64,000 nucleotides of DNA from Hadesarchaea archaeon (lineage in GTDB: Archaea; Hadarchaeota; Hadarchaeia; Hadarchaeales; Hadarchaeaceae). The position numbers and the translations under genes were made by a program. The first letter of the stretch is position 1. Every line of letters starts with the position of its first letter. The notes beneath the pieces are model-generated. The model searched no databases, was not told where the DNA came from, and saw only the letters and a program-made list of their open reading frames with translations. Location of the stretch: assembly GCA_029259175.1 (NCBI GenBank), contig JAPDJH010000001.1:124001-188000 (forward strand), given 5' to 3'. This document shows, piece by piece, positions 1-64,000 of this stretch.

Positions 1-2
1 CT

Positions 3-236
3 GATAAAGTTTCGGACCTAGCTGAGAGGCTCCAGATCAGGCGGCCTCTGCTCCAAGAGTTTTACAAAGTGTTGCAGAGACTTGCGGAAAGGAGAGGTGA
101 GTTCTCCGAGGATGAGCTGATATCTAAGTGTAAAGAGGCGGGAATTGAGAGCCCCCGGCCATTCATCAAGAGAGCCAAAGAGCGCGGAGACTTGGTTCCC
201 CTCCCAGATGGGAACCTCCAGGTGGTGTTGAGATGA
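3..236 (+). CDS. C-terminal fragment of a cut-off gene, probable winged-helix tail
   Basis: The reading frame is open from the window edge to a TGA at 234-236, so only the last 77 residues are visible. They are charged and helical, with the pattern EFSEDELISKCKEAGIESP followed by a basic helix and a short strand (VPLPDGNLQVVL). This is how a winged-helix domain at the end of an MCM-like helicase or a plasmid regulator often looks, but no catalytic motif is in view. The next frame opens at 233 through an ATGA overlap, and an iteron array begins six bases after the stop, so a replication or partition role is plausible but inferred. The start lies outside the window. Confidence 0.6.
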   Translation, partial: DKVSDLAERLQIRRPLLQEFYKVLQRLAERRGEFSEDELISKCKEAGIESPRPFIKRAKERGDLVPLPDGNLQVVLR

Positions 237-1525
237 GGAGATTAGTGAACTTAGTGAACATAAGTGAACTTGGTGAACTTGGAAAAGAGAGGACATTTTT
301 TATTAGAAGAGGCGTTGCCCCGGAATGGGTGTTTCAGCGCTTCTCTTGCAACAAAAACGGGGGGTCTCCAGTAAGTTCACTAAATTCACTAAAGTTCACT
401 AAGTTCACCTGTCAAAACCCGTGGAAAGGCGTAATCTCAATGCCCGACTTCAAAAATTGGAAGGAAAATGCGAAAAAGGGGTTTTCCAGCTTCCTACATC
501 TTAATCCTCCTCGAAAAATCTTCCGCCCAAAGAAGAGTTTCGGTAAGGGTCTAGGAATAGGCCAAAATACACAAAAAGGAGAATCCAACGGAACCCGCTC
601 CTCTAATAATATAATAAACGATGGAGGCGACGATTTTGTGTCTGTAAACCAAGAACGCGAAGGGGCGCCTTTCATAATGCCATCAACCACACCTTCCAGG
701 TTTGTGAAACTCCTGCTCCCGTCCGGCGAGCTCACAAAACCCCCCGAGCAGAAGGTGGTGGCCGACTGGGACATTTTCCTCAGGTACTCCCCCGTCGAGC
801 CCATGTCCCCCGTCGCTCTCCGGTTCCTCTGGGAGTGCATGGAAGGATCCCAAAGCTTCGAGAGCTTCATCGCGCGTGCCTTTTCATTCGAGCCAGCGCC
901 CGCTGCGGTCTACACACGCGAACTCCACTACCTCAGGAACGAGGGCTACATTTCGGTGCACCACTCGACCAGGCGCGGCGGGAAGCTGTACCGTTACTAC
1001 GCGCCCACGCGAAAGGGGAGGGAGTACATCAGGAGGGCGACCGACTTCAGAGCGGTCGGCGGTCGGGAGGCCCGCGAAATCGCAAGAGCGGTTTTCGATG
1101 AGATGGTGTGGACTGGGTGGTTCATCTCGGTCGCGCGAAAGCAGGTCGGTATCCAAGTTCCCGATCTCGTCGCCCACAACGCCGAGCCCTTCCTGCCCTA
1201 CTGGTATCTCATGAGCTTCGACACGAGCGAGAAAGATCGCGACCGCAGGGCCCACATGCTCGCAGTTGAGGTGGAAACCTCGCGGGAGCTGAGGGCCAAC
1301 CGCGAGCAGGTGCGCAGGAACCTCTCGAAGTGGAAGGATCTCGGGTTCGGCGGTCTGCTCGTCGCCGTCAAAAACAACCGCGATCTGGAATACTTGGCGA
1401 GCCGCTACCTCTCCAGCGTCGACATAGACGAGAAAATCTGGGTTTTCAATGTCGAATCCACAATGTTTCACGATCTCTACTCTATCTTCGAGGAGGAGGA
1501 AGACGAAGAAAATCTGATCGAATAA
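233..1525 (+). CDS. Winged-helix protein with a nuclease-like C-terminal half
   Basis: The frame is open for 430 residues, but the first ~65 are encoded by the iteron region and look non-native. In-frame ATGs at 440 (MPDFKNWKEN) or 680 (MPSTTPSRFV) are better start candidates. About residues 180-260 form a winged helix (a helix-rich stretch, then YLRNEGYISVHH and KLYRYYAPTRKGREYI). The C-terminal half has PDLVAHNAE, then LAVEVETSRELRANREQVRRN, which fits a D...ExE arrangement of a PD-(D/E)XK-like fold seen in regulators and relaxosome-type proteins of archaeal mobile elements. The catalytic Lys is not obvious, so it may be DNA-binding only. It ends with an acidic tail. A role in replication or control of the adjoining element is inferred from the iterons. 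Confidence 0.6.
   Translation: MRRLVNLVNISELGELGKERTFFIRRGVAPEWVFQRFSCNKNGGSPVSSLNSLKFTKFTCQNPWKGVISMPDFKNWKENAKKGFSSFLHLNPPRKIFRPKKSFGKGLGIGQNTQKGESNGTRSSNNIINDGGDDFVSVNQEREGAPFIMPSTTPSRFVKLLLPSGELTKPPEQKVVADWDIFLRYSPVEPMSPVALRFLWECMEGSQSFESFIARAFSFEPAPAAVYTRELHYLRNEGYISVHHSTRRGGKLYRYYAPTRKGREYIRRATDFRAVGGREAREIARAVFDEMVWTGWFISVARKQVGIQVPDLVAHNAEPFLPYWYLMSFDTSEKDRDRRAHMLAVEVETSRELRANREQVRRNLSKWKDLGFGGLLVAVKNNRDLEYLASRYLSSVDIDEKIWVFNVESTMFHDLYSIFEEEEDEENLIE
242..410. repeat. Two mirrored four-copy iteron arrays
   Basis: GTGAAC occurs at 245, 254, 264 and 273, each preceded by TTA, TAA or TTG. Its complement GTTCAC (one copy ATTCAC) occurs at 375, 384, 394 and 403. Both arrays have the same 9-10-9 bp spacing, so they form an inverted repeat of about 40 bp with roughly 90 bp between the arms. 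Repeats of this kind bind initiator or partition proteins at plasmid and viral origins, or serve as operators. A single further GTTCACTAA copy lies near 2585. The arrays fall inside the nominal 5' part of the 233-1525 frame, which suggests that gene starts further downstream. Confidence 0.85.
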
Positions 1526-2261
1526 AACCGGCGAGCTCGTTCCGGGAGCGGGCGCGTGGGACTACCAGCAGGGGACGCAGCTCACCGCCCGGGCGACCCC
1601 GAACGAGGACTGGGTGTTCGAGGGGTGGTACGACGTGACGGAGGGGTCGGAGTCCCTCCTGAGTTCAAACGAGTCGCTCGAGCTCACCCTCGACTCAGAC
1701 CTCACGCTCGAGGCCCGCTTCCACCCGGAGCACGTCACGGTGACCATCGGCGACCCAGTTCCGCCCGAGGGAGGGACCTCGGATCCAAGCCCCGGGACCT
1801 ACGAGGTGGACTACGGGAGCGACTTCACCGCGAGCGCGAGCGCGAGCGAGCACTACGAGTTCTCGGGGTGGGCGACCTCGAACACGAACTTCTACGGGAC
1901 GCTCGTCAGCACCTCGAACCCCTACACGTTCACCGCGACCGAGGACGTCACCCTCTACCCGTGGTTCGAGCCGGGCGGAACGGACGGGTGGGATGGCCTT
2001 CCCGGCACCGTGTACGCCGAGGCCGCCGAGCCGTGCGTGGACGTGTGGATAACCTCGTCGGGCGCGATGCTGGACTACGGCTCCGCCTCGGGGGGGCCCG
2101 CGGTGGGTTTCTACTCCGCGTCCAGCGGCACCGTGGAGGTTATCGTAGAAGGAGCGGGCTGGGTCAGCCAGGGGGCGGCGTACGTTTCAGCCGACGCGGA
2201 GATCGTGGAAGTCTCGTTTGACGAGTGGAGCGGGCAAACTCAAGGATGGTCTGGTTGGTAA
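1518..2261 (+). pseudogene. 5'-truncated surface protein with InlB-type B-repeats
   Basis: The frame is closed upstream by TGA at 1515-1517 and has no start codon, yet it opens in the middle of a recognisable domain (GELVPGAGAWDYQQGTQLTA, then WVFEGWYDV). A second copy follows (YEVDYGSDFTASASASEHYE, then FSGWATS and DVTLYPWF). These are divergent InlB B-repeat / Flg_new-type beta domains found in secreted and wall proteins. The signal peptide and first part are missing. A GTG at 1614 would give 215 residues but starts inside the first domain, so it is unlikely to be the real start. The 3' part (a Gly/Ser-rich tail ending QTQGWSGW) looks complete. The break coincides with the end of the preceding mobile-type gene. 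Confidence 0.65.
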
Positions 2262-2264
2262 AAC

Positions 2265-3011
2265 TCAGAATTGAACGGGAATGTAAAATGACGGAATGTT
2301 CTCGCTTCTAAATAGGTGAATATTTACGTTAATCGGCGCGTTGTCGCCCTCACGCTCGTAGTACTCAAGCACAATTGGATTCGCAAAAACATCTGGAGGT
2401 GCATCGTCTGGGATGTCCAGAAAGTAGAGCCGTGCCGTGATGGATGCCGAGATCCACTCAGGATTGTTCTCGTCAAATTTTCCAAAACCAGCGTAGGCCA
2501 AGCCGTTTTCATCAGCAAGCGTTGCTCTACTTTCTACGGGGAGCCAAACACGTTGAAGTACTACTACGCGCTCACGCGGGTAAAGTTCACTAAATCTGTA
2601 GCCAGCGACTATGGGACTATTCGTTGTGACAATCGCCTGAGTTGTCGGGGCCTCGACGCGCTGGCCGTAGAGCTGGATGAGCTTGCCGCCGACCACCTCG
2701 ACGCGGGCGACGTTGTCATCGCCGACGTAGTAGAGGACGTAGGCCCCCTGACCCTCGAAGTCGTAGTACTCGTGCTCGTCGCGGGGGACGCTGAACCCTA
2801 TGTACACGTTCTCCAGCACGAGGTTGTCCGGGGTTCCCCAGTAGGTGAACTCCCCGTACACGATCACGAGGTTCTCGCCGGGGCTCACCATTTCCGTGAT
2901 CGCCTCCGGCCACTCCCAGGGCGGGGGGATGATGCCGAACGCTATCAGCCCGACCACGAGCATGGCGCAGAGGATTGCGGCGTCGATGAGGTGGGTCCTG
3001 CCGAGCTTCAC
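2265..3011 (-). CDS. Membrane-anchored extracellular protein
   Basis: This 248-residue protein starts with a short basic stretch (MKLGRTH) and one hydrophobic segment at about residues 9-28. The remainder is a strand-rich, acidic domain without Cys pairs, suited to an outside-facing anchored protein. The N-terminus resembles archaeal class III (pilin-like) leaders in having a basic residue close to the hydrophobic stretch, but no certain cleavage site is present. It is the last gene of a minus-strand run that also contains a prepilin-peptidase-like gene (3408-5390), which makes a pilin-like or surface role possible. I do not recognise the family. It is convergent with the surface-protein fragment, only 3 bp apart. 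Confidence 0.6.
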   Translation of the reverse strand: MKLGRTHLIDAAILCAMLVVGLIAFGIIPPPWEWPEAITEMVSPGENLVIVYGEFTYWGTPDNLVLENVYIGFSVPRDEHEYYDFEGQGAYVLYYVGDDNVARVEVVGGKLIQLYGQRVEAPTTQAIVTTNSPIVAGYRFSELYPRERVVVLQRVWLPVESRATLADENGLAYAGFGKFDENNPEWISASITARLYFLDIPDDAPPDVFANPIVLEYYEREGDNAPINVNIHLFRSENIPSFYIPVQF

Positions 3012-3092
3012 AATAACTCACTCCAGTTGTTTTCTCACCAATGTTTTTGTGTGAAGCATATAATAAAGGTGAAATGACCATCAAAACATTCA

Positions 3093-3401
3093 CTAGTCGT
3101 AAATCACCACCTCTTCCATTCTCTTCATCCACTCCTTCAGAGTTTTCTCCAGCTCGCTTTCCTCCTCGCGTGGGCTTTGCGAGCTGGCGCTCATTACCGT
3201 GCTCCAGCTCTCCATATCGGATTCCAAGAGGAAAACTAGGCAGAACAAGCCGACCACGATGCAACAGATGAGAAACATCCAGCCCACTACCGTCCGGAAG
3301 AGGCCTCCCCCCTCCAAGTATCCCAGCCCGAGGAAGCGGTCGGCCAAGTACAGCACCACGAAGCTGGAGCAGCTCATCGCGATGATCCTGTACCACCCCA
3401 T
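3093..3401 (-). CDS. Small two-TM membrane protein
   Basis: The 102-residue product has two hydrophobic segments (about residues 5-30, including CSSFVVLYLADRF, and 36-60, GWMFLICCIVVGLFCLVF) and a charged cytoplasmic tail ending in a Glu/Lys-rich helix. It begins six bases after the stop of the prepilin-peptidase-like gene, so the two are probably co-transcribed. No family is recognised. It could be a small accessory subunit of the neighbouring membrane protein; that is inferred from position only. Confidence 0.55.
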   Translation of the reverse strand: MGWYRIIAMSCSSFVVLYLADRFLGLGYLEGGGLFRTVVGWMFLICCIVVGLFCLVFLLESDMESWSTVMSASSQSPREEESELEKTLKEWMKRMEEVVIYD

Positions 3402-3407
3402 AGCAAC

Positions 3408-5390
3408 TCACCTCGCGAGCGCGGGCCAGAGCGTTCCGATTATCACATCTCCCCAGAGCACGGTGATGAGGAGTCCTATGAGCATGGCCGGGACGAACGG
3501 GTAGCCTACCTGACCGGTTTTCCTGTCCATGTACATGCGTGGCACCGCCAAGCTCTGAAGGGCGACGATTCCTTCAGCCCATAGCCCCACGCACCCGATC
3601 CACCGCGCGGCGTCGGTGAGCCAGCCCATCGGGGGGAGAAACGCTGGTGCGGCGAACAGCAACGAGAGGTACCAGACCGACCAAGGCAGGGAGATCACTC
3701 CGTCATACAGGTTGTCGAGCACAGCAAACCCTGTGACCAGCAACGCGAAGCCGAAGAGGGGCGGAAACACCTGAATGAAGACATCTGGGAACTTCTCGTA
3801 GGCCCTCCCCAGAAACGGCCAAACGCCGATGGCAACAATCACTGCGCCGAGCGTGCCCCATCTGAGCATCTTCTTCAGCGTTTTTCGTTTCACAATCTTT
3901 GCGAGGAGGGGGATGTGGCGATGCCTGCGCTTGAGGAACATGGCCGTGCACACAATTGGATTTCCTATGAACAGCGAGTTCAGCATCACCGACAGGAGGA
4001 AGGCAATGTTGGGGAGGTTGGAGACGGACCAAACGGGCATCCAGGCGCCGATGCACACGAGCAGCAGGATGTCCCCACCGCCTAGGTGGTGCCAGAGGTT
4101 CAAGAACCCCGCGACGAGCAGGGCCCCGAGCATTCCCAGCACGCCGAGCACCGGCAGGATGGTTTCGAAGCTGAGGGACTGTAAGTAGGGGTACTGAGAA
4201 AAATCCCAAGCGCCCGCTATGCTCGCCGGAACGGGAGTGAAGTCAAGCCAGCACGCGATGTAGTAGACCGCCGCGGTCGCGGTGAGGGCTTTGACAAGAG
4301 CCGCGTTAACGCGCAACGTCAGGGTGTCGACGGCGGCAACCGAGGCGACGAGTCCCAGAACCACCGCGAAGGGGAGCCAGTCCCACGGCGAGACGCCGGC
4401 TCCGAGAGCGCCGGGCAACCAGAGGATGAGCCCGGTGGCCAAAACAAACATTGCAAGGCCAAACAGCTTCACTTGAGTTGTAAACTCAAGCGCTCCGGCT
4501 GTCGCAAGTGTTGTGGCGCCCGGAAATCTGTGAAACCGAACTGATCCAAAAAGGTGTGCTTTTCTAAGCCCCGCTTTCAGCTTTATTCCTCCGACGATCA
4601 AAGCAAAAGCCATCCCCATCAACATCCCTCCCCAAACGAGGTTCGCGGGATCTTGACCCTGCTGAACTTCATAAAATATCTTAAATGTTGGAAGCAACAG
4701 GACACCGCCCGTTACAAGGCACGCCCACTCCCAGACCTCTCTCACCAAATCCTTCGGCTCCGCCACAGGTGAAAACCCTACCTTCACGAGATATCCAATT
4801 AGGGAAATCGATACCACCATCCAGACCAAATGTTCAACCATCGGAGGAGATCCCACCAACCCGTAGATCTTGACGGCGAGAAATATGAGGGCCGAGAGGC
4901 CCACCGCCATAAGCGCCGAGCCCCACATTTTTCTGGCGGACTTTGAAAGCTCGTGAAACTGCGATGATCCTGTTTTGACCGCGAACACGCTTATCGCCAT
5001 CAGAAGCGCCACCCAACATGTATTTTCCGACCCCAGCGAATTCCCAATCAAACCAAAAAGAATCAAAAGCGTCAAAACCGACAGGAACAGGCCAGCTCCC
5101 TCCAGCAGACAGCTTCCACCGACCCTTACTTCCTCATAGGGCACCTTCAACCCGATGATTGTCAGAGCCATCCCCATCGCCACCAAGAGCACTGAGGCCA
5201 GCGCGTTGGCGAAGGTGAGTGTTACACCGATTAGATCCTTTACCGTGATGAAGGCGAATATCAGCGCTCCAAGTCCCATGAAAACAAGCATAAATCCTGC
5301 AATCTTTCCCGTCGTCGTTCTGGTGATCCGTCGTTTTCTCTTGGGGATCCTTGGAATCTCGAACTCCACCACGTCTTTTCGTTTGGGCAC
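3408..5390 (-). CDS. Prepilin-peptidase-like (A24) protein with large extra N-terminal membrane domain
   Basis: Archaeal class III signal peptidases (FlaK/PibD type) are membrane aspartic proteases that cut pilin and archaellin leaders. The C-terminal ~330 residues fit: Asp355 in AAVDTLTLRVN matches the first catalytic Asp (usual form sDIxxrxIPN), and GGGD with Asp440 matches the GxGD motif. A final GYPFVPAMLIGLL segment is also typical. Ahead of this lie about 330 residues with eight or so further hydrophobic segments, roughly doubling the usual family length (220-250 aa). The basic N-terminus (residues 1-28) is cytoplasmic. The gene begins 4 bp after the end of the peptidase gene at 5395-6822. 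The fused domain could bind substrate or be an unrelated transporter-like module. Confidence 0.65.
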   Translation of the reverse strand: MPKRKDVVEFEIPRIPKRKRRITRTTTGKIAGFMLVFMGLGALIFAFITVKDLIGVTLTFANALASVLLVAMGMALTIIGLKVPYEEVRVGGSCLLEGAGLFLSVLTLLILFGLIGNSLGSENTCWVALLMAISVFAVKTGSSQFHELSKSARKMWGSALMAVGLSALIFLAVKIYGLVGSPPMVEHLVWMVVSISLIGYLVKVGFSPVAEPKDLVREVWEWACLVTGGVLLLPTFKIFYEVQQGQDPANLVWGGMLMGMAFALIVGGIKLKAGLRKAHLFGSVRFHRFPGATTLATAGALEFTTQVKLFGLAMFVLATGLILWLPGALGAGVSPWDWLPFAVVLGLVASVAAVDTLTLRVNAALVKALTATAAVYYIACWLDFTPVPASIAGAWDFSQYPYLQSLSFETILPVLGVLGMLGALLVAGFLNLWHHLGGGDILLLVCIGAWMPVWSVSNLPNIAFLLSVMLNSLFIGNPIVCTAMFLKRRHRHIPLLAKIVKRKTLKKMLRWGTLGAVIVAIGVWPFLGRAYEKFPDVFIQVFPPLFGFALLVTGFAVLDNLYDGVISLPWSVWYLSLLFAAPAFLPPMGWLTDAARWIGCVGLWAEGIVALQSLAVPRMYMDRKTGQVGYPFVPAMLIGLLITVLWGDVIIGTLWPALAR

Positions 5391-5394
5391 GGCG

Positions 5395-6822
5395 TCACCG
5401 CCTCTTCTCCTTTAGCTTACCCATCTTCTTCAGCTCCTCTATGCTACTTTCGAGTTGCTCGATGGTGACTCCAAGTTCTCTCGCGGCTTTTGTTTTTGAA
5501 ATTTTGCCGCGGTGCTTCACGATGTATGCCAGCACCTTTTCGTTCAGGTCGGCAGTTTTGCGGTCCTGTTTTTGGAAGGGGAAAGTCGATATGGCCTTGT
5601 GAATCCTGATTTCCAGGAGATCCATGGGAGGAACTTTATACGCGAAATCTCCCTCTTTTTCACTAACTTTTTCAACGCACTGAACCTCCAGCCACGGGTG
5701 CCGAATTATTCCGAAGAGCCTTCCCAGGAAGTAGAGGAGAGACCTCTTTTCGCGCAGATCTCTCACGGCCCAGATTTCCCCGTTGATTAAAAGTCTGCCC
5801 TCGTTTATTCCCGGCGCGTACTGAAGCAACAATCGGGGGCGCGTTTTTTTCAGAACGATGCCCTGAAGGTAAAGCCTGCCGGCAGTTCTGGTTTTCTTGA
5901 CAAGTTGCACCAGCCAATCAGTTGCCCTTTTTACTCTGTTGAACTCTCGCCTGAGCACATTGGGAGACCCGTCGAACATTATCTTGAGAGCGCCCGTTTC
6001 GCCCAACGCTCTTTCGACCGTCTTGTACATGTACCAGCCCTGAACATAGGGGTTGTCCTCCGAGGTGGGGTAGTAGACCCCGTCGTCGCCGACCCTCTCG
6101 GCCTCTATGAAAATTCTGTCGCCGAGCTTGGACGCGATGTATTCGGCCGCTCCCTCGACGAACGCCTGTCCTAGGAAATCCTTCTTGGAGAGTTCGGACA
6201 GGTCCCCTCTCACGGCGTTCATCAGGTAGTGTGTAAGCTCGTGGTAGAGCACCGTCTTCTCGAGGGCCGGATCATTGCACGCGAGGGGATTCACGAACAC
6301 GCGGTTCGGCGGTTTGAAAAGCCCCAGACACGCCTCCTTGAGTTCACCAGTGCCCAGTATCGGGTACCGGGTGAGCTTGAACTTGAAGCCGTGTTCACCC
6401 AACCACTTCATCAAATCCTCGAGTCTCGCTCTCCCGTCGTAAACTATTCGACCGCTCACTCTCCTTCTATCCACTGGTGTGATCTTTGGATCCTTCATAA
6501 GTTCAAGCGCGATCTCCCGAACGGCTTTTTCCTCCCCCTTCACAACGAGCCTAAATCGCTTTGGATACTTCCCGCCCGAGTACCAGATCGAGACAACAGA
6601 GGCGTTAGCGTATCCCTCAAAGTATTTCTTCAGAAACAGCTTGTTCCATTCTTCTGCTGATGTTTTCTTTTTTGCCGATCTGTTGAAGTGCTCCTTGAAA
6701 AGGATGTCTTCGAGAACTCCGTCAACGACTAAAGTTTCAACTTTCGGTGGGGGGGGCTCCGGGCAACGGGCTGAGATCGTATTTCCCCGTTCTGACTTTG
6801 AATCTAACGCGCGTTTCGCCAA
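5395..6822 (-). CDS. HExxH zinc metallopeptidase with C-terminal HTH
   Basis: His194-Glu195-x-x-His198 in the sequence VLYHELTHYLMN, followed by FVEGAAEYIASK with Glu223 and Glu227, gives the gluzincin pattern (HExxH plus a distal Glu in an EGxAE stretch). A soluble zinc endopeptidase is therefore likely. The last ~60 residues (KVLAYIVKHRGKISKTKAAR, then ELGVTIEQLESSIEELKK) form a helix-turn-helix. Peptidase plus DNA-binding domain recalls regulators activated by cleavage of a partner, but the substrate is unknown. The first 29 codons overlap the 3' end of the beta-CASP gene by 86 bp. No better in-frame start is obvious before Met109, so either the overlap is real or the start is a missed rare codon. 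Confidence 0.65.
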   Translation of the reverse strand: MAKRALDSKSERGNTISARCPEPPPPKVETLVVDGVLEDILFKEHFNRSAKKKTSAEEWNKLFLKKYFEGYANASVVSIWYSGGKYPKRFRLVVKGEEKAVREIALELMKDPKITPVDRRRVSGRIVYDGRARLEDLMKWLGEHGFKFKLTRYPILGTGELKEACLGLFKPPNRVFVNPLACNDPALEKTVLYHELTHYLMNAVRGDLSELSKKDFLGQAFVEGAAEYIASKLGDRIFIEAERVGDDGVYYPTSEDNPYVQGWYMYKTVERALGETGALKIMFDGSPNVLRREFNRVKRATDWLVQLVKKTRTAGRLYLQGIVLKKTRPRLLLQYAPGINEGRLLINGEIWAVRDLREKRSLLYFLGRLFGIIRHPWLEVQCVEKVSEKEGDFAYKVPPMDLLEIRIHKAISTFPFQKQDRKTADLNEKVLAYIVKHRGKISKTKAARELGVTIEQLESSIEELKKMGKLKEKRR

Positions 6823-8149
6823 GGTGCGACAGAAACCTGCATTTTTTGATTTCCAAACGCGAATACCGGTGCATCTGATGTCGTGCCTTGGGATCCCCGT
6901 GGACGAATAGAACGAGTTTCGGCCTCGCGCGTTTGATGTTCTCTATGATGTGCTTTGGGTGGGCGTGCCCCCTGATCTCGAACTTCTTCACCCTGCACTT
7001 GACGGTCAGCTCGGACTCGCCGATGCGAAACTTCCCTCCCTCCTCCATCTTCCACAGATGCCATCCCGGCCAGTCCTCGTCCTGATACCCGACGATGAAT
7101 ATGGCGCTCCTCTTCTCGTCAAAGATTTTAATCGCGAGATTGGAGCTCGCCCCCTCCTGCAGCGTGCCGGGAGTCGCGACGAATATGCTCGGCTTCTTGC
7201 TGTCCCTAATCTTCCTGAACCTCTCGTCGGCCTCGGGGTTCGCATCGACGCCCCGGGGAAAGTCGATGCGGGTGAAGCATTCCCATATGGTCGCCACCTT
7301 TTCCCTGTAAGCAGGGTCCTTCCCGATTACGTCCAGCATATGGTTCATCATCCCTATTGAGTAGCACGGAACTCTCGGGAGCTTTCCCTCCCTCATGGCG
7401 CTGGCAATCACATACATGATCTCCTGCGCTCTCCCGGTAGCGAACACGGGGATGAGGATTCTCCCCTTTTGCTGGAGCACGTTCTTCATCTCCTCGATGA
7501 GGCTGTTCTCCGCTGAAATGATGCTGGTGGTCGCATCTGGCCTCGAAAACTCCGCGCCGTACGTGCTCTCGGAGATCACCACATCGGCCTCCTCCCACTT
7601 CTCGAAGTTGCCGCCCATGCGCGTGTCGAAGGTGCAGATGTCGCCTGTGTAGAGTATCGTGGCTCCGTCCCAGTTCAGTACGATTTGGGCGGAGCCGGGT
7701 ATGTGCCCGGCGTCCCTGAAGACGGCGCTGATCCCGTCGTCGATCTGGAACGCTTCTCCGTATTCTCTCGTCTCCCACACATTCTCCGGCGGCAGGGGCG
7801 GCGAGGGTTCGCCTCTTCTCCTCCTCACCCTTACCGCGTCCTTGAGGATGATGTAGGAGAGCTCCTTGGTGAGCGGCGTGGAAAAAATTTTGAGATTTTT
7901 GTTCTTCTCGAGCAACCAGGGCAGGGCCCCGATGTGGTCTCGGTGCGAGTGAGTTATCAGCACCGCCAGCAGCTTCTTGCCTTTCAGCGGTTCGAAGTTG
8001 GGGATTTGGTCTTTTTTCGGCGATGTCCCGCAGTCCAGCATCACGTACCTCTCACCATCACCCACGAGGTAGCAGCTCCTGCCGACCTCGTCTGCCCCCC
8101 CGAGTGGCAAAAATTCTAAAAATTTCTTGGCGCCCGCTTGGTCGGTCAT
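6737..8149 (-). CDS. Beta-CASP metallo-beta-lactamase ribonuclease
   Basis: This protein belongs to the metallo-beta-lactamase/beta-CASP nucleases (CPSF73, RNase J and archaeal aCPSF relatives) that process RNA ends. With the start at 8149, residues 67-72 read HSHRDH, the zinc motif HxHxDH. DAGHIPGSAQI and ILYTGDICTFDTR follow as motifs 3 and 4, ESTYG opens the beta-CASP insert, and RGHAHPKHI and VHGDPKARHQM supply the late His motifs. It lacks the KH domains of aCPSF1, so it is closer to RNase J-like or aCPSF2-like proteins. An ATG further upstream would overlap the preceding gene by about 100 bp; the 8149 ATG leaves a 5 bp gap and is preferred. Confidence 0.85.
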   Translation of the reverse strand: MTDQAGAKKFLEFLPLGGADEVGRSCYLVGDGERYVMLDCGTSPKKDQIPNFEPLKGKKLLAVLITHSHRDHIGALPWLLEKNKNLKIFSTPLTKELSYIILKDAVRVRRRRGEPSPPLPPENVWETREYGEAFQIDDGISAVFRDAGHIPGSAQIVLNWDGATILYTGDICTFDTRMGGNFEKWEEADVVISESTYGAEFSRPDATTSIISAENSLIEEMKNVLQQKGRILIPVFATGRAQEIMYVIASAMREGKLPRVPCYSIGMMNHMLDVIGKDPAYREKVATIWECFTRIDFPRGVDANPEADERFRKIRDSKKPSIFVATPGTLQEGASSNLAIKIFDEKRSAIFIVGYQDEDWPGWHLWKMEEGGKFRIGESELTVKCRVKKFEIRGHAHPKHIIENIKRARPKLVLFVHGDPKARHQMHRYSRLEIKKCRFLSHLGETRVRFKVRTGKYDLSPLPGAPPTES

Positions 8150-8154
8150 CAGCC

Positions 8155-8523
8155 TCACCGAGCCGAAGTAATTCCTCCCCACGGAAGATATACTTTGCTC
8201 ACCTGGAGTCCCAGCCTGATCCTGCCGCGGCCGATTGCGTTTTCCCACCAGTCAAAGGTCCAGGAGGACTTCAGGGCGGTTTTCACTATGATCTTGTCGT
8301 TCTTCCGCACGCACACTAGGTCCAGCTCCCCGTAGCAGACCCGCAGGGCCCGATCTCCCTCTGCCGCTACCATCCCTTCCCTCACGGCTCTCCTGCACAG
8401 CCTGAGGGCCGCGCTCGGATTGGATATGTTGAAGCGTTGCTTGAGCCTCAGAAGCGCGTGCTTGGTTACCACGAACTTCAGCTTCTTGTTGTCGTTCAGG
8501 TCAACCGCTTTTTCCATTTTCAT
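8155..8523 (-). CDS. DUF4258-like small protein, possible toxin
   Basis: The 122-residue protein carries FVVTKHALLRLKQRFNI near its N-terminus, the HA..R..QR pattern of DUF4258/RelE-like small proteins. A strand-rich C-terminal half follows (ALRVCYGELDLVCVRKNDKI, then IVKTAL). Members of this group are often toxins or ribonuclease-like components in mobile DNA. It is transcribed divergently from a ribbon-helix-helix gene at 8616, with mirrored promoter/operator sequence between them. That suggests a toxin-antitoxin-like or self-regulated pair, although true pairs are usually co-directional. The downstream beta-CASP gene starts 5 bp later and may share the message. Confidence 0.5.
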   Translation of the reverse strand: MKMEKAVDLNDNKKLKFVVTKHALLRLKQRFNISNPSAALRLCRRAVREGMVAAEGDRALRVCYGELDLVCVRKNDKIIVKTALKSSWTFDWWENAIGRGRIRLGLQVSKVYLPWGGITSAR

Positions 8524-8547
8524 ACCACAATAATTCTATAATACAAG

Positions 8548-8599
8548 TAGTATATAAATTTTTCTCTTTCTAATACTGGTGGTAAAGGTTTATATACTA
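8548..8599. promoter_or_regulatory. Divergent promoters in mirrored operator
   Basis: TAGTATATAAA at 8548-8558 and its exact complement TTTATATACTA at 8589-8599 are the two TATA boxes of the divergent genes. Each lies about 20-30 bases from its start codon, so both messages are short-leadered or leaderless. Because the identity extends beyond the TATA core (TACTAC/GTAGTA), the arms are probably also binding sites, for example for the adjacent ribbon-helix-helix protein. Confidence 0.6.
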
Positions 8600-8615
8600 C
8601 AAGAGAACAGTAAAA

Positions 8616-8786
8616 GTGGTGAGGGAAGTGGCTGAGAGGAAGGGGAAGGTCACCAGCATCCGAATCAGGGATGAGGGGCTGTGGAAGGAGGCGAAGATGC
8701 TCGCGATAGAGGAAGACACCACCCTGAGCGAGCTGGTGGAGGATCTCTTAAGGAAAGAGCTCGCCAAGAAGAAGTCCGGAAAATAG
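8616..8786 (+). CDS. Ribbon-helix-helix (CopG/Arc-type) DNA-binding protein
   Basis: The 56-residue product begins at one of two tandem GTG codons (8616, 8619). The sequence VTSIRIRDEGLWKEAKMLAI forms strand plus helix, then EEDTTLSELVEDLLRKEL gives the second helix of a ribbon-helix-helix fold, with a basic tail. Such proteins dimerise and bind short palindromes; antitoxins and plasmid copy-number regulators are the commonest kinds. A TATA box at 8589-8596 lies about 20-27 bases upstream, as expected for a leaderless archaeal message. It likely controls itself and the divergent 8155-8523 gene through the mirrored sites between them. Confidence 0.7.
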   Translation: MVREVAERKGKVTSIRIRDEGLWKEAKMLAIEEDTTLSELVEDLLRKELAKKKSGK

Positions 8787-8909
8787 CGGAAGTCAGCATG
8801 AGTGATAACATTAGCAGAAACTCAGGCATGAACCTCGAATGGGCATTGGTGTTTTGTTGAACTGTCGCGAACTAAAAAGGCGAAGGAAAAGCTACTGGGA
8901 GAGAGAATC

Positions 8910-9608
8910 GTGATAGCGGTTTATTATACTGAGAGCGAAACGGGAACGAAAATCTCATGCCCCCTCTGTAAAATGAAACGCGAAGAATGGTATGGCTTGG
9001 AGCCGGAGAACGATGCGGAGCGGAAAAAGCTGGAAGAAAAGCTTGGAGATATTGCAAGCTGGCTTGTTTGTGCGGAGTGCCTCGAAACCGCAGAGCAGAT
9101 ACTTGGCTGTGAGATAAGGCTTGTAACCGCCGAGGATGCAGCAAAGCTCGCTGACGAGCAACTCTCAGAAACCGTTCCCGAAGGGGTTGCAGAGTATATC
9201 AAAGCCGTGGCTGATGAGAAATGCCCGTTTTGCGGGCAACCCGCAGAAGTGAAATTCGAGTATCTTCCCAAGAGCGAAAATTGGGGTGCTTACCTCCCGT
9301 TTAGGCGTGTCATTCTCTCCTGCAGTTCCTGTGGCAGTGTGAAAAAAACAGCCCCGCGCATGGACGAACCTTTGGGGTACTTTGTGATCGGAACAATCCT
9401 TGGTTTTGATAATAGGGTTCTAGTGGTGGAAGTTGCTCCCTCCGCTCCATCGTTTGTGCCAGAGGATATTCGCATTCAAGATAAAGACAGAGAAATCCTT
9501 GTGCTCGAACACCAGTGCGACCCTGTGGTGCTCGGCACTTTCAAGACGGCAGGGGAACTTGTTGAAATCTTGGTGATAGGAAACAAAGCGATTAAGGTCG
9601 AGGGATGA
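8910..9608 (+). CDS. Cys-rich zinc-binding protein of unknown function
   Basis: At 232 residues, the protein has three CxxC-type pairs in its first half: CPLC near residue 18, CAEC near 54 and CPFC near 104, plus CSSCG near 133. Two zinc knuckles are likely. The C-terminal third is strand-rich with no recognised motif. The GTG start at 8910 follows a gggagaga stretch. It precedes two nuclease genes (9627 and 10074) on the same strand with short gaps, so it may be a DNA-recognition or adaptor subunit of that defence cluster; that is inferred from position. The ~120 bp before it hold nothing I can identify. Confidence 0.55.
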   Translation: MIAVYYTESETGTKISCPLCKMKREEWYGLEPENDAERKKLEEKLGDIASWLVCAECLETAEQILGCEIRLVTAEDAAKLADEQLSETVPEGVAEYIKAVADEKCPFCGQPAEVKFEYLPKSENWGAYLPFRRVILSCSSCGSVKKTAPRMDEPLGYFVIGTILGFDNRVLVVEVAPSAPSFVPEDIRIQDKDREILVLEHQCDPVVLGTFKTAGELVEILVIGNKAIKVEG

Positions 9609-9626
9609 AAGAAGCTATATATTAAC

Positions 9627-10004
9627 ATGCGGAATAACTTCGCTCGTCTGACGCCACGGGAACTCGAAAAGCTCTCCACCGACTTCTTTAGGAAAATGTG
9701 TGGGGAGGTCAAGTCAACACCATACGTGAAGGACTATAGAGCGGACGTCATAGCAGGGGAGGATGACATGTGGTGCTCGTCCAAGCACAGCCGAAGGCAC
9801 AATGTTGGAGGCGAAGTCCAACGAACACTTAGGATGACGCGGAAGCACGGGGCGAACAAGGCGGTGTTTATTACCTCCTCGAACTTTTACCCGGGAAGCG
9901 GAAAAGCATACAAAGGGGTGCCAATCGAGCTTAGAATTGCAACAGATTCTCCTAGCTACTGGAAAGAATTTCGAAGTTTTGGTGGCCTGGTTGCTAGCGT
10001 TTAA
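9627..10004 (+). CDS. Mrr-like restriction endonuclease fold protein
   Basis: This is a short (125 aa) PD-(D/E)XK protein of the Mrr type. Asp40 in DYRADVIAGEDD is the first catalytic residue, and the second strand reads MWCSSKHSRR with Lys53. RKHGANKAVFITSSNFYPGS matches the conserved A..G..ITTS.F strand of Mrr domains. Mrr enzymes usually have Glu or Gln two residues before the Lys; here it is Ser51, as in partly divergent members, so activity is uncertain. No modified-DNA recognition domain is attached. It sits 18 bp after the zinc protein and 69 bp before the PLD-like gene, probably one operon of Type IV-like restriction components. Confidence 0.65.
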   Translation: MRNNFARLTPRELEKLSTDFFRKMCGEVKSTPYVKDYRADVIAGEDDMWCSSKHSRRHNVGGEVQRTLRMTRKHGANKAVFITSSNFYPGSGKAYKGVPIELRIATDSPSYWKEFRSFGGLVASV

Positions 10005-10073
10005 ATAATAGCGGGTGCTCTTTTGAATCCCAACGTTTTTTATTTTCACCTCCAGAAAGTGATATGCGAAATC

Positions 10074-11051
10074 ATGAGAGTCTCCTTGCTAACAGAGATA
10101 GCTCCAGAGAATAAGCTTTTGAGTAGGATAGCTTCTGAAGCTAGAAACGCAAAGACCGCATTCATAGCGGTTTCATTTATTCAAAGGGAGGGTTTGAAAT
10201 ACTTCTTCGAAAGCATAAAAGGAATGTTAAATAAGGGAAAGCAAGTTACAATTTACACATCGGGTTACCTTCGAATTACTGAGCCAAACGCATTGGAGGA
10301 TCTGTTGAAATTGACTAAAAGCTACAATTCTTTAAAAGTCTATTTTAACCCGGACGACAGGTTCCATTCCAAATTCTTCTTGTTTGAAAAGCCGAACAAA
10401 ACTTATAGCCTTTTTTTGGGTTCTTCTAACATAAGCCTGGGCGGGCTGGCTGAAATTGGGGAGTTAAACGTCCATATTAGTGGCAAAATCTCAGACCAGA
10501 TTTACAGAGACTTGAAAATTGCGATTGACAATCTAAGAAAGAATAGGCGCTTTAAGAAAATTGACAGGGATGTGATATCACAATATAAAACACAATTTAG
10601 AAAACAGAGAAAACGAGAAAGGAGAGGCACGGGGGCGAGACCGGTTTACCACAAACCTTCTCTTCCACCGCTACCAACCTTGCCGGTTTATGTTGTTGTT
10701 GACGAATTCACTAGCGAGGAGATGAGGAAAATCAAAGAAAAACATCCAAGATGGAAAGATTACGTAGACTATATGTCGTCTCTCAACGGGTTGAAAAAAG
10801 GAGATCCCTTTCTTTTAATTAGAAACATTCGTGGGAGACCCAAAATGTTTAATGTTGCTCAATTTATCGAATATGATAGGATTGAAGGCATAGGAAAAAT
10901 TGCTCACATAGAGCCTTACTTCAAAAGAGATCGTCCTCTGAAAAATCTAGCGAAAAAGCTTAGACTCTCAGAGAAAAAGCTTTTGGAGAGGAAAAAATTG
11001 GATAACATTGAGATTGCCATATTGAGAAGAAACTTCAAGATAGACATTTAG
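10074..11051 (+). CDS. Phospholipase D-like nuclease
   Basis: With the ATG at 10074 (MRVSLLTEIAPENK) the protein has 325 residues. The N-terminal ~180 form a PLD-type nuclease domain: RFHSKFFLFE gives the HxK motif (His98, Lys100), then LFLGSSNIS (Ser117-Asn119) and Glu128/Glu130. Only one HxK is present, so it should act as a dimer like BfiI, NgoFVII and other restriction nucleases of this fold. A basic linker (about 180-200) joins a C-terminal domain with PRWKDYVDYMSS and GDPFLLIRNIRGRPKMFN, possibly target-recognising. It is AT-richer than the flanking core genes. It is probably transcribed with the Mrr-like gene. Confidence 0.7.
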   Translation: MRVSLLTEIAPENKLLSRIASEARNAKTAFIAVSFIQREGLKYFFESIKGMLNKGKQVTIYTSGYLRITEPNALEDLLKLTKSYNSLKVYFNPDDRFHSKFFLFEKPNKTYSLFLGSSNISLGGLAEIGELNVHISGKISDQIYRDLKIAIDNLRKNRRFKKIDRDVISQYKTQFRKQRKRERRGTGARPVYHKPSLPPLPTLPVYVVVDEFTSEEMRKIKEKHPRWKDYVDYMSSLNGLKKGDPFLLIRNIRGRPKMFNVAQFIEYDRIEGIGKIAHIEPYFKRDRPLKNLAKKLRLSEKKLLERKKLDNIEIAILRRNFKIDI

Positions 11052-11202
11052 ATAGTGTGAATGACTTTTCCCTCTTTTAGCACTTCCGCAGACATAAGAT
11101 AGCGGAGCGTGAATAAACATGCCTCAGGAGGTTACATCTGCGGAACTTGTGCACATCAACAAGGCTTGTGTAAGTAGGTTTGCACTTAATCTACGGTTTC
11201 GT

Positions 11203-11291
11203 GGCGGGTGGCGGATCCCATCGGGGTTTCCTAAGGCCCATTCCGAGGACGATATCAATGGGAGACGACCCGAAGGCTCCCGCCACCCGCC
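11203..11291 (+). ncRNA. Candidate structured RNA in 370-bp gene-free gap
   Basis: The gap 11052-11420 has no convincing gene but contains a strongly folded GC-rich block. GGCGGGTGGCG (11203-11213) pairs perfectly with CGCCACCCGCC (11281-11291). Inside, TCGGG (11221-11225) can pair with CCCGA (11269-11273), and CCCATT (11237-11242) with AATGGG (11257-11262). TCCCAT at 11216-11221 is an alternative partner for ATGGGA. It stands in otherwise AT-rich sequence and is followed by T-rich sequence (atttttag). The strand is assumed. It does not match the parts of SRP RNA or RNase P RNA that I know. Confidence 0.4.
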
Positions 11292-11420
11292 GTAATAGAA
11301 TTTTGGTAGAGATTTTTAGAGGTTATGTTTGCTTGGGAGACACTTGTGGAGGACTACATCCCTTCTTCACAGAACTTTTTTGGAGGACGGACGGGCCCCT
11401 ATTTGTCATTAGAAAGCAAA

Positions 11421-12431
11421 TTAAATTTTTTCTAAGAGACCTAGCCAGTCCTGCTTGCTCTTGACTAGAAATCCGCTACTTGCTAGAAAACTGCCGTCTG
11501 GACGGTCTTTGATCGGCACGATGTGGATCGGATACTTCCCCTCTGGATCCAGCTCCTTTATTTTAGGATGCGCTCGAACCGCCTTCTCGGAGAAGATTCC
11601 GAGCCCAGCATAGATCTCTATTCTCCTTTTTTCTTTTCGCCCGGCCAAACGGCACTGCGCAATTATAGGAACACGAAGATCCAGACGGGCTTTCTCAACA
11701 AATCCGGGTATGTAGACGGGGGGTGGCTCGAATTCAGGAATGAGATCCCAAATTTCTTTTTCAGCTTCTTTGGTCAACACTCCAATTTCCCTGCCCAGCG
11801 GAAACAGTTTTTCGCGAATGATGCTAATGTGCTTAAAGAATGAAATCATGTGAGTAATCGGCACGCCACTCTTTACCAAGACAAAAACGTCAGAGTGCTG
11901 AACTTGAGCGCCGGGAAGCTCAAGCCAAGCTCCTTGAAATTTCGTGTCTTTAATGCTTACTCTCAGCCTGGGTTTTGTCCAATTGGCACCCGGTTTTTTG
12001 ATTTCAGAAATGTCGCGCGGGAGATATTTTTCTAAAGGCCCCCTTGTTTTGTCCACGCGCGCCTCAACTCCAAAATGCTCTTTCAAAAACTTCACGAACC
12101 CTATTTCGCCGAGCTCGCCACGCGTCGAGTCCGCCCACTTCTGTAACAGGTCGCGCTCCCCGCCGGTCCGGAAGTCTATCGAAGCATAGCTGAATGCAAG
12201 GCTGAGCCCCCGGATAACTGCTGTTGCGTACTCCTCCGTGTTCAGCCACACTAACCGATCCTGGAGGCGTGAGAGCCACTCCGCAACGTTTTCCCGTATT
12301 AGCTCGCCAACTCTCGTGGCGCTACGCACCAGCTTTTTTGACAAATCTTCCGCGGTTTCCTTTCTCAACCCGTGCTTTCTCATCACCCGTTTGACTTCCT
12401 CACGCACTTCCGCTTCCCAGTGCTTCATCAT
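11421..12431 (-). CDS. PD-(D/E)XK restriction endonuclease of the GHKL-type R-M locus
   Basis: The 336-residue protein has a helical N-terminal part, then GELGEIGFVKFLKEHFGV (Glu106/Glu109), DISEI with Asp140, and RLRVSIKDTKFQG (Lys161). This spaced Glu, Asp and IKxTK series is the PD-(D/E)XK nuclease core. LELPGAQVQHSDVFVLVKSG after it is typical of restriction enzymes that act beside a methylase. It is the last gene of a minus-strand trio (ATPase, unknown, nuclease) opposite a C5 methylase. The likely role is cutting of unmodified target DNA, possibly gated by the ATPase. Met2 (12428) is an equally good start. Confidence 0.7.
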   Translation of the reverse strand: MMKHWEAEVREEVKRVMRKHGLRKETAEDLSKKLVRSATRVGELIRENVAEWLSRLQDRLVWLNTEEYATAVIRGLSLAFSYASIDFRTGGERDLLQKWADSTRGELGEIGFVKFLKEHFGVEARVDKTRGPLEKYLPRDISEIKKPGANWTKPRLRVSIKDTKFQGAWLELPGAQVQHSDVFVLVKSGVPITHMISFFKHISIIREKLFPLGREIGVLTKEAEKEIWDLIPEFEPPPVYIPGFVEKARLDLRVPIIAQCRLAGRKEKRRIEIYAGLGIFSEKAVRAHPKIKELDPEGKYPIHIVPIKDRPDGSFLASSGFLVKSKQDWLGLLEKI

Positions 12432-12511
12432 TACCCATCCGATGCAATAAATTTAAGTTTTAAGTGCAGGCTCTCCCAACGGCTTCAAACCCTTGTGGAA
12501 CCGCGGTTTTC

Positions 12512-13108
12512 TTAGAGGAGCTTATCAAGCTCCGCGTAGAGCTCTTTTCTAGATAAAACAGTGCTATTCGTCTTCTTGAATTTCGCGCGGATCCGCCGGA
12601 GAAGCGCACGCACGCTCTCCGGCTTAAGCTGGCGCGAGCGTTTAACCAACCAAGACATTATCCGGGGATCGTTCTTAATTGCAGAATCAAAGAACTCCAC
12701 CCAAGTTCTCCATCTCTCCTGCGAGGCAACCTCTGGTGGCATTTTTGCAAGCTCATATGAATACCGGAATATAGGATGCCGGAGAAGAGTTTTTTCTGAA
12801 AATCTATGCACCGAAGCGTGGTACTGCGCTGCTTCCAGAAACAAAAACAGCTCTGTTTGCGGGAGAGCGAAAAGCTTTCTCGCTTTCTTCCACAAGCGCT
12901 CCAACTCCTTCCCAAACCAGTACCAGTACTCGGATCCGTATCTTCTAGCATTGGGGAAGCGATTCCGCATTCTCCGCTCAATAGTTGGCACTTCGGCGCT
13001 CAAATATGCGTCCACTCTGTCGGCGGTTTCTTTTTCTTGATAGGTTATTGCACCCCCGCCTGCTTTCTTGTAAAAGGGCTCGTCGCCACGGCGTACGAGA
13101 ACGGGCAC
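12512..13108 (-). CDS. Unknown subunit between ATPase and endonuclease genes
   Basis: This 198-residue, mainly helical, basic protein is rich in Arg, Trp and Tyr (for example RYGSEYWYWFGKELERLWKK). It has no metal or nucleotide motif and is not a family I recognise. It starts 2 bp after the end of the GHKL ATPase gene and is followed after 80 bp by the endonuclease gene, so it is almost certainly translated with them. A structural or DNA-recognition subunit of the restriction complex is the simplest guess from context. Confidence 0.55.
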   Translation of the reverse strand: MPVLVRRGDEPFYKKAGGGAITYQEKETADRVDAYLSAEVPTIERRMRNRFPNARRYGSEYWYWFGKELERLWKKARKLFALPQTELFLFLEAAQYHASVHRFSEKTLLRHPIFRYSYELAKMPPEVASQERWRTWVEFFDSAIKNDPRIMSWLVKRSRQLKPESVRALLRRIRAKFKKTNSTVLSRKELYAELDKLL

Positions 13109-13110
13109 GT

Positions 13111-15084
13111 TTATGCCCCCTTTTTCTCCAGTATGAGAGAAACCAAATCGGTTGAAGTTTTCAAAACTTCTTCAGCACTCATTTCTTTATCGAACGGTTT
13201 TAGTCCTTCCATAGCCATTATCTCAGCGACGGCGCGCGCTAGGAGCTCCACAGCATATTCATTTGTGCTTTCCTGATTTCGGCACCTCAGGCGGTACTGA
13301 GGGTGACTGGTGCTGATTTTTAACACATACCCTCCTTCTGGGTGGCTCTCTACTCTAAATTGCGGATTGAGCTCCTTTTCCCCAAATTTTCCTGAGAGCT
13401 TAGGTACATACTTGATATCGCGGAATATTCCAGTTGCTGGTGGCGGGTCCTGCTCAACCCACAGTGTAAAGATTGCTGTATCGAGTTTTTCGCCTTTATG
13501 ATGTCTTGGATGTTCCAAGCACTCTAGCTCAGCAATCAGCTTGCACCTCCCTGGTGCAAGCTTTCCTGCGCTTATCTGGACACGAAAATCTCCAATTTGT
13601 TTTTTCTCTCTTGGAGCTATATTTGCCCGCTTTTTGCGTAAAAGATCTTTGACGGTCACACCTGCCTGCTCGAGGCGCGCGCCAACTTCCACCCGCGCCT
13701 TGCAATCAGTTCTGTTTGCAACCTCTAAAGTAAACGATACTTCTTCTCCAAAATCAACGCGCGAGTAGCCTCTGGGAAGATTCAGATTTTTAAAAGCCAC
13801 ACCGATGTCCCGTGGCGAAACATGTGGGCGTCTCTTCCCTGGACGTCCTTCCGAAAGGGTAATACCTAGTTCCTTCAGCAGACGGTTAAAATCACGCAGG
13901 AGCTGGTAAAATCCGGCTGGCCTCTCTTTGACTTCAATACCCAGTTTCTCCTCAGCGAACCTGCGGAGTTCGTTAGCCAAGAATGCTCTTATTTGAGGCA
14001 CAATCCCTCGGCCAAAGGCGCTTGCCGTTCTTATGAATCCGTAGTGCGTTGGATCCTCCACTTTTTTCAGCAATTCTTCCGTGCCCATATCTCCTTCAAA
14101 AAATCCGTAGATACGATCCGCTTTCTCTGGCGGGAGATCTGTCAAATCGCTGACGGGAAATCTAGTAATAACCATTCCGCCTCGCAAGATCGCTATGCCT
14201 CGGACATCTTCTGGAGGGGGGGACTCAAGAAAACACAGATTGAGCATCTTTACGCGCGTAGACCTTTTGCCTCTCTTAAGCAGACAATCTCGCCTTATCC
14301 AAACTTTTACGCTTTTTGAATCCTCTGTCGGAAACCTCAACTCGCTCGGAACCTCAACTGTCTGCTCATCACTACCGTGCTTCAAAATTACGCGGAGAGA
14401 GCCATTTTCCAACAGTCGCCACCAAGTAGTTTGAATATACCTTTTAAACGATCCATTTAGAAAGGCTTCTTTCAGCTCTTCTACAGGGTCAACGATGATT
14501 ATCCTAGTCCCAACAGTCTGAAGAGGTTGCAAAGCAGGGAAATATTGCTTTAACATTGCTCGTGCTCTTGCTCCCTCCACGGGGTTGTCTAAATCGCCCA
14601 ACTTTCGGGCGCCCAGTCTGTACACTCCGTCCTTTCGGTAGGTATCGTACACTATAAGATGCTTTTTTGAGTTCATCACGAAAACAAATTTTCCTTGCCC
14701 CCGTGCCCCGCGCTTTGTCGGATCTGGACGCAGAAATGCGTAACCTTCAAAACGGCCCCATCTTTCTTCTTCTGGTAGATCGCGCCTCATTTCCTCCTCC
14801 GAAAGGATTCGGCCTGTAAGACCCGTTGTGCCACTGTCAGCAATAATGAAAAGCGGAGGGTTTGCTTCATCGATTAGCTCGAACCGCACTACTATCTGCC
14901 GTGCGTTAGGATCTTGGGCATCTACCGAATTCTGAAGCGCGTCCTTCTGGAGTGGATGAATTAAATTGTCTACGTGGTATAGATAGTTACGCTTGATGTT
15001 GTCAAGGACCCCCTCCCAAAAAGTAGGAGTCTGTCGTCGCGCTTCACTTATGCGCTTCTCAATTTTGTCAATGTTTACTATCAT
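13111..15084 (-). CDS. GHKL (MORC/MutL-like) ATPase of a restriction system
   Basis: The ~657-residue protein has the Bergerat ATP fold: QNSVDA (Asn52) as N box, IADSGTTGLTG (Asp82) as G1, and GARGQG at about 126-131 as G2/lid. Prokaryotic GHKL ATPases of this kind sit in restriction-modification operons and were proposed as ancestors of eukaryotic MORC proteins. The C-terminal ~250 residues are strand-rich. The in-frame Met at 15195 adds 37 odd residues and crowds the divergent methylase; ATG 15084 (MIVNIDKIEK) is preferred, with the AT stretch ttattaaataaat upstream as a possible promoter. It likely clamps or moves on DNA to license cleavage by the 11421-12431 nuclease. Confidence 0.7.
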   Translation of the reverse strand: MIVNIDKIEKRISEARRQTPTFWEGVLDNIKRNYLYHVDNLIHPLQKDALQNSVDAQDPNARQIVVRFELIDEANPPLFIIADSGTTGLTGRILSEEEMRRDLPEEERWGRFEGYAFLRPDPTKRGARGQGKFVFVMNSKKHLIVYDTYRKDGVYRLGARKLGDLDNPVEGARARAMLKQYFPALQPLQTVGTRIIIVDPVEELKEAFLNGSFKRYIQTTWWRLLENGSLRVILKHGSDEQTVEVPSELRFPTEDSKSVKVWIRRDCLLKRGKRSTRVKMLNLCFLESPPPEDVRGIAILRGGMVITRFPVSDLTDLPPEKADRIYGFFEGDMGTEELLKKVEDPTHYGFIRTASAFGRGIVPQIRAFLANELRRFAEEKLGIEVKERPAGFYQLLRDFNRLLKELGITLSEGRPGKRRPHVSPRDIGVAFKNLNLPRGYSRVDFGEEVSFTLEVANRTDCKARVEVGARLEQAGVTVKDLLRKKRANIAPREKKQIGDFRVQISAGKLAPGRCKLIAELECLEHPRHHKGEKLDTAIFTLWVEQDPPPATGIFRDIKYVPKLSGKFGEKELNPQFRVESHPEGGYVLKISTSHPQYRLRCRNQESTNEYAVELLARAVAEIMAMEGLKPFDKEMSAEEVLKTSTDLVSLILEKKGA

Positions 15085-15216
15085 CACCAAGACCTTTTTC
15101 TTCCATTTATTTAATAACTCCTCAAACGCCCAGTAATAGCAAAATGAAAAGATGCGAGCGCTGAAAGTAGCATAAAACTCAAATCCCCAAGTCATCTAGA
15201 TAAATCTGGTGAAAGA

Positions 15217-16605
15217 GTGAAGCACAAGGTTGTATCGCTGTTTTCGGGAGCCGGCGGGCTGGATTTGGGTTTTGCTTCTTCAGGAAAATTTGAAATACTG
15301 CTGGCAAACGAAATCTTGGATCCCCCAGCTGAAACTTATTCGCTGAACTTTAAAGTTGAAAAAGTAAGCCAGCGCGTGTCCCTTCCATGCATTTTGAGGT
15401 CTGATGTTGCCGACCTGGACTTCTCAACGCTTCAGGGAAGTGAGATAGACGTCGTTATAGGAGGGCCACCGTGCCAAGACTTTTCAATAGTTCGAGGACC
15501 GGCGACGGAGAGGAAGGGAGTGGAGGTAAAACGAGGCAGGTTGTACGCGCACTTTGTGCGGGCTTTGATAAAATTGCAACCCAAGGTTTTCGTGTTCGAA
15601 AATGTTCCAGGCTTGAAAAGCTCCAACAATGGCTTGGCATATCGAACTATTTTAGAGGATTTTAAGAATCTTGGCATTCGATGGGCGGAGGTAAAGGAAG
15701 TTCTGGAGAAGCAGAACGGCAACGGGAAGAGCGTCGGCTACGAAGTAGTGTTCAGCGAAGTAGTGAATATGTCAAAATTGGGAGTTCCTCAAGCGCGGGA
15801 GAGGCTTATCATCGTCGGCGTGAGGCGTGATATTCTTCATGCAGGAGGTGGCGCTCGTTTGTGGAGGCTGGCTCAGCACCTCCGCACGGTCCTTAGCGGT
15901 TGTGGAAAAGCGGTTTCAGACTGCCCTCTAACCCCCATCGAAGCTTTTGAAGGGAAGCCTCTCCCAGAACTCCAAAGCGTATACGAGGACGTGATGAGGG
16001 AATATGCTGATGTCTTTTCCGAAGTTGCTACATCGACAGCGAAGGAGTGGAAGCGAAAAGTCTGGGACCGCCTCACGTTCGACGCGGTGAGAGACTACAC
16101 ATATATAAACGAAATAAAAGTGCCAGAAAACTGGCTTGAAAATGCCTTTAAGGAGCACGCGGAGCTTCTCGAGGAGCTTGGATACAAAGGCGTCAAAGTG
16201 GCGGAGATAGCGCCTCCAGACGGAAGCAATGCTAGGCCGAAAGAGTCCCGAACCGTCATCGAAAGGCTTAAGAGAATTCCGCCCGGGGCGAACCACGAAT
16301 TTGTAAGGGGAACCAAATGGGAGGTTGAAGGGCGGGGCATGAGCCTCATATACCGGCGCATCTTTCCCCTGAAGCCTGCGTATACGGTAGTAGCGTACGG
16401 TGGCGGTGGAACGTGGGGGTATCACTACGAGCGGGATCGAGGAATGCTTACCAACCGAGAACGGGCCCGGCTTCAAACATTTCCCGACTGGTTTTTGTTC
16501 TGCGGAGGGTGGGCGCAAGTTCGAGCGCAGATAGGCGAAGCTGTTCCGCCTCTTGCAGCAAAAAGGATTGCTAGCGCGCTTGATGAATTCTTGAAGCATG
16601 TCTGA
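15217..16605 (+). CDS. C5-cytosine DNA methyltransferase
   Basis: All main motifs of the Dcm/HhaI family are visible: FSGAGGLDLGF (motif I, residues 9-19), GGPPCQDFS with catalytic Cys86 (motif IV), FENVPGLKS (Glu127, motif VI), QARERLIIVGVR (motif VIII), then RARLQTFPDWF and GEAVPPLAAKRIA (motifs IX and X). Between VIII and IX lies a long (~190 residue) target-recognition region. The enzyme makes 5-methylcytosine using S-adenosylmethionine and should protect host sites from the nuclease at 11421. The GTG at 15217 is 132 bp from the divergent ATPase start. Downstream, a mismatch glycosylase gene starts after 45 bp. Confidence 0.9.
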   Translation: MKHKVVSLFSGAGGLDLGFASSGKFEILLANEILDPPAETYSLNFKVEKVSQRVSLPCILRSDVADLDFSTLQGSEIDVVIGGPPCQDFSIVRGPATERKGVEVKRGRLYAHFVRALIKLQPKVFVFENVPGLKSSNNGLAYRTILEDFKNLGIRWAEVKEVLEKQNGNGKSVGYEVVFSEVVNMSKLGVPQARERLIIVGVRRDILHAGGGARLWRLAQHLRTVLSGCGKAVSDCPLTPIEAFEGKPLPELQSVYEDVMREYADVFSEVATSTAKEWKRKVWDRLTFDAVRDYTYINEIKVPENWLENAFKEHAELLEELGYKGVKVAEIAPPDGSNARPKESRTVIERLKRIPPGANHEFVRGTKWEVEGRGMSLIYRRIFPLKPAYTVVAYGGGGTWGYHYERDRGMLTNRERARLQTFPDWFLFCGGWAQVRAQIGEAVPPLAAKRIASALDEFLKHV

Positions 16606-16650
16606 ACTCGCTATCGACTTTTTAATTTGCCCGGAAGCAAATAAAAAATC

Positions 16651-17325
16651 GTGCGGGCGCAAGAGAAGAAGACTGAGTTCAGAAAGCAGATGATCAAGTG
16701 GTACAGAAGATACGGAAGGCACGATCTTCCGTGGAGGAAGACTTCCGATCCTTGGAAAATACTGCTAGCTACATTAATGCTCAGAAAAACAACAGCTCGG
16801 CAAACAGAGAAGATTTATAAGAAGTTCATAGAGCGCTATCCCAATCCCCAAAGCGTGTGTTCTGAAAGCGAGAAGAAAATCAGGTCAGTGATACGCCCGC
16901 TGGGGATAGAACACCAGCGCGCGCGCCTGATAAAGCGCTTGGCCTCAGAAATTGTGGAAAAATTTGGGGGAAATGTGCCAGCAGATATGCGCAAGCTGAA
17001 GTTACTTAAAGGGGTTGGCGAATACACCGCTTCAGAAGTTCTGCTTGTAGCTTACGGCGAGCCACGACCGCTTTTAGACCGTAACATGATTCGAGTAATA
17101 GAGAGAGTCTTCGGCATAAAATCAAAAAAAGCGCGACCCCACACGGATGCACAACTTTGGAAATTCTGTAAGAGCTTGCTTCCAAAGGATCCGGAGCTGG
17201 CAAAGGAATTTAACTACGGGGTGCTGGACTTTGCTAGCTCAATCTGCCAAATCACGCCGAAGTGCGAACGTTGCCCGCTACGCTTAATCTGCTATTATTT
17301 TGCCAGACGGAAAGTTGGCGCTTAA
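16651..17325 (+). CDS. Thymine/G-mismatch DNA glycosylase (MIG-type, EndoIII family)
   Basis: The protein is an HhH-GPD glycosylase with an iron-sulfur loop (Cys199, 205, 208, 214). The hairpin reads LKGVGEYTASE, with Tyr125 where endonuclease III has its catalytic Lys and MutY has Ser. Asp143 (LLDRNM) follows exactly 18 residues later, as in EndoIII. Tyr here is the mark of the archaeal Mig.Mth-type T/G mismatch glycosylase, which removes thymine formed by deamination of 5-methylcytosine. Its place right after a C5 methylase fits that job, as in the known methanogen plasmid case. The start is GTG 16651. The 280 bp after it hold no gene, only a TATA-like box at 17567 for the next one. Confidence 0.8.
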   Translation: MRAQEKKTEFRKQMIKWYRRYGRHDLPWRKTSDPWKILLATLMLRKTTARQTEKIYKKFIERYPNPQSVCSESEKKIRSVIRPLGIEHQRARLIKRLASEIVEKFGGNVPADMRKLKLLKGVGEYTASEVLLVAYGEPRPLLDRNMIRVIERVFGIKSKKARPHTDAQLWKFCKSLLPKDPELAKEFNYGVLDFASSICQITPKCERCPLRLICYYFARRKVGA

Positions 17326-17604
17326 TCTTCATCAGAGCGCGACCGTTCTCGTCCCGAACGAAATCCTTTTTCTGTGCTCTCTTACCACGCAAGAAGATTC
17401 GAGCGGTTTATGCCCTTTTCCGCTTTCGGGATTTGGACACTCTTCGCTGGATGCCCCCCGCGGGACCTGCTCTTCCTACCAATCTGGGAAATTATAGGGC
17501 TTCTTTTTCGCAAAAAGGCTGCGTAAATCCTGCTTTGGTTTTACACATCCTGGCTATTTCACGATTAGATTTATATTTCACGAAAAATGAGGTAGACCGA
17601 CGCT

Positions 17605-19206
17605 ATGGGCAGGAACCCCGTCACGCGAAACGAAATAGCGAAGGTTCTTTCCGACCTCAAGCCGAGGAGCGTGAGAGAAATAGCCGAGGAAGCAGGTCTC
17701 ACTCCAAAAGTCGTTGGGGCTGCCCTGGACCGGATGTGGAGGGCAGGGCTGGTGCTCCGGACGAGGCAGCCCATCCGAGAGCGAACGAAGATCTTCAGGG
17801 GACGAGCTGGGACGAGTGAGAACCTGCGGTCCTACTACCTCTATGTGCTGAAGCCCGAAGGGAAGGAGAGGTTGAGAATTGGGGAACACGAGTTCGTCCC
17901 ATTCTCCACAGAGTACTTGGATGTGCGGGGAGGGGGGAGGATCAGCAAAGCGAAGCTGATTCTGGAGTTCCTGCGGAAGCACCGGGACAGGGCGTGGTTC
18001 TCCGTCGAGATAGCGGAGGCGCTGAAGGACAAGGGCGTGAAGGTGCGGGACATCATGCCCACCGTAAGGCGCTACCAGCGGAGGGGGCTGGTTTTCGTGA
18101 AGGGATTTACAACGGCTGGCGGGCGGGAGACCCCGACCGAGTATGGGTATGTCATCACTTGGCTTGATCGTGACAAGCCGATTGAGCGGGCGATTGAGGA
18201 GGCGCTGAAGCGGTATGAAGCCGCCCTGAACCGCAAGCGGCTCGAGTCACCTACGGTCGAGCGCTACAACCGCGTCCGCGAGCTTATCATAACCCAATCC
18301 AAGCTCGGGCACCTTACCGATGTGGAGTACATCACGAACCAGCTCCGCTGTTCGAGGTATCAGGCTCAGGATGCCCTTAAGAGGGTTCAGCAGCTCTTCG
18401 GCGACATAAAGGAGGTCAAGCTCTTCGACCTCTACAAGTTCTACTACCACGAGTCGATGCCGGAGGCGAAGCTCAGGGCAGCGATAAAGATGAAGGAGCA
18501 GTACATACGGGCACATGGCGGGCGGAAGCACCGTTATGGGCACAACTGGGAAGCGGTGGTGGAGTGGTTCGTCGAGACTTTCACTCCCGGGGCACGCTTC
18601 TGGGAGCAAAAGCACAGGGGGGAAGGGATGGATCCGCGGAGGATAACCCTCTACTTGATAAAGAATGTGGGGAAGCGGAGGCGACGGGCGGAGGTTGACC
18701 GCGTGTGGGAGGTGCGGGAGGATCCCTTCAGCCCACCGACCGTCAATGTGCTCTCCTGTAAAGCGGGGGTGGTGCGCAAGCAGGACATAGAGGACTTCTT
18801 TGAGGTTCTGCGCTGGAGCAAGGAGTTCGGGGCGGACACCCCGGACGGGAGGGTGATAAAGCAGGGAGTCGTCGGGAAGTTCGCCGCCGAGACCTTCGAC
18901 CCGCGTGAGAAAGTCAAGCTGAAGGACGGGACGGAGATAACCCTCTCCCAGTACGCGAGCAGGCTTGGCATCACCCTCATCAAGGCTTCCGACTTCAACG
19001 AAATGATGCGGAAGTGGGGATGTTCCCCGAAGGTGAATGTCCAGAAGATTTGTAAGTGGGCCAAGAACGAGAAAGAGGTCAGGGAGATCTTGACATCGAT
19101 TTACCAGAATCCATCGCGAGCCGAAGAAATCTTGGAAAAAGTTAGAGAACGAAACCTTCCGCTTTACCAGTTTGAGAAAAAACTTGAGGAGAGTGGAAAA
19201 TGTTAG
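17605..19206 (+). CDS. Multi-winged-helix protein with possible nuclease C-terminus
   Basis: The 533-residue protein starts with a clear winged helix (EIAKVLSDLKPRSVREIAEE, then TPKVVGAALDRMWRAGLV). A second follows at about 115-165 (LILEFLRKHRDRAWFSVEIA, then TVRRYQRRGLVFV) and a third at about 225-265. The C-terminal part has DRVWEV, then VNVLSCKAGVVRKQDIEDFF, which could be a degenerate PD-(D/E)XK core, but an acidic pair is not certain. Proteins of this architecture are scattered in archaeal mobile regions. A TATA-like tttatatt lies about 30 bases before the ATG. Base composition is GC-rich, unlike the AT-rich genes that follow. Function unknown. Confidence 0.6.
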   Translation: MGRNPVTRNEIAKVLSDLKPRSVREIAEEAGLTPKVVGAALDRMWRAGLVLRTRQPIRERTKIFRGRAGTSENLRSYYLYVLKPEGKERLRIGEHEFVPFSTEYLDVRGGGRISKAKLILEFLRKHRDRAWFSVEIAEALKDKGVKVRDIMPTVRRYQRRGLVFVKGFTTAGGRETPTEYGYVITWLDRDKPIERAIEEALKRYEAALNRKRLESPTVERYNRVRELIITQSKLGHLTDVEYITNQLRCSRYQAQDALKRVQQLFGDIKEVKLFDLYKFYYHESMPEAKLRAAIKMKEQYIRAHGGRKHRYGHNWEAVVEWFVETFTPGARFWEQKHRGEGMDPRRITLYLIKNVGKRRRRAEVDRVWEVREDPFSPPTVNVLSCKAGVVRKQDIEDFFEVLRWSKEFGADTPDGRVIKQGVVGKFAAETFDPREKVKLKDGTEITLSQYASRLGITLIKASDFNEMMRKWGCSPKVNVQKICKWAKNEKEVREILTSIYQNPSRAEEILEKVRERNLPLYQFEKKLEESGKC

Positions 19207-19280
19207 AAAATCTATGTAATGAAGCCATAGAATTGAGAGTTTATACTAATGGAAAGACTAAGTAGAATTTGGTGAGCGCT

Positions 19281-19691
19281 GTGAAACATTGGTTGTGTAT
19301 CACCAACGAAGCCAATTGGGCGGTTGTGAAAACCAAGAAAGTATGGGGTGTTAATTCGAAACACGAAAAAGTAATGAATATGGTAGAGAAAGACGATAAA
19401 TTAGTTTTTTATGTGAAGCCTTTACGCATTGGAGGTATTTTCACCGCAATTTCCAAACCATATAAGGATGAGACTCCTATTTTTTCTGGAGGAGAATTTC
19501 CTTACAGAGTTAAGATTAAACCACTCGTGCTCCCGAAAAAATTCCTCGACTTTTACTCATTGTTTGGAAGACTCAAATTCATCACTCAAAAGAAGAAAAA
19601 AGGTTGGGGCGGGCACTTACAAGGAAAAGCTATGCGAATTATTCCAAAAGAAGATTTTGACTTGATCAAAAGAGAATTAGAGCGGATTTAA
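19281..19691 (+). CDS. EVE/PUA-like domain protein
   Basis: The GTG at 19281 (reading KHWLCITNEANW) follows ggtga by five bases and is a better start than the TTG at 19269. The 136 residues make an EVE domain: WLCITN, VWGVNSKHEKVMNMVEKDDK, LVFYV, then IFTAISKPY and a strand pair. EVE domains bind modified or flipped bases and are frequent in anti-phage islands next to methylases or nucleases. It ends 12 bp before the methylase at 19704, so the two are probably one operon, with the EVE protein perhaps sensing the methylation state. Confidence 0.8.
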   Translation: MKHWLCITNEANWAVVKTKKVWGVNSKHEKVMNMVEKDDKLVFYVKPLRIGGIFTAISKPYKDETPIFSGGEFPYRVKIKPLVLPKKFLDFYSLFGRLKFITQKKKKGWGGHLQGKAMRIIPKEDFDLIKRELERI

Positions 19692-19703
19692 AGGTGATTT
19701 TTA

Positions 19704-21155
19704 ATGGAAGTGAATACTTCTGTAGCTGATTACACAACTTTCAAAAGTCAAAAAGAAAAGCATTTTGTAAGAAAAGAAAAAGTTTTTGGTCAGTTTATGA
19801 CTCCCGCCGAGGTGGCGGGTTTTATTGTAAGTTTCGCGATCCAATCACTCGAATATAAACCCAAGCTTGCCATTGATCCGGCGTGTGGCGATGGAATTTT
19901 TTTGAGAGAGCTTGTGAGAGCTGGAGTTCCCCATATTGTGGGTATTGATATAGATCCCGAAGTATCGGAATCGATCCCTCCGGATATTAAATCTCAGCCT
20001 AATGTAGAACTTATTATCCCCCAAGACGGGTTGGAGGACTCGAGATATGAAGGAAAAGCAGACATTGTCGTAGGCAATCCTCCTTTCAGTGCCAAATATG
20101 GGCGGATAAAAGACACCCGACTCTCGAATTTTGAATTAGGGAAACAAAAGACAAGTCAGGCAATAGAAATTTTATTTTTGGAGAAGTTTATACGATTAGC
20201 CAAAAACGGAGGGGTGATAGGAATCATTCTGCCTTTCGGTATTTTTGCCAATTTACCACTTCGGGATGTTCGAGAATTTATATTAAAAAACACCGAAGTT
20301 CTTGCCGTGGTTTCTTTACCACGTTTCATCTTTAGAAGCGTCTCCAACACAAGTTCGAAGACCTGTATTTTATTTGCCAGAAAGAGAAACTCTCCAAACA
20401 CTAAAGAAGTCTATATGTCTATTGTGAATCGAATAGAGGAATTGCCACTCCTTCTGGACAGAAAAGAACACGAATCACCAATGGCAAAATTTGTAAAATT
20501 AGAAGACCACATCCTTTATCCAGAATACTATCTTCTGTTTTCCGAACTCCCCAAAACATCATATCCGACAATGAAGTTAGGAGACTTGGTCGATATCTCC
20601 TGTGGCAGAACAGAATATGGGGAAAAGAGAAAATTCGTAGAAAAAGGCATTCCCTTTATTTCAGCAAAAACTGTTACGCAGCTCGGCATAGATTTCTCAC
20701 GAGATAGGAAGTTTGTCGAGCCTGGCAGTGAAATGGATAAGAAGAGCGCTCGTGTTAAGGTTGGCGATGTCGTCTTTGTTAGGGTTGGTGTTGGGTGTAT
20801 CGGAAGAGCAGCCGTAATTACAGATGAAAATGATCTTGGGGTTGTGGATGATTGGTCATACATCTTAAGAACGAAAAGAAACACTATTTCTCCATATTTC
20901 TTAGTTTTTTACCTCCAATCAAATTTCGTGCGCTCACTAATAAAAAAGTTAAGTAGAGGAGTTGGGACGGTGACCCTCCCACAAGCTCTTTTGAAACAAA
21001 TACGAATTCCTATTCCTGAAAAAGAGATTGAGAGAAAGCTTAAAAAAATTTATTTAGAGATGGTTAACGCGAGAAGAAAAGGAAAAACAATTCTGGCGAA
21101 AAAGAAATTTGAAGAAGGATTGTCCCTGTTAAAAAAAGAAGTTTTTCAAGAGTGA
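19704..21155 (+). CDS. Type I-like N6-adenine methylase fused to specificity domain
   Basis: Residues 1-270 are an HsdM-like methylase: GQFMTPAEVAGF, DPACGDG (58-64, SAM-binding) and GNPPF (124-128, the N6-adenine catalytic motif). From about residue 285 (TMKLGDLVDISCGRTEYGEK) to 470 the sequence is one HsdS target-recognition domain ending in a long helix (IERKLKKIYLEMVNARR). Fusion of modification and specificity in 483 residues is typical of compact Type I-derived or Type IIG-like systems, but no helicase-nuclease HsdR is nearby. The gene is AT-rich. The two unknown genes downstream (21271 and 21962) are the only candidates for a restriction partner. Confidence 0.85.
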   Translation: MEVNTSVADYTTFKSQKEKHFVRKEKVFGQFMTPAEVAGFIVSFAIQSLEYKPKLAIDPACGDGIFLRELVRAGVPHIVGIDIDPEVSESIPPDIKSQPNVELIIPQDGLEDSRYEGKADIVVGNPPFSAKYGRIKDTRLSNFELGKQKTSQAIEILFLEKFIRLAKNGGVIGIILPFGIFANLPLRDVREFILKNTEVLAVVSLPRFIFRSVSNTSSKTCILFARKRNSPNTKEVYMSIVNRIEELPLLLDRKEHESPMAKFVKLEDHILYPEYYLLFSELPKTSYPTMKLGDLVDISCGRTEYGEKRKFVEKGIPFISAKTVTQLGIDFSRDRKFVEPGSEMDKKSARVKVGDVVFVRVGVGCIGRAAVITDENDLGVVDDWSYILRTKRNTISPYFLVFYLQSNFVRSLIKKLSRGVGTVTLPQALLKQIRIPIPEKEIERKLKKIYLEMVNARRKGKTILAKKKFEEGLSLLKKEVFQE

Positions 21156-21270
21156 TTACTTTTCCAATAGCGGTTTGTTTTAAACTCAGGGGAGGACTTG
21201 AGGGTCAGGACCCAAGCAGTTAAAAACTTTCCACCATTATTAAGCAGGGGCCTGTGAAGGTGGTAAGAAC

Positions 21271-21936
21271 ATGGGTATTAAATGTAGAGTTCTTTCCGAT
21301 GACCAAAGAAATATTGTGGTAGAATTACCTATTACTTTGCCCACAGCCTTAGTTAGAATTAAAGATAAGGATGGAAATCCAGTTGGGAGTGTTAGACAAC
21401 AAAATCTAAGGAAAGGGTGGTATATCGAATGGCAAATTTCATATTTTGATGAAAATAAGGAACTTGTGGAATTAGGGGAAATGTTCAGACTACTGGTAGA
21501 ATTCGGAAAACTCAACGAAGCAGAAATAAAAGAACTTTACCAAAACATTCAAAAAAGGAACACATTTTTTGAAGAAATTTTTTCTGTTTGTTTAGAAGAG
21601 AGTAAAAAACCACCAGAATTCGAAGGGTTTGTGTTATGGTATAGGAAAAACCCAATTTTGAGAAAATATCTTTCTGATGGTTCCATCATCCACATAGAGT
21701 TAAGACATAAACAAAAAGCTGTGGGATACCAAGCTATGTTGTATCTATTTATTCCCATAGAAAATGTGAGATCGAAGGAAGGCGAATTGATAATAAACCG
21801 TCCCGCACGTCAAAAAGAGGTCGTTGTGTGGTTTCCAAAAAAAGAACACATTATAGAACTTGTAAAAGCGTTTTCTTGTATGTCGAGAAAGCATTTCGAG
21901 GATATTATGTCTATAGTTAGGAGTTTTCTTTGTTAA
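21271..21936 (+). CDS. Unknown protein, paralogue of the next gene
   Basis: The 221-residue protein begins with a strand pair (NIVVELPITLPTALVRIKDK), followed by a helical middle. The C-terminal half reads AMLYLFIPIENV, then LIINRPARQKEVVVWFPKKE and IIELVKAFSCMSRKHFED. The same plan recurs in the 21962-22579 product, so this is a diverged tandem duplication. No catalytic motif is certain. It starts 115 bp after the methylase-specificity fusion, preceded by aaggtggtaagaac. A restriction, DNA-recognition or effector subunit of that system is possible; this rests on position only. Confidence 0.55.
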   Translation: MGIKCRVLSDDQRNIVVELPITLPTALVRIKDKDGNPVGSVRQQNLRKGWYIEWQISYFDENKELVELGEMFRLLVEFGKLNEAEIKELYQNIQKRNTFFEEIFSVCLEESKKPPEFEGFVLWYRKNPILRKYLSDGSIIHIELRHKQKAVGYQAMLYLFIPIENVRSKEGELIINRPARQKEVVVWFPKKEHIIELVKAFSCMSRKHFEDIMSIVRSFLC

Positions 21937-21961
21937 TTACCAAAAATGCCCAGAGGAGAAC

Positions 21962-22579
21962 ATGATCGTGCAAGTTCAAGGTGATAAATTAGTTGTGGAA
22001 TTTCCTCTTAGTCAACCAAAAAGTTCTTGGAGAGTCAGGTCAAAAAAAAGAAGAGGGCGAAGGGGCTGGAAAAAAGACCCGAATTTATGGATTTTTAGAC
22101 CCACTTTTGGAGACTTGATCTATGAAGGAGACATTTTCGAATGGATGATAAGTAATGAGGAACTGCGCGAGATACTTTATGTTGCAAAATGCATGGAAGC
22201 TGATTATTATGAAGAAATCAAGAAAGCCATACATAATTTGAACAAGTTTGAAAGTCACGTAGATATAACACTTGGTTGGGGCGTAAAAATCGAAGGTGAA
22301 CTGAGACCCAAACAAAAAAAAGGAGAAGAACTGACTCCCTGGTTTTTTATTTTGTTTCCATTGGATAGAAGTTCAAATGTCTACTATTTGAAAGATGCGA
22401 AAAACAACAAGATTGAAAATCCCATCAACCGAAAAATCAGAGCAGGAGATAGACTGGTTTGGGTTGTAGATCTCAATTGGCTCAAAACCATTATTCTTAA
22501 ATTGGCTGGATTGAGCGAGGATCATAAGGAAAAAATTATTAAGGAGGTCTTTGAACCAATTGATAATCTCAAGTTATAA
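21962..22579 (+). CDS. Unknown protein, paralogue of the preceding gene
   Basis: The 205 residues repeat the architecture of the 221-aa neighbour: an N-terminal strand pair (KLVVEFPLSQPKSSWRVRSK), a helical middle, then PWFFILFPLD, NPINRKIRAGDRLVWVVDLN and LKTIILKLAGLSEDHKEKII. The shared INR.xR....VW pattern and the closing helix argue for common descent. A basic loop (KKRRGRRGWKK, about residues 28-38) could touch nucleic acid. The start is 25 bp after the previous stop, with gaggag close before the ATG. Its last 6 bp overlap the convergent methylase at 22574. Confidence 0.55.
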   Translation: MIVQVQGDKLVVEFPLSQPKSSWRVRSKKRRGRRGWKKDPNLWIFRPTFGDLIYEGDIFEWMISNEELREILYVAKCMEADYYEEIKKAIHNLNKFESHVDITLGWGVKIEGELRPKQKKGEELTPWFFILFPLDRSSNVYYLKDAKNNKIENPINRKIRAGDRLVWVVDLNWLKTIILKLAGLSEDHKEKIIKEVFEPIDNLKL

Positions 22580-23257
22580 ATTTACTCTAAACAATCTTTT
22601 TTGAGCGAGCTGGTAGTATCTCTTATTTATTTCAAAACCGATAAACCGTCTTTTCAGTTGCTTACAAGCCACAGCAGTACTCCCGCTTCCGATGAAAGGA
22701 TCCAAAACCAAATCGCCTTCCTTAGAAAACATCCGTAAAATTTCTTTGATGAAGTGCTTGGGTTTAGGCGTTGGATGGTCTATAAACCCTTCGTCGGGTT
22801 CAACCAGCTTCCCCGGAGTATCAATGAAAAGATCTCTATTTCGGGAAATTATTTTTGGATTTCCTTTTTTGAAAACGAAACAAGACATATACTTGGTAAT
22901 ACCAATTGGAGATCTAACTGCTCCCTCAGGACAGTATAAAATAATTTGCCAAAAATATGTGAATGGATTGTGTTTGAACAAAGCAGGCAAAAATTTCGTG
23001 CTAAAAAATGTGATGAAAAAAGAGTTGTCTCTTAGCACCCTATAGCACTCGGGCAGAATTTTATAGAAAGTTGTCAAATTTTCGTCACTATAAACTCCTT
23101 CCTTACCAAGTCCGTAAGGTGGATCTGTAAGGATTAAATCTATTTTTCTGTTAGGTATTTTTTTGATCAGCTGGAGAGCATCGCCACAAATTATTTTATT
23201 AATGAAATCATCTGGAAACTTCAATTTCGAAATGTCATCGTTTCTTTGTGTGTCCAT
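22574..23257 (-). CDS. Orphan DNA methyltransferase (N6-adenine or N4-cytosine, beta class)
   Basis: DPPYGLGKEGVYSDE (catalytic motif IV) comes first and DPFIGSGSTAVA (SAM motif I) near the C-terminus, the order of beta-class N6-A/N4-C methylases such as those of phages and CcrM relatives. It has 227 residues and no separate target domain beyond the middle segment, so it probably recognises a short site. No cognate nuclease is clearly paired: it is convergent with 21962-22579 and has a small overlapping frame upstream. It may be a solitary protective or regulatory methylase. Confidence 0.85.
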   Translation of the reverse strand: MDTQRNDDISKLKFPDDFINKIICGDALQLIKKIPNRKIDLILTDPPYGLGKEGVYSDENLTTFYKILPECYRVLRDNSFFITFFSTKFLPALFKHNPFTYFWQIILYCPEGAVRSPIGITKYMSCFVFKKGNPKIISRNRDLFIDTPGKLVEPDEGFIDHPTPKPKHFIKEILRMFSKEGDLVLDPFIGSGSTAVACKQLKRRFIGFEINKRYYQLAQKRLFRVNL

Positions 23258-23418
23258 TTATCTCCCGATAAAATTCGGTTGGAGTTCCTTAAAAACAGAA
23301 AAACTGTTTTTATGTCGGGGAGCGAGTCTCTTTCTTTGATGGACTTCTCGGTAGCCTCCCAATCTGGTTTTCTTCCTTTTTCTATCTCAGCCACAGCGAA
23401 TACTGTATCCACTCCCAC
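23221..23418 (-). CDS. Possible 65-aa protein overlapping the methylase start
   Basis: A GTG at 23418 lies about 5 bases after GGAGGTGA, a strong ribosome-binding site for this region. The frame gives 65 residues (reading GVDTVFAVAEIEKGRKPDWE, then IKERDSLPDIKTVFLFLRNS) and runs 37 bp into the methylase gene in another frame. The composition is protein-like, but the family is unknown. It could be a leader or small partner translated before the methylase, or a chance frame. About 270 bp further upstream (to 23688) I see nothing else. Confidence 0.35.
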   Translation of the reverse strand: MGVDTVFAVAEIEKGRKPDWEATEKSIKERDSLPDIKTVFLFLRNSNRILSGDKWTHKETMTFRN

Positions 23419-23688
23419 CGCGTTCACCTCCCGTAATCTCGCATTCTCTTCATTTCATAAAAATTTCCTGCCAGACTTTATCAATCGGAACGAGAGCTTC
23501 AAATATGACACATGGCAACCGAAATAGAAACCCCTCAATTACGACACGTCCAATACATAAGCCTTAGGTGAGTTTCCCAGCTTGGGAAAAATCTATTTCA
23601 AGAACGGTGCGGAGGCAGATTCATCTATGGCTCGACCACCACGTATTCTTGGACAGCAAACAGAAACGTCTATGTGGATTGGCGTTGT

Positions 23689-24267
23689 TTACTTAATTTT
23701 ACTCCATTTTCCAACATACCTTTCAGGATACATATGTAGATTCTTTTCAACTTTCAGACGGTATTTGGGAGGGATTTTTCTCTTGTATTCCTCATATGTA
23801 GGATAACGGCAGAGAAGACACGGATTGGTTTTTGGATGAGCAGCACCGAATTCCTTTCTTTTCCCCCTCCATATCATCTTCTTCACTTCTTCTCGCAACT
23901 CTCCGTGGGTGAATATTATGAATTCTTTCGGTTTGTGTCCTTCAAAAGTTACGAACACGCAATAATCAAATTTTTTCTGGATGATTTGCTTGCCAAGCCC
24001 AAAAGATGCATCAGCGTAGCCATCCTCATCAATCAACCCTGTTTTTACCTCCACTCTCTTCCCTTTATCTGGAAGATAAATGTCGGCGGATTTGTCTTCT
24101 CTTTCATCCAATATCTGAACTTTGTGCCCTCTCTTCAACAATTCAAGGGCGACTAAGTATTCCGCATATCTTTCCCTTAATTTTTTGTCAGAAATTTCAA
24201 CCTGATCCAAAATCCTCAACACTCTTTCAAGATATTTTACGATTAAACTCAGTTCCTTCTTTCTCAT
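23689..24267 (-). CDS. PD-(D/E)XK nuclease (restriction/resolvase-like)
   Basis: The preferred start is ATG 24267 (MRKKELSLIVKYLERVLRIL), giving 192 residues; the longer frame upstream runs through a folded intergenic block. The core is unmistakable: AEYLVALELLKRGHKV helix, then DKSADIYLPDKGKRVEVKTG with Asp62, Glu73 and Lys75. A zinc-knuckle-like HPKTNPCLLC follows. Small nucleases of this kind include Hjc-like resolvases and Type II or IV restriction enzymes; the absence of Hjc-specific motifs and the island setting favour restriction. It is AT-rich and stands alone, back to back with the 24669 gene. Confidence 0.7.
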   Translation of the reverse strand: MRKKELSLIVKYLERVLRILDQVEISDKKLRERYAEYLVALELLKRGHKVQILDEREDKSADIYLPDKGKRVEVKTGLIDEDGYADASFGLGKQIIQKKFDYCVFVTFEGHKPKEFIIFTHGELREEVKKMIWRGKRKEFGAAHPKTNPCLLCRYPTYEEYKRKIPPKYRLKVEKNLHMYPERYVGKWSKIK

Positions 24268-24405
24268 CGCCTTTACTTGTATTAGTGAGAAATAAATCTT
24301 CCCAAAATTTAGTATCCACCTGTCCACTCTAAGGAGGGTATGCCCCCTCCAAAATCCCGTGCCCTCTCTCCCTTTCAAGCCTCCTGATCTGATCGCCTCT
24401 GTGTT

Positions 24406-24503
24406 AAGACAGCCTCCTCGCAAAGCCTCGGCTTGGCTCAGCCCCCAAGCCCGGCTGTCTTGCGCTCAGCCCATTTTCAGGTAATTTTATGGGTACATGG
24501 GCT
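24406..24503. ncRNA. Candidate structured RNA with nested stems
   Basis: Within a 400-bp gap (24268-24668), AAGACAGCC (24406-24414) pairs with GGCTGTCTT (24453-24461). GGCTTGG (24430-24436) pairs inside it with CCAAGCC (24445-24451). A separate stem is AGCCCAT (24468-24474) with ATGGGCT (24497-24503). All arms are perfect. The block is GC-rich in an AT-rich neighbourhood and ends just before the 11-bp direct repeat at 24511. The strand is unknown. A recombination site or a small RNA are both possible. The rest of the gap holds a TATA-like gtataaac near 24549 and nothing else I can name. Confidence 0.35.
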
Positions 24504-24510
24504 CCCGCAG

Positions 24511-24521
24511 TGTACAGGCGG
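24511..24521. repeat. 11-bp direct repeat, left copy (TGTACAGGCGG)
   Basis: TGTACAGGCGG here recurs in the same orientation at 26497-26507. The two copies bracket a block of about 1975 bp holding three genes of unknown or nuclease type. It could be a duplicated target site, a recombination site, or a shared promoter element. Confidence 0.5.
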
Positions 24522-24668
24522 ATCCCAAATTCGCCCAAAAAGAAGCCCGTATAAACCTCCTTTTCCCCCTCTGCGTACTGGTGGAGCTGAAATTTAGGAG
24601 GCTAAAAATGGCGGTGAACTTTTCATTTTAACCCCAATGACGAATAAACATATCGGAGATGGGTTCGT

Positions 24669-25400
24669 ATGGGTTCGGCTCGGAGGTTAGAGGTCTCTTT
24701 CCCGATTGATACTGAAATGGCTGTGCGAACCGTTTTTGACAAGTTCCACGAAAAGTTAGGATATCCCAAGATACTTGAAAGCAGAGAAAAGTTTCCCGAC
24801 TACATTTTAGAAGATAGGAGAGGGAGAATAGTTCGTGCGGAAGCCAAACACTACGCCAGCGGAGCTAAAAGGTATAAAAAATTGGCTGAAAAGTGCGACT
24901 TGATAATATGCTGGTACGACGATTGGGGTGAGTGTCCCGTGCCCTGCTTGGAACTATGTAAGTATGTTAAAGCCAACCCGACCAAGGAAGTAATTGTTGT
25001 GCCCATCGGAAGGGGAAGAGAAAGACAATTAGATCCAGAAGTTGAGTGGCAAGTGATAAGAAAGAAGCACTTTTATCGATTACCATTTTGGGGGGGACCG
25101 AAGTATGAGGCAAAATACATCGCTTTCTATCACAGAGGAATTGAATACATAGCAAAACTAAAACTCCCATATGAAAAAACAACTTGGGGAAAAATTTACC
25201 GAGAAATTTATAGACTAACAAAAGATGAACGGTATAAACCAGAACCAGAATGGGAAAATGAACCCGCACTCAAATTGAAATTTGGTAGACTCATAAAAAT
25301 TAGAAAAATAGAGTTAAAGGGACCTTTTAGATTATGGCGTTACACTACTTTTGAAAAATTGTTGACGGCTAAAACGGTAGCTGAATTGACAGAAAAGTAA
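24669..25400 (+). CDS. PD-(D/E)XK nuclease-like protein
   Basis: The 243-residue protein carries KFPDYILEDRRGRIVRAEAK: Asp44, then Glu58 and Lys60, the PD...ExK signature. It is followed by a helix and CDLIICWYDDWGECP, a strand typical of Vsr-like and other restriction folds. The C-terminal half is basic with no known domain. The start codon is part of a tandem ATGGGTTCG duplication (24659 and 24669); only the second is in frame. It is convergent with 25403-26143 (3 bp apart) inside the block flanked by the TGTACAGGCGG repeats. Likely a restriction or DNA-repair nuclease. Confidence 0.6.
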   Translation: MGSARRLEVSFPIDTEMAVRTVFDKFHEKLGYPKILESREKFPDYILEDRRGRIVRAEAKHYASGAKRYKKLAEKCDLIICWYDDWGECPVPCLELCKYVKANPTKEVIVVPIGRGRERQLDPEVEWQVIRKKHFYRLPFWGGPKYEAKYIAFYHRGIEYIAKLKLPYEKTTWGKIYREIYRLTKDERYKPEPEWENEPALKLKFGRLIKIRKIELKGPFRLWRYTTFEKLLTAKTVAELTEK

Positions 25401-25402
25401 GG

Positions 25403-26143
25403 CTAATCTTCAACTATCGCAGCCCCACCCACCACCAAGTCCTGAGCCGCCGCGAACTCCTCCACGAGACTTGGCGGACAACGGGCTTCGCTGAGCAAAG
25501 CGAGTTTCGGCGTTAGCTTCCTCGCCACCACCCGCACCGAGTTCTCTCCCTTCTTCTTCCTCGCCACGGCTTTCGCATAGCCATCGGTTTCAAGCCTTCT
25601 CACTCGGTGTTCCCTTTTCGTGATGTGGGCGGGCAAATGCCACGAGGCTTTCACACTCGGGGAAGAAGGCTCAGCCCAGAGGCGGATGTAGGCACTCGGC
25701 ACCACCACGCAATCCAGAGGTGGCTCCAAACGCTTCAAATACCCATCTTTGACCACATACACCTTCCCGCCAATCCCCACGAACCGCCACCCCAACGGCT
25801 TCGCAAACCTCACCGCTTTGCCAGAAGGCTTGGTTTCCCCCATCAGTACCTCCAAAGGCACTTCGCAGTAAAGTTCAGCCTTCAGCCACTTTTGAAGTGA
25901 GAAAAAGTCCCTAACTCCCATCTCTATTTCTCGCTTGGCTCGTCTCAGGATCACCCGCCTTTCCGAGTGGTGTTCGTGCCTGATGCTTAGCCCCCCGACT
26001 TTGCTTTCCTCGTTCTCAAAGGGCAACTCAGCCAACGCCAGCCCTCTCGCAACCGTAAGCGGGATGGTCAGCCCGTATTTTTTGCCCTCTTGAACCAGCC
26101 GCACCAACCACCTCCGCCCCCGTTTAACGAACCAGAACCTCAT
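25403..26143 (-). CDS. Unknown basic protein
   Basis: The 246 residues are strongly basic and strand-rich (for example RGRRWLVRLVQEGKKYGLTI and GWRFVGIGGKVYVVKDGYLK), with LDCVVVPSAYIRLW in the middle. No enzyme motif is visible and I do not recognise the family. Its first 20 bp overlap the 121-aa gene upstream, so the two are translationally linked and may form a complex. It is GC-richer than the AT-rich methylase region next to it. Position within the direct-repeat-flanked block suggests a mobile or defence-related module, without proof. Confidence 0.5.
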   Translation of the reverse strand: MRFWFVKRGRRWLVRLVQEGKKYGLTIPLTVARGLALAELPFENEESKVGGLSIRHEHHSERRVILRRAKREIEMGVRDFFSLQKWLKAELYCEVPLEVLMGETKPSGKAVRFAKPLGWRFVGIGGKVYVVKDGYLKRLEPPLDCVVVPSAYIRLWAEPSSPSVKASWHLPAHITKREHRVRRLETDGYAKAVARKKKGENSVRVVARKLTPKLALLSEARCPPSLVEEFAAAQDLVVGGAAIVED

Positions 26144-26489
26144 CCCGCTCAGCCTCCGTGATTGGAATCCGCTGGTGAATGGGACAACGCTTGGCTTTCC
26201 CCTTCAGCAACTCCCCCAACATAGAAACCCATCCCATCGCCTCAACCCCTTCGCCCCGTGCCACGACATAGAAGTGGTTTCCATTCCGAGAGAGGGCGAT
26301 GTAACCGACTGGCTCCTTTTCATCCTCGCCGTTTTTCACGAGCACGACATAGTGCTTTTTGCCCCACACCATTTCCTCAAGCGCCGCGAGTTTACAAAAC
26401 GCCTTGAGTTTCCTCGCCGCGACAAACGCCCCACCGTTGGAGTTGCGGATGAGGTAGCCGATGACTCTGCCCGCCCTAAACCTCGCCAT
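26124..26489 (-). CDS. Unknown small basic protein
   Basis: This 121-residue protein starts with RFRAGRVIGYLIRNSNGGAF and continues with a strand pair (KHYVVLVKNGEDEKEPVGYI and NHFYVVARGEGVEAMGWVSM). A PUA- or OB-like small beta fold is conceivable but not supported by a firm motif. A TATA box (26512-26518, read on the minus strand as ttatatg) lies about 25 bases before the ATG, so the message is leaderless. The 3' end overlaps the 246-aa gene by 20 bp. The downstream copy of TGTACAGGCGG lies between its TATA box and its start. Confidence 0.5.
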   Translation of the reverse strand: MARFRAGRVIGYLIRNSNGGAFVAARKLKAFCKLAALEEMVWGKKHYVVLVKNGEDEKEPVGYIALSRNGNHFYVVARGEGVEAMGWVSMLGELLKGKAKRCPIHQRIPITEAERDEVLVR

Positions 26490-26496
26490 TCACCAC

Positions 26497-26507
26497 TGTA
26501 CAGGCGG
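26497..26507. repeat. 11-bp direct repeat, right copy (TGTACAGGCGG)
   Basis: This is the second copy of the repeat at 24511-24521. It lies within the core promoter of the 26124-26489 gene, between the TATA box and the start codon, so an operator function is as likely as a recombination scar. Confidence 0.5.
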
Positions 26508-26523
26508 GAGGCATATAAGGTGG

Positions 26524-27288
26524 TTATCGGATCGTGTCTAAATTCTGAATAATCAACTGGAAAGAATTATGACCTATAAACCAAGCTCCCTCGTTGAATT
26601 TGATGGGCGAAACCTTAGCCTCCAGACACTCCTTCACAATTTTTTCTCTAATCTCGTGTTCTTTGTCGTTGTCTTCTACTATCCCAATCTTGGCGGCGAC
26701 CCTTCTCACCCAAGTATCAATCGGTTGAAAAAATTTCATATCTTCTATGCGGATTTTTCCCTCTCTCTCCAAGGAATATACCGTGGCTACATCCCTAAGA
26801 TAAATTGAGGCGATTTTCGGACCAACCGAATGGATCCTATCCAACTCCTTATAATGTTCTTCTACTTCCCCACGCTCAATTTTTGAAATGGTGTACTCCA
26901 CCAAACTCCCTTTATCTACGACCTCTCCCCTTGAAGCGAATTGTATGATTTCAACCGTCATTTGGATGTCTCTTCCCCTTCCAACTCTCCCTTTCCCAAT
27001 TACTTGTCTAAGCTCGTTTCTTATTCTTTGAAGTTCTCCATCTGTTACTCCTATAGTTTGGGGTGTAATGTGTTGCTTTAAAACATTCATCGCTCGCCTC
27101 TCAACTTTCTCTGAGATCGCGTCTCTGCGCCCCTGATAGAAAGAGCGTCTTAAAAGGAATTGAAGCCCTCCCCACCAATTCCTGCGTATCAAATCTCTGT
27201 TTTCAAAATCTCTTCCCAAATATTCCCCTTCATAACGGTTGCCGAAGTCTGCTATTTTTCTGATTTTGATTATTTTTTCCTGCTCCAT
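26524..27288 (-). CDS. HhH-GPD DNA glycosylase-like protein
   Basis: The middle of the protein reads IHSVGPKIASIYLRDVATVY, a helix-hairpin-helix, followed about 33 residues later by FQPIDTWVRRVAAKIGI. There the Asp occupies the catalytic place found in Ogg/AlkA/MutY relatives (VDTHVRRVA). A Lys in GPKIAS is placed where bifunctional glycosylase-lyases have theirs. The N-terminal third is unusual and basic (RRNWWGGLQFLLRRSFYQGR). No iron-sulfur cysteines are present. It probably excises an altered base; the substrate is unknown. It may be a defence or repair enzyme within this island, the second glycosylase in it. Start ATG 27288. Confidence 0.6.
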   Translation of the reverse strand: MEQEKIIKIRKIADFGNRYEGEYLGRDFENRDLIRRNWWGGLQFLLRRSFYQGRRDAISEKVERRAMNVLKQHITPQTIGVTDGELQRIRNELRQVIGKGRVGRGRDIQMTVEIIQFASRGEVVDKGSLVEYTISKIERGEVEEHYKELDRIHSVGPKIASIYLRDVATVYSLEREGKIRIEDMKFFQPIDTWVRRVAAKIGIVEDNDKEHEIREKIVKECLEAKVSPIKFNEGAWFIGHNSFQLIIQNLDTIR

Positions 27289-27430
27289 CTGATTTTTCTC
27301 TAACCTGACTCCTATTTATCTCGCTCTCGTAAGAACAAGTTTTGCTGGGATTTCGCCGTTCTCTATCATAATATTGGAAAATTTTTCGGTGTCGTGATCG
27401 CATTAATACTAATTCCGACCTTTCTTTACT

Positions 27431-27850
27431 GTGAGCCAAACCCACGCCCAGAGCACGGGTGTAAAGAGGGATTATCTTCCTCGTCCTGAATACCTACGAA
27501 AAAAGAGCTTGTGGGACTGGTTACGAGCCTGTGGCGTCCGTCCGCAGTTCATCGGGGCTATTGGTTTCTTTCTCAAGGTCTACCAACGCGCTAAACGCTT
27601 GGGGCTTCTTCCGTGCTTCACCTATCAGGATGTTGATGAACGCTTTCTCTCAATTTGCGCAAATTTGAATATGAAGCGGGAGACGGCTCGGCGTTTCGTG
27701 CGGTGGTGCTGTAGGCGCGGCTTGATTTATCTCGTCCCTGGAAGCCGCGAGAAGCTTGGCTACCACCTTTTTCTGGTAAGAGACGACACCTTCAACTTCC
27801 TGTTGGAATTGTGTCGATACGCAAAGCTCTTCAAGGAGGCGAGGCGATGA
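27431..27850 (+). CDS. Small helical DNA-binding-like protein
   Basis: From GTG 27431 this gives 139 residues. FTYQDVDERFLSICANLNMK, then RETARRFVRWCCRRGLIYLV is a winged-helix-like arrangement (the recognition helix would be ETARRFVRWCCRR), with a C-terminal helix. The protein is basic and contains several Cys residues without a metal pattern. It overlaps the next gene by ATGA at 27847, so both are translated together. Regulation or DNA-binding partner of the membrane protein downstream is an inference only. Confidence 0.5.
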   Translation: MSQTHAQSTGVKRDYLPRPEYLRKKSLWDWLRACGVRPQFIGAIGFFLKVYQRAKRLGLLPCFTYQDVDERFLSICANLNMKRETARRFVRWCCRRGLIYLVPGSREKLGYHLFLVRDDTFNFLLELCRYAKLFKEARR

Positions 27851-28518
27851 AGCGGGAAAGTCCTATCGAAGAATTCAGGCAGCGCCTTACGAAACAAATC
27901 CAAAAACTGCCCGACCCGTTTTGGTACACGCTCGCGGTGGGTGCGATCGGCTTTGGTCTCTTTTTGTTCTGGGATGTCCGGGTGATTGAGAGAACTTTTT
28001 CTAACTTGGTCGTAATCTACTTTATTTCCATCAGCACCGCTATCGCTTTGCTGAGCGCGTATGGTTCACGCGTGTATGCCGTGTGGCATAAAATCAAGGA
28101 TGAGTTGGACGCGTTCGCGGTCGTTTTCCCGCGGCGAGTGTGGGAAGATGCCGTTGCCTCCCGCGAACTCTCGCGCCTCTTAGGGGATCTCCACCATCGG
28201 CTCCGCCAACTCTATCCTGAAGCTCCAGAAACCCGCGTCGCTACTTTCTTGGCTGAGTTCGGAAAAGAAGCGGAGCGAATTTACAGAGAGCACGAGAGCG
28301 ACTTGGTCCGCCACGAAGCTCTCAAGCTCGCTTTCGAGAACCTAAGCAAGAAATACAGGATCCCCGTCGTGCTGAACATCCGTAAGGCAGAAACATACCC
28401 ACACCTCGGCGGCGCCTTCTGGCTCTTCGACATTCACCGCTTAGACGCCGACGAAGTGGGCCTGCTTAAACAAATCAAAGAGAGCATGCGAGTGTGGGGA
28501 GCAAAAAGAGAGGCATAA
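27847..28518 (+). CDS. Two-TM protein with helical cytoplasmic domain
   Basis: Starting at the ATG that overlaps the previous stop (27847), the 223-residue product has two membrane segments near its N-terminus (FWYTLAVGAIGFGLFLFW at about 23-40, and LVVIYFISISTAIALLSAYG at about 52-72). The cytoplasmic part is rich in charged helices (for example EKEAERIYREHESD-like stretches) and ends in a small domain with VLNIRKAETYPHLGGAFWLF. Such membrane-tethered accessory proteins occur in defence islands as effectors, but no family is recognised. Confidence 0.5.
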   Translation: MKRESPIEEFRQRLTKQIQKLPDPFWYTLAVGAIGFGLFLFWDVRVIERTFSNLVVIYFISISTAIALLSAYGSRVYAVWHKIKDELDAFAVVFPRRVWEDAVASRELSRLLGDLHHRLRQLYPEAPETRVATFLAEFGKEAERIYREHESDLVRHEALKLAFENLSKKYRIPVVLNIRKAETYPHLGGAFWLFDIHRLDADEVGLLKQIKESMRVWGAKREA

Positions 28519-28525
28519 CCGCTTA

Positions 28526-29257
28526 CTATTCCTTTTCCTCTGGTTCTCTTTTTGGAAATTCGAATAAGGCAGGTTTCTTCGTTATCGGGAATGCGCCCGC
28601 CGACTCTCTTAAAGCCCAAACAGCTGCCGATGTCAGCGGATCTACTTTAAACAGGAGAAGCTCCTTCCACTCTCGTAAGCAATCTAAGAGTTGTTGTAGC
28701 TCCGAGTTTTCGGCTTTTTCTGGTAGTTCCACATAGAGTAGTGCGTTTTCAAATTTCATGAAAACCTCAGACAACGAATAATTGAGTTTCCTTCGCTTGC
28801 TTTTTTCCTTTCCTAGAGAAGACAGCAGGGCTTCATGTCTATTGACGATTTCCCTAAGGTAGCGGCTTACAAGTTCGTGAAATAGTTTATTCTTACACAA
28901 CTCGCTGAACTTCTTCTCAACAAGAGGTCGCCGTCTGCTCCCAAGAATAACATAAAGGGCGGGGGGCATGAAAAGGGAGGGATCCCCTTGGCTCAGGAAA
29001 AATTTACAGAATTTGCCCCAGTTTATTTCGTAGTGCTGGTGTTTGCCGATCTTCTTACTGAGCCTCACAACCCCTAACTTTCTCAATTTATGTAAATATT
29101 CGATCACGGTGGGCGGCTTGACCCCCATGGTTTCCGCGATATCTTTCGGGGTGGTTCTGCCCGCGCTCAGGTAGAGAAGCACATTTGATATGCCCACGCT
29201 CCTCGACGGGGACCTGATACTCCGCTGGAACTCATCCATCGGCATCCGATAGTACAT
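28526..29257 (-). CDS. ArsR/MarR-like winged-helix regulator
   Basis: Residues about 20-75 are a winged helix (ISNVLLYLSAGRTTPKDIAE, then GVKPPTVIEYLHKLRKLGVV and RLSKKIGKHQHYEI). A helical ~150-residue C-terminal region follows, rich in Lys and Glu. The DNA-binding domain resembles archaeal ArsR-type regulators; the C-terminal part is not recognised and may be a dimerisation or sensor region. It lies divergently beside the ParB operon, about 100 bp from it, and could regulate it. Three in-frame Met codons at the start (29257, 29245, 29239) leave the exact start open. Confidence 0.6.
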   Translation of the reverse strand: MYYRMPMDEFQRSIRSPSRSVGISNVLLYLSAGRTTPKDIAETMGVKPPTVIEYLHKLRKLGVVRLSKKIGKHQHYEINWGKFCKFFLSQGDPSLFMPPALYVILGSRRRPLVEKKFSELCKNKLFHELVSRYLREIVNRHEALLSSLGKEKSKRRKLNYSLSEVFMKFENALLYVELPEKAENSELQQLLDCLREWKELLLFKVDPLTSAAVWALRESAGAFPITKKPALFEFPKREPEEKE

Positions 29258-29313
29258 CCGTTCACTTGCTTATAAGTGTTAGGGCATGCCAAACAGTTAG
29301 AGAAAATTAAACG

Positions 29314-29359
29314 ATTAGGGTTAACCGAAACATTTAAATACCATTAGGTTTAACCTAAT
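29314..29359 (+). promoter_or_regulatory. Promoter of the ParB operon with two palindromic operators
   Basis: ATTAGGTTTAACCTAAT at 29343-29359 is a perfect palindrome around one central base and touches the ATG at 29361. A near copy, ATTAGGGTTAACCGAA, lies at 29314-29329, 29 bp upstream. The TATA box tttaaata (29333-29340) sits between them. A protein bound at both sites would block the promoter; the operon's own ParB-like or RHH product is the obvious candidate. Confidence 0.7.
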
Positions 29360-29360
29360 T

Positions 29361-30179
29361 ATGGTGAGAGCACGAGAAACAAACAGCTGGGTCATAGGCT
29401 TGGGAGAAAAGTTCAAGTTCATCGACTTCAAACAAATCCCGCTCGCGGACATCCAGCCGAACCCCCATCCGCTCCGCGAGCACAGCTCTGGGTGGTTGCG
29501 CAGATTCACGAAACACTTGAAGCGCTTCGGTGTGGTGGTGGAACCACTAATCGTCACGCGCAACGGCGGAAGGAAATACACCATCGTCGCTGGGATGGGG
29601 CGCTACCTAGCAGCCAAGAGAGCAGGACTGAAGTCGCTTCCGGCAATTGTCGTGGAAATTGACGAAAAAACGGGCTACGTCCTTTCCCTAATCGAGAACC
29701 TGATAAGAAACGGCTTGAACCCAATCGACGAAGCGAGAGCTTATAAACAGTTGATGGAGTGGGGGTGGACTCAGGAGCAAATAGGTTATCTCATCGGAAA
29801 AGATCAGTCGTATGTTTCTCACAGAATTGGTTTGTTAAAGCTCCACCCAGAAGTCCAGCAAATGGTTAAGGAAGGCTACGAAGTCAGCAAAGCGGAAATC
29901 CTCTGCACAGTAAAAAACAAGGAACTACAACTCGAACTCGCCAGAAAGTCCGTGAACTGGAACTGTAACAGGCTCAGCGAAGAAGTCCGCAAACTTCAGA
30001 ATGGGGGAGTGAAGCAAACCCCAAAACCAAAACCCTACGAATGCGAGTTTAAGAAAGCGGTTGACGCCCTCGTGGAAGCCGCCGTCCAGCGGAACCTGGA
30101 AGGGGACTGCGAGAGGTGCCCCATCCGAGAGAAGTGCCCCGAGGTGGTGAATTTCGTGAGGAGGTTGTTCCAATGGTAG
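29361..30179 (+). CDS. ParB/Spo0J-like DNA-binding protein
   Basis: The N-terminal ParB nuclease-like domain is clear: IPLADIQPNPHPLREH, then PLIVTRNGGRKYTIVAGMGR and YLAAKRAGLKSLPAI. A central HTH follows (WTQEQIGYLIGKDQSYVSHR). The C-terminus carries CERCPIREKC, a possible zinc site. Length 272 residues. ParB-type proteins bind palindromes to partition plasmids or, in phages and mobile DNA, act as regulators or in DNA modification operons. There is no ParA beside it; instead a methylase gene overlaps its last 7 bp. It probably binds the ATTAGG palindromes in its own promoter. Confidence 0.8.
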   Translation: MVRARETNSWVIGLGEKFKFIDFKQIPLADIQPNPHPLREHSSGWLRRFTKHLKRFGVVVEPLIVTRNGGRKYTIVAGMGRYLAAKRAGLKSLPAIVVEIDEKTGYVLSLIENLIRNGLNPIDEARAYKQLMEWGWTQEQIGYLIGKDQSYVSHRIGLLKLHPEVQQMVKEGYEVSKAEILCTVKNKELQLELARKSVNWNCNRLSEEVRKLQNGGVKQTPKPKPYECEFKKAVDALVEAAVQRNLEGDCERCPIREKCPEVVNFVRRLFQW

Positions 30180-31630
30180 GAGGAAAGAAATTCAAGAAGG
30201 TGGAAGGCTACGACGAGCCGCTGGAAATTTGGGAACTACCGAAGATGAGCCCGAAAAAACAACGGGAGCACTATGTCCCCGAGAGTTTTGAACACCGAGC
30301 GAGAATGGATGTGCTACTATGCCGAAAAATCATCGAGGAATACACGGAGCCTGGGGAACTCATCTTAGATCCGATGGCTGGAATAGGTACAACCTTGGTT
30401 GAGGGAGCCTTGCTAAATCATGATGTCATCGGTGTGGAGCTTGAGAAAAAATATGTGGAGATCACAAAAAAGAACATAGAGAAGTTAGAACGATATAGGA
30501 CTCTCGCCCCGAAAGGCAAAGCCATCATAATCCACGGGGACAGTCGCCATCTCTCGCAAATACTCGCCGAGAAAGTGGACTCGGCGGTGTTTTCGCCTCC
30601 GTATTTCATCCCCGTTGGAAAAGTCACTGAAGGTACCCTGCTCTGGAGAATAATGAATGGGAAGGGGCGTTACAAAGACACCATAGGGGGGACGAAGAGC
30701 TATGTGCCTTTCACCCAACATCCAGACAACATCCACAAGTTACGGAGATATGGAAATGTAGATAGCATAGTTAGTAGCCCGCCCTACGGCACTGAGGGGT
30801 TCGCTTCCAAGGATAAGAACCGCACCACCTACTTCCGACAGCTCGGTGCGAAGGTGGGCAAGTACACACGGAAAGATGCTTACAAAAGTCCACACAACAT
30901 TGCCAACTTGAAGTATGTAGAAATAGAAGCAATCGTTTGCTCTCCTCCCTACGGGGACTCGGTGAAAAACAGTGATGATCCAGAGAGGTTAGCCCGAGCG
31001 ATGGAGAGACGCGGCTGGGGCAACCATCACACGCCTGGGCGATTGCGCGGGCTGAAGGTGATATGTAGCGGCTACTCCGATAACAAAGACAACATCGGGA
31101 ACCTCCCCTATGGTAAAATCGGGGCTATCCTTAGCTCGCCACCATACTCTGAAGGCATCGGACACCAAGCGAAGAAGAAAGGTGGAAAGTACTGGCGCTA
31201 CCGCGAGCTAAATCTGCTATACACGGGTTGCTTGAGCAAGGACAATATTGCGAGGCTCAAGCATGGAGATGTCAACTCCGTGATAAAGGAGGAGAAGGAG
31301 CGAAAAAAGCAACAGGAAACATATCTTGAAGCAATGTACAAAATCTACTGCGAGTGCTTTAAAGTTCTCAAACCTGGAGGGAAAATGGTTTTGGTTGTTC
31401 GCCCCTTCTATAAAAACAAAAAGTTAATCCGCCTTGACTTGGACACTCGGAAACTATGCGAACTTGCTGGCTTTCGCTTCCTGGAGGCGAAACTCGTTCC
31501 GGCAAACAAATCGGTTTGGCGCCACATTTACGAGAAGAAGAACCCCAAAGCGAAGAAATCTCTCGTCAACTACGAGTTTGTCCTCGTGTTTGAGAAGCCA
31601 GCGGAAAGGGAGGTGGGCGGAAATGGCTGA
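30173..31630 (+). CDS. DNA methyltransferase with four SPPY catalytic motifs
   Basis: With ATG 30173 (overlapping the parB stop) the protein has 485 residues. DPMAGIGTT (66-74) is the SAM motif and comes first. S-P-P-Y, the catalytic motif of N4-cytosine or related amino-methylases, occurs four times: 141-144, 202-205, 257-260 and 322-325. The last three are each preceded by a similar stretch (DNIHKL, HNIANL, DNIGNL at the start; VDSIVS, IEAIVC, IGAILS before PPY). A fifth unit (DNIARLKHGDVNSVI, from 357) lacks SPPY. A normal enzyme has one. Whether all four are active, or the extra units bind DNA, cannot be told from sequence. ParB precedes it; the tandem RHH gene overlaps its end. Confidence 0.8.
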   Translation: MVGGKKFKKVEGYDEPLEIWELPKMSPKKQREHYVPESFEHRARMDVLLCRKIIEEYTEPGELILDPMAGIGTTLVEGALLNHDVIGVELEKKYVEITKKNIEKLERYRTLAPKGKAIIIHGDSRHLSQILAEKVDSAVFSPPYFIPVGKVTEGTLLWRIMNGKGRYKDTIGGTKSYVPFTQHPDNIHKLRRYGNVDSIVSSPPYGTEGFASKDKNRTTYFRQLGAKVGKYTRKDAYKSPHNIANLKYVEIEAIVCSPPYGDSVKNSDDPERLARAMERRGWGNHHTPGRLRGLKVICSGYSDNKDNIGNLPYGKIGAILSSPPYSEGIGHQAKKKGGKYWRYRELNLLYTGCLSKDNIARLKHGDVNSVIKEEKERKKQQETYLEAMYKIYCECFKVLKPGGKMVLVVRPFYKNKKLIRLDLDTRKLCELAGFRFLEAKLVPANKSVWRHIYEKKNPKAKKSLVNYEFVLVFEKPAEREVGGNG

Positions 31631-32042
31631 GAATACCAACGAAGTAAGGATCAACACCGAAATCCGTGGCGAACCCGCTCGGTGGCTTGAGGAGTGGATA
31701 GCAAAGGGCTATGTCTCCTCGTATCGGGACGCCGTGGTGTGTGCCCTGAGAGCCCTACACGAGGAGATAGTCGAGGAGGACATAAAGGACGGGCAGCGGA
31801 GAACCGCCCTAAGGTGCCTCGGCGAGGAAGTCCCGAACAACGGCAATGGCAGGAAGCGGCTGAACTTCACGCTCAACGGGAAGGCTGCCGAATACCTGCG
31901 GGAACTACAAAAGAGGGGGTTGGTTCTCAAAACCCCCGACGCCATCGTTCAGGCGTTCAGAGCATTACATAAGAAAGTGGTTGAGCAGGAACTGAAGGAG
32001 ATTCAGCATAAGCGGGTGTTGAAAGAGCTGGGATACGAATGA
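31623..32042 (+). CDS. Two-domain ribbon-helix-helix protein
   Basis: The 139 residues are an internal duplication. Unit 1 reads VRINTEIRGEPARWLEEWIA, then SSYRDAVVCALRALHEEIVE. Unit 2 reads RLNFTLNGKAAEYLRELQKR, then KTPDAIVQAFRALHKKVVE. Both end in a matching tail (TALRCLGEE and RVLKELGYE). Each is a ribbon-helix-helix fold, so one chain can form the intramolecular equivalent of a dimer. It starts 8 bp inside the methylase gene and is the last gene of the ParB-methylase operon. A DNA-binding or autoregulatory role is likely. The 170 bp after it show nothing recognisable. Confidence 0.7.
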   Translation: MAENTNEVRINTEIRGEPARWLEEWIAKGYVSSYRDAVVCALRALHEEIVEEDIKDGQRRTALRCLGEEVPNNGNGRKRLNFTLNGKAAEYLRELQKRGLVLKTPDAIVQAFRALHKKVVEQELKEIQHKRVLKELGYE

Positions 32043-32212
32043 ACAAGCATCAGTGCTCCGAAGGCTCTTTTGCCCAGTGTGGGGCGTGAGGCGATTTAGG
32101 TGTCAAACCAGTCTTTTGAAAACTCGTTTGTTTTCCAGTTCTGAAAATCGTGAAATACAAACGGGGAGTTGTTTCTACCCCGCGGGACCACATCACGCTA
32201 TCTTGCGTCCAT

Positions 32213-32797
32213 TCATCGCTCCTTTGGGCAAAACTCCCGGCGGGGTGGCTGGACTTCCACGACGATCTTCTCCCCCTTCCGCAAGTGCTCGAGCAGCTCG
32301 CGCTCCTCCGGGTCTGTGACCTTCCGCTCGAGGTACTCCCAGTCGATTTGGTCAGCGTACATCGCCAGAAGCTCTTGGAGATCTGTGATGTCCTTGCCCC
32401 TGCGGAAGCTCAGCTTGGATCTGATGATGTCCTCCAGCGAGGCTATCGCGAGTTCCTTCCCCAAGAACCTGACTTTTCTTGCCCGCCGAAAGACCTCCTC
32501 ATCTTCCTCGAGAATCAAATCCACTCCGTAGCACTCGGGGGTCTTCAGCAGGGCCATTCCGAGCTTGTGGAAGTCCTCGCCGCGAAAGGCGAAGCCCCTG
32601 CGGGTGAACTCTTGGACTACGCGCTCCCACTGAGAGCCAGAGACTGCTAAGAGGATGTCGACATCACGAGTGACCCGGATGTAGTCGTAAAGGGCGCAGG
32701 CGACAGCACCCGTCAGGACGTACTCGATGTGGAGTTCACTGAGGATATCAACTGCCTTCAGTGTCACGCGCCCCAGAGGGCCGAGCTTATCCTGCAC
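32213..32797 (-). CDS. Nucleotidyltransferase toxin (AbiEii/MenT-like)
   Basis: This 194-residue protein is a DNA polymerase beta-type nucleotidyltransferase of the AbiEii/DUF6036 kind. LTGAVACALYDYIRVTRDVD, then ILLAV gives the TG-A..ALY...R.T.DVD metal site, and SLEDIIRSKLSFRRGKDITD, then LQELLAMY is the conserved helix. Such enzymes transfer nucleotides to tRNA or other targets and act as toxins. It begins at GTG 32797, 11 bp inside the winged-helix gene upstream, the usual AbiEi-AbiEii coupling. Full length; all visible motifs are present. Confidence 0.75.
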   Translation of the reverse strand: MQDKLGPLGRVTLKAVDILSELHIEYVLTGAVACALYDYIRVTRDVDILLAVSGSQWERVVQEFTRRGFAFRGEDFHKLGMALLKTPECYGVDLILEEDEEVFRRARKVRFLGKELAIASLEDIIRSKLSFRRGKDITDLQELLAMYADQIDWEYLERKVTDPEERELLEHLRKGEKIVVEVQPPRREFCPKER

Positions 32798-33116
32798 GTC
32801 TGCCCGCCTCTCTTATCGCGATGAGAAAACTGAAATTCGCATCCAGCTCACGGAATCTTTGGGCTATTTTGTTCGGGCTGAGCTCTGCAGAGGACCGCAA
32901 CAGTTTCCTCCCCCTGGCCGTGAGCCTCCAGCCGCCCCAGATGGGGTTCTCCACGTAGCCCTCCTGCTTGAGCCCGCTGAGCATCTTGGCCACGGCCCCT
33001 CTGCTCTTCCCCATCCGCTTGACGAGATCGCGGACTTGGGCGACCGGAAGCTCCCCACGCCTGCAGAGCTCCTCGACGATCCTGAGCAAGCGCACCGATT
33101 CCGGTCCCGGCTTCAT
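32787..33116 (-). CDS. Winged-helix antitoxin/repressor (AbiEi-like)
   Basis: With ATG 33116 the product has 109 residues: SVRLLRIVEELCRRGELPVA, then RDLVKRMGKSRGAVAKMLSG and LKQEGYVENPIWGGWRLTAR form a MarR-like winged helix with a short C-terminal helix. It is coupled by overlap to the nucleotidyltransferase toxin gene, so it is probably the antitoxin and autorepressor. A perfect 9-bp inverted repeat straddles its TATA box (33135-33163). A GTG at 33143 in the same frame would place the start within that operator and is less likely. Confidence 0.7.
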   Translation of the reverse strand: MKPGPESVRLLRIVEELCRRGELPVAQVRDLVKRMGKSRGAVAKMLSGLKQEGYVENPIWGGWRLTARGRKLLRSSAELSPNKIAQRFRELDANFSFLIAIREAGRRAG

Positions 33117-33134
33117 CTTCACCCGAATCAAGTT

Positions 33135-33163
33135 AGGTAACACTAGGTATATATGTGTTACCT
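33135..33163 (-). promoter_or_regulatory. Operator/promoter of the toxin-antitoxin pair
   Basis: AGGTAACAC (33135-33143) and GTGTTACCT (33155-33163) are exact inverted copies separated by 11 bp that contain the TATA sequence (tatatat, 33148-33154). A dimer bound here would cover the TATA box; autoregulation by the winged-helix product is expected. Confidence 0.75.
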
Positions 33164-33225
33164 CATGTCTTTATTGTTCATCAAACCTTAACAATAGAAT
33201 ATGATGAAAAATATAACAAACCTCG

Positions 33226-34350
33226 TTATCTCCTGCTCAGGCGCCTAATCCACTCGGCGAAAAAAATGTCGCCGATTTTCCCCATCTTATCGGGAGGAAT
33301 CCTCTCGACAATCCCTTTCTTCTCTAAAGCGTCATACGCTTTTTTCACATGGGAGGCCGACCTCATGCCGTACCTTTCGATAAATCTTGCTGAAAAGATG
33401 TTCGCATCAGGTTCAAGCGACATCCCACGGAGAAGGTTTCGTTGCCCCCTTCCCCTGAGCAAGTCCCATATCTGCTCATATTCCGCAGAATGGTGGGCGA
33501 TAATACGATCTATCGCTTCCTCTATGATCGAGGCGTCTCTAACATTTTTGTTCAAATTCCAGATCTCGTGGCAGAGCTGCTGAGTGAAATATGGGTGGCC
33601 TTCGGTGTAGTCCAAAATTTTTCCGGCTATCTCCTCCCGGATGCTCCCCCCTGCCTTATGAAACTTCTCGATGATAAAGCGCTTGAACTCTTTGAGAGGG
33701 ATCCTTCCCAGCTCCATCGGCTTGGCGAACCTGAAGAGAGGGCGATCTTCCCGAGAAAACATCTCCAGCAACAATCGGCGCTTGCTCCCAGCGAAAATGT
33801 AGGATGCATGGGCATGGCGTTCGAACTTTGCCTTCATGAGCTTCTCGAGCTTCAACCCGTTGAAATGGAGGATCTCTTGGAACTCGTCGAACGCGATGAT
33901 GACACGTTTTCTCTTTTCCTTCGCAACCATCTCAGGGAGTTCTAGGGCTTCCGCCATTTCTGGTGGGGTTATCTCCCTAGCAATGCTGACTTTCAGACCA
34001 TCTGGCGTTGTGGTGAAGCTGGGGCGCAGGCTAGACAAGAACTTTGTTGCTGACTTGATGGCTCTTTCTATCCTCCCGTAGGCCGCAGCCAAGACCGTCT
34101 CCACAATCCTTTCTGCGAGCGCAGTTTCAGAATCCACCTCATAGAGCTTTATGTGGACGAGAATCGCCTTTTCCCCAAGGCGCCGAGAGAATTCGGCAAT
34201 CAGGGAGGATTTTCCAATTCGTCGAGGGGTGAGCATGAGCACACTTTTTCCAGACAATAGCTCCTGTCGAAGTTCTTTCAGCTCTTGCTCTCGGTCCACG
34301 AAGTTCTCGCCGAAGACTTCAACTCCATACACAAATGGATTCGTTCCCAT
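33226..34350 (-). CDS. Archaeal AAA ATPase (STAND/Sso1545-like)
   Basis: The 374-residue protein follows the plan of the large archaeal ATPase family: NPFVYGVEVFGENFVDREQE, LMLTPRRIGKSSLIAEF (Walker A), VIIAFDEFQEI (Walker B), FAGSKRRLLLEMFSREDRPL (sensor region), then a C-terminal winged helix (ALEKKGIVERIPPDKMGKIG). These are frequent in mobile archaeal regions, often next to HTH or nuclease genes; their functions remain mostly unknown. It is complete. AT-rich promoter sequence (ttttttggttaataact) lies just upstream. Confidence 0.8.
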   Translation of the reverse strand: MGTNPFVYGVEVFGENFVDREQELKELRQELLSGKSVLMLTPRRIGKSSLIAEFSRRLGEKAILVHIKLYEVDSETALAERIVETVLAAAYGRIERAIKSATKFLSSLRPSFTTTPDGLKVSIAREITPPEMAEALELPEMVAKEKRKRVIIAFDEFQEILHFNGLKLEKLMKAKFERHAHASYIFAGSKRRLLLEMFSREDRPLFRFAKPMELGRIPLKEFKRFIIEKFHKAGGSIREEIAGKILDYTEGHPYFTQQLCHEIWNLNKNVRDASIIEEAIDRIIAHHSAEYEQIWDLLRGRGQRNLLRGMSLEPDANIFSARFIERYGMRSASHVKKAYDALEKKGIVERIPPDKMGKIGDIFFAEWIRRLSRR

Positions 34351-34496
34351 GTCATCTATTTAACATGAAAGTTTCCTTTTTATACTTTTTGGTTAATAAC
34401 TTTTTAGTTAATAACCTACTTGTAATCTGTGCTGACCATTCTTTTTTGACATCGAGAAAAACCTTTTCCCGAGCCCGAGCATAGAGTAGTGAAACC

Positions 34497-34872
34497 ATGG
34501 TGAAGATAATGGCGGTGGACGATCGCCCCGAGACTCTGGGTCTGATCGAGAAGATAGTCAAGCGGGCGGGCCACGAGTTCGTGGGGTGCTCGAGCGGCGA
34601 GGAGTGCCTGGAAATCTACGAGCGGGAAAAGCCCGACTTGATTCTGCTCGACATCCTCCTGCCTGGGATGGACGGCTATGAAGTCTTCGAAAAAAATCAA
34701 GGAGCGGAACCCGAAGCAGCTGATCGCGTTCCTCTCAGCCCTCGACATCGCCCCGCGGACCATCGTCAAGCTCAAGCGCTACGGCAACCCGCCCTACATC
34801 ACCAAGCCATTTGATCCGGACGAGCTGGTTCAGCGAATTGAGGAAATCTTGAAGCGTGGGGATCAAACTTGA
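34497..34872 (+). pseudogene. Response regulator receiver domain split by one-base frameshift
   Basis: The frame from ATG 34497 encodes a good receiver domain to residue 66 (VDDRPETLGLIEKI; Asp52 in LILLDILLPGMDGYEV), then goes out of phase at a run of seven A (34690-34696). The rest (IKERNPKQLIAFLSALDIA, then ITKPFDPDELVQRIEEILKR) continues in the next frame with Ser80 and Lys103 in place. One A fewer restores a complete 124-residue protein ending in the TTGA shared with the histidine kinase start. It is therefore a recent mutation, a sequencing error in a homopolymer, or slippage during transcription or translation. It has no output domain. Confidence 0.8.
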
Positions 34873-35702
34873 ATATCATTTATGTGGTGACGGCGGCTCT
34901 CGGAGGCCTCGTGGTTTTGGAACTCTTCATCATTCTGAACTCACTCCGCTACACCCGCCAGCTCCTGCGGATCAAAGACCGGCACGAGGCCGAGCTCCGA
35001 CGCGCCCACGAGAAGCTAAAATCTGTGGACCGGCTCAAGACCGAGTTCATGAACATGGCGGCCCACGAGCTCAAGACCCCGCTCGTCCCCATGGTGGGCT
35101 ATCTCCAGCTAATCGACAAGTCCAAGCTGGACCCGGAGGACCGGGAGAATCTGGAAATCGCCATCCGGAACACCAAGCGTTTGCAGCAGCTCGTCCAGGA
35201 CATCCTCGATATCGCCAAGCTCGAGTCGCGGGTGATGAAGTTCAACTGGGAGGATGTGGATCTGACCCGGGTGATCAAGGACTGCACGTCAAGCATTGCC
35301 CCGCTCGCCGAAGAAAAGGGCCTCTACGTGAAAACCGTGATGCCGAAAAAGCTCCCGCCCGTCCGCGGCGACTTCATGCGGTTAAGCCAGGTGCTGACCA
35401 ACCTGCTCAACAACGCCGTGAAGTTCACCGATCGCGGAGGGATCACGGTGCGGGCGCGCAGGAGCGGAGACCAAGTGATTGTGGAGGTCATCGACACGGG
35501 GATCGGCATATCGAAGAAAGACCAGCGAAAGCTCTTCCGCAAGTTCTACCAGACTGAGGCGGGCAAAAAGAAGTTCGGCGGCACCGGCCTTGGCTTGGCC
35601 ATATGCAAGCAGATCATCAAATTCCACCGCGGGCGGATCTGGGTTCACAGCACCCCCGGGAAGGGGTCTACCTTCGCGTTCAGCCTGCCCGTCAGGCAGT
35701 GA
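34869..35702 (+). CDS. Sensor histidine kinase
   Basis: The 277-residue protein starts at TTG 34869, overlapping the response regulator stop. One membrane segment (about residues 4-24) is followed by a short coiled helix and the phospho-acceptor domain MNMAAHELKTPLVP (His66). The ATPase domain shows NLLNNAVKF (N box), DTGIGI (G1), FGGTGLGLAI (G2) and GKGSTFAFSLP. With no separate sensor domain it may read a signal through the membrane segment or a partner. It forms a two-component pair with the 34497 receiver protein; the pair resembles those acquired by archaea from bacteria. Confidence 0.85.
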   Translation: MNIIYVVTAALGGLVVLELFIILNSLRYTRQLLRIKDRHEAELRRAHEKLKSVDRLKTEFMNMAAHELKTPLVPMVGYLQLIDKSKLDPEDRENLEIAIRNTKRLQQLVQDILDIAKLESRVMKFNWEDVDLTRVIKDCTSSIAPLAEEKGLYVKTVMPKKLPPVRGDFMRLSQVLTNLLNNAVKFTDRGGITVRARRSGDQVIVEVIDTGIGISKKDQRKLFRKFYQTEAGKKKFGGTGLGLAICKQIIKFHRGRIWVHSTPGKGSTFAFSLPVRQ

Positions 35703-35800
35703 GTCCGGGGACTGCGCACAGCAGGTCTTCACCATTCAGTGAAATATGAGTGTACTGAACTTGTTCACTCCTGAGCGTGTTTAACCATAAGAACTCGTAT

Positions 35801-35823
35801 CATTGGAACTCGCACTTCCAATG
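35801..35823. promoter_or_regulatory. Perfect palindrome upstream of 5S rRNA
   Basis: CATTGGAA (35801-35808) and TTCCAATG (35816-35823) flank a 7-base loop. A TATA-like tttaaa starts two bases later (35825). The element could be the transcription stop of the histidine kinase message or a regulatory site of the rRNA-tRNA unit. Otherwise the 186-bp gap is AT-rich and empty. Confidence 0.4.
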
Positions 35824-35888
35824 GTTTAAAAGCGATTAGAAATACGACTTCCAAAAAAATAAAAAAGGGTTGCTCGCGATATTGGGTT

Positions 35889-36012
35889 GGGCTGGCGGCC
35901 ATAGCGGCGGGGCCACACCCGGTCTCGTCCGATCCCGGAAGTTAAGCCCGCCAGCGATCCGGGTGGTACTGTGGTGCGAGAGCCCACGGGAGGCCCGGGA
36001 CGCTGCCAGCCC
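35889..36012 (+). rRNA. rrf: 5S ribosomal RNA
   Basis: The 124-base segment has the closing stem GGGCTGGC/GCCAGCCC and the conserved internal blocks ccacacccggt, gatcccggaagttaagcccgc and ggtggtactgtggtgcgagagcccacgggag. These are loop and helix elements of 5S rRNA. It stands apart from 16S and 23S, as in many archaea, and tRNA-Asp follows 41 bases later, perhaps in the same transcript. Confidence 0.95.
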
Positions 36013-36029
36013 ACTAAAAAGTTTTTAGT
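36013..36029 (+). terminator. Palindrome with T-run after 5S rRNA
   Basis: ACTAAAAA and TTTTTAGT are exact inverted copies around one base, starting directly at the 3' end of the 5S gene. The T-run fits archaeal termination, or the site could be a processing signal between 5S and tRNA-Asp. Confidence 0.4.
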
Positions 36030-36053
36030 TTGGACTCCGCATCTATTCTCGGT

Positions 36054-36131
36054 GCCCTGGTGGTGTAGCCCGGTCTAACATGGAGCCCTGTCGAGGCTCC
36101 GCCCCGGGTTCAAATCCCGGCCAGGGCGCCA
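36054..36131 (+). tRNA. tRNA-Asp (anticodon GTC)
   Basis: The acceptor stem GCCCTGG/CCAGGGC with discriminator G, anticodon arm GAGCC-CTGTCGA-GGCTC (anticodon GTC) and T-arm CCGGG-TTCAAAT-CCCGG all fold normally. CCA is encoded. It follows the 5S rRNA and precedes a run of broken toxin-antitoxin genes; a tRNA 3' end is a usual target for archaeal integrases. Confidence 0.95.
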
Positions 36132-36157
36132 GTTTTTATCAGGGGCTCCGGGAAGAT

Positions 36158-36382
36158 CTAGCTTGTCGTTCGCTGGCAACGGGGCCTACCCGCCGCCTTG
36201 CAGTACCCCCTATCGAAGAGCCTGCTCAGCTTGTGGAAGACCTCTGAGTAAACGACCGCGTTGATGCCCAGCCCTTCCCTCAGCAACGTCCGGAGCTTTT
36301 CAATCGCCGCTTTATGCTCGGGGGCGTTCTCAACCTCTGCAAAAATCCAGACGTTCGAGCCAACGATGATCAGCTGAACCAC
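36158..36382 (-). pseudogene. Truncated PIN-domain toxin (vapC remnant)
   Basis: The frame starts by overlapping the antitoxin gene and reads QLIIVGSNVWIFAEVENAPE, then INAVVYSEVFHKLSRLF, the first half of a VapC PIN ribonuclease. It then stops after 74 residues, whereas intact VapC has about 130. The first catalytic Asp (usual form VDSNV) is Gly8. After residue ~58 the sequence is out of register. Only 26 bases separate its end from tRNA-Asp, so the 3' half is lost. It is not expected to be an active nuclease. Confidence 0.7.
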
Positions 36383-36561
36383 TGCTCCTCCTCGAGCTTT
36401 TCAAGCAAGTCCCTTGTGATTTCAACCTTGCTTCTCAGCGGGTGAAGAACGATGTCTCCCAGTAACGGATCATTCCGGGGCACGATCTTGCCCGCCCTTC
36501 TAATCACCAGCTCCTCCCCGCCTCCTCAGGATCAAGGACTGTTTCGGCTTCAGTTTCCACA
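36370..36561 (-). CDS. VapB-like antitoxin (orphaned)
   Basis: A GTG at 36561 opens a 63-residue frame: ETEAETVLDPEEAGEELVIR, then GKIVPRNDPLLGDIVLHPLR and ITRDLLEKLEEEQWFS. The ending matches small archaeal VapB antitoxins that precede VapC genes. The 3' end overlaps the vapC remnant by 13 bases, the normal coupling. The frame is intact although its toxin is broken. Confidence 0.6.
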
Positions 36562-36603
36562 TCTCAATAGACATAATATACATGCCTACACAATAATTAT
36601 TCG

Positions 36604-36831
36604 ATGGCAAAAACAATCGCGATATCTGATGAGGCTTATGAAAAGCTTGTGAAAATCAAGCTCCCGGGGGAGAGCTTCAGCGATGTGATAATAAAGACTC
36701 TGAAGAGAGCAGGACTTTCAGATATAGCCGGTTCGAAAACCGTCACGAAAAAGGAGTGGAAGCGGGTCGTAAAGGCCTTTCAGGCTCAAAGGGAACTCGA
36801 TGAAAGGAGAAGGCGGCGGTTGATGAAGTAG
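36604..36831 (+). CDS. VapB-type antitoxin (DUF217)
   Basis: The 75-residue protein (AKTIAISDEAYEKLVKIKLP, then SFSDVIIKTLKRAGLSDIAG) is a DUF217-type antitoxin, a ribbon-helix-helix DNA-binding protein with a C-terminal toxin-binding tail. It starts 42 bp from the divergent VapB gene, and AT-rich sequence between the two (acaataattattcg) probably holds both promoters. Nine bases after its stop begins a damaged vapC. Confidence 0.75.
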   Translation: MAKTIAISDEAYEKLVKIKLPGESFSDVIIKTLKRAGLSDIAGSKTVTKKEWKRVVKAFQAQRELDERRRRRLMK

Positions 36832-36840
36832 TGTGATCTC

Positions 36841-37162
36841 ATGTTGCTCTTTGATACGGGTTACCTCATCGATCTCATCAATGGCGACGAGGGTGCAATT
36901 AGAATCGCGAACGAGGTTGACGCTGCTGAGGCTTTTCGAAAAAGCCGAAAGGGAGTTGGAAAGATTTGAAATCTTGCCGTACACCATCGAGATAGCGAAA
37001 CTCGCCGCCAAAATTGATGCCGAACTCACGCGGAGAGGCACGCCAATAAGTTTTGCCGATGTTATGATCGCGGCCACTTCGCTTCACCACGGTCTCACCT
37101 TAGTAAGCAGAAACGTGAAACACTTTGTAAGAATCCAAAATCTCAAGATCAGGCAATATTGA
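36841..37162 (+). pseudogene. Broken PIN-domain toxin (vapC) with internal loss and frameshift
   Basis: The N-terminus is in one frame (LLFDTGYLIDLINGDEGAIR, with the first Asp) and the C-terminus in another (LRLFEKAERELERFEILPYT, then ISFADVMIAATSLHHGLTLV). Joined, they give about 105 residues, some 25 fewer than normal, and the central helix with the second acidic residue is absent. This is a deletion plus frameshift of the toxin belonging to the DUF217 antitoxin in front. The conserved FADVMIAA and NVKHF parts are intact. Confidence 0.7.
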
Positions 37163-37191
37163 ACAATCGAATTTCTCGTTAAAAATAAAAC

Positions 37192-37219
37192 ACGAGTTCG
37201 AACCCCGAGCAGGGTACCA
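37192..37219 (+). other. tRNA 3'-end relic
   Basis: The 28 bases read as the last part of a tRNA gene with exact geometry: 5-base arm, loop TTCGAAC, 5-base arm, 7-base acceptor strand, one base, CCA. Three of the five T-stem pairs are kept. No 5' half precedes it. Such fragments are left by integrases that recombine into tRNA genes. It does not derive from the tRNA-Asp or tRNA-Leu of this window. Confidence 0.4.
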
Positions 37220-37230
37220 GCCATCGAGAA

Positions 37231-37532
37231 ATGGAGAAAATAGAAAGATTCACGAAGGGGTCAAGCTATGAGCGCTTCGCGAAAAACGAAATGCTCCAAA
37301 GCGCGTTTTGAGGGAGCTGATAGTGATAGCCGAGATAGTCAAAGAAAGGCTGTCAGAAACCCTGAAGAAAAAATATCCGCAAATCCCGTGGAGCGCAATA
37401 GCCGGGATGCGGGACAAGCTCGCCCACTCCTATCTCGACGTGGATGTGGATTTCAGGATCGTGTGGAGCGTGGTGAAAGAAGAGCTGCCGCCCCTCAAGC
37501 GAGCCATCGAGAAAATCATCCGCGAGATCTGA
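37231..37532 (+). pseudogene. HepT/DUF86-like toxin, frameshifted and shortened
   Basis: From ATG 37231 the sequence reads EKIERFTKGSSYERFAKNEM, then LQSAF and a stop. It continues in another frame from about 37308 as RELIVIAEIVKERLSETLKK, then PWSAIAGMRDKLAHSYLDVD and IVWSVVKEELPPLK. Together these are the HepT RNase-like fold, with the RDKLAHSY form of its RxxxxHxY motif present. One base is missing at a T-run near 37308, and the usual first ~25 residues are absent. No MntA-type nucleotidyltransferase partner adjoins it. It is a decayed toxin, the third in 1.4 kb. Confidence 0.65.
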
Positions 37533-37602
37533 CTAGGCCCCAAAATGGTTTGAGCATCGACGTTGAGCGAATCGAATGGTGGCATGAACTCAAAAAAGCC
37601 AA

Positions 37603-38769
37603 CTATTTCCTCACCAGCCCCGCGACCAGCTCCACGTGCGGTGTCCACGGAAACATGTCTAAAAGGCGGATCGGTTCCCTCAGCTCATAGCTCTCTTCCA
37701 GCGACCTCAAGTCGTGGGCCATAGTGGCCGGATTGCACGAGACGTAAATGAGTTTCTCGATTTCTGACTTCTTCAGCAGTCTCACGGCTTTCGGATGCAT
37801 TCCCGCCCTAGGCGGATCTACGATCCCAACCGTGGCCTCGAGCCGCTCCAGTTTTTCTACCTTTGCTTCGGTAACCGAGAAATTGTCCACCCCGTTTAGT
37901 TCCGCGTTTCTCCGGGCATCCTCGACTGCAAGCGGATCTGCCTCGATCCCGGTCACCCGCGCGAAGTTATCGCTGAGCGAAATCCCGAAGAGCCCGACCC
38001 CGCAGTAGAGATCCGCCAGAACATCGCCTCCCTCTGCGAGCTCGCGAACCACCTCGACGAGCCGCTCGGCCATCCGGCTGTTGGTCTGGAAGAAGGAGTA
38101 AGGGCTGAGCTGGAACTCGAAATGCCCAACGCGCTCTGAAAGCGGCTCTCCAGCGTATCTCACCACCTTCCCGACCGAGATGTCTGCCGGCCCCTCGTAC
38201 ACCGCCAGCGCGAACCCGGTGCAGCCGAGCTCCTCTCCGAGCCGGCAGAACTCGTCGAAGGAGAACTCCTCCTTGGCCGCCAGAACTATGACCGTGCGCC
38301 TGCCGGTGTTCTTCCCCTCGCGGACAACCAAGTACCGCACTAGTCCTCGCTTTCGCCGCAGGTCGTAAGGCAGTAGGCCCTGCGTCCGCAGAAAATCCCG
38401 GAAGCCGTTCCGGACTCTGTCAGCCTCTTCTGACTGGAGCAGGCACCGCTCGATATCGACTACCGCGTACTTCGATTTCAGCTTTCGCAGACCAATCTTG
38501 GGCCCAGGAGCCACCACGTAGTCCATTCGGTTGCGGTAGAACCACTCCTCCGCGGCTCTCACCGGCTCTTCGAACGAGGCCTCCAGCTCCATTCGCTCGA
38601 AAACCCGGCGAACCCCTTCGACCTTTATCAGGAGCTGTGACTCGTAGGAGTAGTTCTGAAGCGCACACCCGCCACAGACACCAAAATAAGGACATCGCGG
38701 CTCGGCGCGCTCGAGCTTCTCGTCCAGATCAGAAACCACCGACTGCCACATGAGGACTCCCACGTTCAC
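37603..38769 (-). CDS. TrmA/RumA-type RNA 5-methyluridine methyltransferase
   Basis: The protein makes m5U in RNA using S-adenosylmethionine; archaeal members act on U54 of tRNA or on 23S rRNA. Iron-sulfur ligands are CPYFGVCGGCALQ near the N-terminus plus a later Cys (ERCLLQ). The methylase domain shows FFQTNSRMAERL, DLYCGVGLFGISLS (SAM), VDPPRAGMHPKAV and the catalytic Cys in YVSCNPATMAHDL. The last part, LLDMFPWTPHVELVAGLVR, is the usual family ending. It lacks an N-terminal TRAM domain. The start is GTG 38769 or ATG 38751. It overlaps the upstream kinase gene by 4 bp. Confidence 0.85.
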   Translation of the reverse strand: MNVGVLMWQSVVSDLDEKLERAEPRCPYFGVCGGCALQNYSYESQLLIKVEGVRRVFERMELEASFEEPVRAAEEWFYRNRMDYVVAPGPKIGLRKLKSKYAVVDIERCLLQSEEADRVRNGFRDFLRTQGLLPYDLRRKRGLVRYLVVREGKNTGRRTVIVLAAKEEFSFDEFCRLGEELGCTGFALAVYEGPADISVGKVVRYAGEPLSERVGHFEFQLSPYSFFQTNSRMAERLVEVVRELAEGGDVLADLYCGVGLFGISLSDNFARVTGIEADPLAVEDARRNAELNGVDNFSVTEAKVEKLERLEATVGIVDPPRAGMHPKAVRLLKKSEIEKLIYVSCNPATMAHDLRSLEESYELREPIRLLDMFPWTPHVELVAGLVRK

Positions 38770-39392
38770 CTCTGAAAGCGCTCCAAAACCCGCTCAAGCT
38801 CACGATCCAGCCGCGCCTCGTCATCCACCTCGTTGCGCACCACCACCAACTCCGCTGGTGCGCGCGACCGCAGCTCCTCCTCCGACCGCAGATAGAGTTC
38901 CTCCATGTCGTCATATCGGTAGTATTGCTCCATGATGTCGCTCGGCGCGATGTGGTCGTCAAGGGTTTTCCCGCCCCCCTCCCTGAATCGCCTCACGTTG
39001 CGCTGTACGCACACGTCAAACGGACAGTAAATGTAGAGCAAGAGAGAGCGCCGAAGCACGTCCGCGTCGAAATTTCTTAGGGCCTCCAGATATCGGTCGC
39101 GCGCGAACTCCACAAAGATAACTTTGTCCTCTCGTGCTTCCCGCTTGAGCCTCTGGTTGATCTCCTTGAGCACGTCGTCTAACAAGGTGAAGTCCGTAAC
39201 AACGAAACCGCCCTCCTTTCTGTAGTGGCGTTTGAATTCCTTGTCTCGATCCAGCAGTTCCTTCAAAATCGGAAAATCGTCTATCCGTGTGACTTCCAAG
39301 CCGCGTTCGCTCAGTTTTGCTGAGAGTTTCTTATAAATCAGGGATTTTCCACACCCTGGTCTCCCCAGAAGGAACACGAAAGACGGCATCAT
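38766..39392 (-). CDS. Small P-loop kinase-like protein
   Basis: The product shows FVFLLGRPGCGKSLIYKKLS (Walker A) at its start, then VIFVEFARDRYLEALRNFDA and SLLLYIYCPFDVCVQRNVRR, the layout of adenylate-kinase-like or polynucleotide-kinase-like P-loop enzymes. The Arg-rich HIAPSDIMEQYYRYDD stretch may form the lid. The substrate is not evident. The TATA box (39417-39424, minus strand) lies only ten bases before the first ATG (39407), so the ATG at 39392 (or 39389) fits a leaderless message better. It is followed by the RNA methyltransferase in an overlapping arrangement. Confidence 0.7.
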   Translation of the reverse strand: MMPSFVFLLGRPGCGKSLIYKKLSAKLSERGLEVTRIDDFPILKELLDRDKEFKRHYRKEGGFVVTDFTLLDDVLKEINQRLKREAREDKVIFVEFARDRYLEALRNFDADVLRRSLLLYIYCPFDVCVQRNVRRFREGGGKTLDDHIAPSDIMEQYYRYDDMEELYLRSEEELRSRAPAELVVVRNEVDDEARLDRELERVLERFQR

Positions 39393-39450
39393 CAAAAAAG
39401 AGAGCATTTTTCTTCTTTAAAAGTCTCCTCCAACCAAAGAACTCGCGGGC

Positions 39451-39693
39451 GTGCAAGTGCAGCTCACCATCCTGCTCGTGGTGCTCGGGATTGGGTGGCA
39501 GATCTCTTTGCGATACGTGAAAACCCGTCGGACCAAGCTCGCAGCGCGTCCTTCGCTGGACCACCTCTTGGCCAAGGCCGAGCTCGAAGTGCTCCGAACT
39601 CTGGAGAAGAAGCTGGCGGCCAAACCCGACGACCCGAAGCTCAAAACCATACGGCGAAGGGTGATGGATCTTGAACTACAATCAGGTGTGTAG
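39451..39693 (+). CDS. Small membrane-anchored helical protein
   Basis: From GTG 39451 the 80 residues contain one N-terminal hydrophobic segment (VQLTILLVVLGIGWQISLRY) followed by a basic helix with heptad character (LLAKAELEVLRTLEKKLAAK). It is the first gene of a co-directional set that leads to a pilus/secretion ATPase and its membrane protein, each overlapping the next. It may tether or regulate that machine. I do not recognise the family. The next gene overlaps its end by 23 bp. Confidence 0.5.
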   Translation: MQVQLTILLVVLGIGWQISLRYVKTRRTKLAARPSLDHLLAKAELEVLRTLEKKLAAKPDDPKLKTIRRRVMDLELQSGV

Positions 39694-40216
39694 ATCGTTG
39701 TACACGATCTCTCAAATCCCTCCGACCCAGCCCGCACGAATTCGAGAATCGTGGCTGCGGGTGAAAAGGGAACTGGAAATTCTCCGCGCGATCAGCGCAG
39801 ACAGCTTCTTGCAGTCCCTTTTGAGCAAGACCGAGAAAGCCGCTGCCCTTCTCTTCCGCTCCCTGATGGCAAAAAGAGGTGCCATGAGAGAGGAGTGGAG
39901 AAAGATTGCCGAAATGGATGCCGAAAGATTTCTGGACTGCATAAGCGAGCTCCACGAATATCTGGAAAACGAAAAACAGCGGCTCGAACCGCTCTTCTCG
40001 CGTGCATTCTTCGTGTTGAACCAGTGCATCGACCCCCACCGTCTCTTCCAAGAATTGCGAAAGGCTGGAGCTCTGCGAGAGGACACGTGGGCGTTGCTAA
40101 ATCTCTTCGGCCCCAAAGAACTGTGCACGCACCGAGTCCAACAACGCATTCAGTTGCTCGCCCGCTTATTGTTCGAGCTACGGGAGGTTGACACCGTTGA
40201 TGCGGAAAGAAGATAG
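39671..40216 (+). CDS. Helical protein of the pilus-like operon
   Basis: A 181-residue, almost wholly helical protein beginning at TTG 39671 within the previous gene. It shows ESWLRVKRELEILRAISADS, then LLFRSLMAKRGAMREEWRKI and ISELHEYLENEKQRLEPLFS. There is no membrane segment or enzyme motif. Overlaps on both sides (23 bp before, 17 bp after) show tight translational coupling. Likely a cytoplasmic accessory protein of the secretion ATPase encoded downstream; family unknown. Confidence 0.55.
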   Translation: MNYNQVCRSLYTISQIPPTQPARIRESWLRVKRELEILRAISADSFLQSLLSKTEKAAALLFRSLMAKRGAMREEWRKIAEMDAERFLDCISELHEYLENEKQRLEPLFSRAFFVLNQCIDPHRLFQELRKAGALREDTWALLNLFGPKELCTHRVQQRIQLLARLLFELREVDTVDAERR

Positions 40217-40346
40217 AGCTCTGCTGGCCAGACATGGGGCTCAGCTCCAAAAGTTGGGAATCGAGATCCAATGGATACGCCAGAAGCTGGAGCTCTTGGA
40301 AAAGCGCGTTGGCTGGCTCGAAGACCGCATCGGGGGAGGAATTTGA
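40200..40346 (+). CDS. 48-aa coiled-coil protein of the pilus-like operon
   Basis: An ATG at 40200 opens a 48-residue frame (RKEDRALLARHGAQLQKLGI, then WIRQKLELLEKRVGWLEDRI). It has clean heptads of Leu/Ile and ends in a TGA at 40344-40346. The stop shares its TTGA with the TTG start of the ATPase gene, and its start overlaps the preceding gene by 17 bp. This chain of overlaps argues that it is a real small protein, perhaps binding the ATPase through a coiled coil. Confidence 0.55.
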   Translation: MRKEDRALLARHGAQLQKLGIEIQWIRQKLELLEKRVGWLEDRIGGGI

Positions 40347-42526
40347 AGCACTGGGTGTCTCGAGCCGGTGGAGAACTAATCCTGACGGTGGAGTGTCAAT
40401 CATGCCAATCGGAAGGGGCTGTAGAATCTTCCCCCGTATGCCTCAAACACGTGCTGGAGCTACTGAGAGAGAACCCGGATGTCTCGAGAGTCGTGCTTCG
40501 CTCCAAGTGCACGCGCGAGTACTCGGGTGAGGGTCTCGAAATTTTAAAACAACACGCCGAACTCCTGAGAAAGGAAAAGAGACTTCCGTTGATCCAGTTC
40601 GGGGATGGCAAGTGCAATCGCTGCGAGACGCCCAGGCTGAACAAACTGAAACAGGTATTCCACTGCTTGGCAGAGCGACCGGCAGAGGGCGCCAAGCAAC
40701 TCGAACACTTCCGGCGAGAACTACGCTCGAAACTCCGGCGTGGATCGAAGCGGTGCGTTCGGTGCAGGCAACGATTTCTCGAGGAGGTGATCCAGCCGCT
40801 GCTGCTGACTCTCCAGCACAATCAGCTCACCCGTCTTCTCGGCCAGGGCAAAACCATGGAAGAAATTCTGCGACCCCTTCTGCGCCCCGCATTCGTGCCG
40901 ACACGATTCGAACTGGACATCCCGTCCACGGCAACGCTCGTAAGCTCATATGATGTGGGAGAAACCAAAATCCAGATCTACTACAACCGAGAGAAACTGC
41001 AACATCTCTACTTTGTGGTCCCGCCCGAGTACAGCATGCCATGGGAGAAGATAGAGTTGCTGGCCCGCGCGAGGGAGAAACTGCTGGAAGATCCCCCGGA
41101 ATTCGATTCGAACCTCTGCGGGGCCAGACAAAAAGTGAAAAACCGGATTGAAGAAATCCTGCTCGAACTAATAGCAGGAGAACAATGCCCGTGCTCCGAG
41201 GAAGAACTCTCCCTGCTCGCGTCTTACCTGACACGGTTCACCATCGGACTGGGGATCGTGGAGGTGCTCCTCGCTGACCCAAAAATCCAAGACATATACA
41301 TCGATTCCCCCTGCGGCGAAACACCGGTGTACATCAACCACCGGGACTTTCAGGAGTGTGAGACCAACATCTACATGTCGGAGGAAGAACTCGAAGCGCT
41401 CATCTCCAAGCTCAGGCTCATAAGCAAGCGTCCGTTCTCCGAAGCCCACCCGGTTCTGGACGCCCAAGTGGATGAGACCAGAATAACGGCCGTAGGGCCT
41501 CCGCTGAGTCCCGGCGGAATCGCACTCGCCATCAGGCGCCACAAGCCCACCCCTTGGACTCTGCCCCAGATGGTTCGGAGCAAGCTCCTCACCCCCTTCG
41601 CCGCGGGATTGCTCAGTCTTTTGGTGGACGGAAAAACAACGGTGCTCATAACTGGGAGCCGGGGTGCTGGTAAGACCTCACTGCTGGGGGCGCTCATCAC
41701 TGAGATAGCCCCGCGTTACAGAATCATCACGATCGAAGACACGTCGGAACTCCCGGTGCGCCAGTTAAAACGGGCGGGGTACAAGATCGAAAGTCTGTGC
41801 AATCGATCGTCGGTTTCCGGATCGGGGATAGAACTGGGGGTCGAGGAATCGCTCCGAACGGCCTTGCGCCTGGGAGACTCCGTGCTGGTGATCGGAGAGG
41901 TGCGCGGGCCGGAGGCAAAAATCCTGTACGAGGCGATGCGCATCGGAGCCGCCGGCAACACGGTGATGGGAACCATTCACGGATCCTCCGCGCGGGACGT
42001 GTTCGAGCGGGTGGTATTCGATCTCGGCGTCCCACCCACATCATTCAAGTCCACCGATGTGATTCTCACCGTCGCTCCCATTCACCTCCACGGCGGTCTG
42101 TACTGGAAGCGGCGCTTGGTGCAGCTCGTCGAAGTCCGGAAGAACTGGAAAAACGGGACAGAGCCGTCTTTTTACAAACTCTTGGACTATGATGTGTCTT
42201 CCGATTCGCTAAAAATCGGCGGATTGCGGAAATCCGAGGTCTTGCAGCGGGTCGCGCAGAAATGGGGCACTTCCACGCGCGAGGTCCTGAAGAACTTGGA
42301 ACTGAGAGCCAAGATCTGCTCGCGCTTGGTCGCCATGTCGGAAAAACACGGACTCCCGCAGCTGCTGGAGGTCGACTTTGTTGTCCGCTCCAATCTCAAA
42401 TGGCGCGGATATCTTGAACGCTCCTACGGGCGCCGCCCCTCTAACCGTCGGGTATACGCGAAATGGACGAGGTGGTTGGCAAATGAGGTTTCTGATTTGG
42501 AAACGAGAAAAAGAGGAACACCCTGA
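40343..42526 (+). CDS. VirB11/GspE-family secretion (type IV pilus) ATPase
   Basis: This ATPase powers assembly of archaeal pili or a secretion pore. The C-terminal half has VLITGSRGAGKTSLLGAL (Walker A, about residue 436), IITIEDTSELP (Asp box), LRLGDSVLVIGEVRGPEA (Walker B) and GNTVMGTIHGSSARDVFERV (His box). The N-terminal ~200 residues contain CQSC, CNRC and CVRC pairs, suggesting zinc sites not found in most relatives. TTG 40343 overlaps the 48-aa gene's stop; an in-frame ATG at 40271 lies inside that gene and is less likely. The membrane partner overlaps its 3' end by 44 bp. Confidence 0.85.
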   Translation: MKHWVSRAGGELILTVECQSCQSEGAVESSPVCLKHVLELLRENPDVSRVVLRSKCTREYSGEGLEILKQHAELLRKEKRLPLIQFGDGKCNRCETPRLNKLKQVFHCLAERPAEGAKQLEHFRRELRSKLRRGSKRCVRCRQRFLEEVIQPLLLTLQHNQLTRLLGQGKTMEEILRPLLRPAFVPTRFELDIPSTATLVSSYDVGETKIQIYYNREKLQHLYFVVPPEYSMPWEKIELLARAREKLLEDPPEFDSNLCGARQKVKNRIEEILLELIAGEQCPCSEEELSLLASYLTRFTIGLGIVEVLLADPKIQDIYIDSPCGETPVYINHRDFQECETNIYMSEEELEALISKLRLISKRPFSEAHPVLDAQVDETRITAVGPPLSPGGIALAIRRHKPTPWTLPQMVRSKLLTPFAAGLLSLLVDGKTTVLITGSRGAGKTSLLGALITEIAPRYRIITIEDTSELPVRQLKRAGYKIESLCNRSSVSGSGIELGVEESLRTALRLGDSVLVIGEVRGPEAKILYEAMRIGAAGNTVMGTIHGSSARDVFERVVFDLGVPPTSFKSTDVILTVAPIHLHGGLYWKRRLVQLVEVRKNWKNGTEPSFYKLLDYDVSSDSLKIGGLRKSEVLQRVAQKWGTSTREVLKNLELRAKICSRLVAMSEKHGLPQLLEVDFVVRSNLKWRGYLERSYGRRPSNRRVYAKWTRWLANEVSDLETRKRGTP

Positions 42527-43925
42527 TATCGCCCAACACCTTACCGCTCTAGCCGTTGAGCTGGAGATGCACCAGAACCTCGAAGTGGCACTTGTACGGG
42601 CGGCAGAATCACTGGATGAGAAAGCGAAGCCAAGTGGCAAAAAGCTGTTTCGGTTTTTGCTGTCCTCAACCCCTTTGAGCGAGCATCAGCTGGTGGAAGA
42701 ACCAGACAATCCCTCCGTAATTCGAAGGGCGTGGTGCCTCCTCCAGCGCTCCACCAAAATGCGTGAGGGGGAAAACCGCCACCTAACTCTGAACCAGGCC
42801 GTGGGTATGGTGCTCAACGATTTGTGCGAAAGCACCAAAAAATTCGTGGGCAAAACCCATCTCAAAATATTGCTCCTCTACGGGATCGGCGTGCTGGCAC
42901 CGCTGATTCTCGCTGGTTTGATTCCAGCGTGGACCCTCATCGGCGGCAGTGCGAACACGCTCCATATAGCCCTCATATACTGTGGGATCCTTCCTGTGCT
43001 CGTGTTCTGGCTCATCAACCAGATACTGGCCGAACGCCCGCCCCTCATCCAGCCGCCGCAGATCCCCTTGCCGCCGCTCACGCTCAAGATGGTCGGTTTT
43101 GCCCTCCCTTCGCTGGGAATTCTGGTCGCGGCAAGGATTGGCGGTCTGGAAGGGTTTCCGCTCGTGTTCGCGGGGCTGTGGACGGCCGTGCTCGCCGTAG
43201 GGATTGTTCTCATAATCTGGGTGAAGGAACCCTATCTCCGGCGGAAGAGAGCAGAGGAGGCTGAGAGCGAGCTCCCAGACGCACTGCTGGAGATCGGGAG
43301 CATGCTCAAAGAGGGCCTTCCAATCGAAGAAGTCCTGAACAAAACGGCTAAAACCAGAAGCGGACACGAACTCGGCAAAATGGTGAGACGGATACACGCG
43401 ACGCGCCTCATGGGCGAAGACATCGATCAATCACCAGCGGGCGACTCGGTTGTATCAGAGCGCGCGTGGAGGCATTTGCAGATGGTTATCCGCCTCGCCA
43501 AGCGGAGTTCTGAAGCAGCGGGCGGGTGTATAATCCGGATTGCCCACCACTTGAAACGGCTCGAAGAGATCAAACAGGAGATCAAGCTCGCGCTTCAGGA
43601 ACTGACTTCGTCCATGCGCTCGGTGGCCCTCTTCTTCGCGCCGCTGGTGATAGCCATAACCGCACGGATGCACGAGATTATCGAAAAACGCGGGGGCGGA
43701 TTCCTCACATCGACGACCAGCGGCTCTGCCGGGGTGGTCGCCGCGTTTGGGGCCTACTCGGTGATCCTCAGCGGGCTGTTGCTGTACTTCGCTGTGGGAT
43801 TAGAGCTGGGCGACGATCGCATCGTGAAGCGGTTGGCTGTGGGGATCGGCTGCATTATCGCCTTGGCGGTTTTTACACTCAGCTGGATGGCCGGGGGCGT
43901 CCTGCTCACGTTCTTGGCCGTTTGA
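42483..43925 (+). CDS. TadC/GspF-like pilus assembly membrane protein
   Basis: Starting at ATG 42483 (MRFLIWKREKEEHPDIAQHL) the protein has 480 residues. Two T2SSF-like helical domains are visible: HLTALAVELEMHQNLEVALV in the first and LPDALLEIGSMLKEGLPIEE in the second. Seven or so membrane segments sit in pairs after each (about residues 130-185, 205-255, and 385-475). This is the archaeal doubled TadC/FlaJ plan, the platform on which the ATPase encoded immediately before acts. No pilin gene is in the operon, though the prepilin-peptidase-like gene at 3408 is elsewhere in the window. Confidence 0.8.
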   Translation: MRFLIWKREKEEHPDIAQHLTALAVELEMHQNLEVALVRAAESLDEKAKPSGKKLFRFLLSSTPLSEHQLVEEPDNPSVIRRAWCLLQRSTKMREGENRHLTLNQAVGMVLNDLCESTKKFVGKTHLKILLLYGIGVLAPLILAGLIPAWTLIGGSANTLHIALIYCGILPVLVFWLINQILAERPPLIQPPQIPLPPLTLKMVGFALPSLGILVAARIGGLEGFPLVFAGLWTAVLAVGIVLIIWVKEPYLRRKRAEEAESELPDALLEIGSMLKEGLPIEEVLNKTAKTRSGHELGKMVRRIHATRLMGEDIDQSPAGDSVVSERAWRHLQMVIRLAKRSSEAAGGCIIRIAHHLKRLEEIKQEIKLALQELTSSMRSVALFFAPLVIAITARMHEIIEKRGGGFLTSTTSGSAGVVAAFGAYSVILSGLLLYFAVGLELGDDRIVKRLAVGIGCIIALAVFTLSWMAGGVLLTFLAV

Positions 43926-43962
43926 CCTTGGAAATTTAAACAGGAAAAACCAGAGTTTACTC

Positions 43963-44799
43963 GTGAGACGGATGGAGAGGGTGACCACCGCCACGTTTCG
44001 CGAGCTAAAAGCCCGCGGAGAGCCGATAGTCATGGTCTCCGCGTACGATTATCTGACAGCCAAATTCTCCGACGAGGCGGGAGTGGACTCAATTCTCGTG
44101 GGGGATTCGCTTGCCGGCAACGTGCTGGGGTACGCCAACACGCTTCCGGTGACGATGGAAGAGATGCTGCACCACACACGGGCGGTGGCCCGAGGAGCAC
44201 GCAGGGCGCTGGTGGTGGGCGACATGCCGTTCATGTCGTATCAGGCGAGCGTCGAGGAGGCCGTCCGCAATGCCGGACGATTCGTGAAGGAAGCGGGGGC
44301 GCAGGCAGTAAAGGTAGAGGGCGGTTCGGGCGTCCACGACAAGATCGAAGCAATAGTGAAGGCGGGCATCCCGGTCATGGGGCACTTGGGCCTGACACCC
44401 CAGTGGATATACCAGCTGGGAGGGTACAAGGTGCAGGGGAGGTCTGCGAGTGCGGCGAGACAGCTCGTGCGCGAAGCCCGATTGTTGGAGGAGCTCGGTG
44501 TCTTCAGCCTGGTTCTGGAATGCGTTCCGTGGCGAGTGGCGAAACGCATAACCAGAAGCCTTCAAATCCCGGTCATCGGATGCGGGGCGGGGCCCTACTG
44601 CGACGGCCAGGTGCTTGTTCTTCACGATTTGATCGGGCTCACCGAGAAGACCCCGAAATTCGTGAAACGCTACGCCGAGGTGGGGCAGATCATAAAAGAA
44701 TCCCTTCGGCGCTACCGGGACGAGGTGAAAAAGCGCGAGTTTCCCACTCTCGCGCACTCCTACGGAACAAAAAGGAAGAAACGGACTCAACAAGTTTAA
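43963..44799 (+). CDS. panB: 3-methyl-2-oxobutanoate hydroxymethyltransferase
   Basis: PanB makes ketopantoate from 2-oxoisovalerate with methylene-tetrahydropterin, the first step of pantothenate and CoA synthesis. Signature blocks are all present: MVSAYDYLTAKFSDEAGVDS, ILVGDSLAGNVLGY (metal Asp), VVGDMPFMSYQ, AVKVEGG (metal Glu), GIPVMGHLGLTPQ, and LVLECVP near the active site. Length 278 is normal. GTG 43963 or ATG 43972 starts; a TATA-like tttaaa lies about 25 bases upstream. A long antisense frame across it is a composition artefact. No other pantothenate genes adjoin it. Confidence 0.95.
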   Translation: MRRMERVTTATFRELKARGEPIVMVSAYDYLTAKFSDEAGVDSILVGDSLAGNVLGYANTLPVTMEEMLHHTRAVARGARRALVVGDMPFMSYQASVEEAVRNAGRFVKEAGAQAVKVEGGSGVHDKIEAIVKAGIPVMGHLGLTPQWIYQLGGYKVQGRSASAARQLVREARLLEELGVFSLVLECVPWRVAKRITRSLQIPVIGCGAGPYCDGQVLVLHDLIGLTEKTPKFVKRYAEVGQIIKESLRRYRDEVKKREFPTLAHSYGTKRKKRTQQV

Positions 44800-44845
44800 A
44801 TAAATGCGTGTTGAAGACTAAGCGATTGATAAGGGAGGTGAATGG

Positions 44846-45010
44846 ATGGCATATGTGGTAAAGTCGATGGTTAGAAAGTTGCTCAAAGGGATGAGGGCGA
44901 GTGAGGACTTCTTCACCAGCCTGGACGCTCTCGTTGCTGACCAGGTGAAGAAAGCAATTCAGCGAGCAAAGGCGAACGGTAGGAAGACTGTCCGAGGCTG
45001 CGACCTCTAA
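44846..45010 (+). CDS. Single histone-fold protein (DUF1931-like)
   Basis: The 54 residues (VVKSMVRKLLKGMRASEDFF, then SLDALVADQVKKAIQRAKAN and GRKTVRGCDL) match the short archaeal DUF1931 proteins: helix 1, long helix 2, and the R.TV...DL end where ordinary archaeal histones continue with helix 3. Probably DNA-binding. GGGAGGTG lies six bases before the ATG, and TATA sequence (tttaaata) near 44794, so it is well expressed. It is too short for many gene callers. Confidence 0.8.
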   Translation: MAYVVKSMVRKLLKGMRASEDFFTSLDALVADQVKKAIQRAKANGRKTVRGCDL

Positions 45011-45040
45011 AAGCCCTCATTCCTTCATATTTTTTCTTTT

Positions 45041-45430
45041 TTACTTGACCCGCTCGATTTTTCTTCTCCCCAAAGCCTGGATGTACTCTACTTCGACGCC
45101 TTCCTTGACCTCGCCGCGCAGATTGATGGGAATCGGAAGTTCGAAGGTCTCATATGTGTTCAAATCCATGAGCTGCGCGTGAGTGCCCACAACCGCCAGC
45201 ACCTGCGCCGAGCCTCTCTCGATGATGGGGACTTCCACCGTTGCGCTCGTGGGGCGAATTATGGTGTGCTTCTGGGAATCGAACAGGCCGATCGCGTCGA
45301 TTTTTGCTTTGGCGTGGCCGTGCTTCCCTGGCGCCGAAACAGTGATGCCCACAATCCTGCACGGCTCGTTGTCGATGATAACGAATCGGCCCTCCTTGAG
45401 CTTTCCAACTTCAACGACCTCCTTCGTCAT
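45041..45430 (-). CDS. eif5A: Translation factor aIF5A
   Basis: aIF5A helps the ribosome through difficult peptide bonds. The N-terminal domain has VSAPGKHGHAKAK, in which Lys36 is the site converted to deoxyhypusine/hypusine, and the second half is an OB-fold (VEYIQALGRRKIERVK). Length 129 is normal. The start at 45430 is followed by TKEVVEVGKLKEGRFVIIDN. The upstream AT-rich promoter region is shared with the divergent NAD kinase. Core archaeal/eukaryotic gene, useful for placing the organism. Confidence 0.97.
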   Translation of the reverse strand: MTKEVVEVGKLKEGRFVIIDNEPCRIVGITVSAPGKHGHAKAKIDAIGLFDSQKHTIIRPTSATVEVPIIERGSAQVLAVVGTHAQLMDLNTYETFELPIPINLRGEVKEGVEVEYIQALGRRKIERVK

Positions 45431-45506
45431 CGCGACACCTTTTTCTCATATCCGAACTCGTTTAAAAAAGTGGCGGCGAAGTTAAAAACTCGGTCTTGAA
45501 ATTTGT

Positions 45507-46316
45507 ATGGTGGCCATGAAGCTCGGAATTGTAGCGAAAACACAGCTTGCCGAGGCCGTGGAGCTCAGTCGCAAGGTGCTGGAGATCGCCGGGGAGGAGA
45601 GAGTAGTTCTGGGACCCCAGATATCGCAGGCCCTAAACGCCACGTTCAGACCCGAAGAATTCAAAAGTGTTGGCGCGGTCATCGCGATAGGAGGGGACGG
45701 CACGGTTCTGCGCGCTCATCGTTTGGTTGTGGAAAAACCGGTGATTGGAATCAACGTCGGGGAGCGAGGATTTCTGGCGGAAGCCGAGCCGGCAGAAGTG
45801 GAGGCCGTGGTGGAGAATTTGTTGAAAAAGCGCTTCGAGGTCTTGGAAGCGCCCAAGCTGGCTCCAACGGTGAAAGGGCGAGAACTGCCGGACGCCGTGA
45901 ACGACATTGTAGTTCTGCCGAGAAAAGTGGGCAAGACCATATCGCTGGAAGTGTTCATCGACAAAGAGTTCGCCTTTCGGTTTCGAGGAGACGGGATAGT
46001 GGTGGCCACACCCACTGGGAGTACCGGATACGCACGGTCGGCTGGGGGCTCGATACTGGATCCGCAGACGGACACTCTCACGCTGGTGCCCATCTGTCCA
46101 TCCGCGCCGCAGGCCCCAAAGCTCGTCGTGCCATCGAGAAGAGAGATCGTGGTCAAGGCGGTTCGGCCGGGGGAGAGAGGAGTCGTGGTGGTGGACGGAT
46201 ACCAAGAGGCCGAACTGGGACTTGACGAAACCGTGAGCATTAGGAAATCCAAAACCGTGGCAAAATTCGTGGTGTGGAAAAAATTTTACCGGAAACTCGA
46301 GGAGAAGCTCCTGTGA
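45507..46316 (+). CDS. nadK: NAD kinase
   Basis: The enzyme phosphorylates NAD to NADP. VIAIGGDGTVLRAHRLV holds the GGDG motif, GINVGERGFLAEAEP follows, and TPTGSTGYARSAGGSILDP is the conserved NAD-binding stretch. About 267-269 residues, normal for archaea. ATG 45516 (MKLGIVAKTQ) is an alternative start to 45507. The 3' end overlaps nob1 by 4 bp (GTGA), so they are one operon. Confidence 0.93.
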   Translation: MVAMKLGIVAKTQLAEAVELSRKVLEIAGEERVVLGPQISQALNATFRPEEFKSVGAVIAIGGDGTVLRAHRLVVEKPVIGINVGERGFLAEAEPAEVEAVVENLLKKRFEVLEAPKLAPTVKGRELPDAVNDIVVLPRKVGKTISLEVFIDKEFAFRFRGDGIVVATPTGSTGYARSAGGSILDPQTDTLTLVPICPSAPQAPKLVVPSRREIVVKAVRPGERGVVVVDGYQEAELGLDETVSIRKSKTVAKFVVWKKFYRKLEEKLL

Positions 46317-46792
46317 CCGTGTACGTGCTGGACACCTCTGCCTTTTTGCACGTGACCCCCACCACCCTCCGAGGAGAACTCCTCACGGCGAAGGAGGTCA
46401 TTGAGGAAGCGAAGAGCTTGGAGCTGCAGACCAAAGTGGAGACTGCTTTGGTTCAAGGAGTGGTCAAGGTGGTGAGCCCATCCAGCAGCGCCCTCAGAAA
46501 GGTGAAGCAAGAGATGAAGCGGACGGGCGACAGGCTCTCGGTGGCTGACATCAAGGTGCTGGCCATAGCACTCGAGCGGAAAGAAGAAAATCCCGTGCTT
46601 TTGACGGACGATTACGCAATGCAAAATCTGGCGGAGCGGCTGGGAGTGAGGTATCGGGCGCTCCGCACGCCCGGAATCAAGAAAACCCTAAAATGGATTC
46701 GGTGGTGCCCCGCTTGCAAGAAAGAGGTAAAAGCGAATGCGAAGGAGTGTCCCGTGTGTGGAACCAAAACCTGCCGGAGGGCACTCGGCTGA
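46313..46792 (+). CDS. nob1: Nob1 rRNA endonuclease
   Basis: Nob1 cuts the 3' end of 16S rRNA during small-subunit maturation. The PIN domain starts at once (TVYVLDTSAFLHV; Asp7), continues with TGDRLSVADIKVLAIALERK and PVLLTDDYAMQN, and ends in a zinc ribbon (CPACKKEVKANAKECPVCG). The GTG at 46313 overlaps the nadK stop and gives the usual N-terminus; longer frames extend into nadK. Length 159. Confidence 0.92.
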   Translation: MTVYVLDTSAFLHVTPTTLRGELLTAKEVIEEAKSLELQTKVETALVQGVVKVVSPSSSALRKVKQEMKRTGDRLSVADIKVLAIALERKEENPVLLTDDYAMQNLAERLGVRYRALRTPGIKKTLKWIRWCPACKKEVKANAKECPVCGTKTCRRALG

Positions 46793-46856
46793 AAACAAGC
46801 AAGTTTATAAAGCGGAAGCAGAATTTCTCTTGAGCGGAACGGAGGGGTGAAACGGG

Positions 46857-47543
46857 TTGTTAGGTGGAAAACTCGAAACCGAAGCATTCAAGATCTTGAA
46901 AAACAACGCCAAAGCCGTGTACGACGTGGTAAAAAAGTTTGAGGAATTCATGAACGCCTACTTCGTGGAGGAGAATCTCGACAAAGCCGAACAGTTGGGG
47001 AGAGAGGTCTCGTCACTCGAAACGAAAGCCGATAAGGGGCGACGGGACTTTTTGGCGGTGCTGCACAAGGGGGCCTTCCTGCCGGCATTTCGAGGCGACC
47101 TCGCTTGGCTGGCCGAAAGACTTGACCGGGTAGCGGACACCACGGAGGGGGCGATGCGAGCGGTGCTGCTCCGAAAACAGTTGTTACAGGCCATCAAAAA
47201 GGCCGAAAAGAGAAGCCGCCGGGTAAGGGAGTGGAGACAGCGCTTCTCGAAGATGGCCCAGCTGACCACGCAAACGGTAGAAGTGCTCAAAGAGGCTGTC
47301 GAAGCGCTCGAGAAAGATATCGACACGGCACTCCGCAAAGCGAAGGACGTGGACAGTTTAGAACACGAAGTCGATTTGATAGAGCAGGAGACCGTTAACG
47401 ACCTCTACGAGCTGGAGAAGCTTCTCGATCCTTTAAGTGTCGTGCAGCTAGCCGATATCTTGCGCAGAACTGGTAACATCTCCGATCGCGCAGAGGATAT
47501 GAGTGACTCGATTGCTATTCTAGCTATGACTCTCACCATGTGA
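46857..47543 (+). CDS. PhoU-like DUF47 phosphate-transport regulator
   Basis: An all-helical 228-residue protein of the DUF47/PhoU-like family, which pairs with PiT phosphate transporters. ENLDKAEQLGREVSSLETKA and LAERLDRVADTTEGAMRAVL carry the E(D)xxxD metal-binding helix pattern, repeated in DSLEHEVDLIEQETVNDLYE and DILRRTGNISDRAEDMSDSI. TTG 46857 follows ggaggggtgaaacggg, and a TATA box (tttataaa, near 46803) lies upstream. Two PiT genes follow on the opposite strand. It probably gates phosphate uptake. Confidence 0.85.
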   Translation: MLGGKLETEAFKILKNNAKAVYDVVKKFEEFMNAYFVEENLDKAEQLGREVSSLETKADKGRRDFLAVLHKGAFLPAFRGDLAWLAERLDRVADTTEGAMRAVLLRKQLLQAIKKAEKRSRRVREWRQRFSKMAQLTTQTVEVLKEAVEALEKDIDTALRKAKDVDSLEHEVDLIEQETVNDLYELEKLLDPLSVVQLADILRRTGNISDRAEDMSDSIAILAMTLTM

Positions 47544-47669
47544 GAAAAGCTCTAACAGCGCTAACAAAATCCATACCACCAGTAGTCCCAAATAGGGATT
47601 ATCGGCACACCAGCCGACGGCCAATCCGGCCAGCACGCTCAGCACGCCCAGCATCTGCCATCGCTCCAT
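47520..47669 (-). CDS. 49-aa two-TM protein MERWQ-A, next to PiT
   Basis: Directly after the PiT stop (1 base gap) an ATG opens a 49-residue frame: MERWQMLGVLSVLAGLAVGW, CADNPYLGLLVVWILLALLE, LFSHGESHS. It has two hydrophobic segments joined by a short turn containing Asp-Asn-Pro. A second 49-residue protein with the same MERWQ start, LAGLAVG and E..FS end lies at 48800-48949. The last 24 bp overlap the DUF47 gene antisense. The same gene pairing and equal length in two copies strongly support a real gene, perhaps a small subunit of the phosphate transporter. Confidence 0.65.
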   Translation of the reverse strand: MERWQMLGVLSVLAGLAVGWCADNPYLGLLVVWILLALLELFSHGESHS

Positions 47670-47670
47670 C

Positions 47671-48729
47671 TCATGCCCCCATCAACAACCATGTTAGTCC
47701 AAAAGCTATCGCTATAGGCACAAGCGGGGTGAGCACCCAAGCGAGTGAAATTATTCCTATCTTTTTCCCTCGCACGGTCGAGACGCCTCCGACCAAGCCC
47801 GCGCCTATGACCCCTCCAACTGCAGAGTGGCTGGTAGACACCGGCATTCCAAACATTGTGAGAATGTATACGGTTACGGCCGTGCCAGCCTGGGCCGCGA
47901 AAGCTGTGGGCGGTGCGAGCACGGTGATGTGCTTTCCCAGCGTTTCGATCACGCGATGGCTGAACATAATGGCCCCGCACGCGATAGCCGCGCCTCCAAA
48001 GATCTTCAACAACCCCATATCGAAGCCGGGATTGGCCGCTCCTACTGCACCCACAGCATTTCCCACATCGTTGGCGCCGAAGGAGTATGCCACAAAACAT
48101 GCGGTGAGTATGGTGAGTATCCCGTAGAGCTTGTTGAGCTCGACCACATCGCGAACACGGTGGAGAAAAACGCTAGACACGTGATAGATCAGGAAAGCGA
48201 AAAATATGGCACTCGGGACCGTAAGGATCCAAGAGAGTACGATCTGAGCGAGCTTCGCATAGCTGAGCTGAACTCCCGGCCCCGAAAGGGCCGGCGGAGA
48301 GAAGAAAACCAGAGCCAAGCCCGACCCCAGCACGCCACCCACGATGGAGTGGGAAGTTGAAACTGGAAGGCCGAGTCTGGTCGCTGAGGCCACCCACAAC
48401 GCTGCGGCGAGAATTGCAGCCAAAGCGCCCACCGGCACATAGGTGAAGGGGGTGGGCGATGCTCCGGCCGGTAAGTTGAGGTTTTCCAAACTTACGGCGT
48501 TCTCGTTTTCGAACAACACTATGCCTTTCCCTATCGTCTTCATCACGTATTCTCCTTGCAGAACTGCTCCTGCAATTGCGAAACAGGCAAACAGAATGAC
48601 AGCACGTCTCAAAGGCAGAATGCCCGCACCAACCGAGGTTGCCATAGAGTTGGCTGCGTCGTTCCCACCCATGCTCCAGCCCATGAAGAAAGCCGTTGCA
48701 AACGTTGCCAGCAACAACCATTCAATCAA
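47671..48729 (-). CDS. PiT-family inorganic phosphate transporter
   Basis: PiT proteins carry phosphate with H+ or Na+. The two internally repeated signature halves are present: GGNDAANSMATSVGAGILPL near residue 22, and SFGANDVGNAVGAVGAANPG about 190 residues later, each starting a set of membrane segments. Length 352 is on the short side of normal. The second PiT gene (48937-49950) is a diverged copy; the two may differ in affinity or coupling ion. The small MERWQ-A gene follows at once. Confidence 0.9.
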   Translation of the reverse strand: MIEWLLLATFATAFFMGWSMGGNDAANSMATSVGAGILPLRRAVILFACFAIAGAVLQGEYVMKTIGKGIVLFENENAVSLENLNLPAGASPTPFTYVPVGALAAILAAALWVASATRLGLPVSTSHSIVGGVLGSGLALVFFSPPALSGPGVQLSYAKLAQIVLSWILTVPSAIFFAFLIYHVSSVFLHRVRDVVELNKLYGILTILTACFVAYSFGANDVGNAVGAVGAANPGFDMGLLKIFGGAAIACGAIMFSHRVIETLGKHITVLAPPTAFAAQAGTAVTVYILTMFGMPVSTSHSAVGGVIGAGLVGGVSTVRGKKIGIISLAWVLTPLVPIAIAFGLTWLLMGA

Positions 48730-48799
48730 TTTTTCACCGTCTTTATTACGCAGGAAAAATAAAAATTGTTGACACTTAAAAGAGAGAGTGGGAAGCGCG

Positions 48800-48949
48800 A
48801 TGGAAAGGTGGCAGGTTACCTATCTCGCCGGACTTGCTGTGGGGCTCCTGTTGGGGTATCTGGTCGAACCCCACTTGGGAGCCGCTTTCATAATTCTCTA
48901 TATATTGGGTGCTGAGATGGTGTTTTCAACTCGTGCTCAGAAAAAGTGA
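48800..48949 (+). CDS. 49-aa two-TM protein MERWQ-B, next to second PiT
   Basis: From ATG 48800: MERWQVTYLAGLAVGLLLGY, then LVEPHLGAAFIILYILGAEM, VFSTRAQKK, 49 residues. It shares the MERWQ start, LAGLAVG, P.LG turn and E..FS ending with the product of 47520-47669, and is also placed against a PiT gene, here convergently with a 13 bp overlap. ggaagcg precedes the ATG. Strand and neighbours differ from copy A, so the conservation is in the protein, not in a duplicated DNA block. Confidence 0.65.
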   Translation: MERWQVTYLAGLAVGLLLGYLVEPHLGAAFIILYILGAEMVFSTRAQKK

Positions 48950-49950
48950 ATCAAATACGTGAGCAAGAACGCAACGGCCATGGCCGAGAGAGTGGTCACA
49001 AACCACATGAGTGCGATTGTCGCCATTTTGCGTCCCCGAACAGCGCGCACACCCTTGACCAGACCCGCCCCCAGCACTCCACCAACAATGGACTGAGATG
49101 TGGATACCGGCAGGCCCCACTGAGTGAAGGTGTGAACGGTAAGCGCGGCAGCCAGCTGGGCAACGAAAGCAGTCATCGGCTCCAGCCGGGTGATTCCCTC
49201 ACCGACCGTTCGCATCACCCGACGACCATACGTGATGCCACCCACGGCAACAGCCACCGCTCCAAAAAGGGCCAGCTGTTGTGCAAAGCCGGCACCGAGA
49301 GATTCCTTCCCCACTGCATACATGGCGGCCATTGCGGTGCCCACATCGTTTGCCCCCATCACGTACGCCACATAGCAGCCGCTGAACAGAACCATAACGG
49401 AAAATAGCAGATTGACGGTCGTAATGGATTTTATCCTGCGCACTGGTATGGAAGCCAGCTTGTAGATGATGTAGGCGAAGAAAGCTGCGCTGAAAGGCGT
49501 GATCACCCAGGCCGAGAAGATGGTCAGCAATTTTCCTGTGTGCACTTCGGTAGGAACCTCGCCCCAAGCGCTCATAGCGAAACCAGCACCCACAAGAGCT
49601 CCGATTATGGCTTGGTGCGTGGAAACGGGGACGCCAAAGTAAGTTGCAACGGTGACCCACACGCCTGCTATAAGCATTGAAATGACGACGACCTCGGGCA
49701 TAGAGCTCAGCGGGGATGGGCCACCAGCCGGGTTGGTGATTATTCCCTCCCCGACAGGCTTCATCACCTTGTATCCTTCAAGCATTGCTCCGAGAATCAC
49801 GAAAATTGCGAGCAGGGCCACTGCCCGCCGAAAGTTGATCACGTGAGCACCCACCGAGGTGCCCATGGCGTTGGCCGTATCGTTGGATCCGATGTTCCAC
49901 CCAATGTAGAACGTCGCGGTTAGCGCTAGCAACGTAACGATTTCGAGCAT
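48937..49950 (-). CDS. PiT-family inorganic phosphate transporter (second copy)
   Basis: A 337-residue PiT transporter with both signature repeats: GSNDTANAMGTSVGAHVINF near residue 20 and MGANDVGTAMAAMYAVG in the second half. It differs clearly from the 47671-48729 copy (for example, it has a short cytoplasmic loop, RRIKSITTVNLLFSVM), so the duplication is old. Eight or more membrane segments. The gene is followed convergently by MERWQ-B. The upstream phosphodiesterase gene ends 14 bp before its start. Confidence 0.9.
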   Translation of the reverse strand: MLEIVTLLALTATFYIGWNIGSNDTANAMGTSVGAHVINFRRAVALLAIFVILGAMLEGYKVMKPVGEGIITNPAGGPSPLSSMPEVVVISMLIAGVWVTVATYFGVPVSTHQAIIGALVGAGFAMSAWGEVPTEVHTGKLLTIFSAWVITPFSAAFFAYIIYKLASIPVRRIKSITTVNLLFSVMVLFSGCYVAYVMGANDVGTAMAAMYAVGKESLGAGFAQQLALFGAVAVAVGGITYGRRVMRTVGEGITRLEPMTAFVAQLAAALTVHTFTQWGLPVSTSQSIVGGVLGAGLVKGVRAVRGRKMATIALMWFVTTLSAMAVAFLLTYLIHFF

Positions 49951-49963
49951 TTGAGAGACCTCA

Positions 49964-50455
49964 TTAGAGTTCTACTATCTCGGCTTCGAGAGAGGAGAGA
50001 TCCAGCAAGGCTACGGTTTGCCGGCCCGTAAGATAGCCGCAGACCTCCCCCGGATTGATTACCAGAGCCTTGTCTCGTGAGATCCCGGCTCGGTGGGTGT
50101 GCCCGCGAACCACCACATCGAACAGGCCCGATCTGGCAAGAGCCTCGACTACGCGTTCGCTCGTGCCGTGAAGCAAGGCTATCTTCCGGCCGGCCAGCTC
50201 AAGGGTTGCGAACTCTCCCAAGGGTTTTACACCGATTTCCCCAAATTTCACCGTAATAAAACTCCGATCGCCTTCGTTGTTGCCCCACACGTAGTAGAGC
50301 TTTGCGTTGAGCTTTGCGAATCGTGGGGCCACGAAGGGAGAAACGAGGTCGCCAGCATGTAACACGTGTTTCACGCCCTGCCGGTTGAAGAACTCGATTG
50401 CCCGGTCGACCGCGTCGATCCGGTCGTGGGTGTCGGACATCACACCTATCTTCAT
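49964..50455 (-). CDS. YfcE/MJ0936-type phosphodiesterase
   Basis: The calcineurin-like motifs are in order: GVMSDTHDR (metal), VLHAGDLV, VWGNNEGD (in place of the usual GNCD), LLHGTSE and VVRGHTHRAGI, about 163 residues from the ATG at 50455 (MKIGVMSDTHDR). A frame start 57 bases further upstream would run into the peptidase gene and is rejected. Archaeal members hydrolyse phosphodiesters such as model substrates; the natural substrate is unknown. It ends 14 bp before the PiT gene on the same strand. Confidence 0.9.
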   Translation of the reverse strand: MKIGVMSDTHDRIDAVDRAIEFFNRQGVKHVLHAGDLVSPFVAPRFAKLNAKLYYVWGNNEGDRSFITVKFGEIGVKPLGEFATLELAGRKIALLHGTSERVVEALARSGLFDVVVRGHTHRAGISRDKALVINPGEVCGYLTGRQTVALLDLSSLEAEIVEL

Positions 50456-50474
50456 CCCCGTCACCACCACCATT

Positions 50475-51644
50475 TCACGCGGCCCGTTTATAATTGTTTG
50501 AGCCCTCAGCAACTAGCTTGAGGATTTCCAAAACCAGATTTCCAGTGCGCTCCACCGATTTTGGTTTGAGTTTGTCAGGCAGGTCATCCGGAGTGTGAAG
50601 ATATCTGTAGCTTCGAAGCCTCGCGTTTGGAATGCCGAACATTCGGGCCCGTCGATCGGGATTGGGTGCGTCGTCGTCCATGGTGAGGGTCGAGGCCTGA
50701 TAGCCCCGCTTGCTGAAGGGCATGTGATCGTGGCGAGCGCGGGCCATCCACCACGGGCGGATTCCCACCCGCATTGATTGACCAGCGCGCGCGATAAGTT
50801 CGTTCAGCTTTCGAGAAGTCCGAAGCTTGAAAAACATGCCATTGCCTTCTACGTAATACGGCCTAGTCCCGTATCCAACGGTGTCGAGATTGAGAACCAG
50901 CGCATCGGATGGAACGAGGCGCGATTTTGCCAGATGTTTGCTCCCCGCTAGACCGTGCTCTTCGGCCCCCGTGAACACCACGTGAACACGCAAATTGGGG
51001 AAAGGCCGCTCCACGAGAGCGGCAGCAATCGTCAACAAGACTGCAACACCTGAAGCGTTGTCGTTCGCCCCCGGAGAGGGTCGAGATTTGAAAACCAGCG
51101 ATTCTACGAGCAGCGTGCCCGCCAGCAGAACACCACATCCCATCACAATCCAAAGGGGTGCGAAAGAGAAAATTCTCAATGCTACGCCGAGGGTGAAGAG
51201 CAGCAAAAACAGTGATCTCAGGTGGCGGATGAAACCGCGGGGACGCAACCACGCGCTATCGTAGTGTGCCATGAGCGCCACTGTCCGGGGGGCGCGGGGA
51301 TCTCCAATCGTGCTCACGATGTTTCGGCTTTTCCGTCGCGGCAGTAGGTGAGGCAGCCACCAGTTCGACAAAAGCGATGCGAGCCAGAGCACCGCACCGT
51401 GCAGAGGCGCTAGCAGGGGCTGAAGAACCGCTCCCAGCAGAAAAGCAAAAGAGCGAGCACGTGTGCGCATTCTAGCATCCACAAAGCTGAACTCTTGGAC
51501 TCGGAAGGAAACGCCTAGCGCTTTCAGTCTCTCGGTGATGTAGGTGGCTGCCAGGTCAGATCCGCGCGTGCCGGCGACTCTTGGCCCGATTTCGTAGGCG
51601 AGTTTGTCCAAATGCTCGAACGCCTGCGCTGTCTGGAATTCCAT
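50475..51644 (-). CDS. M28-family zinc aminopeptidase with membrane segments
   Basis: Starting at ATG 51644 (MEFQTAQAFEHLDKLAYEIG) the protein has 389 residues; a longer frame upstream crosses tRNA-Leu and is not real. Zinc ligands: His in VALMAHYDSAW, Asp in SPGANDNASGVAV, Glu-Glu in VVFTGAEEHGLAGS, Asp in LDTVGYG and His in YLHTPDDLPD. Unusually, hydrophobic segments lie at about residues 68-95 and 150-185, interrupting the fold, so it is probably membrane-bound with the active site in the cytoplasm or facing out. Its role may be peptide turnover. Confidence 0.85.
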   Translation of the reverse strand: MEFQTAQAFEHLDKLAYEIGPRVAGTRGSDLAATYITERLKALGVSFRVQEFSFVDARMRTRARSFAFLLGAVLQPLLAPLHGAVLWLASLLSNWWLPHLLPRRKSRNIVSTIGDPRAPRTVALMAHYDSAWLRPRGFIRHLRSLFLLLFTLGVALRIFSFAPLWIVMGCGVLLAGTLLVESLVFKSRPSPGANDNASGVAVLLTIAAALVERPFPNLRVHVVFTGAEEHGLAGSKHLAKSRLVPSDALVLNLDTVGYGTRPYYVEGNGMFFKLRTSRKLNELIARAGQSMRVGIRPWWMARARHDHMPFSKRGYQASTLTMDDDAPNPDRRARMFGIPNARLRSYRYLHTPDDLPDKLKPKSVERTGNLVLEILKLVAEGSNNYKRAA

Positions 51645-51689
51645 CCGAACCCTTCGAATTTTATATCCGATACACAAAAAGTTTGAATT

Positions 51690-51774
51690 GCGGGGGTAGC
51701 CAAGCCAGGTCAACGGCGCCAGACTCAAGATCTGGTCCCGTAGGGGTTCGTGGGTTCGAATCCCACCCCCCGCA
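51690..51774 (+). tRNA. tRNA-Leu (anticodon CAA)
   Basis: The acceptor stem GCGGGGG/CCCCCGC with discriminator A, anticodon arm CCAGA-CTCAAGA-TCTGG (anticodon CAA), long class II variable arm (about 15 bases with tcccgtagggg) and T-arm TTCGAAT identify it. CCA is not encoded. A TATA box (tttatatcc, about 51659) lies 25-30 bases upstream. It is read by the leucine codon TTG. Confidence 0.93.
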
Positions 51775-52025
51775 CTAATTTACCGGTAAAATTTGAGAAA
51801 GTTGATTTTTCGAGATTCCCGAGCCTAGCTCTTGTGGAACTACTTTGCAAAAGAAGTTTGACGGCTTTTTCTCTCCAGCAGCGGCGAGTGAAATCTACAG
51901 AAGCACGAAACAACCGTGAGCACGATTAAAGATCCTTCAGTTACAAACATCGCTGGCTCATTAGACCACCAGCAACTCGCCGTAGGGCACAACGCCTTCG
52001 TGCCTGCAATTTTGAGCTGGCGGAA

Positions 52026-52095
52026 GGCAGGGTTTTCCTAGTTCCCGCTGTATAGCGTGAGGTTTCCGAGTTCTCTTCGCTCGAGCAACCCTGCC
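52026..52095 (+). other. Hairpin / degenerate tRNA-like segment in gene-free gap
   Basis: The 373-bp gap 51775-52147 holds no gene. Within it GGCAGGGTT (52026-52034) pairs with AACCCTGCC (52087-52095), with TTCGCTC and a near-matching T-arm just before the 3' strand. This imitates the acceptor and T arms of a tRNA, but at under 70 bases and without D or anticodon arms it is not a working one. A small GGCAC/GTGCC hairpin lies about 30 bases upstream. A relic or a small RNA. Confidence 0.25.
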
Positions 52096-52147
52096 TCGTG
52101 AAAAGTGCTCAAGTAGTGCTTGGCAGAACCTGGGCTACCATAAAAAA

Positions 52148-52450
52148 TCAAGTAACACGCGGCCAGAACAAAATGGTTCTCTGCCGTCTCACTTTGGGCG
52201 GACGCCGGGCCCTGACCACCTTCCGAATCTTGAACCGTCCGTACACGACCTTCTCACGCCTGCGCAGCTTCTCTTTCCACCGCTCGTAGACCGAGACAGA
52301 AATCGGTATGAGGTTGCGCGCGAGATTTTCAATCGTGTAGGCCTGAAGCGCGTAGGACTTGCCAGTTCGCTTCGGATCGTCCAGCTCGCACTCCAAGTAA
52401 ATCACGTAGCCGCGGGGATCGTACAACTTGAAACGATGTTTTCTAGGCAT
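52148..52450 (-). CDS. Small basic protein of unknown function
   Basis: From ATG 52450 the 100 residues read PRKHRFKLYDPRGYVIYLEC, then ELDDPKRTGKSYALQAYTIE and a strongly basic C-terminal half (ERWKEKLRRREKVVYGRFKI, then RKVVRARRPPKVRRQR). The composition points to RNA or DNA binding, perhaps ribosome-associated, but the family is not recognised. It is divergent from the oxidoreductase gene 90 bp away, and an AT-poor promoter (acacatatattag) lies between. Confidence 0.55.
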   Translation of the reverse strand: MPRKHRFKLYDPRGYVIYLECELDDPKRTGKSYALQAYTIENLARNLIPISVSVYERWKEKLRRREKVVYGRFKIRKVVRARRPPKVRRQRTILFWPRVT

Positions 52451-52539
52451 TGTGACCATCCATTCATGCGATCCAATCCATTTAGCCGAAGCGGTGCGCG
52501 AGACACATATATTAGGGAACTGATTCTAGAGAGTGAAGG

Positions 52540-53559
52540 ATGCGAGAGATAGGAGTGGGAATCGCGGGTATGGGCTTTATGGCCCGCATGCACTCGCGCG
52601 CCCTGTCGAGAATACCAAACACCCGAGTCGTCGCCGCGTGGTCCAAGTTCCCCCACGAGCACGAGCGCTTCCGCGAGTTCACGCGCAAGCTCGGACTCGA
52701 GGTCTCCCGGTATTATGTGGATCTGAACCAGTTCTTGGAGGATCCAGAAATAGACGCCGTTATATGTGCAATCCCATGGAAGTTCATCTACCCAATCGCC
52801 CGCGAAATCATCCAGAACGGCAAGCCGGTGCTTTTGGAGTGCCCGCCCGGAGCCACCCCTGCAGAAATAGACAAACTGAACCGGCTGGCCCGAGCGCGCG
52901 GGGCGCCCGTGATGCCCGGGCACTGCTATCGCTTCGCCCCCTGCTTCAGAAAAGTCAAGGAGCTCATCTCCAAGCTGGGTCGGCCGGAACTCGTGAGCTT
53001 CCGGGAACTGGTGCCGGCGGCCAGCTTGGCGCGCCAGTGGGCTCCCGACTCCTGGATCTGGAAAAAAGAGCACGGTGGTCCCCTGCCGACCATGACCGTG
53101 TTCGCAATGGATCTCGCCCGGTGGCTCGCCGAATCCGAGGCAAGCACTCTCTATGCGTCGCTCTCGCTCTCACGCCTCAAATCCCTGAGAATCCTCGGCT
53201 ACGCAACAACCATCACCATACGGTTCAAAAACGGCACTGTGTGGAATTCGGAATTCACCAATCTGGTCAACGAGGCACGCGGTTCTCTAATGAACTTGGA
53301 AGTTATGAGCGAGAGATATGTTACACGTGTAACAAGCCCCGAACACGTCGAACTCTTCACCGAGAAAAAAAGAGAGTGGATGCTCGAACTGGAGCGCCCG
53401 GAGCGCTGGGGACACCAGGACCAGGATCTCCACTTCATCAACGACGTGGTCTCAAAAGGAAAACCCCCAGCCGTCACGTTAAAGGACGCAGAGAAAGCGT
53501 TCCGCCTCTCGCTCGCAGCTCTCCGCTCGGCTCGCCAAAACAGGCCGGTGCGTCTCTAG
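52540..53559 (+). CDS. Gfo/Idh/MocA-family oxidoreductase
   Basis: The Rossmann motif GIAGMGFMARMHSRAL begins the NAD(P)-binding half, and the C-terminal half has the family's sheet (SWIWKKEHGGPLPTMTVFAM). Length 339 is usual. The substrate is a sugar, inositol or a related polyol; it cannot be named. Oddly, the EKP motif that supplies a substrate-binding Lys reads E100-C101-P102 (LLECPPGATP), so the Lys is missing and chemistry may be altered. No sugar genes surround it. It is convergent with the small helical gene (4 bp overlap). Confidence 0.8.
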   Translation: MREIGVGIAGMGFMARMHSRALSRIPNTRVVAAWSKFPHEHERFREFTRKLGLEVSRYYVDLNQFLEDPEIDAVICAIPWKFIYPIAREIIQNGKPVLLECPPGATPAEIDKLNRLARARGAPVMPGHCYRFAPCFRKVKELISKLGRPELVSFRELVPAASLARQWAPDSWIWKKEHGGPLPTMTVFAMDLARWLAESEASTLYASLSLSRLKSLRILGYATTITIRFKNGTVWNSEFTNLVNEARGSLMNLEVMSERYVTRVTSPEHVELFTEKKREWMLELERPERWGHQDQDLHFINDVVSKGKPPAVTLKDAEKAFRLSLAALRSARQNRPVRL

Positions 53560-53813
53560 CTCGGCGGAGGTTTCGGCTTTTTCAGCAGAGCTGAAATCCG
53601 CTTGAGATAGCGTTCTTCCATCTTCCGGTCTTCCCAGGCCTTCTTCCACGCCCGCTTGAACTTGGAAAGCACGTCGGTCTCGGGTATCTGGAGCTTCAAG
53701 AGCTTTTTAGCAATCTTCCGCATCGCAACAGACGAAGGAGCTCGCGGATACGCGGCAGTCACCGGCAGATTGCGCTTGAAGGCATCGTCGAGCAACTCGT
53801 CGTATTCTATCAT
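53556..53813 (-). CDS. Small helical protein paired with a MinD-like ATPase
   Basis: An 85-residue, Lys-rich helical protein (IEYDELLDDAFKRNLPVTAA, then MRKIAKKLLKLQIPETDVLS and a Pro-rich end). Its start overlaps the stop of the MinD-like frame by 4 bases. Such small partners of archaeal ParA/MinD ATPases are common, and the domain starting SSVAMRKIAKKLL matches MinD-neighbour proteins. It is intact although its partner is disrupted. Confidence 0.55.
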   Translation of the reverse strand: MIEYDELLDDAFKRNLPVTAAYPRAPSSVAMRKIAKKLLKLQIPETDVLSKFKRAWKKAWEDRKMEERYLKRISALLKKPKPPPS

Positions 53814-54456
53814 CCTGCTATCATCCCGAGCAGGGGCACCACTTCACTGGCATAATCCATCCACCCCTTCAAGTTGGGCAGCCCTATCGGAACCTTGTTG
53901 AGAACCGTGCCTATCGGCTTCAGCCCAAGCATGCCCTCCAAGCCTATCGATGTCTGCTTCGAAGAAAAGATTGAACCCACGTCCGGAGTAACTACAAAAA
54001 CAATCGCATCCGAAACCGCGGTAAGAATGAAGTGCTCAAAGGTCACTGATGGCGGTGTATCTATCACGATGTAGGAGAAATACTCACGAAGACGCTTCAT
54101 AACTGGTTCAAACCGCTTGACGGTGTCGCTCACGTATTTTATCACATTGCGAGTTTCTGGCGGCAGAAAACGCGCACCAGCCGGCAGAATTGAGAGCTGC
54201 GGATAGAGCCAGCGCCCACGCGATTTGAGCTGGCACCGATAAATCGCGTCCGCTAGATCGTACTTGCCCTTCAGCACTTGGGCAAACGTAATATCCGTTT
54301 TGGGGGTATCTTGAGCTCCACCATGCGAACGTAGATGTCGCCGTCGAACAGCAGAACTAAATCCGATTACAGCTTGCTCATCCAAGCCGAAATCCTCATC
54401 GCCACCGTCGACTTGCCGACTCCTCCCTTCGTTCCCAGAATCGATATCGCGGGCAT
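53810..54456 (-). pseudogene. MinD/ParA-like ATPase broken by a stop and a frameshift
   Basis: ATG 54456 opens a MinD-type start (PAISILGTKGGVGKSTVAMR) with the deviant Walker A KGGVGKST. The frame meets TAA after SAWMSKL, continues in the same frame as SDLVLLFDGDIYVRMVELK, then slips by one base at aagatacc and goes on as DTPKTDITFAQVLKGKYDLA. The rest is intact (YIVIDTPPS, the Walker B region, and VLNKVP). So one nonsense change and one single-base deletion separate it from a complete ~215-residue ATPase. Sequencing error is possible for the deletion, less so for both. Confidence 0.7.
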
Positions 54457-54622
54457 TTCACTTCAGCCCCTTCCCCTCCGGCTCGGTGCTGGGATCTGCA
54501 AACGCATGGGCGGTGCTCTCGTCACCTCTCTAGCCAGCTTGCCTGCTTTCCCCGCAATAAAACTTTTCTCACCACAGCCTCATCCTAGATCCATGCCACT
54601 CGATTATTTCTTAAGCGCGATC

Positions 54623-54802
54623 TTATTCGACTGCAACAAGCAGTCGAACGCCACGCAGAAGGTCTGATGCCTGACCTTGCGCGGCAGATTTTTCCAAAGC
54701 TGTGTTTTCGCCGAATTCTCCGGAGTGCTCGCGCGCAAAGTTTTCGATCATCAGGAGGGTCTCCAGCGTAGGGGAACAGGATGCTCGCTCGGCCTCCATC
54801 AT
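54623..54802 (-). CDS. Possible 59-aa protein with its own promoter
   Basis: Between the MinD-like gene and hisH, an ATG at 54802 opens a frame of 59 residues (MEAERASCSPTLETLLMIEN, then REHSGEFGENTALEKSAAQG). A TATA box (tatataaa, minus strand, 54825-54832) sits just about 25 bases upstream, the spacing of leaderless archaeal genes. The product is helical and could be a short winged helix, but no family is recognised. The 166 bp after it are empty. Confidence 0.4.
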   Translation of the reverse strand: MMEAERASCSPTLETLLMIENFAREHSGEFGENTALEKSAAQGQASDLLRGVRLLVAVE

Positions 54803-54850
54803 AGGTTCTTTGGAATTATATCAATTTATATACAATTCGGTCGAGAGGGG

Positions 54851-55453
54851 CTAGCGAGCGGACATGCGGACAAAATTCCGCAACATCTGCAGTCCGACCT
54901 TTCCACTCTTCTCCGGATGGAACTGGGTTCCCACTACCCTTTCGGTGGCGAGAACCGCCGGGACACGCGTTCCGTACTGGGTGGATGCCACGACGAGGGT
55001 ACTGTCCGCTGGCTCAACATAATAGGAATGAACGAAGTACACATACGCTCCGTTCGAAACTCCTTCAAGAAAGGGGTGCTCACGCTCGATGGTGAGAGTG
55101 TTCCACCCCATGTGTGGTACCTTAACCCCCGCGGGCAGTTTGACAACTTTGCCGGCGAACACTCCCAAACCCTCCGATCCGCCTCCCTCCTCGCTCCAAT
55201 CCATGAAGAGTTGCAGCCCCAGGCACACACCCAAAACGAATTTGCCGTCTTCGATGCACTTCCTCATCAGCTCGCGGTCGATGCTCCGCATGGCGCTGGC
55301 ATGGGCGCCCACACCAGGCAGGACTACGATAGACGCTCGTCTGATATCTGCTGGGTCATCGGAAATCAGCACTCTTGCTCCGGCCATCTCCATGCCGCGC
55401 CTTATGCTGTGCAGATTTCCCACGCCGTAGTTCAGGATAACGGCCTCAACCAT
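54851..55453 (-). CDS. hisH: Imidazole glycerol phosphate synthase, glutaminase subunit
   Basis: HisH releases ammonia from glutamine for histidine synthesis. EAVILNYGVGNLHSIRRGME starts the protein, LGVCLGLQLFM holds the catalytic Cys and VGTQFHPEKSGKVG the His-Glu pair. 200 residues, full length. The start overlaps the hisF stop (TAATG), so both are translated together and form the HisH-HisF complex. Confidence 0.95.
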   Translation of the reverse strand: MVEAVILNYGVGNLHSIRRGMEMAGARVLISDDPADIRRASIVVLPGVGAHASAMRSIDRELMRKCIEDGKFVLGVCLGLQLFMDWSEEGGGSEGLGVFAGKVVKLPAGVKVPHMGWNTLTIEREHPFLEGVSNGAYVYFVHSYYVEPADSTLVVASTQYGTRVPAVLATERVVGTQFHPEKSGKVGLQMLRNFVRMSAR

Positions 55454-56211
55454 TACACTCTCACCGGGATCCCCCTCTCCGCCAAGTAGCGCTTAACGTC
55501 CATCACGGAATACATTCCGAAATGGAAGATGCTGGCCGCCAAAGCCGCGTCTGCATCCGTGTGTTTTAAAACTTGGAAGATGTGCTCCGGATTACCGGCC
55601 CCGCCCGAAGCGATCACCGGAATGCGCACGGCAGAACAGACCGCCTGGGTGAGTTCGAGATCGTATCCCTGTTGCGTACCATCCGCATCTATGCTGGTAA
55701 GGAGAATCTCTCCAGCTCCGAGCTCCTCCACCCTCTTCGCCCACCACACGGCGTCGATCCCCGTGGGCTTGCGACCCCCATAGGTGTACACTTCCCACTT
55801 CCCCTGCGCGATTCGCTTGGCATCGATGGCAATGACCACGCACTGACTCCCAAATCTGTCCGCCGCCTCTCGAACCAGCTCGGGTCGCTCGACCGCTGCC
55901 GTGTTTATACCAACTTTGTCGGCGCCCGAGTTCAGCATGCGCTCCATGTCTTGCAGAGAACGCACCCCCCCTCCGACCGTCAACGGAATGAAAAGCTGTT
56001 CAGCTGTCCGCTCAACCACATCGTACATGGTCTCGCGCCCTTCCGGCGATGCGCCCACATCGAGAAACACCACTTCATCAGCCCCCTGCTCCTCGTACAC
56101 GCGAGCGAGTTCCGCGGGATCTCCCGCGTCCCTCAAATTCCTGAACTTCACGCCCTTGACCACCCGACCGCGATTTACGTCCAGACACGGAATTATTCTC
56201 TTCGACAGCAT
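55453..56211 (-). CDS. hisF: Imidazole glycerol phosphate synthase, cyclase subunit
   Basis: HisF is the (beta-alpha)8-barrel that cyclises PRFAR with ammonia from His[21 protein letters not shown] carries the catalytic Asp, [10 protein letters not shown] the second, and [10 protein letters not shown] and ASIFHFGM are the phosphate-binding loops. 252 residues from ATG 56211 ([10 protein letters not shown]), three codons after an earlier ATG. Other his genes are not nearby. Confidence 0.95.
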
Positions 56212-56262
56212 GCAACTCACTGATTGGATATCGTGCCTCGGGGGTAAAAACGTAGTTCCGCT

Positions 56263-57873
56263 TTACTCCAGCAGAATCCGTTCGAGCACCTCGGTCTCGA
56301 TGCGCTCAAGAGGCGGGATGCCCGTAACAGCTGCCGCCCTCTCGTTCAGCGAAGCCAAATCCTCGCGCGAAATGAGGTGGAGCTTCCACTTTCGCACGCC
56401 AGCCATCAGCTGCTGTAAACCCACCCCAATCCGGTCACTCAGATAGGTGTAGAGACCGATCGCCGGAAAGGGTATGCGGTCGAAGCGCTCACCGTACTCC
56501 TCTTTCAACCGGGGGATGGTAACAAAAAACTGGTACGGATCAGTGCCGTACTGCTGGGCGAAATCCCGCGGGAGCTTGTTCTTGCCCGCCAGCTCTGTAA
56601 AATAGGCCGCCTTCATCACTGCTGTGAGCGGTGCGCGCGCCATGGTTATCGCTTTGACCAAGGGCCCATCGCCGAAGTTGCTCATGGCTATGCTCTTGAA
56701 GATTTGCGTTTCATTGATGAACCCCCCAGCCATGCTGATGTCGGGCACAAAGCACCCGTTTTCCTTCAGGATGCGAGCGCACCGGAGCACTTGAGCCTCC
56801 AAGTACACCGTGGGCGTGCCCATCTCGTTCATCATTGGGACGGGGCTCATGCCGGTCCCCCCGCCAGCCCCATCAAAGATGACGTAATCGACTTTGGCTT
56901 CGGAAGCCACCCTCATCGTCCAAGCAACGTCAGCGGGGCGATAAGATCCCGTCTTCAGACCGACTTTTTTCGCCCCCTGCTCCCTCAACCATTCAACGTC
57001 CTCAACGAAATCCCTTCTGTTCGGCATCCCCACCCTGCTGTGCCGCTCGAAGCTCTTGATCACCCCCGACTCGAACGCCCTCCTGACCACAGGACTTTCC
57101 GGGTCGGGAATCACGATGTACCCGCGCTTTTTGTACATCAGTGCTTTTTCCAGACTCGTGGTTCTTATCTCGCCTCCAATGGCCTTCGCTCCTTGGCCCC
57201 ACTTTCGCTCAATGACGTTCACTTCGAGTTTCGATATCGCATACACGTCAACCCCGCTCCGCTGATCCTCAACGTTCGTTTGGACTGCGATGTCTCCATA
57301 TTTTCCGTCCCAAAACTCCCTGTACTTGCTGACTCGGTACTCGAGATCCCGAGAGTAGGTCACCTTGCCCTTGCTGTACCTCGCCTCTGGATCTACTCCG
57401 CAAACGTTCTCACCCACCACGAGCATCACTCCCGCAAGGGCTGCGCCAATTGCCAGCCCATCCCAGTTAGTCCTCGCAACCGCGGTTGAGCCAAAAGCTC
57501 CGGTCACGATTGGAAGCTTGATCGGGATGCCGCCAAACTCCGACTCAGTGTTCACGTTTTCAAAAAACGCGACGTCTGGGTCGGCTTCGACTCCTTCTGC
57601 CCCCCGAAGCTTGGAGAGGATGGTAAAGTGGGACCAGTCAAGACCGTAGTCCTTCAAAGCCGCTGCCGTGCTTGCACCATAGTGTGCCTGATCGGGATAA
57701 AGAACCTCGCGACCGCGAAAAGCCGAGAGTCCGACCTCACACAGGAAGGGACACTCCTTCACGCAGATCGGGCACATCCCACTCGTGGGGCTGACGTCCT
57801 TCACCCGCGTTCTAGTCCCCGTGGTGGACTGGGCGTTGAGATAGGCCGAGTTGCGCGTGACCCGCTCAGTCAT
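56263..57873 (-). CDS. Glutamate-synthase-like FMN protein (archaeal GltB core)
   Basis: The 536-residue protein corresponds to the FMN/iron-sulfur domain of glutamate synthase. CPICVKECPFLCEVG near residue 34 may hold a cluster. VDYVIFDGAGGGTGMSP is the FMN phosphate loop, and GLKTGSYRPADVAWTMRVAS and DISMAGGFINETQIFKSIAM match archaeal homologues. In archaea the glutaminase part is a separate gene. Its place after hisF/hisH (both use glutamine-derived ammonia) may be chance. It produces or uses glutamate in nitrogen assimilation. Full length. Confidence 0.8.
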   Translation of the reverse strand: MTERVTRNSAYLNAQSTTGTRTRVKDVSPTSGMCPICVKECPFLCEVGLSAFRGREVLYPDQAHYGASTAAALKDYGLDWSHFTILSKLRGAEGVEADPDVAFFENVNTESEFGGIPIKLPIVTGAFGSTAVARTNWDGLAIGAALAGVMLVVGENVCGVDPEARYSKGKVTYSRDLEYRVSKYREFWDGKYGDIAVQTNVEDQRSGVDVYAISKLEVNVIERKWGQGAKAIGGEIRTTSLEKALMYKKRGYIVIPDPESPVVRRAFESGVIKSFERHSRVGMPNRRDFVEDVEWLREQGAKKVGLKTGSYRPADVAWTMRVASEAKVDYVIFDGAGGGTGMSPVPMMNEMGTPTVYLEAQVLRCARILKENGCFVPDISMAGGFINETQIFKSIAMSNFGDGPLVKAITMARAPLTAVMKAAYFTELAGKNKLPRDFAQQYGTDPYQFFVTIPRLKEEYGERFDRIPFPAIGLYTYLSDRIGVGLQQLMAGVRKWKLHLISREDLASLNERAAAVTGIPPLERIETEVLERILLE

Positions 57874-57970
57874 TCCACCACATCTGCGGATGTGTTTTTC
57901 CCTGCAAGCTCATCACCGTTTCGTACACTTTCTCCAAACCCAAAAGATAGGCAGGCAACTACATTTAACT

Positions 57971-58675
57971 CTAACGGATAAGGAGAGGAAGCAAATCGAG
58001 GAGTTCCCGAAGGCTCCCAATGGTGAAATCTGCCTGTTCTTCATCATGCCACTGGCGCCTGAACACGCGAACGGTGCGCATTCCCGCGGCCTTTCCTCCC
58101 CGGATGTCTGTGTAGGGCTTGTCGCCCACGACGACGCATTCAGGAGGAGATGCGCCCAGCTTGGATGCGGCGAGCAGAAATGGCTCCGGATCTGGTTTGG
58201 GCCTCGGGGTATCCTCTCCCGCAACCACGACAAAATCGAAGAACCGAAGAATCGGCATCGAAGCGATCCTGCTCCGCTTGAGACCCGGAGTTCCATCCGT
58301 GTCGGTGATAAGGGCAAGTTTGAAACCCCGGCGCCTCAGCTCTCGAAGGGTGGGCTCAGCATCCGGAAACGGCTGGTTGAGTTCGGTGAAAGTGGTCCAA
58401 TACAAGCGCGTGAGCTCGGAGAGCTGTGATGCGGAAAAGGGCGGAGCGCCCAAGCGCGAAGCCAGCTCCTGCCACCACTCGTCCCGATTGTAGCTGCGCT
58501 TGATACTTCGCTCAATCTCGATCCGCCAGAGTTCTGAGAGAACGCGGTCGCAGGAGAGACCGCGCGAAGAGAGAAACTGGGTCGCACGTCTGGCTACTGC
58601 CTCGATTGCCGCGCGGATCCCCCGCTCCGCATCAGTCAGGGTTTCATCCAGATCGAAAAGGAATGCACGGATCAT
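57971..58675 (-). CDS. HAD-superfamily phosphatase
   Basis: Motif I is AFLFDLDETLTDAERG (nucleophile Asp9, then Asp11), motif II is KLALITDTDGTPGLKRSR, and motif IV is VVAGEDTPRPKPDPEPFLLA, then CVVVGDKPYTDIRGGKAAG. 234 residues with a helical cap of subclass I. It may be a phosphoglycolate- or sugar-phosphate-type phosphatase; the substrate cannot be named. The stop overlaps the following tRNA-binding-domain gene start by 4 bases on the same strand. Confidence 0.85.
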   Translation of the reverse strand: MIRAFLFDLDETLTDAERGIRAAIEAVARRATQFLSSRGLSCDRVLSELWRIEIERSIKRSYNRDEWWQELASRLGAPPFSASQLSELTRLYWTTFTELNQPFPDAEPTLRELRRRGFKLALITDTDGTPGLKRSRIASMPILRFFDFVVVAGEDTPRPKPDPEPFLLAASKLGASPPECVVVGDKPYTDIRGGKAAGMRTVRVFRRQWHDEEQADFTIGSLRELLDLLPLLIR

Positions 58676-59337
58676 GGAATTTCTCCCCGACCGCCGCAGA
58701 AGCGCGTGATGTAGTCGATCGTTAGCTCAGCTGTTTCGTGCAATTTTTCTTCTGAAATTCCAGGAACACCGCAGATCAGAAGGAGGACTTCCGTTGTCTG
58801 CTCGGTGACTTTCGTCTCGTTCGAGTCGCGATACGGATAGATGGCTATCAGCTTTCTGCTGTCGCTAACCACCGGCTCATTCCCTTTGAGAATCTCGGGT
58901 TCCAGCATCCCGATTCCACGAAACGTTTCTCCTGGACGCGCTCTCCTGAGCAACAGCTCCCCCTCAATCTTGTTATGATCAAACGCTCCGATAGCAATGC
59001 CCGTGCTGGCCGAAGCCAGATTGTATGCGTCGACCACCGTGTTTATCCGAGGGAAAGGTTTGCCCGCCACCACCCTTCGAAGCAGCGCCTCTCCGGAGGG
59101 GCGGGTCTTAGTGGGGTCTATGCCTATCCGCCAGTAGAAGTCCCGATAAGCTCGAAAAACGGGCTGGTTTTTAATCGAATCGAGCGAATAGCGCGACTTC
59201 AAGTCCCGAACCACCGACTGCTTAAACTCTTCGAGTTCCGGGCTTTCTTTCCGAACGGCGACTCCGTGCACGTGCGCCACCAGCGCTTTTAGCTCGGGAA
59301 AACGGCTCGCGAGCTCCGCTTCTACCTTCAGCCACAT
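58672..59337 (-). CDS. B3/B4 (tRNA-synthetase-like) domain protein
   Basis: The 221 residues carry the B3/B4 domain of phenylalanyl-tRNA synthetase beta (FYWRIGIDPTKTRPSGEALL, PFPRINTVVDAYNLASASTG and GIAIGAFDHNKIEG). Free-standing B3/B4 proteins edit or bind misacylated tRNA or act in other unknown roles. Normal length. The stop couples to the HAD gene, so the two may work together on a phosphorylated compound. Confidence 0.85.
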   Translation of the reverse strand: MWLKVEAELASRFPELKALVAHVHGVAVRKESPELEEFKQSVVRDLKSRYSLDSIKNQPVFRAYRDFYWRIGIDPTKTRPSGEALLRRVVAGKPFPRINTVVDAYNLASASTGIAIGAFDHNKIEGELLLRRARPGETFRGIGMLEPEILKGNEPVVSDSRKLIAIYPYRDSNETKVTEQTTEVLLLICGVPGISEEKLHETAELTIDYITRFCGGRGEIP

Positions 59338-59386
59338 GAAATCCCTCTTTTCTTCACCCTGCGAGCTTTAATGGTGTTGTGGCTGG

Positions 59387-60217
59387 TCACCTCGATAGAT
59401 ATCGAACAGCCAAAAACGCCCCCAGCGCAAAAATCACAAGCGTGAAGGCTCCCAAAAAGACGAAATCGAGAACTAACGTGGAAACATCCATTTCGAACAC
59501 TGTGAGCTGTCGGATAGCGTCTGTAAAATAGCTAATCGGGTTAACCCGCGCAATCGTTTGAAGCCAAGAGGGCATCATTGAAAACGGAACGAAGACATTG
59601 CTGGCAAACATGAAAGGCAGGTTAACAAGGTTCACGAGGGCCATGGGGGTTTCAAACCTCGTGGCTCGCACAGCCATTGCAACAAAGATAGTGGACAGTC
59701 CCATGCTGAGCAAGCATATGGCAAGAATTATCGGCAATAGATTTAGAGGAGAAAAGGTGCTGCTGAAAGAGAGGCCTAGCATCGCTGCCACTCCCAAGAT
59801 TACAAACGCTTGAAAGAGCGATCGAACCGCTGCGTTAAGACCCTTGGCGATCACCACCGTTGCTCTAGACACCGGGGTGCTCAATACCTTGTCAAGAAAT
59901 CCGAGACGGCGATCCCACACTATGGACATCCCACCAAACATGCTCGTGAACATGATAGTGAACGAAATCATGCCTATGGCCATGTAGGAAAAATAGTCAG
60001 AAGTACCAAAAGTGGAACGCATTATCTGTTGGCCAAGATCGGGGGGCAAATTCGAAAGCATGGCCCCGAGATTCATGGCCTTGCCGAACAGCACCATCCA
60101 CACGATGGGTTGCACGATTGTCACGAGAAGAACTATCGGATTGTTGAACCACTTTTTGAGTTCTCGCTTCGTAAGCGTCCATGTGCCGTGAAGACGGTAG
60201 AAGCCAAAACCCCTCAC
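59387..60217 (-). CDS. ABC-2-type transporter permease
   Basis: A 276-residue, six-TM ABC-2 membrane protein. The N-terminus LTKRELKKWFNNPIVLLVTI is characteristic, and WDRRLGFLDKVLSTPVSRAT, then VVIAKGLNA is the conserved coupling loop. SMMPSWLQTIARVNPISYFT, then DAIRQLTV is the family end motif. With the ATPase gene upstream (4-base overlap) it forms an exporter of the daunorubicin/DrrAB type, perhaps for drugs or lipids. PadR control of the operon supports a stress role. Confidence 0.9.
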   Translation of the reverse strand: MRGFGFYRLHGTWTLTKRELKKWFNNPIVLLVTIVQPIVWMVLFGKAMNLGAMLSNLPPDLGQQIMRSTFGTSDYFSYMAIGMISFTIMFTSMFGGMSIVWDRRLGFLDKVLSTPVSRATVVIAKGLNAAVRSLFQAFVILGVAAMLGLSFSSTFSPLNLLPIILAICLLSMGLSTIFVAMAVRATRFETPMALVNLVNLPFMFASNVFVPFSMMPSWLQTIARVNPISYFTDAIRQLTVFEMDVSTLVLDFVFLGAFTLVIFALGAFLAVRYLSR

Positions 60218-61212
60218 GTCCTAGCCCTCCTGATCGTAACCAGCTGTCGGTGCACGTCGTCGGGTGATTTCTCCGCATCGCGGATGGAACGCCCAGTGAA
60301 CTCCAAATACACATCGTTCAGGGTTGGCTCGCTAAGGGACAGCTTGGTTACAGAAACACCGTGCTTCCTCAGAACCTCGATTATTCTGGGAGCGGTGAGA
60401 CGTCCAAGGGAAGCTTTAATCCGATAGGTCTCGTTCTGTCGGATGACCTCTTTGACGTTCTTCACTCGTTTGATGATTCGAGACACGTCAGCTCTGGTAT
60501 CGACAGAGAGAACAATGATATCGCCCCCAAGATTTTTCTTGAGATCTCCCGGACGGCCAATCACCAGAATCCGACCGCGGTCGATTATGGCAATGCGATC
60601 ACAAAGCGCATCAGCCTCCTCTAAATAATGAGTGGTCATGAAAATGGTTATCCCATATTCCCGCCTTAGTTTTCGGATGTACTCCCAAATGGTCGTTCTA
60701 GTCTGAACATCAAGCCCCAGCGTAGGTTCGTCGAGAAAAAGCACTTTGGGTCTGTTGATCAGCCCACACGCCAGCTCCAGTCGCCGCCGCATCCCTCCCG
60801 AATAGAATTCAACCGGTTTGTCCTTGAACCGGGAGAGATTCACCAGATCCAAGAGCTGTGCCGCTCGGCGCTTGGCAACTTCGCGTGGAATACCATAGAG
60901 GCTGGCGCACAGCATGACATTTTCATAACCGGTGAGATCTTCATCAGCAGTATATTCCTGCGGCACCACGCCGATAACTTGACGCACCATGGAATCCTCT
61001 TTGACCACGTCGTATCCAAAAACACTGGCGCGTCCTGACGTGGGTTTGAGAACCGTTGTCAGCATTTTAATAGTGGTGGTCTTGCCAGCGCCGTTTGGGC
61101 CGAGGAATCCAAAGATCTCACCAGCGCGAACCACGAACGAAACGCGGTCGACTGCAGTCAAACCATTGAACACTCTGGTCAACTTCTCTGCCACGATAAC
61201 ATTTTTAACCAT
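60214..61212 (-). CDS. ABC transporter ATPase (DrrA-type)
   Basis: Walker A GPNGAGKTT, Q-loop region GVVPQEYTADEDLTGYENVM, signature YSGGMRRRLELACGL and Walker B VLFLDEPTLGLDVQTRTTIW are all present, with a DrrA-style C-terminal domain (LTAPRIIEVLRKHGVSVTKL). 332 residues. It energises the permease encoded next. It starts 2 bases after the PadR-like gene, so regulator, ATPase and permease are one operon. Confidence 0.92.
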   Translation of the reverse strand: MVKNVIVAEKLTRVFNGLTAVDRVSFVVRAGEIFGFLGPNGAGKTTTIKMLTTVLKPTSGRASVFGYDVVKEDSMVRQVIGVVPQEYTADEDLTGYENVMLCASLYGIPREVAKRRAAQLLDLVNLSRFKDKPVEFYSGGMRRRLELACGLINRPKVLFLDEPTLGLDVQTRTTIWEYIRKLRREYGITIFMTTHYLEEADALCDRIAIIDRGRILVIGRPGDLKKNLGGDIIVLSVDTRADVSRIIKRVKNVKEVIRQNETYRIKASLGRLTAPRIIEVLRKHGVSVTKLSLSEPTLNDVYLEFTGRSIRDAEKSPDDVHRQLVTIRRART

Positions 61213-61214
61213 CC

Positions 61215-61757
61215 TTACCCCTCCACGTGCTCCGCCAGCTTTTCTAGTTTCTTCGACGTCTCCTCCAAAATTTGAACCATTCGATCGGCGGCCCGTTTAG
61301 AAAAATCTGCCTCGAGTCTTCGCCTCGCGTCGATCAGAGAACAAAACAGCCGGTGGACAGCTTCTCTTATTTTTCGTGCTTCATTTTCCGGGAGTTCGGA
61401 AAGAATCGTGAAGAATAGGGGCATCAGCAGTCTCTTCTTATCTTCAAACTGCTTTTTCAATTCTCTGAGTTCCTTCAGAAACTGTCTGCCTTTCGAAGTC
61501 AGAATATACCGTTTCATTCCTCCTTCCGCTTCCGATATTTCGGCAAGGCCTTCTCGGGTGAGCGCTGAGAGCAACGGATATATGGATCCCGGACGTGGGA
61601 TCCAGCACCCGTTTGTTTGTTCTGCGATCTCTCTAACAATTTCAGAGCCCGAGCGGGGACGCTGTCTTAAGAGTTCGAGAACCCAATAGCGCAAAAGACC
61701 CTTGGGAACTGCCGACATGTGCCTCGCCCAGCGAGAACACGGAAATCCGTATTTCAT
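61215..61757 (-). CDS. PadR-family transcriptional regulator
   Basis: The winged helix is GLLRYWVLELLRQRPRSGSE, then IVREIAEQTNGCW and PGSIYPLLSALTREGLAEIS, EGGMKRYILTSKGRQFL, the PadR form, followed by two helices for dimerisation (about 180 residues in all). The start at 61757 (MKYGFPCSRWARH) is 27 bases from a TATA box (tttaaata); longer frames run through the divergent gene's promoter. Two overlapping palindromes between TATA and start suggest autorepression. It probably controls the ABC exporter that follows. Confidence 0.85.
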   Translation of the reverse strand: MKYGFPCSRWARHMSAVPKGLLRYWVLELLRQRPRSGSEIVREIAEQTNGCWIPRPGSIYPLLSALTREGLAEISEAEGGMKRYILTSKGRQFLKELRELKKQFEDKKRLLMPLFFTILSELPENEARKIREAVHRLFCSLIDARRRLEADFSKRAADRMVQILEETSKKLEKLAEHVEG

Positions 61758-61758
61758 T

Positions 61759-61786
61759 ATATCGATGATGATATCAACGATGATAT
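61759..61786. promoter_or_regulatory. Overlapping tandem palindromes, probable PadR operators
   Basis: ATATC-6-GATAT occurs twice, at 61759-61774 and 61771-61786, the two sites sharing four bases. They cover the space between the minus-strand TATA box (about 61783-61790) and the PadR start at 61757. A dimer on each site would occlude transcription. The divergent gene at 61822 could be affected too. Confidence 0.65.
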
Positions 61787-61821
61787 TTAAAAATTTGAGG
61801 GGGAGACGCAAAAATAGATAG

Positions 61822-62577
61822 ATGCGACTGGGAATCGCAGAGTTCTCTCTCCCCGGACAGGGGCTGGAAGAAAAACTGCAAACAGCCGAACACAAGCGGC
61901 TATGGATAGAGGTCGCAAATGACGGGGTGCCTTGGAAGTGCTGGAGGTGGAAATCCCTCCTGCCCTCTTACCGCGTGCGGGTGCGCTCCGTACAGGCCTT
62001 CTTGCAGCATCGGCTCAGCTTGTTGTCCAAATCCGAAGTGGAGCGAAAAGCCGCTCTGAATCATGTGATACAAACAATCGAGTTCGCGTCATTGGTGTCC
62101 GCCAAGCACGTGGTGGTGGTCCTATGCTACGGGAAACCTGAAGTCGAGGATGCTGATGAACAGAGCGTACGTGCTTTGGGCGAGATGGCGAAGGTGGCCG
62201 AGGACGCGGGAATCACCTTGGGGCTGGAACCTTTGGATCATGCGCGGACGAACTATAGACCGACGACCGAAGCGGTGTGGGAAATCGTCAAGCTCGTAAA
62301 CAACGATCACCTGAAACTCATGATAGATACCGGACACGCGTGGAATAACGGAGAGAACGTTGTAGAGATATTGGAAAGATTCAGAGACGTGGTATCGGAG
62401 ATTCACTTAAAAGATTCGGAATCAAAAGCACCCGGACTGGGAGCACTAGACTTTGAGCCGATAGTTAACGTCTGTGCTAACGCCAAAGGGTTGAAATGCT
62501 TAGAGTACTGCCCCAGGTCGAATCCAACAGCCGAACTCGAAAAAGCTCTGCAGACCGTTGCAAAGCTCAAGCAGTGA
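61822..62577 (+). CDS. Sugar-phosphate isomerase/epimerase-like TIM barrel (AP endonuclease 2 superfamily)
   Basis: This 251-residue (beta-alpha)8 barrel belongs to the xylose isomerase-like/AP endonuclease IV group. Metal-site elements are LGLEPLDHARTNYRPTTEAV (Glu), LMIDTGHAWNNGENVVEILE (Asp/His), SEIHLKDSESKAPGLGALDF (His) and a final Glu in CLEYCPRSNP. It probably isomerises a keto or deoxy sugar; the substrate is unknown. The ATG at 61822 is 36 bases from the shared AT-rich promoter. It is convergent with the alcohol-dehydrogenase-like gene (11 bp overlap), which may act in the same sugar pathway. Confidence 0.8.
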   Translation: MRLGIAEFSLPGQGLEEKLQTAEHKRLWIEVANDGVPWKCWRWKSLLPSYRVRVRSVQAFLQHRLSLLSKSEVERKAALNHVIQTIEFASLVSAKHVVVVLCYGKPEVEDADEQSVRALGEMAKVAEDAGITLGLEPLDHARTNYRPTTEAVWEIVKLVNNDHLKLMIDTGHAWNNGENVVEILERFRDVVSEIHLKDSESKAPGLGALDFEPIVNVCANAKGLKCLEYCPRSNPTAELEKALQTVAKLKQ

Positions 62578-63586
62578 TTACAACCTTCAAACACTCTTTT
62601 GCCTCAACCACCAATCGGAATGCTTCTTGGATGCGGTCGAGAGGGAAGCGATGTGTAATGAGATCTCGAAGTGGCAGAGCGTTCTTCGCCAGTAAATCCA
62701 GTGATTGCTCCAAGTCGCGCGGAGCCGCTCCGTACGAGGTGAGCAAACGGATCTCGTTGCGCCAGTACTCGGTCACGGGGATTCTAAGCTGAACCTCGGG
62801 GGGCGGGACCGCGAAGAAAACAACCGATCCTCCGCGCTCGACACACTTCAAGGCCTGCTCCGCGGCACTAGGAGCTCCGGTGCACAAGATCACGTGATCG
62901 GCCAGACGTCCACCGTTAAGCTCGCGGAGTCCTTTTGGCACATCGGTTCGGGCGTCGAGGACTGCGTCCGCCCCGAAACGGCTCGCAGCTTGTTTGCGAT
63001 ACTCCGAGATATCCGTGGCGACCACCAACGAAGCCCCCTGGCGCCTAGCCAGCATCACGTGGAGCAGTCCAGAAACCCCGCTTCCCAAAACGAGAACCGA
63101 GTCCCCGGCCTGCACGCCTGAGAGTCGTTGTGCTCGAATCACACAAGCAAGTGGCTCCAACAGAGTTCCGACCTCATAGGAGATGTGAGGTGGAAGGTGG
63201 TACACGCCGCGCTCAGCGTTGATCGCCGGCACCCGGATGTACTCGGAAAATCCTCCCGGATCGTAATTGGTGGTGTGAAGTGTTTCACAGGCCGTTTCAT
63301 GACCGCGCGCACAGTAACGACAAGACCCACACGGAACGTGGTGGGAGACAAAAACACGGTCCCCCACTTTGACCCGCGAAACGCCCTCGCCCACTTCCAC
63401 TACCTCACCCGTTGCTTCGTGTCCAAGCACGCGCGGGGCCTTGGGAACTCTATACCACTCGAGCACATCACTTCCACATATCCCGCACGCGTGCATTTGC
63501 ATCAAAAACTCTCCCGGGCCTATCCGTGGAACCGGGCGCTCCTCAATCCGGATATCGCGGTTGTTGTAGTATACGGCCACTCGCAT
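62567..63586 (-). CDS. Zinc-dependent medium-chain dehydrogenase
   Basis: Catalytic zinc ligands: Cys in HACGICGSDV and GHEATGEVVEVGEG; structural zinc CGSCRYCARGHETAC. The Rossmann loop is VLVLGSGVSGLLHVMLARRQ. From ATG 63586 (MRVAVYYNNRDIRIEERPVP) it has 339 residues, the usual length of threonine/sorbitol-dehydrogenase-like enzymes. The substrate is a sugar alcohol or similar, not determined. It stands next to a partial MFS transporter and the sugar-isomerase-like gene, suggesting an uptake and use pathway. Confidence 0.88.
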   Translation of the reverse strand: MRVAVYYNNRDIRIEERPVPRIGPGEFLMQMHACGICGSDVLEWYRVPKAPRVLGHEATGEVVEVGEGVSRVKVGDRVFVSHHVPCGSCRYCARGHETACETLHTTNYDPGGFSEYIRVPAINAERGVYHLPPHISYEVGTLLEPLACVIRAQRLSGVQAGDSVLVLGSGVSGLLHVMLARRQGASLVVATDISEYRKQAASRFGADAVLDARTDVPKGLRELNGGRLADHVILCTGAPSAAEQALKCVERGGSVVFFAVPPPEVQLRIPVTEYWRNEIRLLTSYGAAPRDLEQSLDLLAKNALPLRDLITHRFPLDRIQEAFRLVVEAKECLKVVITA

Positions 63587-63634
63587 TCCGCTCAAAAACA
63601 CCTTCTCATAGGAAGAATAAGAGCTTTCCAACTG

Positions 63635-64000
63635 TTAGCTTCGGATGCTCTTTGAAACTGCAAGGCCCGCAAGAGTTAACGCACACGCAAACAAAAACAC
63701 CGCTCGCATCCCGAAGAACTCAGAAATGGAGCCCCCTAACAACGGGCCAATCACCGCCGCGAGACTTATGGTCGAGCCAAGAACCCCCGTGGACGTCGCT
63801 CGCTCTACATTTTTTTCCAGCAAGTGCAAAAGAGAGCCAACGTAGAGGGCGCTCCACGCTATTCCAAGTAGCAACTGGACTGGGATGAGCTGAAGATAGG
63901 AGAAGCTAAAATGGTACGAGGCAAACACAACAGCTGAGAGCAAGAGTCCGAGTCTTAGAAGCTGTCCACCTTCTCCGCCCCGAGCTGTTCGCCCAATCAG
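63635..64000 (-). CDS. MFS transporter, partial (C-terminal end)
   Basis: The frame is open to the window edge; 121 residues are visible. LIGRTARGGEGGQLLRLGLL is the conserved loop (G...R..GG) between helices 8 and 9 of a major facilitator, and four hydrophobic segments follow. The start is outside the window. It is transcribed in the same direction as the dehydrogenase, with a 48 bp gap, probably bringing in or exporting its substrate. Confidence 0.8.
   Translation of the reverse strand: MIGRTARGGEGGQLLRLGLLLSAVVFASYHFSFSYLQLIPVQLLLGIAWSALYVGSLLHLLEKNVERATSTGVLGSTISLAAVIGPLLGGSISEFFGMRAVFLFACALTLAGLAVSKSIRS

What the first reader, a model, noticed from the sequence alone, without database searches (positions are those of the whole stretch)
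11421..17325. Restriction-modification locus with GHKL (MORC-like) ATPase, PD-(D/E)XK nuclease, unknown protein, C5 methylase and dedicated mismatch glycosylase
Five genes, three on minus and two on plus around one control region, combine DNA cleavage, an ATPase of the MORC/MutL type, cytosine methylation and a repair enzyme for the deamination product of that methylation. GHKL ATPases in R-M operons are known, and methylase-linked T/G glycosylase is known, but all together with the unknown 198-aa protein is unusual and would be a self-contained system for a hot environment where m5C deaminates quickly.
Basis: partly seen in the sequence, partly recalled or inferred. Interest (0 to 1): 0.8.

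Follow-up and report, generated by a model that had tools for sequence, protein, structure and literature searches.

The report
Archaeal restriction system with GHKL ATPase
A heat-loving archaeon carries a DNA-cutting defence system whose protective DNA mark is prone to mutate in heat; next to the cutter, the marking enzyme and a matching repair enzyme sits an ATP-driven two-gene module, and comparison with other genomes shows that this combination recurs, with the repair enzyme swapped according to lineage.

Summary
The five genes are real and intact. R (11421-12431), the C5 methylase M (15217-16605) and a Mig-type T/G glycosylase (16651-17325) form a three-gene type II R-M-repair cassette that also occurs without the other two genes on Thermus plasmids and in archaeon G480. 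The GHKL ATPase (13111-15084) and the 198-aa protein P (12512-13108) are a separate, rare module, found in 5 genomes among about 1,500 archaeal genome searches. In G190, G678 and G895 the genome's only C5 methylase and only Vsr lie directly beside it. The window's own genome has a second such locus (M, Mig paralogue, another GHKL, partners), and an Arthrobacter plasmid has dcm-vsr-EcoRII-type REase-GHKL-DUF6339. So GHKL + partner + C5 methylase + G/T-mismatch enzyme is a recurrent architecture, partly described as paraMORC-linked R-M (Iyer 2008) and as PADLOC candidate PDC-M33A. Both thermophile loci use Mig where the others use Vsr. The GHKL is paraMORC2-like (ExxxH), not shown to be MORC. 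Best reading: a standard R-M-Mig core plus an ATP-switched GHKL/P restriction module guarded by the same methylase. Whether R and GHKL/P act together is not shown. A new variant of a known kind.

The parts
11421..12431 (-). R: type II restriction endonuclease, 336 aa, variant PD-(D/E)XK (E109, D140, S159-x-K161); TATA-like stretch in the 80-bp gap upstream
   Evidence: PDLC03411 1.5e-53; invariant residues in 7 homologues; 30% to the Thermus plasmid R, 41% to the G480 R
12512..13108 (-). P: partner protein, 198 aa, predicted mostly helical, no known family; always directly after the GHKL gene
   Evidence: homologues directly downstream of GHKL in L002, G190, G678, G895 (alignments); AF2 pLDDT 58; no PDB or fold match
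13111..15084 (-). GHKL ATPase, 657 aa, paraMORC2-like: Bergerat motifs (D48..N52, D83xGTxG, G126xxGxGK, G192TR), ExxxH (E343..H347), Ig/CARDB-like beta-sandwich about 425-545
   Evidence: motifs; profile-profile with PDC-M33A-type GHKL 95%, 2e-8; ExxxH hallmark from PMC2292703; beta-sandwich region
15085..15216 (.). 132-bp divergent control region between GHKL(-) and M(+); TTATTAAATAAA lies 22-33 nt upstream of the GHKL ATG
   Evidence: sequence
15217..16605 (+). M: C5-cytosine DNA methyltransferase, 462 aa, long target-recognition region, motif X with GE instead of GN
   Evidence: PF00145 2.3e-53; PDLC03223 7.8e-180; 45-58% to M of the R-M-Mig loci
16651..17325 (+). Mig-type T(U)/G mismatch glycosylase, 224 aa; Y125 and D143, four Cys of a 4Fe-4S cluster, no MutY C-terminal domain
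   Evidence: 1kea best PDB hit 1.4e-41; 40% to the Thermus and 59% to the G530 Mig; motifs

Best explanation
A methylation-guarded DNA defence locus made of two modules. Module 1 is a conventional type II R-M cassette: M puts m5C on the recognition site of the host genome, R cuts the unmethylated site on incoming DNA, and Mig removes T from the T:G mismatches that arise when m5C deaminates, which matters most in a hot cell. Module 2 is the GHKL ATPase plus P. The GHKL protein most likely dimerises on DNA in an ATP-dependent, clamp-like cycle (as MutL and MORC do), and P is its fixed partner. Together they add an ATP-switched restriction arm that is held off on host DNA by the same methylation, either by licensing or extending cleavage by R or by damaging DNA themselves. 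Shown: intact genes, catalytic motifs, and recurrent linkage of GHKL/P to a C5 methylase plus a G/T-mismatch enzyme. Inferred: enzymatic activities, the clamp action, methylation gating, and any contact between R and GHKL/P.
For: R-M-Mig found as a unit on Thermus plasmids and in G480. GHKL/P sits beside a C5 methylase and Vsr in G190, G678 and G895; these are the only C5 methylase and only Vsr in each genome. A second locus in the same genome, C2:153762-159877, has M, Mig, two partner genes, a GHKL and a 311-aa gene homologous (E 6e-59) to the gene beside GHKL in G678/G895. An Arthrobacter plasmid has dcm, vsr, EcoRII-C REase, GHKL and DUF6339. Related GHKL families in R-M loci were reported in PMC2292703. 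Chance of such adjacency is about 1 in 10^7 over three independent lineages (my estimate from genome sizes and methylase counts).
Against: R-M-Mig exists without GHKL/P elsewhere, so GHKL/P is not needed for it. R has a TATA-like sequence of its own. In Bathyarchaeon G028 the GHKL/P pair has no C5 methylase in the assembly, though that contig is 5.6 kb. No nuclease motif was found in GHKL or P. The catalytic Glu of the GHKL N-box is Asp (D48), so ATP hydrolysis may be weak.
Confidence: 0.55

Rival explanations
1. Two independent defence systems share a spot: R-M-Mig is complete by itself, and GHKL/P is an unrelated module that was inserted between R and M in a defence island, with no functional contact.
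For: R-M-Mig occurs without GHKL/P; the window region is a defence island with several other nucleases and methylases; R seems to have its own promoter.
Against: In three other genomes GHKL/P is beside the only C5 methylase and only Vsr; a second GHKL-M-Mig locus exists in the same genome. Linkage to C5 methylases in particular is not expected for an unrelated module.
Confidence: 0.25
2. GHKL/P is a MutL-like accessory of the G/T mismatch enzyme (Mig here, Vsr elsewhere): it senses T:G mismatches at deaminated m5C and couples them to repair, not to restriction.
For: Every C5-methylase-linked GHKL/P locus also has Vsr or Mig; by general knowledge E. coli Vsr is stimulated by MutL; GHKL/P locus G678 has no obvious REase next to it.
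Against: Mig and Vsr occur with C5 R-M systems lacking GHKL/P (G480, Thermus, G572), and Mig is active alone in Methanothermobacter (general knowledge). The Arthrobacter locus pairs GHKL with an REase.
Confidence: 0.1
3. GHKL/P is a regulator: a histidine-kinase-like sensor that controls expression or activity of the R-M genes, as proposed for HEF_HK/Response_reg_2 elements near C5 methylases.
For: HEF_HK GHKL proteins near C5 methylases and Vsr are reported in PMC8011034.
Against: No sensor, histidine-kinase or response-regulator domain was found by Pfam in GHKL or P.
Confidence: 0.05

Closest known systems
paraMORC2 family in R-M operons (Iyer, Abhiman, Aravind 2008, PMC2292703)
   Same: GHKL ATPase with ExxxH motif, neighbourhood of C5 methylase, Vsr and RE-fold nucleases, sporadic distribution
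   Different: No SFII helicase here; a Mig glycosylase replaces Vsr; conserved partner P and the Ig/CARDB-like domain are not mentioned in the text read; membership not tested with their sequences
PADLOC candidate system PDC-M33 (gene A), as on Arthrobacter plasmid pAAG24-152
   Same: GHKL with D-x-GT-x-GLTG, partner genes, dcm, vsr and REase beside it; profile-profile 95%, 2e-8
   Different: The window GHKL matches the PADLOC model only at the N-box (E 0.0082); partner P is not detectably DUF6339 (probability 0.9%)
Type II R-M with Mig glycosylase (pAA1-1c and pPS18 Thermus plasmids; the Mig.Mth/MthTI locus of Methanothermobacter from memory)
   Same: R, C5 M and T/G glycosylase homologous gene by gene and adjacent (Thermus plasmids)
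   Different: No GHKL/P there; gene order and strands differ
VcSduA, a Shedu nuclease with an N-terminal GHKL ATPase (PMC12137116)
   Same: GHKL ATPase proposed to control an RE-fold nuclease in phage defence
   Different: Single fused protein; no methylase named in the passages read

Membership tests
Type II R-M system with dedicated G/T repair | Adjacent REase and C5 methylase of known co-occurring families | tested here: met
   R PDLC03411, M PDLC03223; same pair adjacent in G480 and Thermus plasmids; in the window the two are separated only by the GHKL/P pair
Type II R-M system with dedicated G/T repair | R and M share one recognition site | not testable with these tools
   Site avoidance in 424 kb of the genome was inconclusive
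Mig-type T/G glycosylase | Tyr and Asp of the active site, 4 Cys, no 8-oxoG domain, closer to Mig than to MutY | tested here: met
   Y125, D143; 1kea 145.8 bits against at most 123.2 for MutY; at the place of MutY's essential Glu (position from memory) the window has Thr (alignment)
MORC family proper | GhXhhpXXRhl motif in the S5 domain | tested here: inconclusive
   Not recognised on reading the alignment; no dedicated motif scan was run
paraMORC2 (Iyer 2008) | Conserved ExxxH in the C-terminal part of the S5 domain | tested here: met
   E343-x3-H347 in all five homologues; that this lies in the S5 domain is inferred from position
paraMORC2 (Iyer 2008) | Sequence similarity to published paraMORC2 members | not tested
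   Their sequences were not at hand
GHKL ATPase superfamily | Motifs I-IV in order, similarity to a known GHKL protein | tested here: met
   Motifs in 5 of 5 (the N-box ends in GA in G678/G895); hhalign to G845 GHKL 83% and to the PDC-M33A-type profile 95%, above shuffled controls
PDC-M33 (PADLOC) | Full-length match to PDC-M33A | tested here: not met
   Window GHKL 12.8 bits over 33 residues; the second-locus GHKL does match, 2e-21
DUF6339 (partner P) | Pfam PF19866 match or homology | tested here: not met
   No Pfam hit; hhalign probability 0.9%, score 19.3 against shuffled maximum 15.4: same gene slot only

The most novel reading that the evidence does not exclude
GHKL + P (with or without the 311/324-aa gene) is itself an ATP-dependent restriction effector of a so far unassayed type that needs only a C5 methylase as its antidote, as the G678 contig suggests (no REase next to it). 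The window locus would then be a double-barrelled system in which one methylase guards both a classical REase and the GHKL effector.
Probability: 0.3. Interest if true: 0.75.

Novelty: new variant of a known kind. Interest (0 to 1): 0.52.

Why it matters
Prokaryotic MORC-like ATPases in R-M loci were predicted in 2008, and the papers found here report no assay of a paraMORC from such a methylase-linked locus. These loci give small, portable test sets: four to six genes, some thermostable. The use of Mig in both loci of a thermophile, where the other archaeal loci and the Arthrobacter plasmid use Vsr, suggests that these defence loci pick their repair enzyme to suit the lineage or temperature. 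P is a conserved gene of unknown function with a definite partner.

Tried and rejected
Plasmid and phage tblastn with the window GHKL: no match. IMG/VR scans for the GHKL: none. Pfam, NCBIfam and PHROGs give no match for the window's GHKL, P or R. PDB profile searches found nothing for the GHKL or R and nothing below E 0.07 for P. AlphaFold models are poor (P pLDDT 58, GHKL 38), so fold matches are not used except for the well-predicted beta-sandwich at about 425-545 (CARDB/Ig-like). Recognition site by avoidance: GCWGC 0.72 of expected (0.84 in a congener), but CCWGG 0.51 (0.64) and GGWCC 0.61 (0.89) are lower, so no call is made. GCWGC as a lead comes from M.ApeKI (PMC8557920), which also lacks GN in motif X; no ApeKI sequence was at hand. 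I first suspected that the five-gene set was a chance neighbourhood; the single-copy linkage in three genomes and the second locus spoke against it.

Full report
WHAT IS THERE. The five open reading frames are present as described. R, P and GHKL run on the minus strand; M and Mig run on the plus strand; 132 bp separate the divergent starts of GHKL (15084) and M (15217). Homologues start near 15084, so the 694-aa frame is about 37 aa too long. P starts 2 bp after the GHKL stop. R lies 80 bp further on behind a TATA-like stretch of its own. The genome is a 1.3-Mb archaeal assembly. The GC of the two tRNAs (66-69%) and of 5S RNA (73%) fits a thermophile (the rule is general knowledge).

MODULE 1, R-M-MIG. 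M is a clear C5 methylase. The glycosylase is closest to Mig of Methanothermobacter (1kea). It keeps Tyr and Asp of the active site and four cysteines, lacks the MutY C-terminal domain, and has Thr where MutY needs Glu (alignment; the role of that Glu is general knowledge). R matches a PADLOC REase_II family at 1.5e-53; E109, D140 and S159-x-K161 are invariant in seven relatives. The same three genes are contiguous on Thermus plasmids pAA1-1c and pPS18 and in archaeon G480, present but degraded in G530, and with Vsr instead of Mig in G572. None of these has the GHKL/P pair. So R, M and Mig are a known, self-sufficient kind of system.

MODULE 2, GHKL/P. The GHKL protein has the Bergerat motifs in order, with Asp48 where MutL has its catalytic Glu, and an ExxxH motif, which PMC2292703 gives as the mark of paraMORC2. 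No Pfam model recognises it. It aligns with a GHKL of genome G845 (hhalign 83%) and, profile to profile, with GHKL proteins of the PDC-M33A type (95%, E 2e-8), sharing D-x-G-T-x-G-L-T-G. Searches of 28, 398, 394, 327 and 400 archaeal genomes (partly overlapping sets) found the family in G000, G028, G190, G678 and G895 only; a sixth genome, G845, matched at the C-terminus only. In all five, P follows directly.

LINKAGE. In G190 (L008) GHKL-P is followed by a convergent C5 methylase, with Vsr beyond it. In G678 (L016) and G895 (L029) the order is 324-aa gene, GHKL, P, convergent with Vsr and M; G895 has one additional 569-aa gene. PF00145 and PF03852 searches of the whole genomes show one C5 methylase and one Vsr in each of these three genomes, at these places. 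The window's own genome has two C5 methylases; the second one (C2) is followed by a Mig paralogue (35% identical) and, convergent to them, a 258-aa gene, a 253-aa gene, a second GHKL protein (PDC-M33A 2e-21) and a 311-aa gene homologous to the 324-aa gene of G678 (E 6e-59). A relative of that second GHKL on an Arthrobacter plasmid lies behind dcm, vsr and an EcoRII-C REase and before DUF6339 and a Shedu nuclease; one on a Rhizobium plasmid lies about 4 kb from a C5 methylase; one on an Acetoanaerobium record follows a type I-like cluster. G028 is the exception: no C5 methylase in a fragmented assembly. From genome sizes and methylase counts I estimate about 1e-7 for chance adjacency in three independent lineages (G190; G678/G895; window).

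HOW IT MOST LIKELY WORKS. M marks host sites; R cuts unmarked sites; Mig mends T:G from deaminated m5C. GHKL/P adds an ATP-switched arm that presumably loads on DNA as a dimer and is restrained on host DNA by the same mark. That GHKL/P travels with distantly related C5 methylases (M of the window, G190 and G678/G895 share only 27-37% in parts) suggests that it takes its specificity from elsewhere (the methylase mark, P or the 311/324-aa gene) or adapts quickly. Loci without an obvious REase (G678) leave open that GHKL/P is itself an effector. These steps are inference.

KNOWN OR NEW. Linkage of MORC/paraMORC ATPases to C5 methylases, Vsr and RE-fold nucleases has been in print since 2008 (PMC2292703), and PADLOC lists PDC-M33A as a candidate. 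New here, as far as the held literature shows: partner family P, its constant pairing with the paraMORC2-like protein, the Mig-for-Vsr exchange at two loci of one thermophile, and a co-resident classical REase of the Thermus-plasmid family.

LIMITS. Bacterial genomes could not be searched broadly. Structure models were poor. No activity or recognition site is shown. Site avoidance was inconclusive.

Noticed in passing
21271-21936 (+), 21962-22579 (+), 22574-23257 (-): R.PabI-like base-excision restriction enzyme (PF09522 1e-9), a 205-aa gene weakly similar to it (BLAST E 0.001) and an N6/N4 methylase: probably a second R-M system whose cutter is a glycosylase.
   Followed up: partly
19269-21155 (+): EVE-domain protein (5.7e-11) followed by an N6 methylase fused to a specificity domain (PDLC03311 2.3e-151); no REase identified.
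   Followed up: no
9627-11051 (+): Mrr-type nuclease (125 aa, PF04471 3.8e-10) followed by a PLD-fold nuclease resembling NgoFVII and DrmC, just outside the locus.
   Followed up: no
17605-19206 (+): 533-aa protein with N-terminal winged helix; the rest matches nothing.
   Followed up: no
L088 3763-9878 (own genome C2:153762-159877): Second GHKL / C5 methylase / Mig locus in the same genome, with a PDC-M33A-type GHKL.
   Followed up: yes
L012 438-1859 (IMG/VR 3300006674_000147): Phage-like contig carries a solitary methylase 56% identical to the window M, beside Dam-like and terminase-like genes (gene naming by eye): possible phage counter-defence.
   Followed up: partly
L022 6850-10041 (G530): R-M-Mig locus with M split by a frameshift and the 3' end of R on the other strand, while Mig is intact: a decaying system.
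   Followed up: partly
16651-17325 and L055 14957-15604: PADLOC family PDLC03398 labels these Mig-type glycosylases 'Type II nicking endonuclease', probably a mislabel.
   Followed up: partly
L016 1786-2760, L029 10410-11378, L088 8943-9878: Conserved 311-324-aa gene at the head of the GHKL operon, shared between two GHKL subfamilies, function unknown; absent from the window locus, where R is at the other end.
   Followed up: partly
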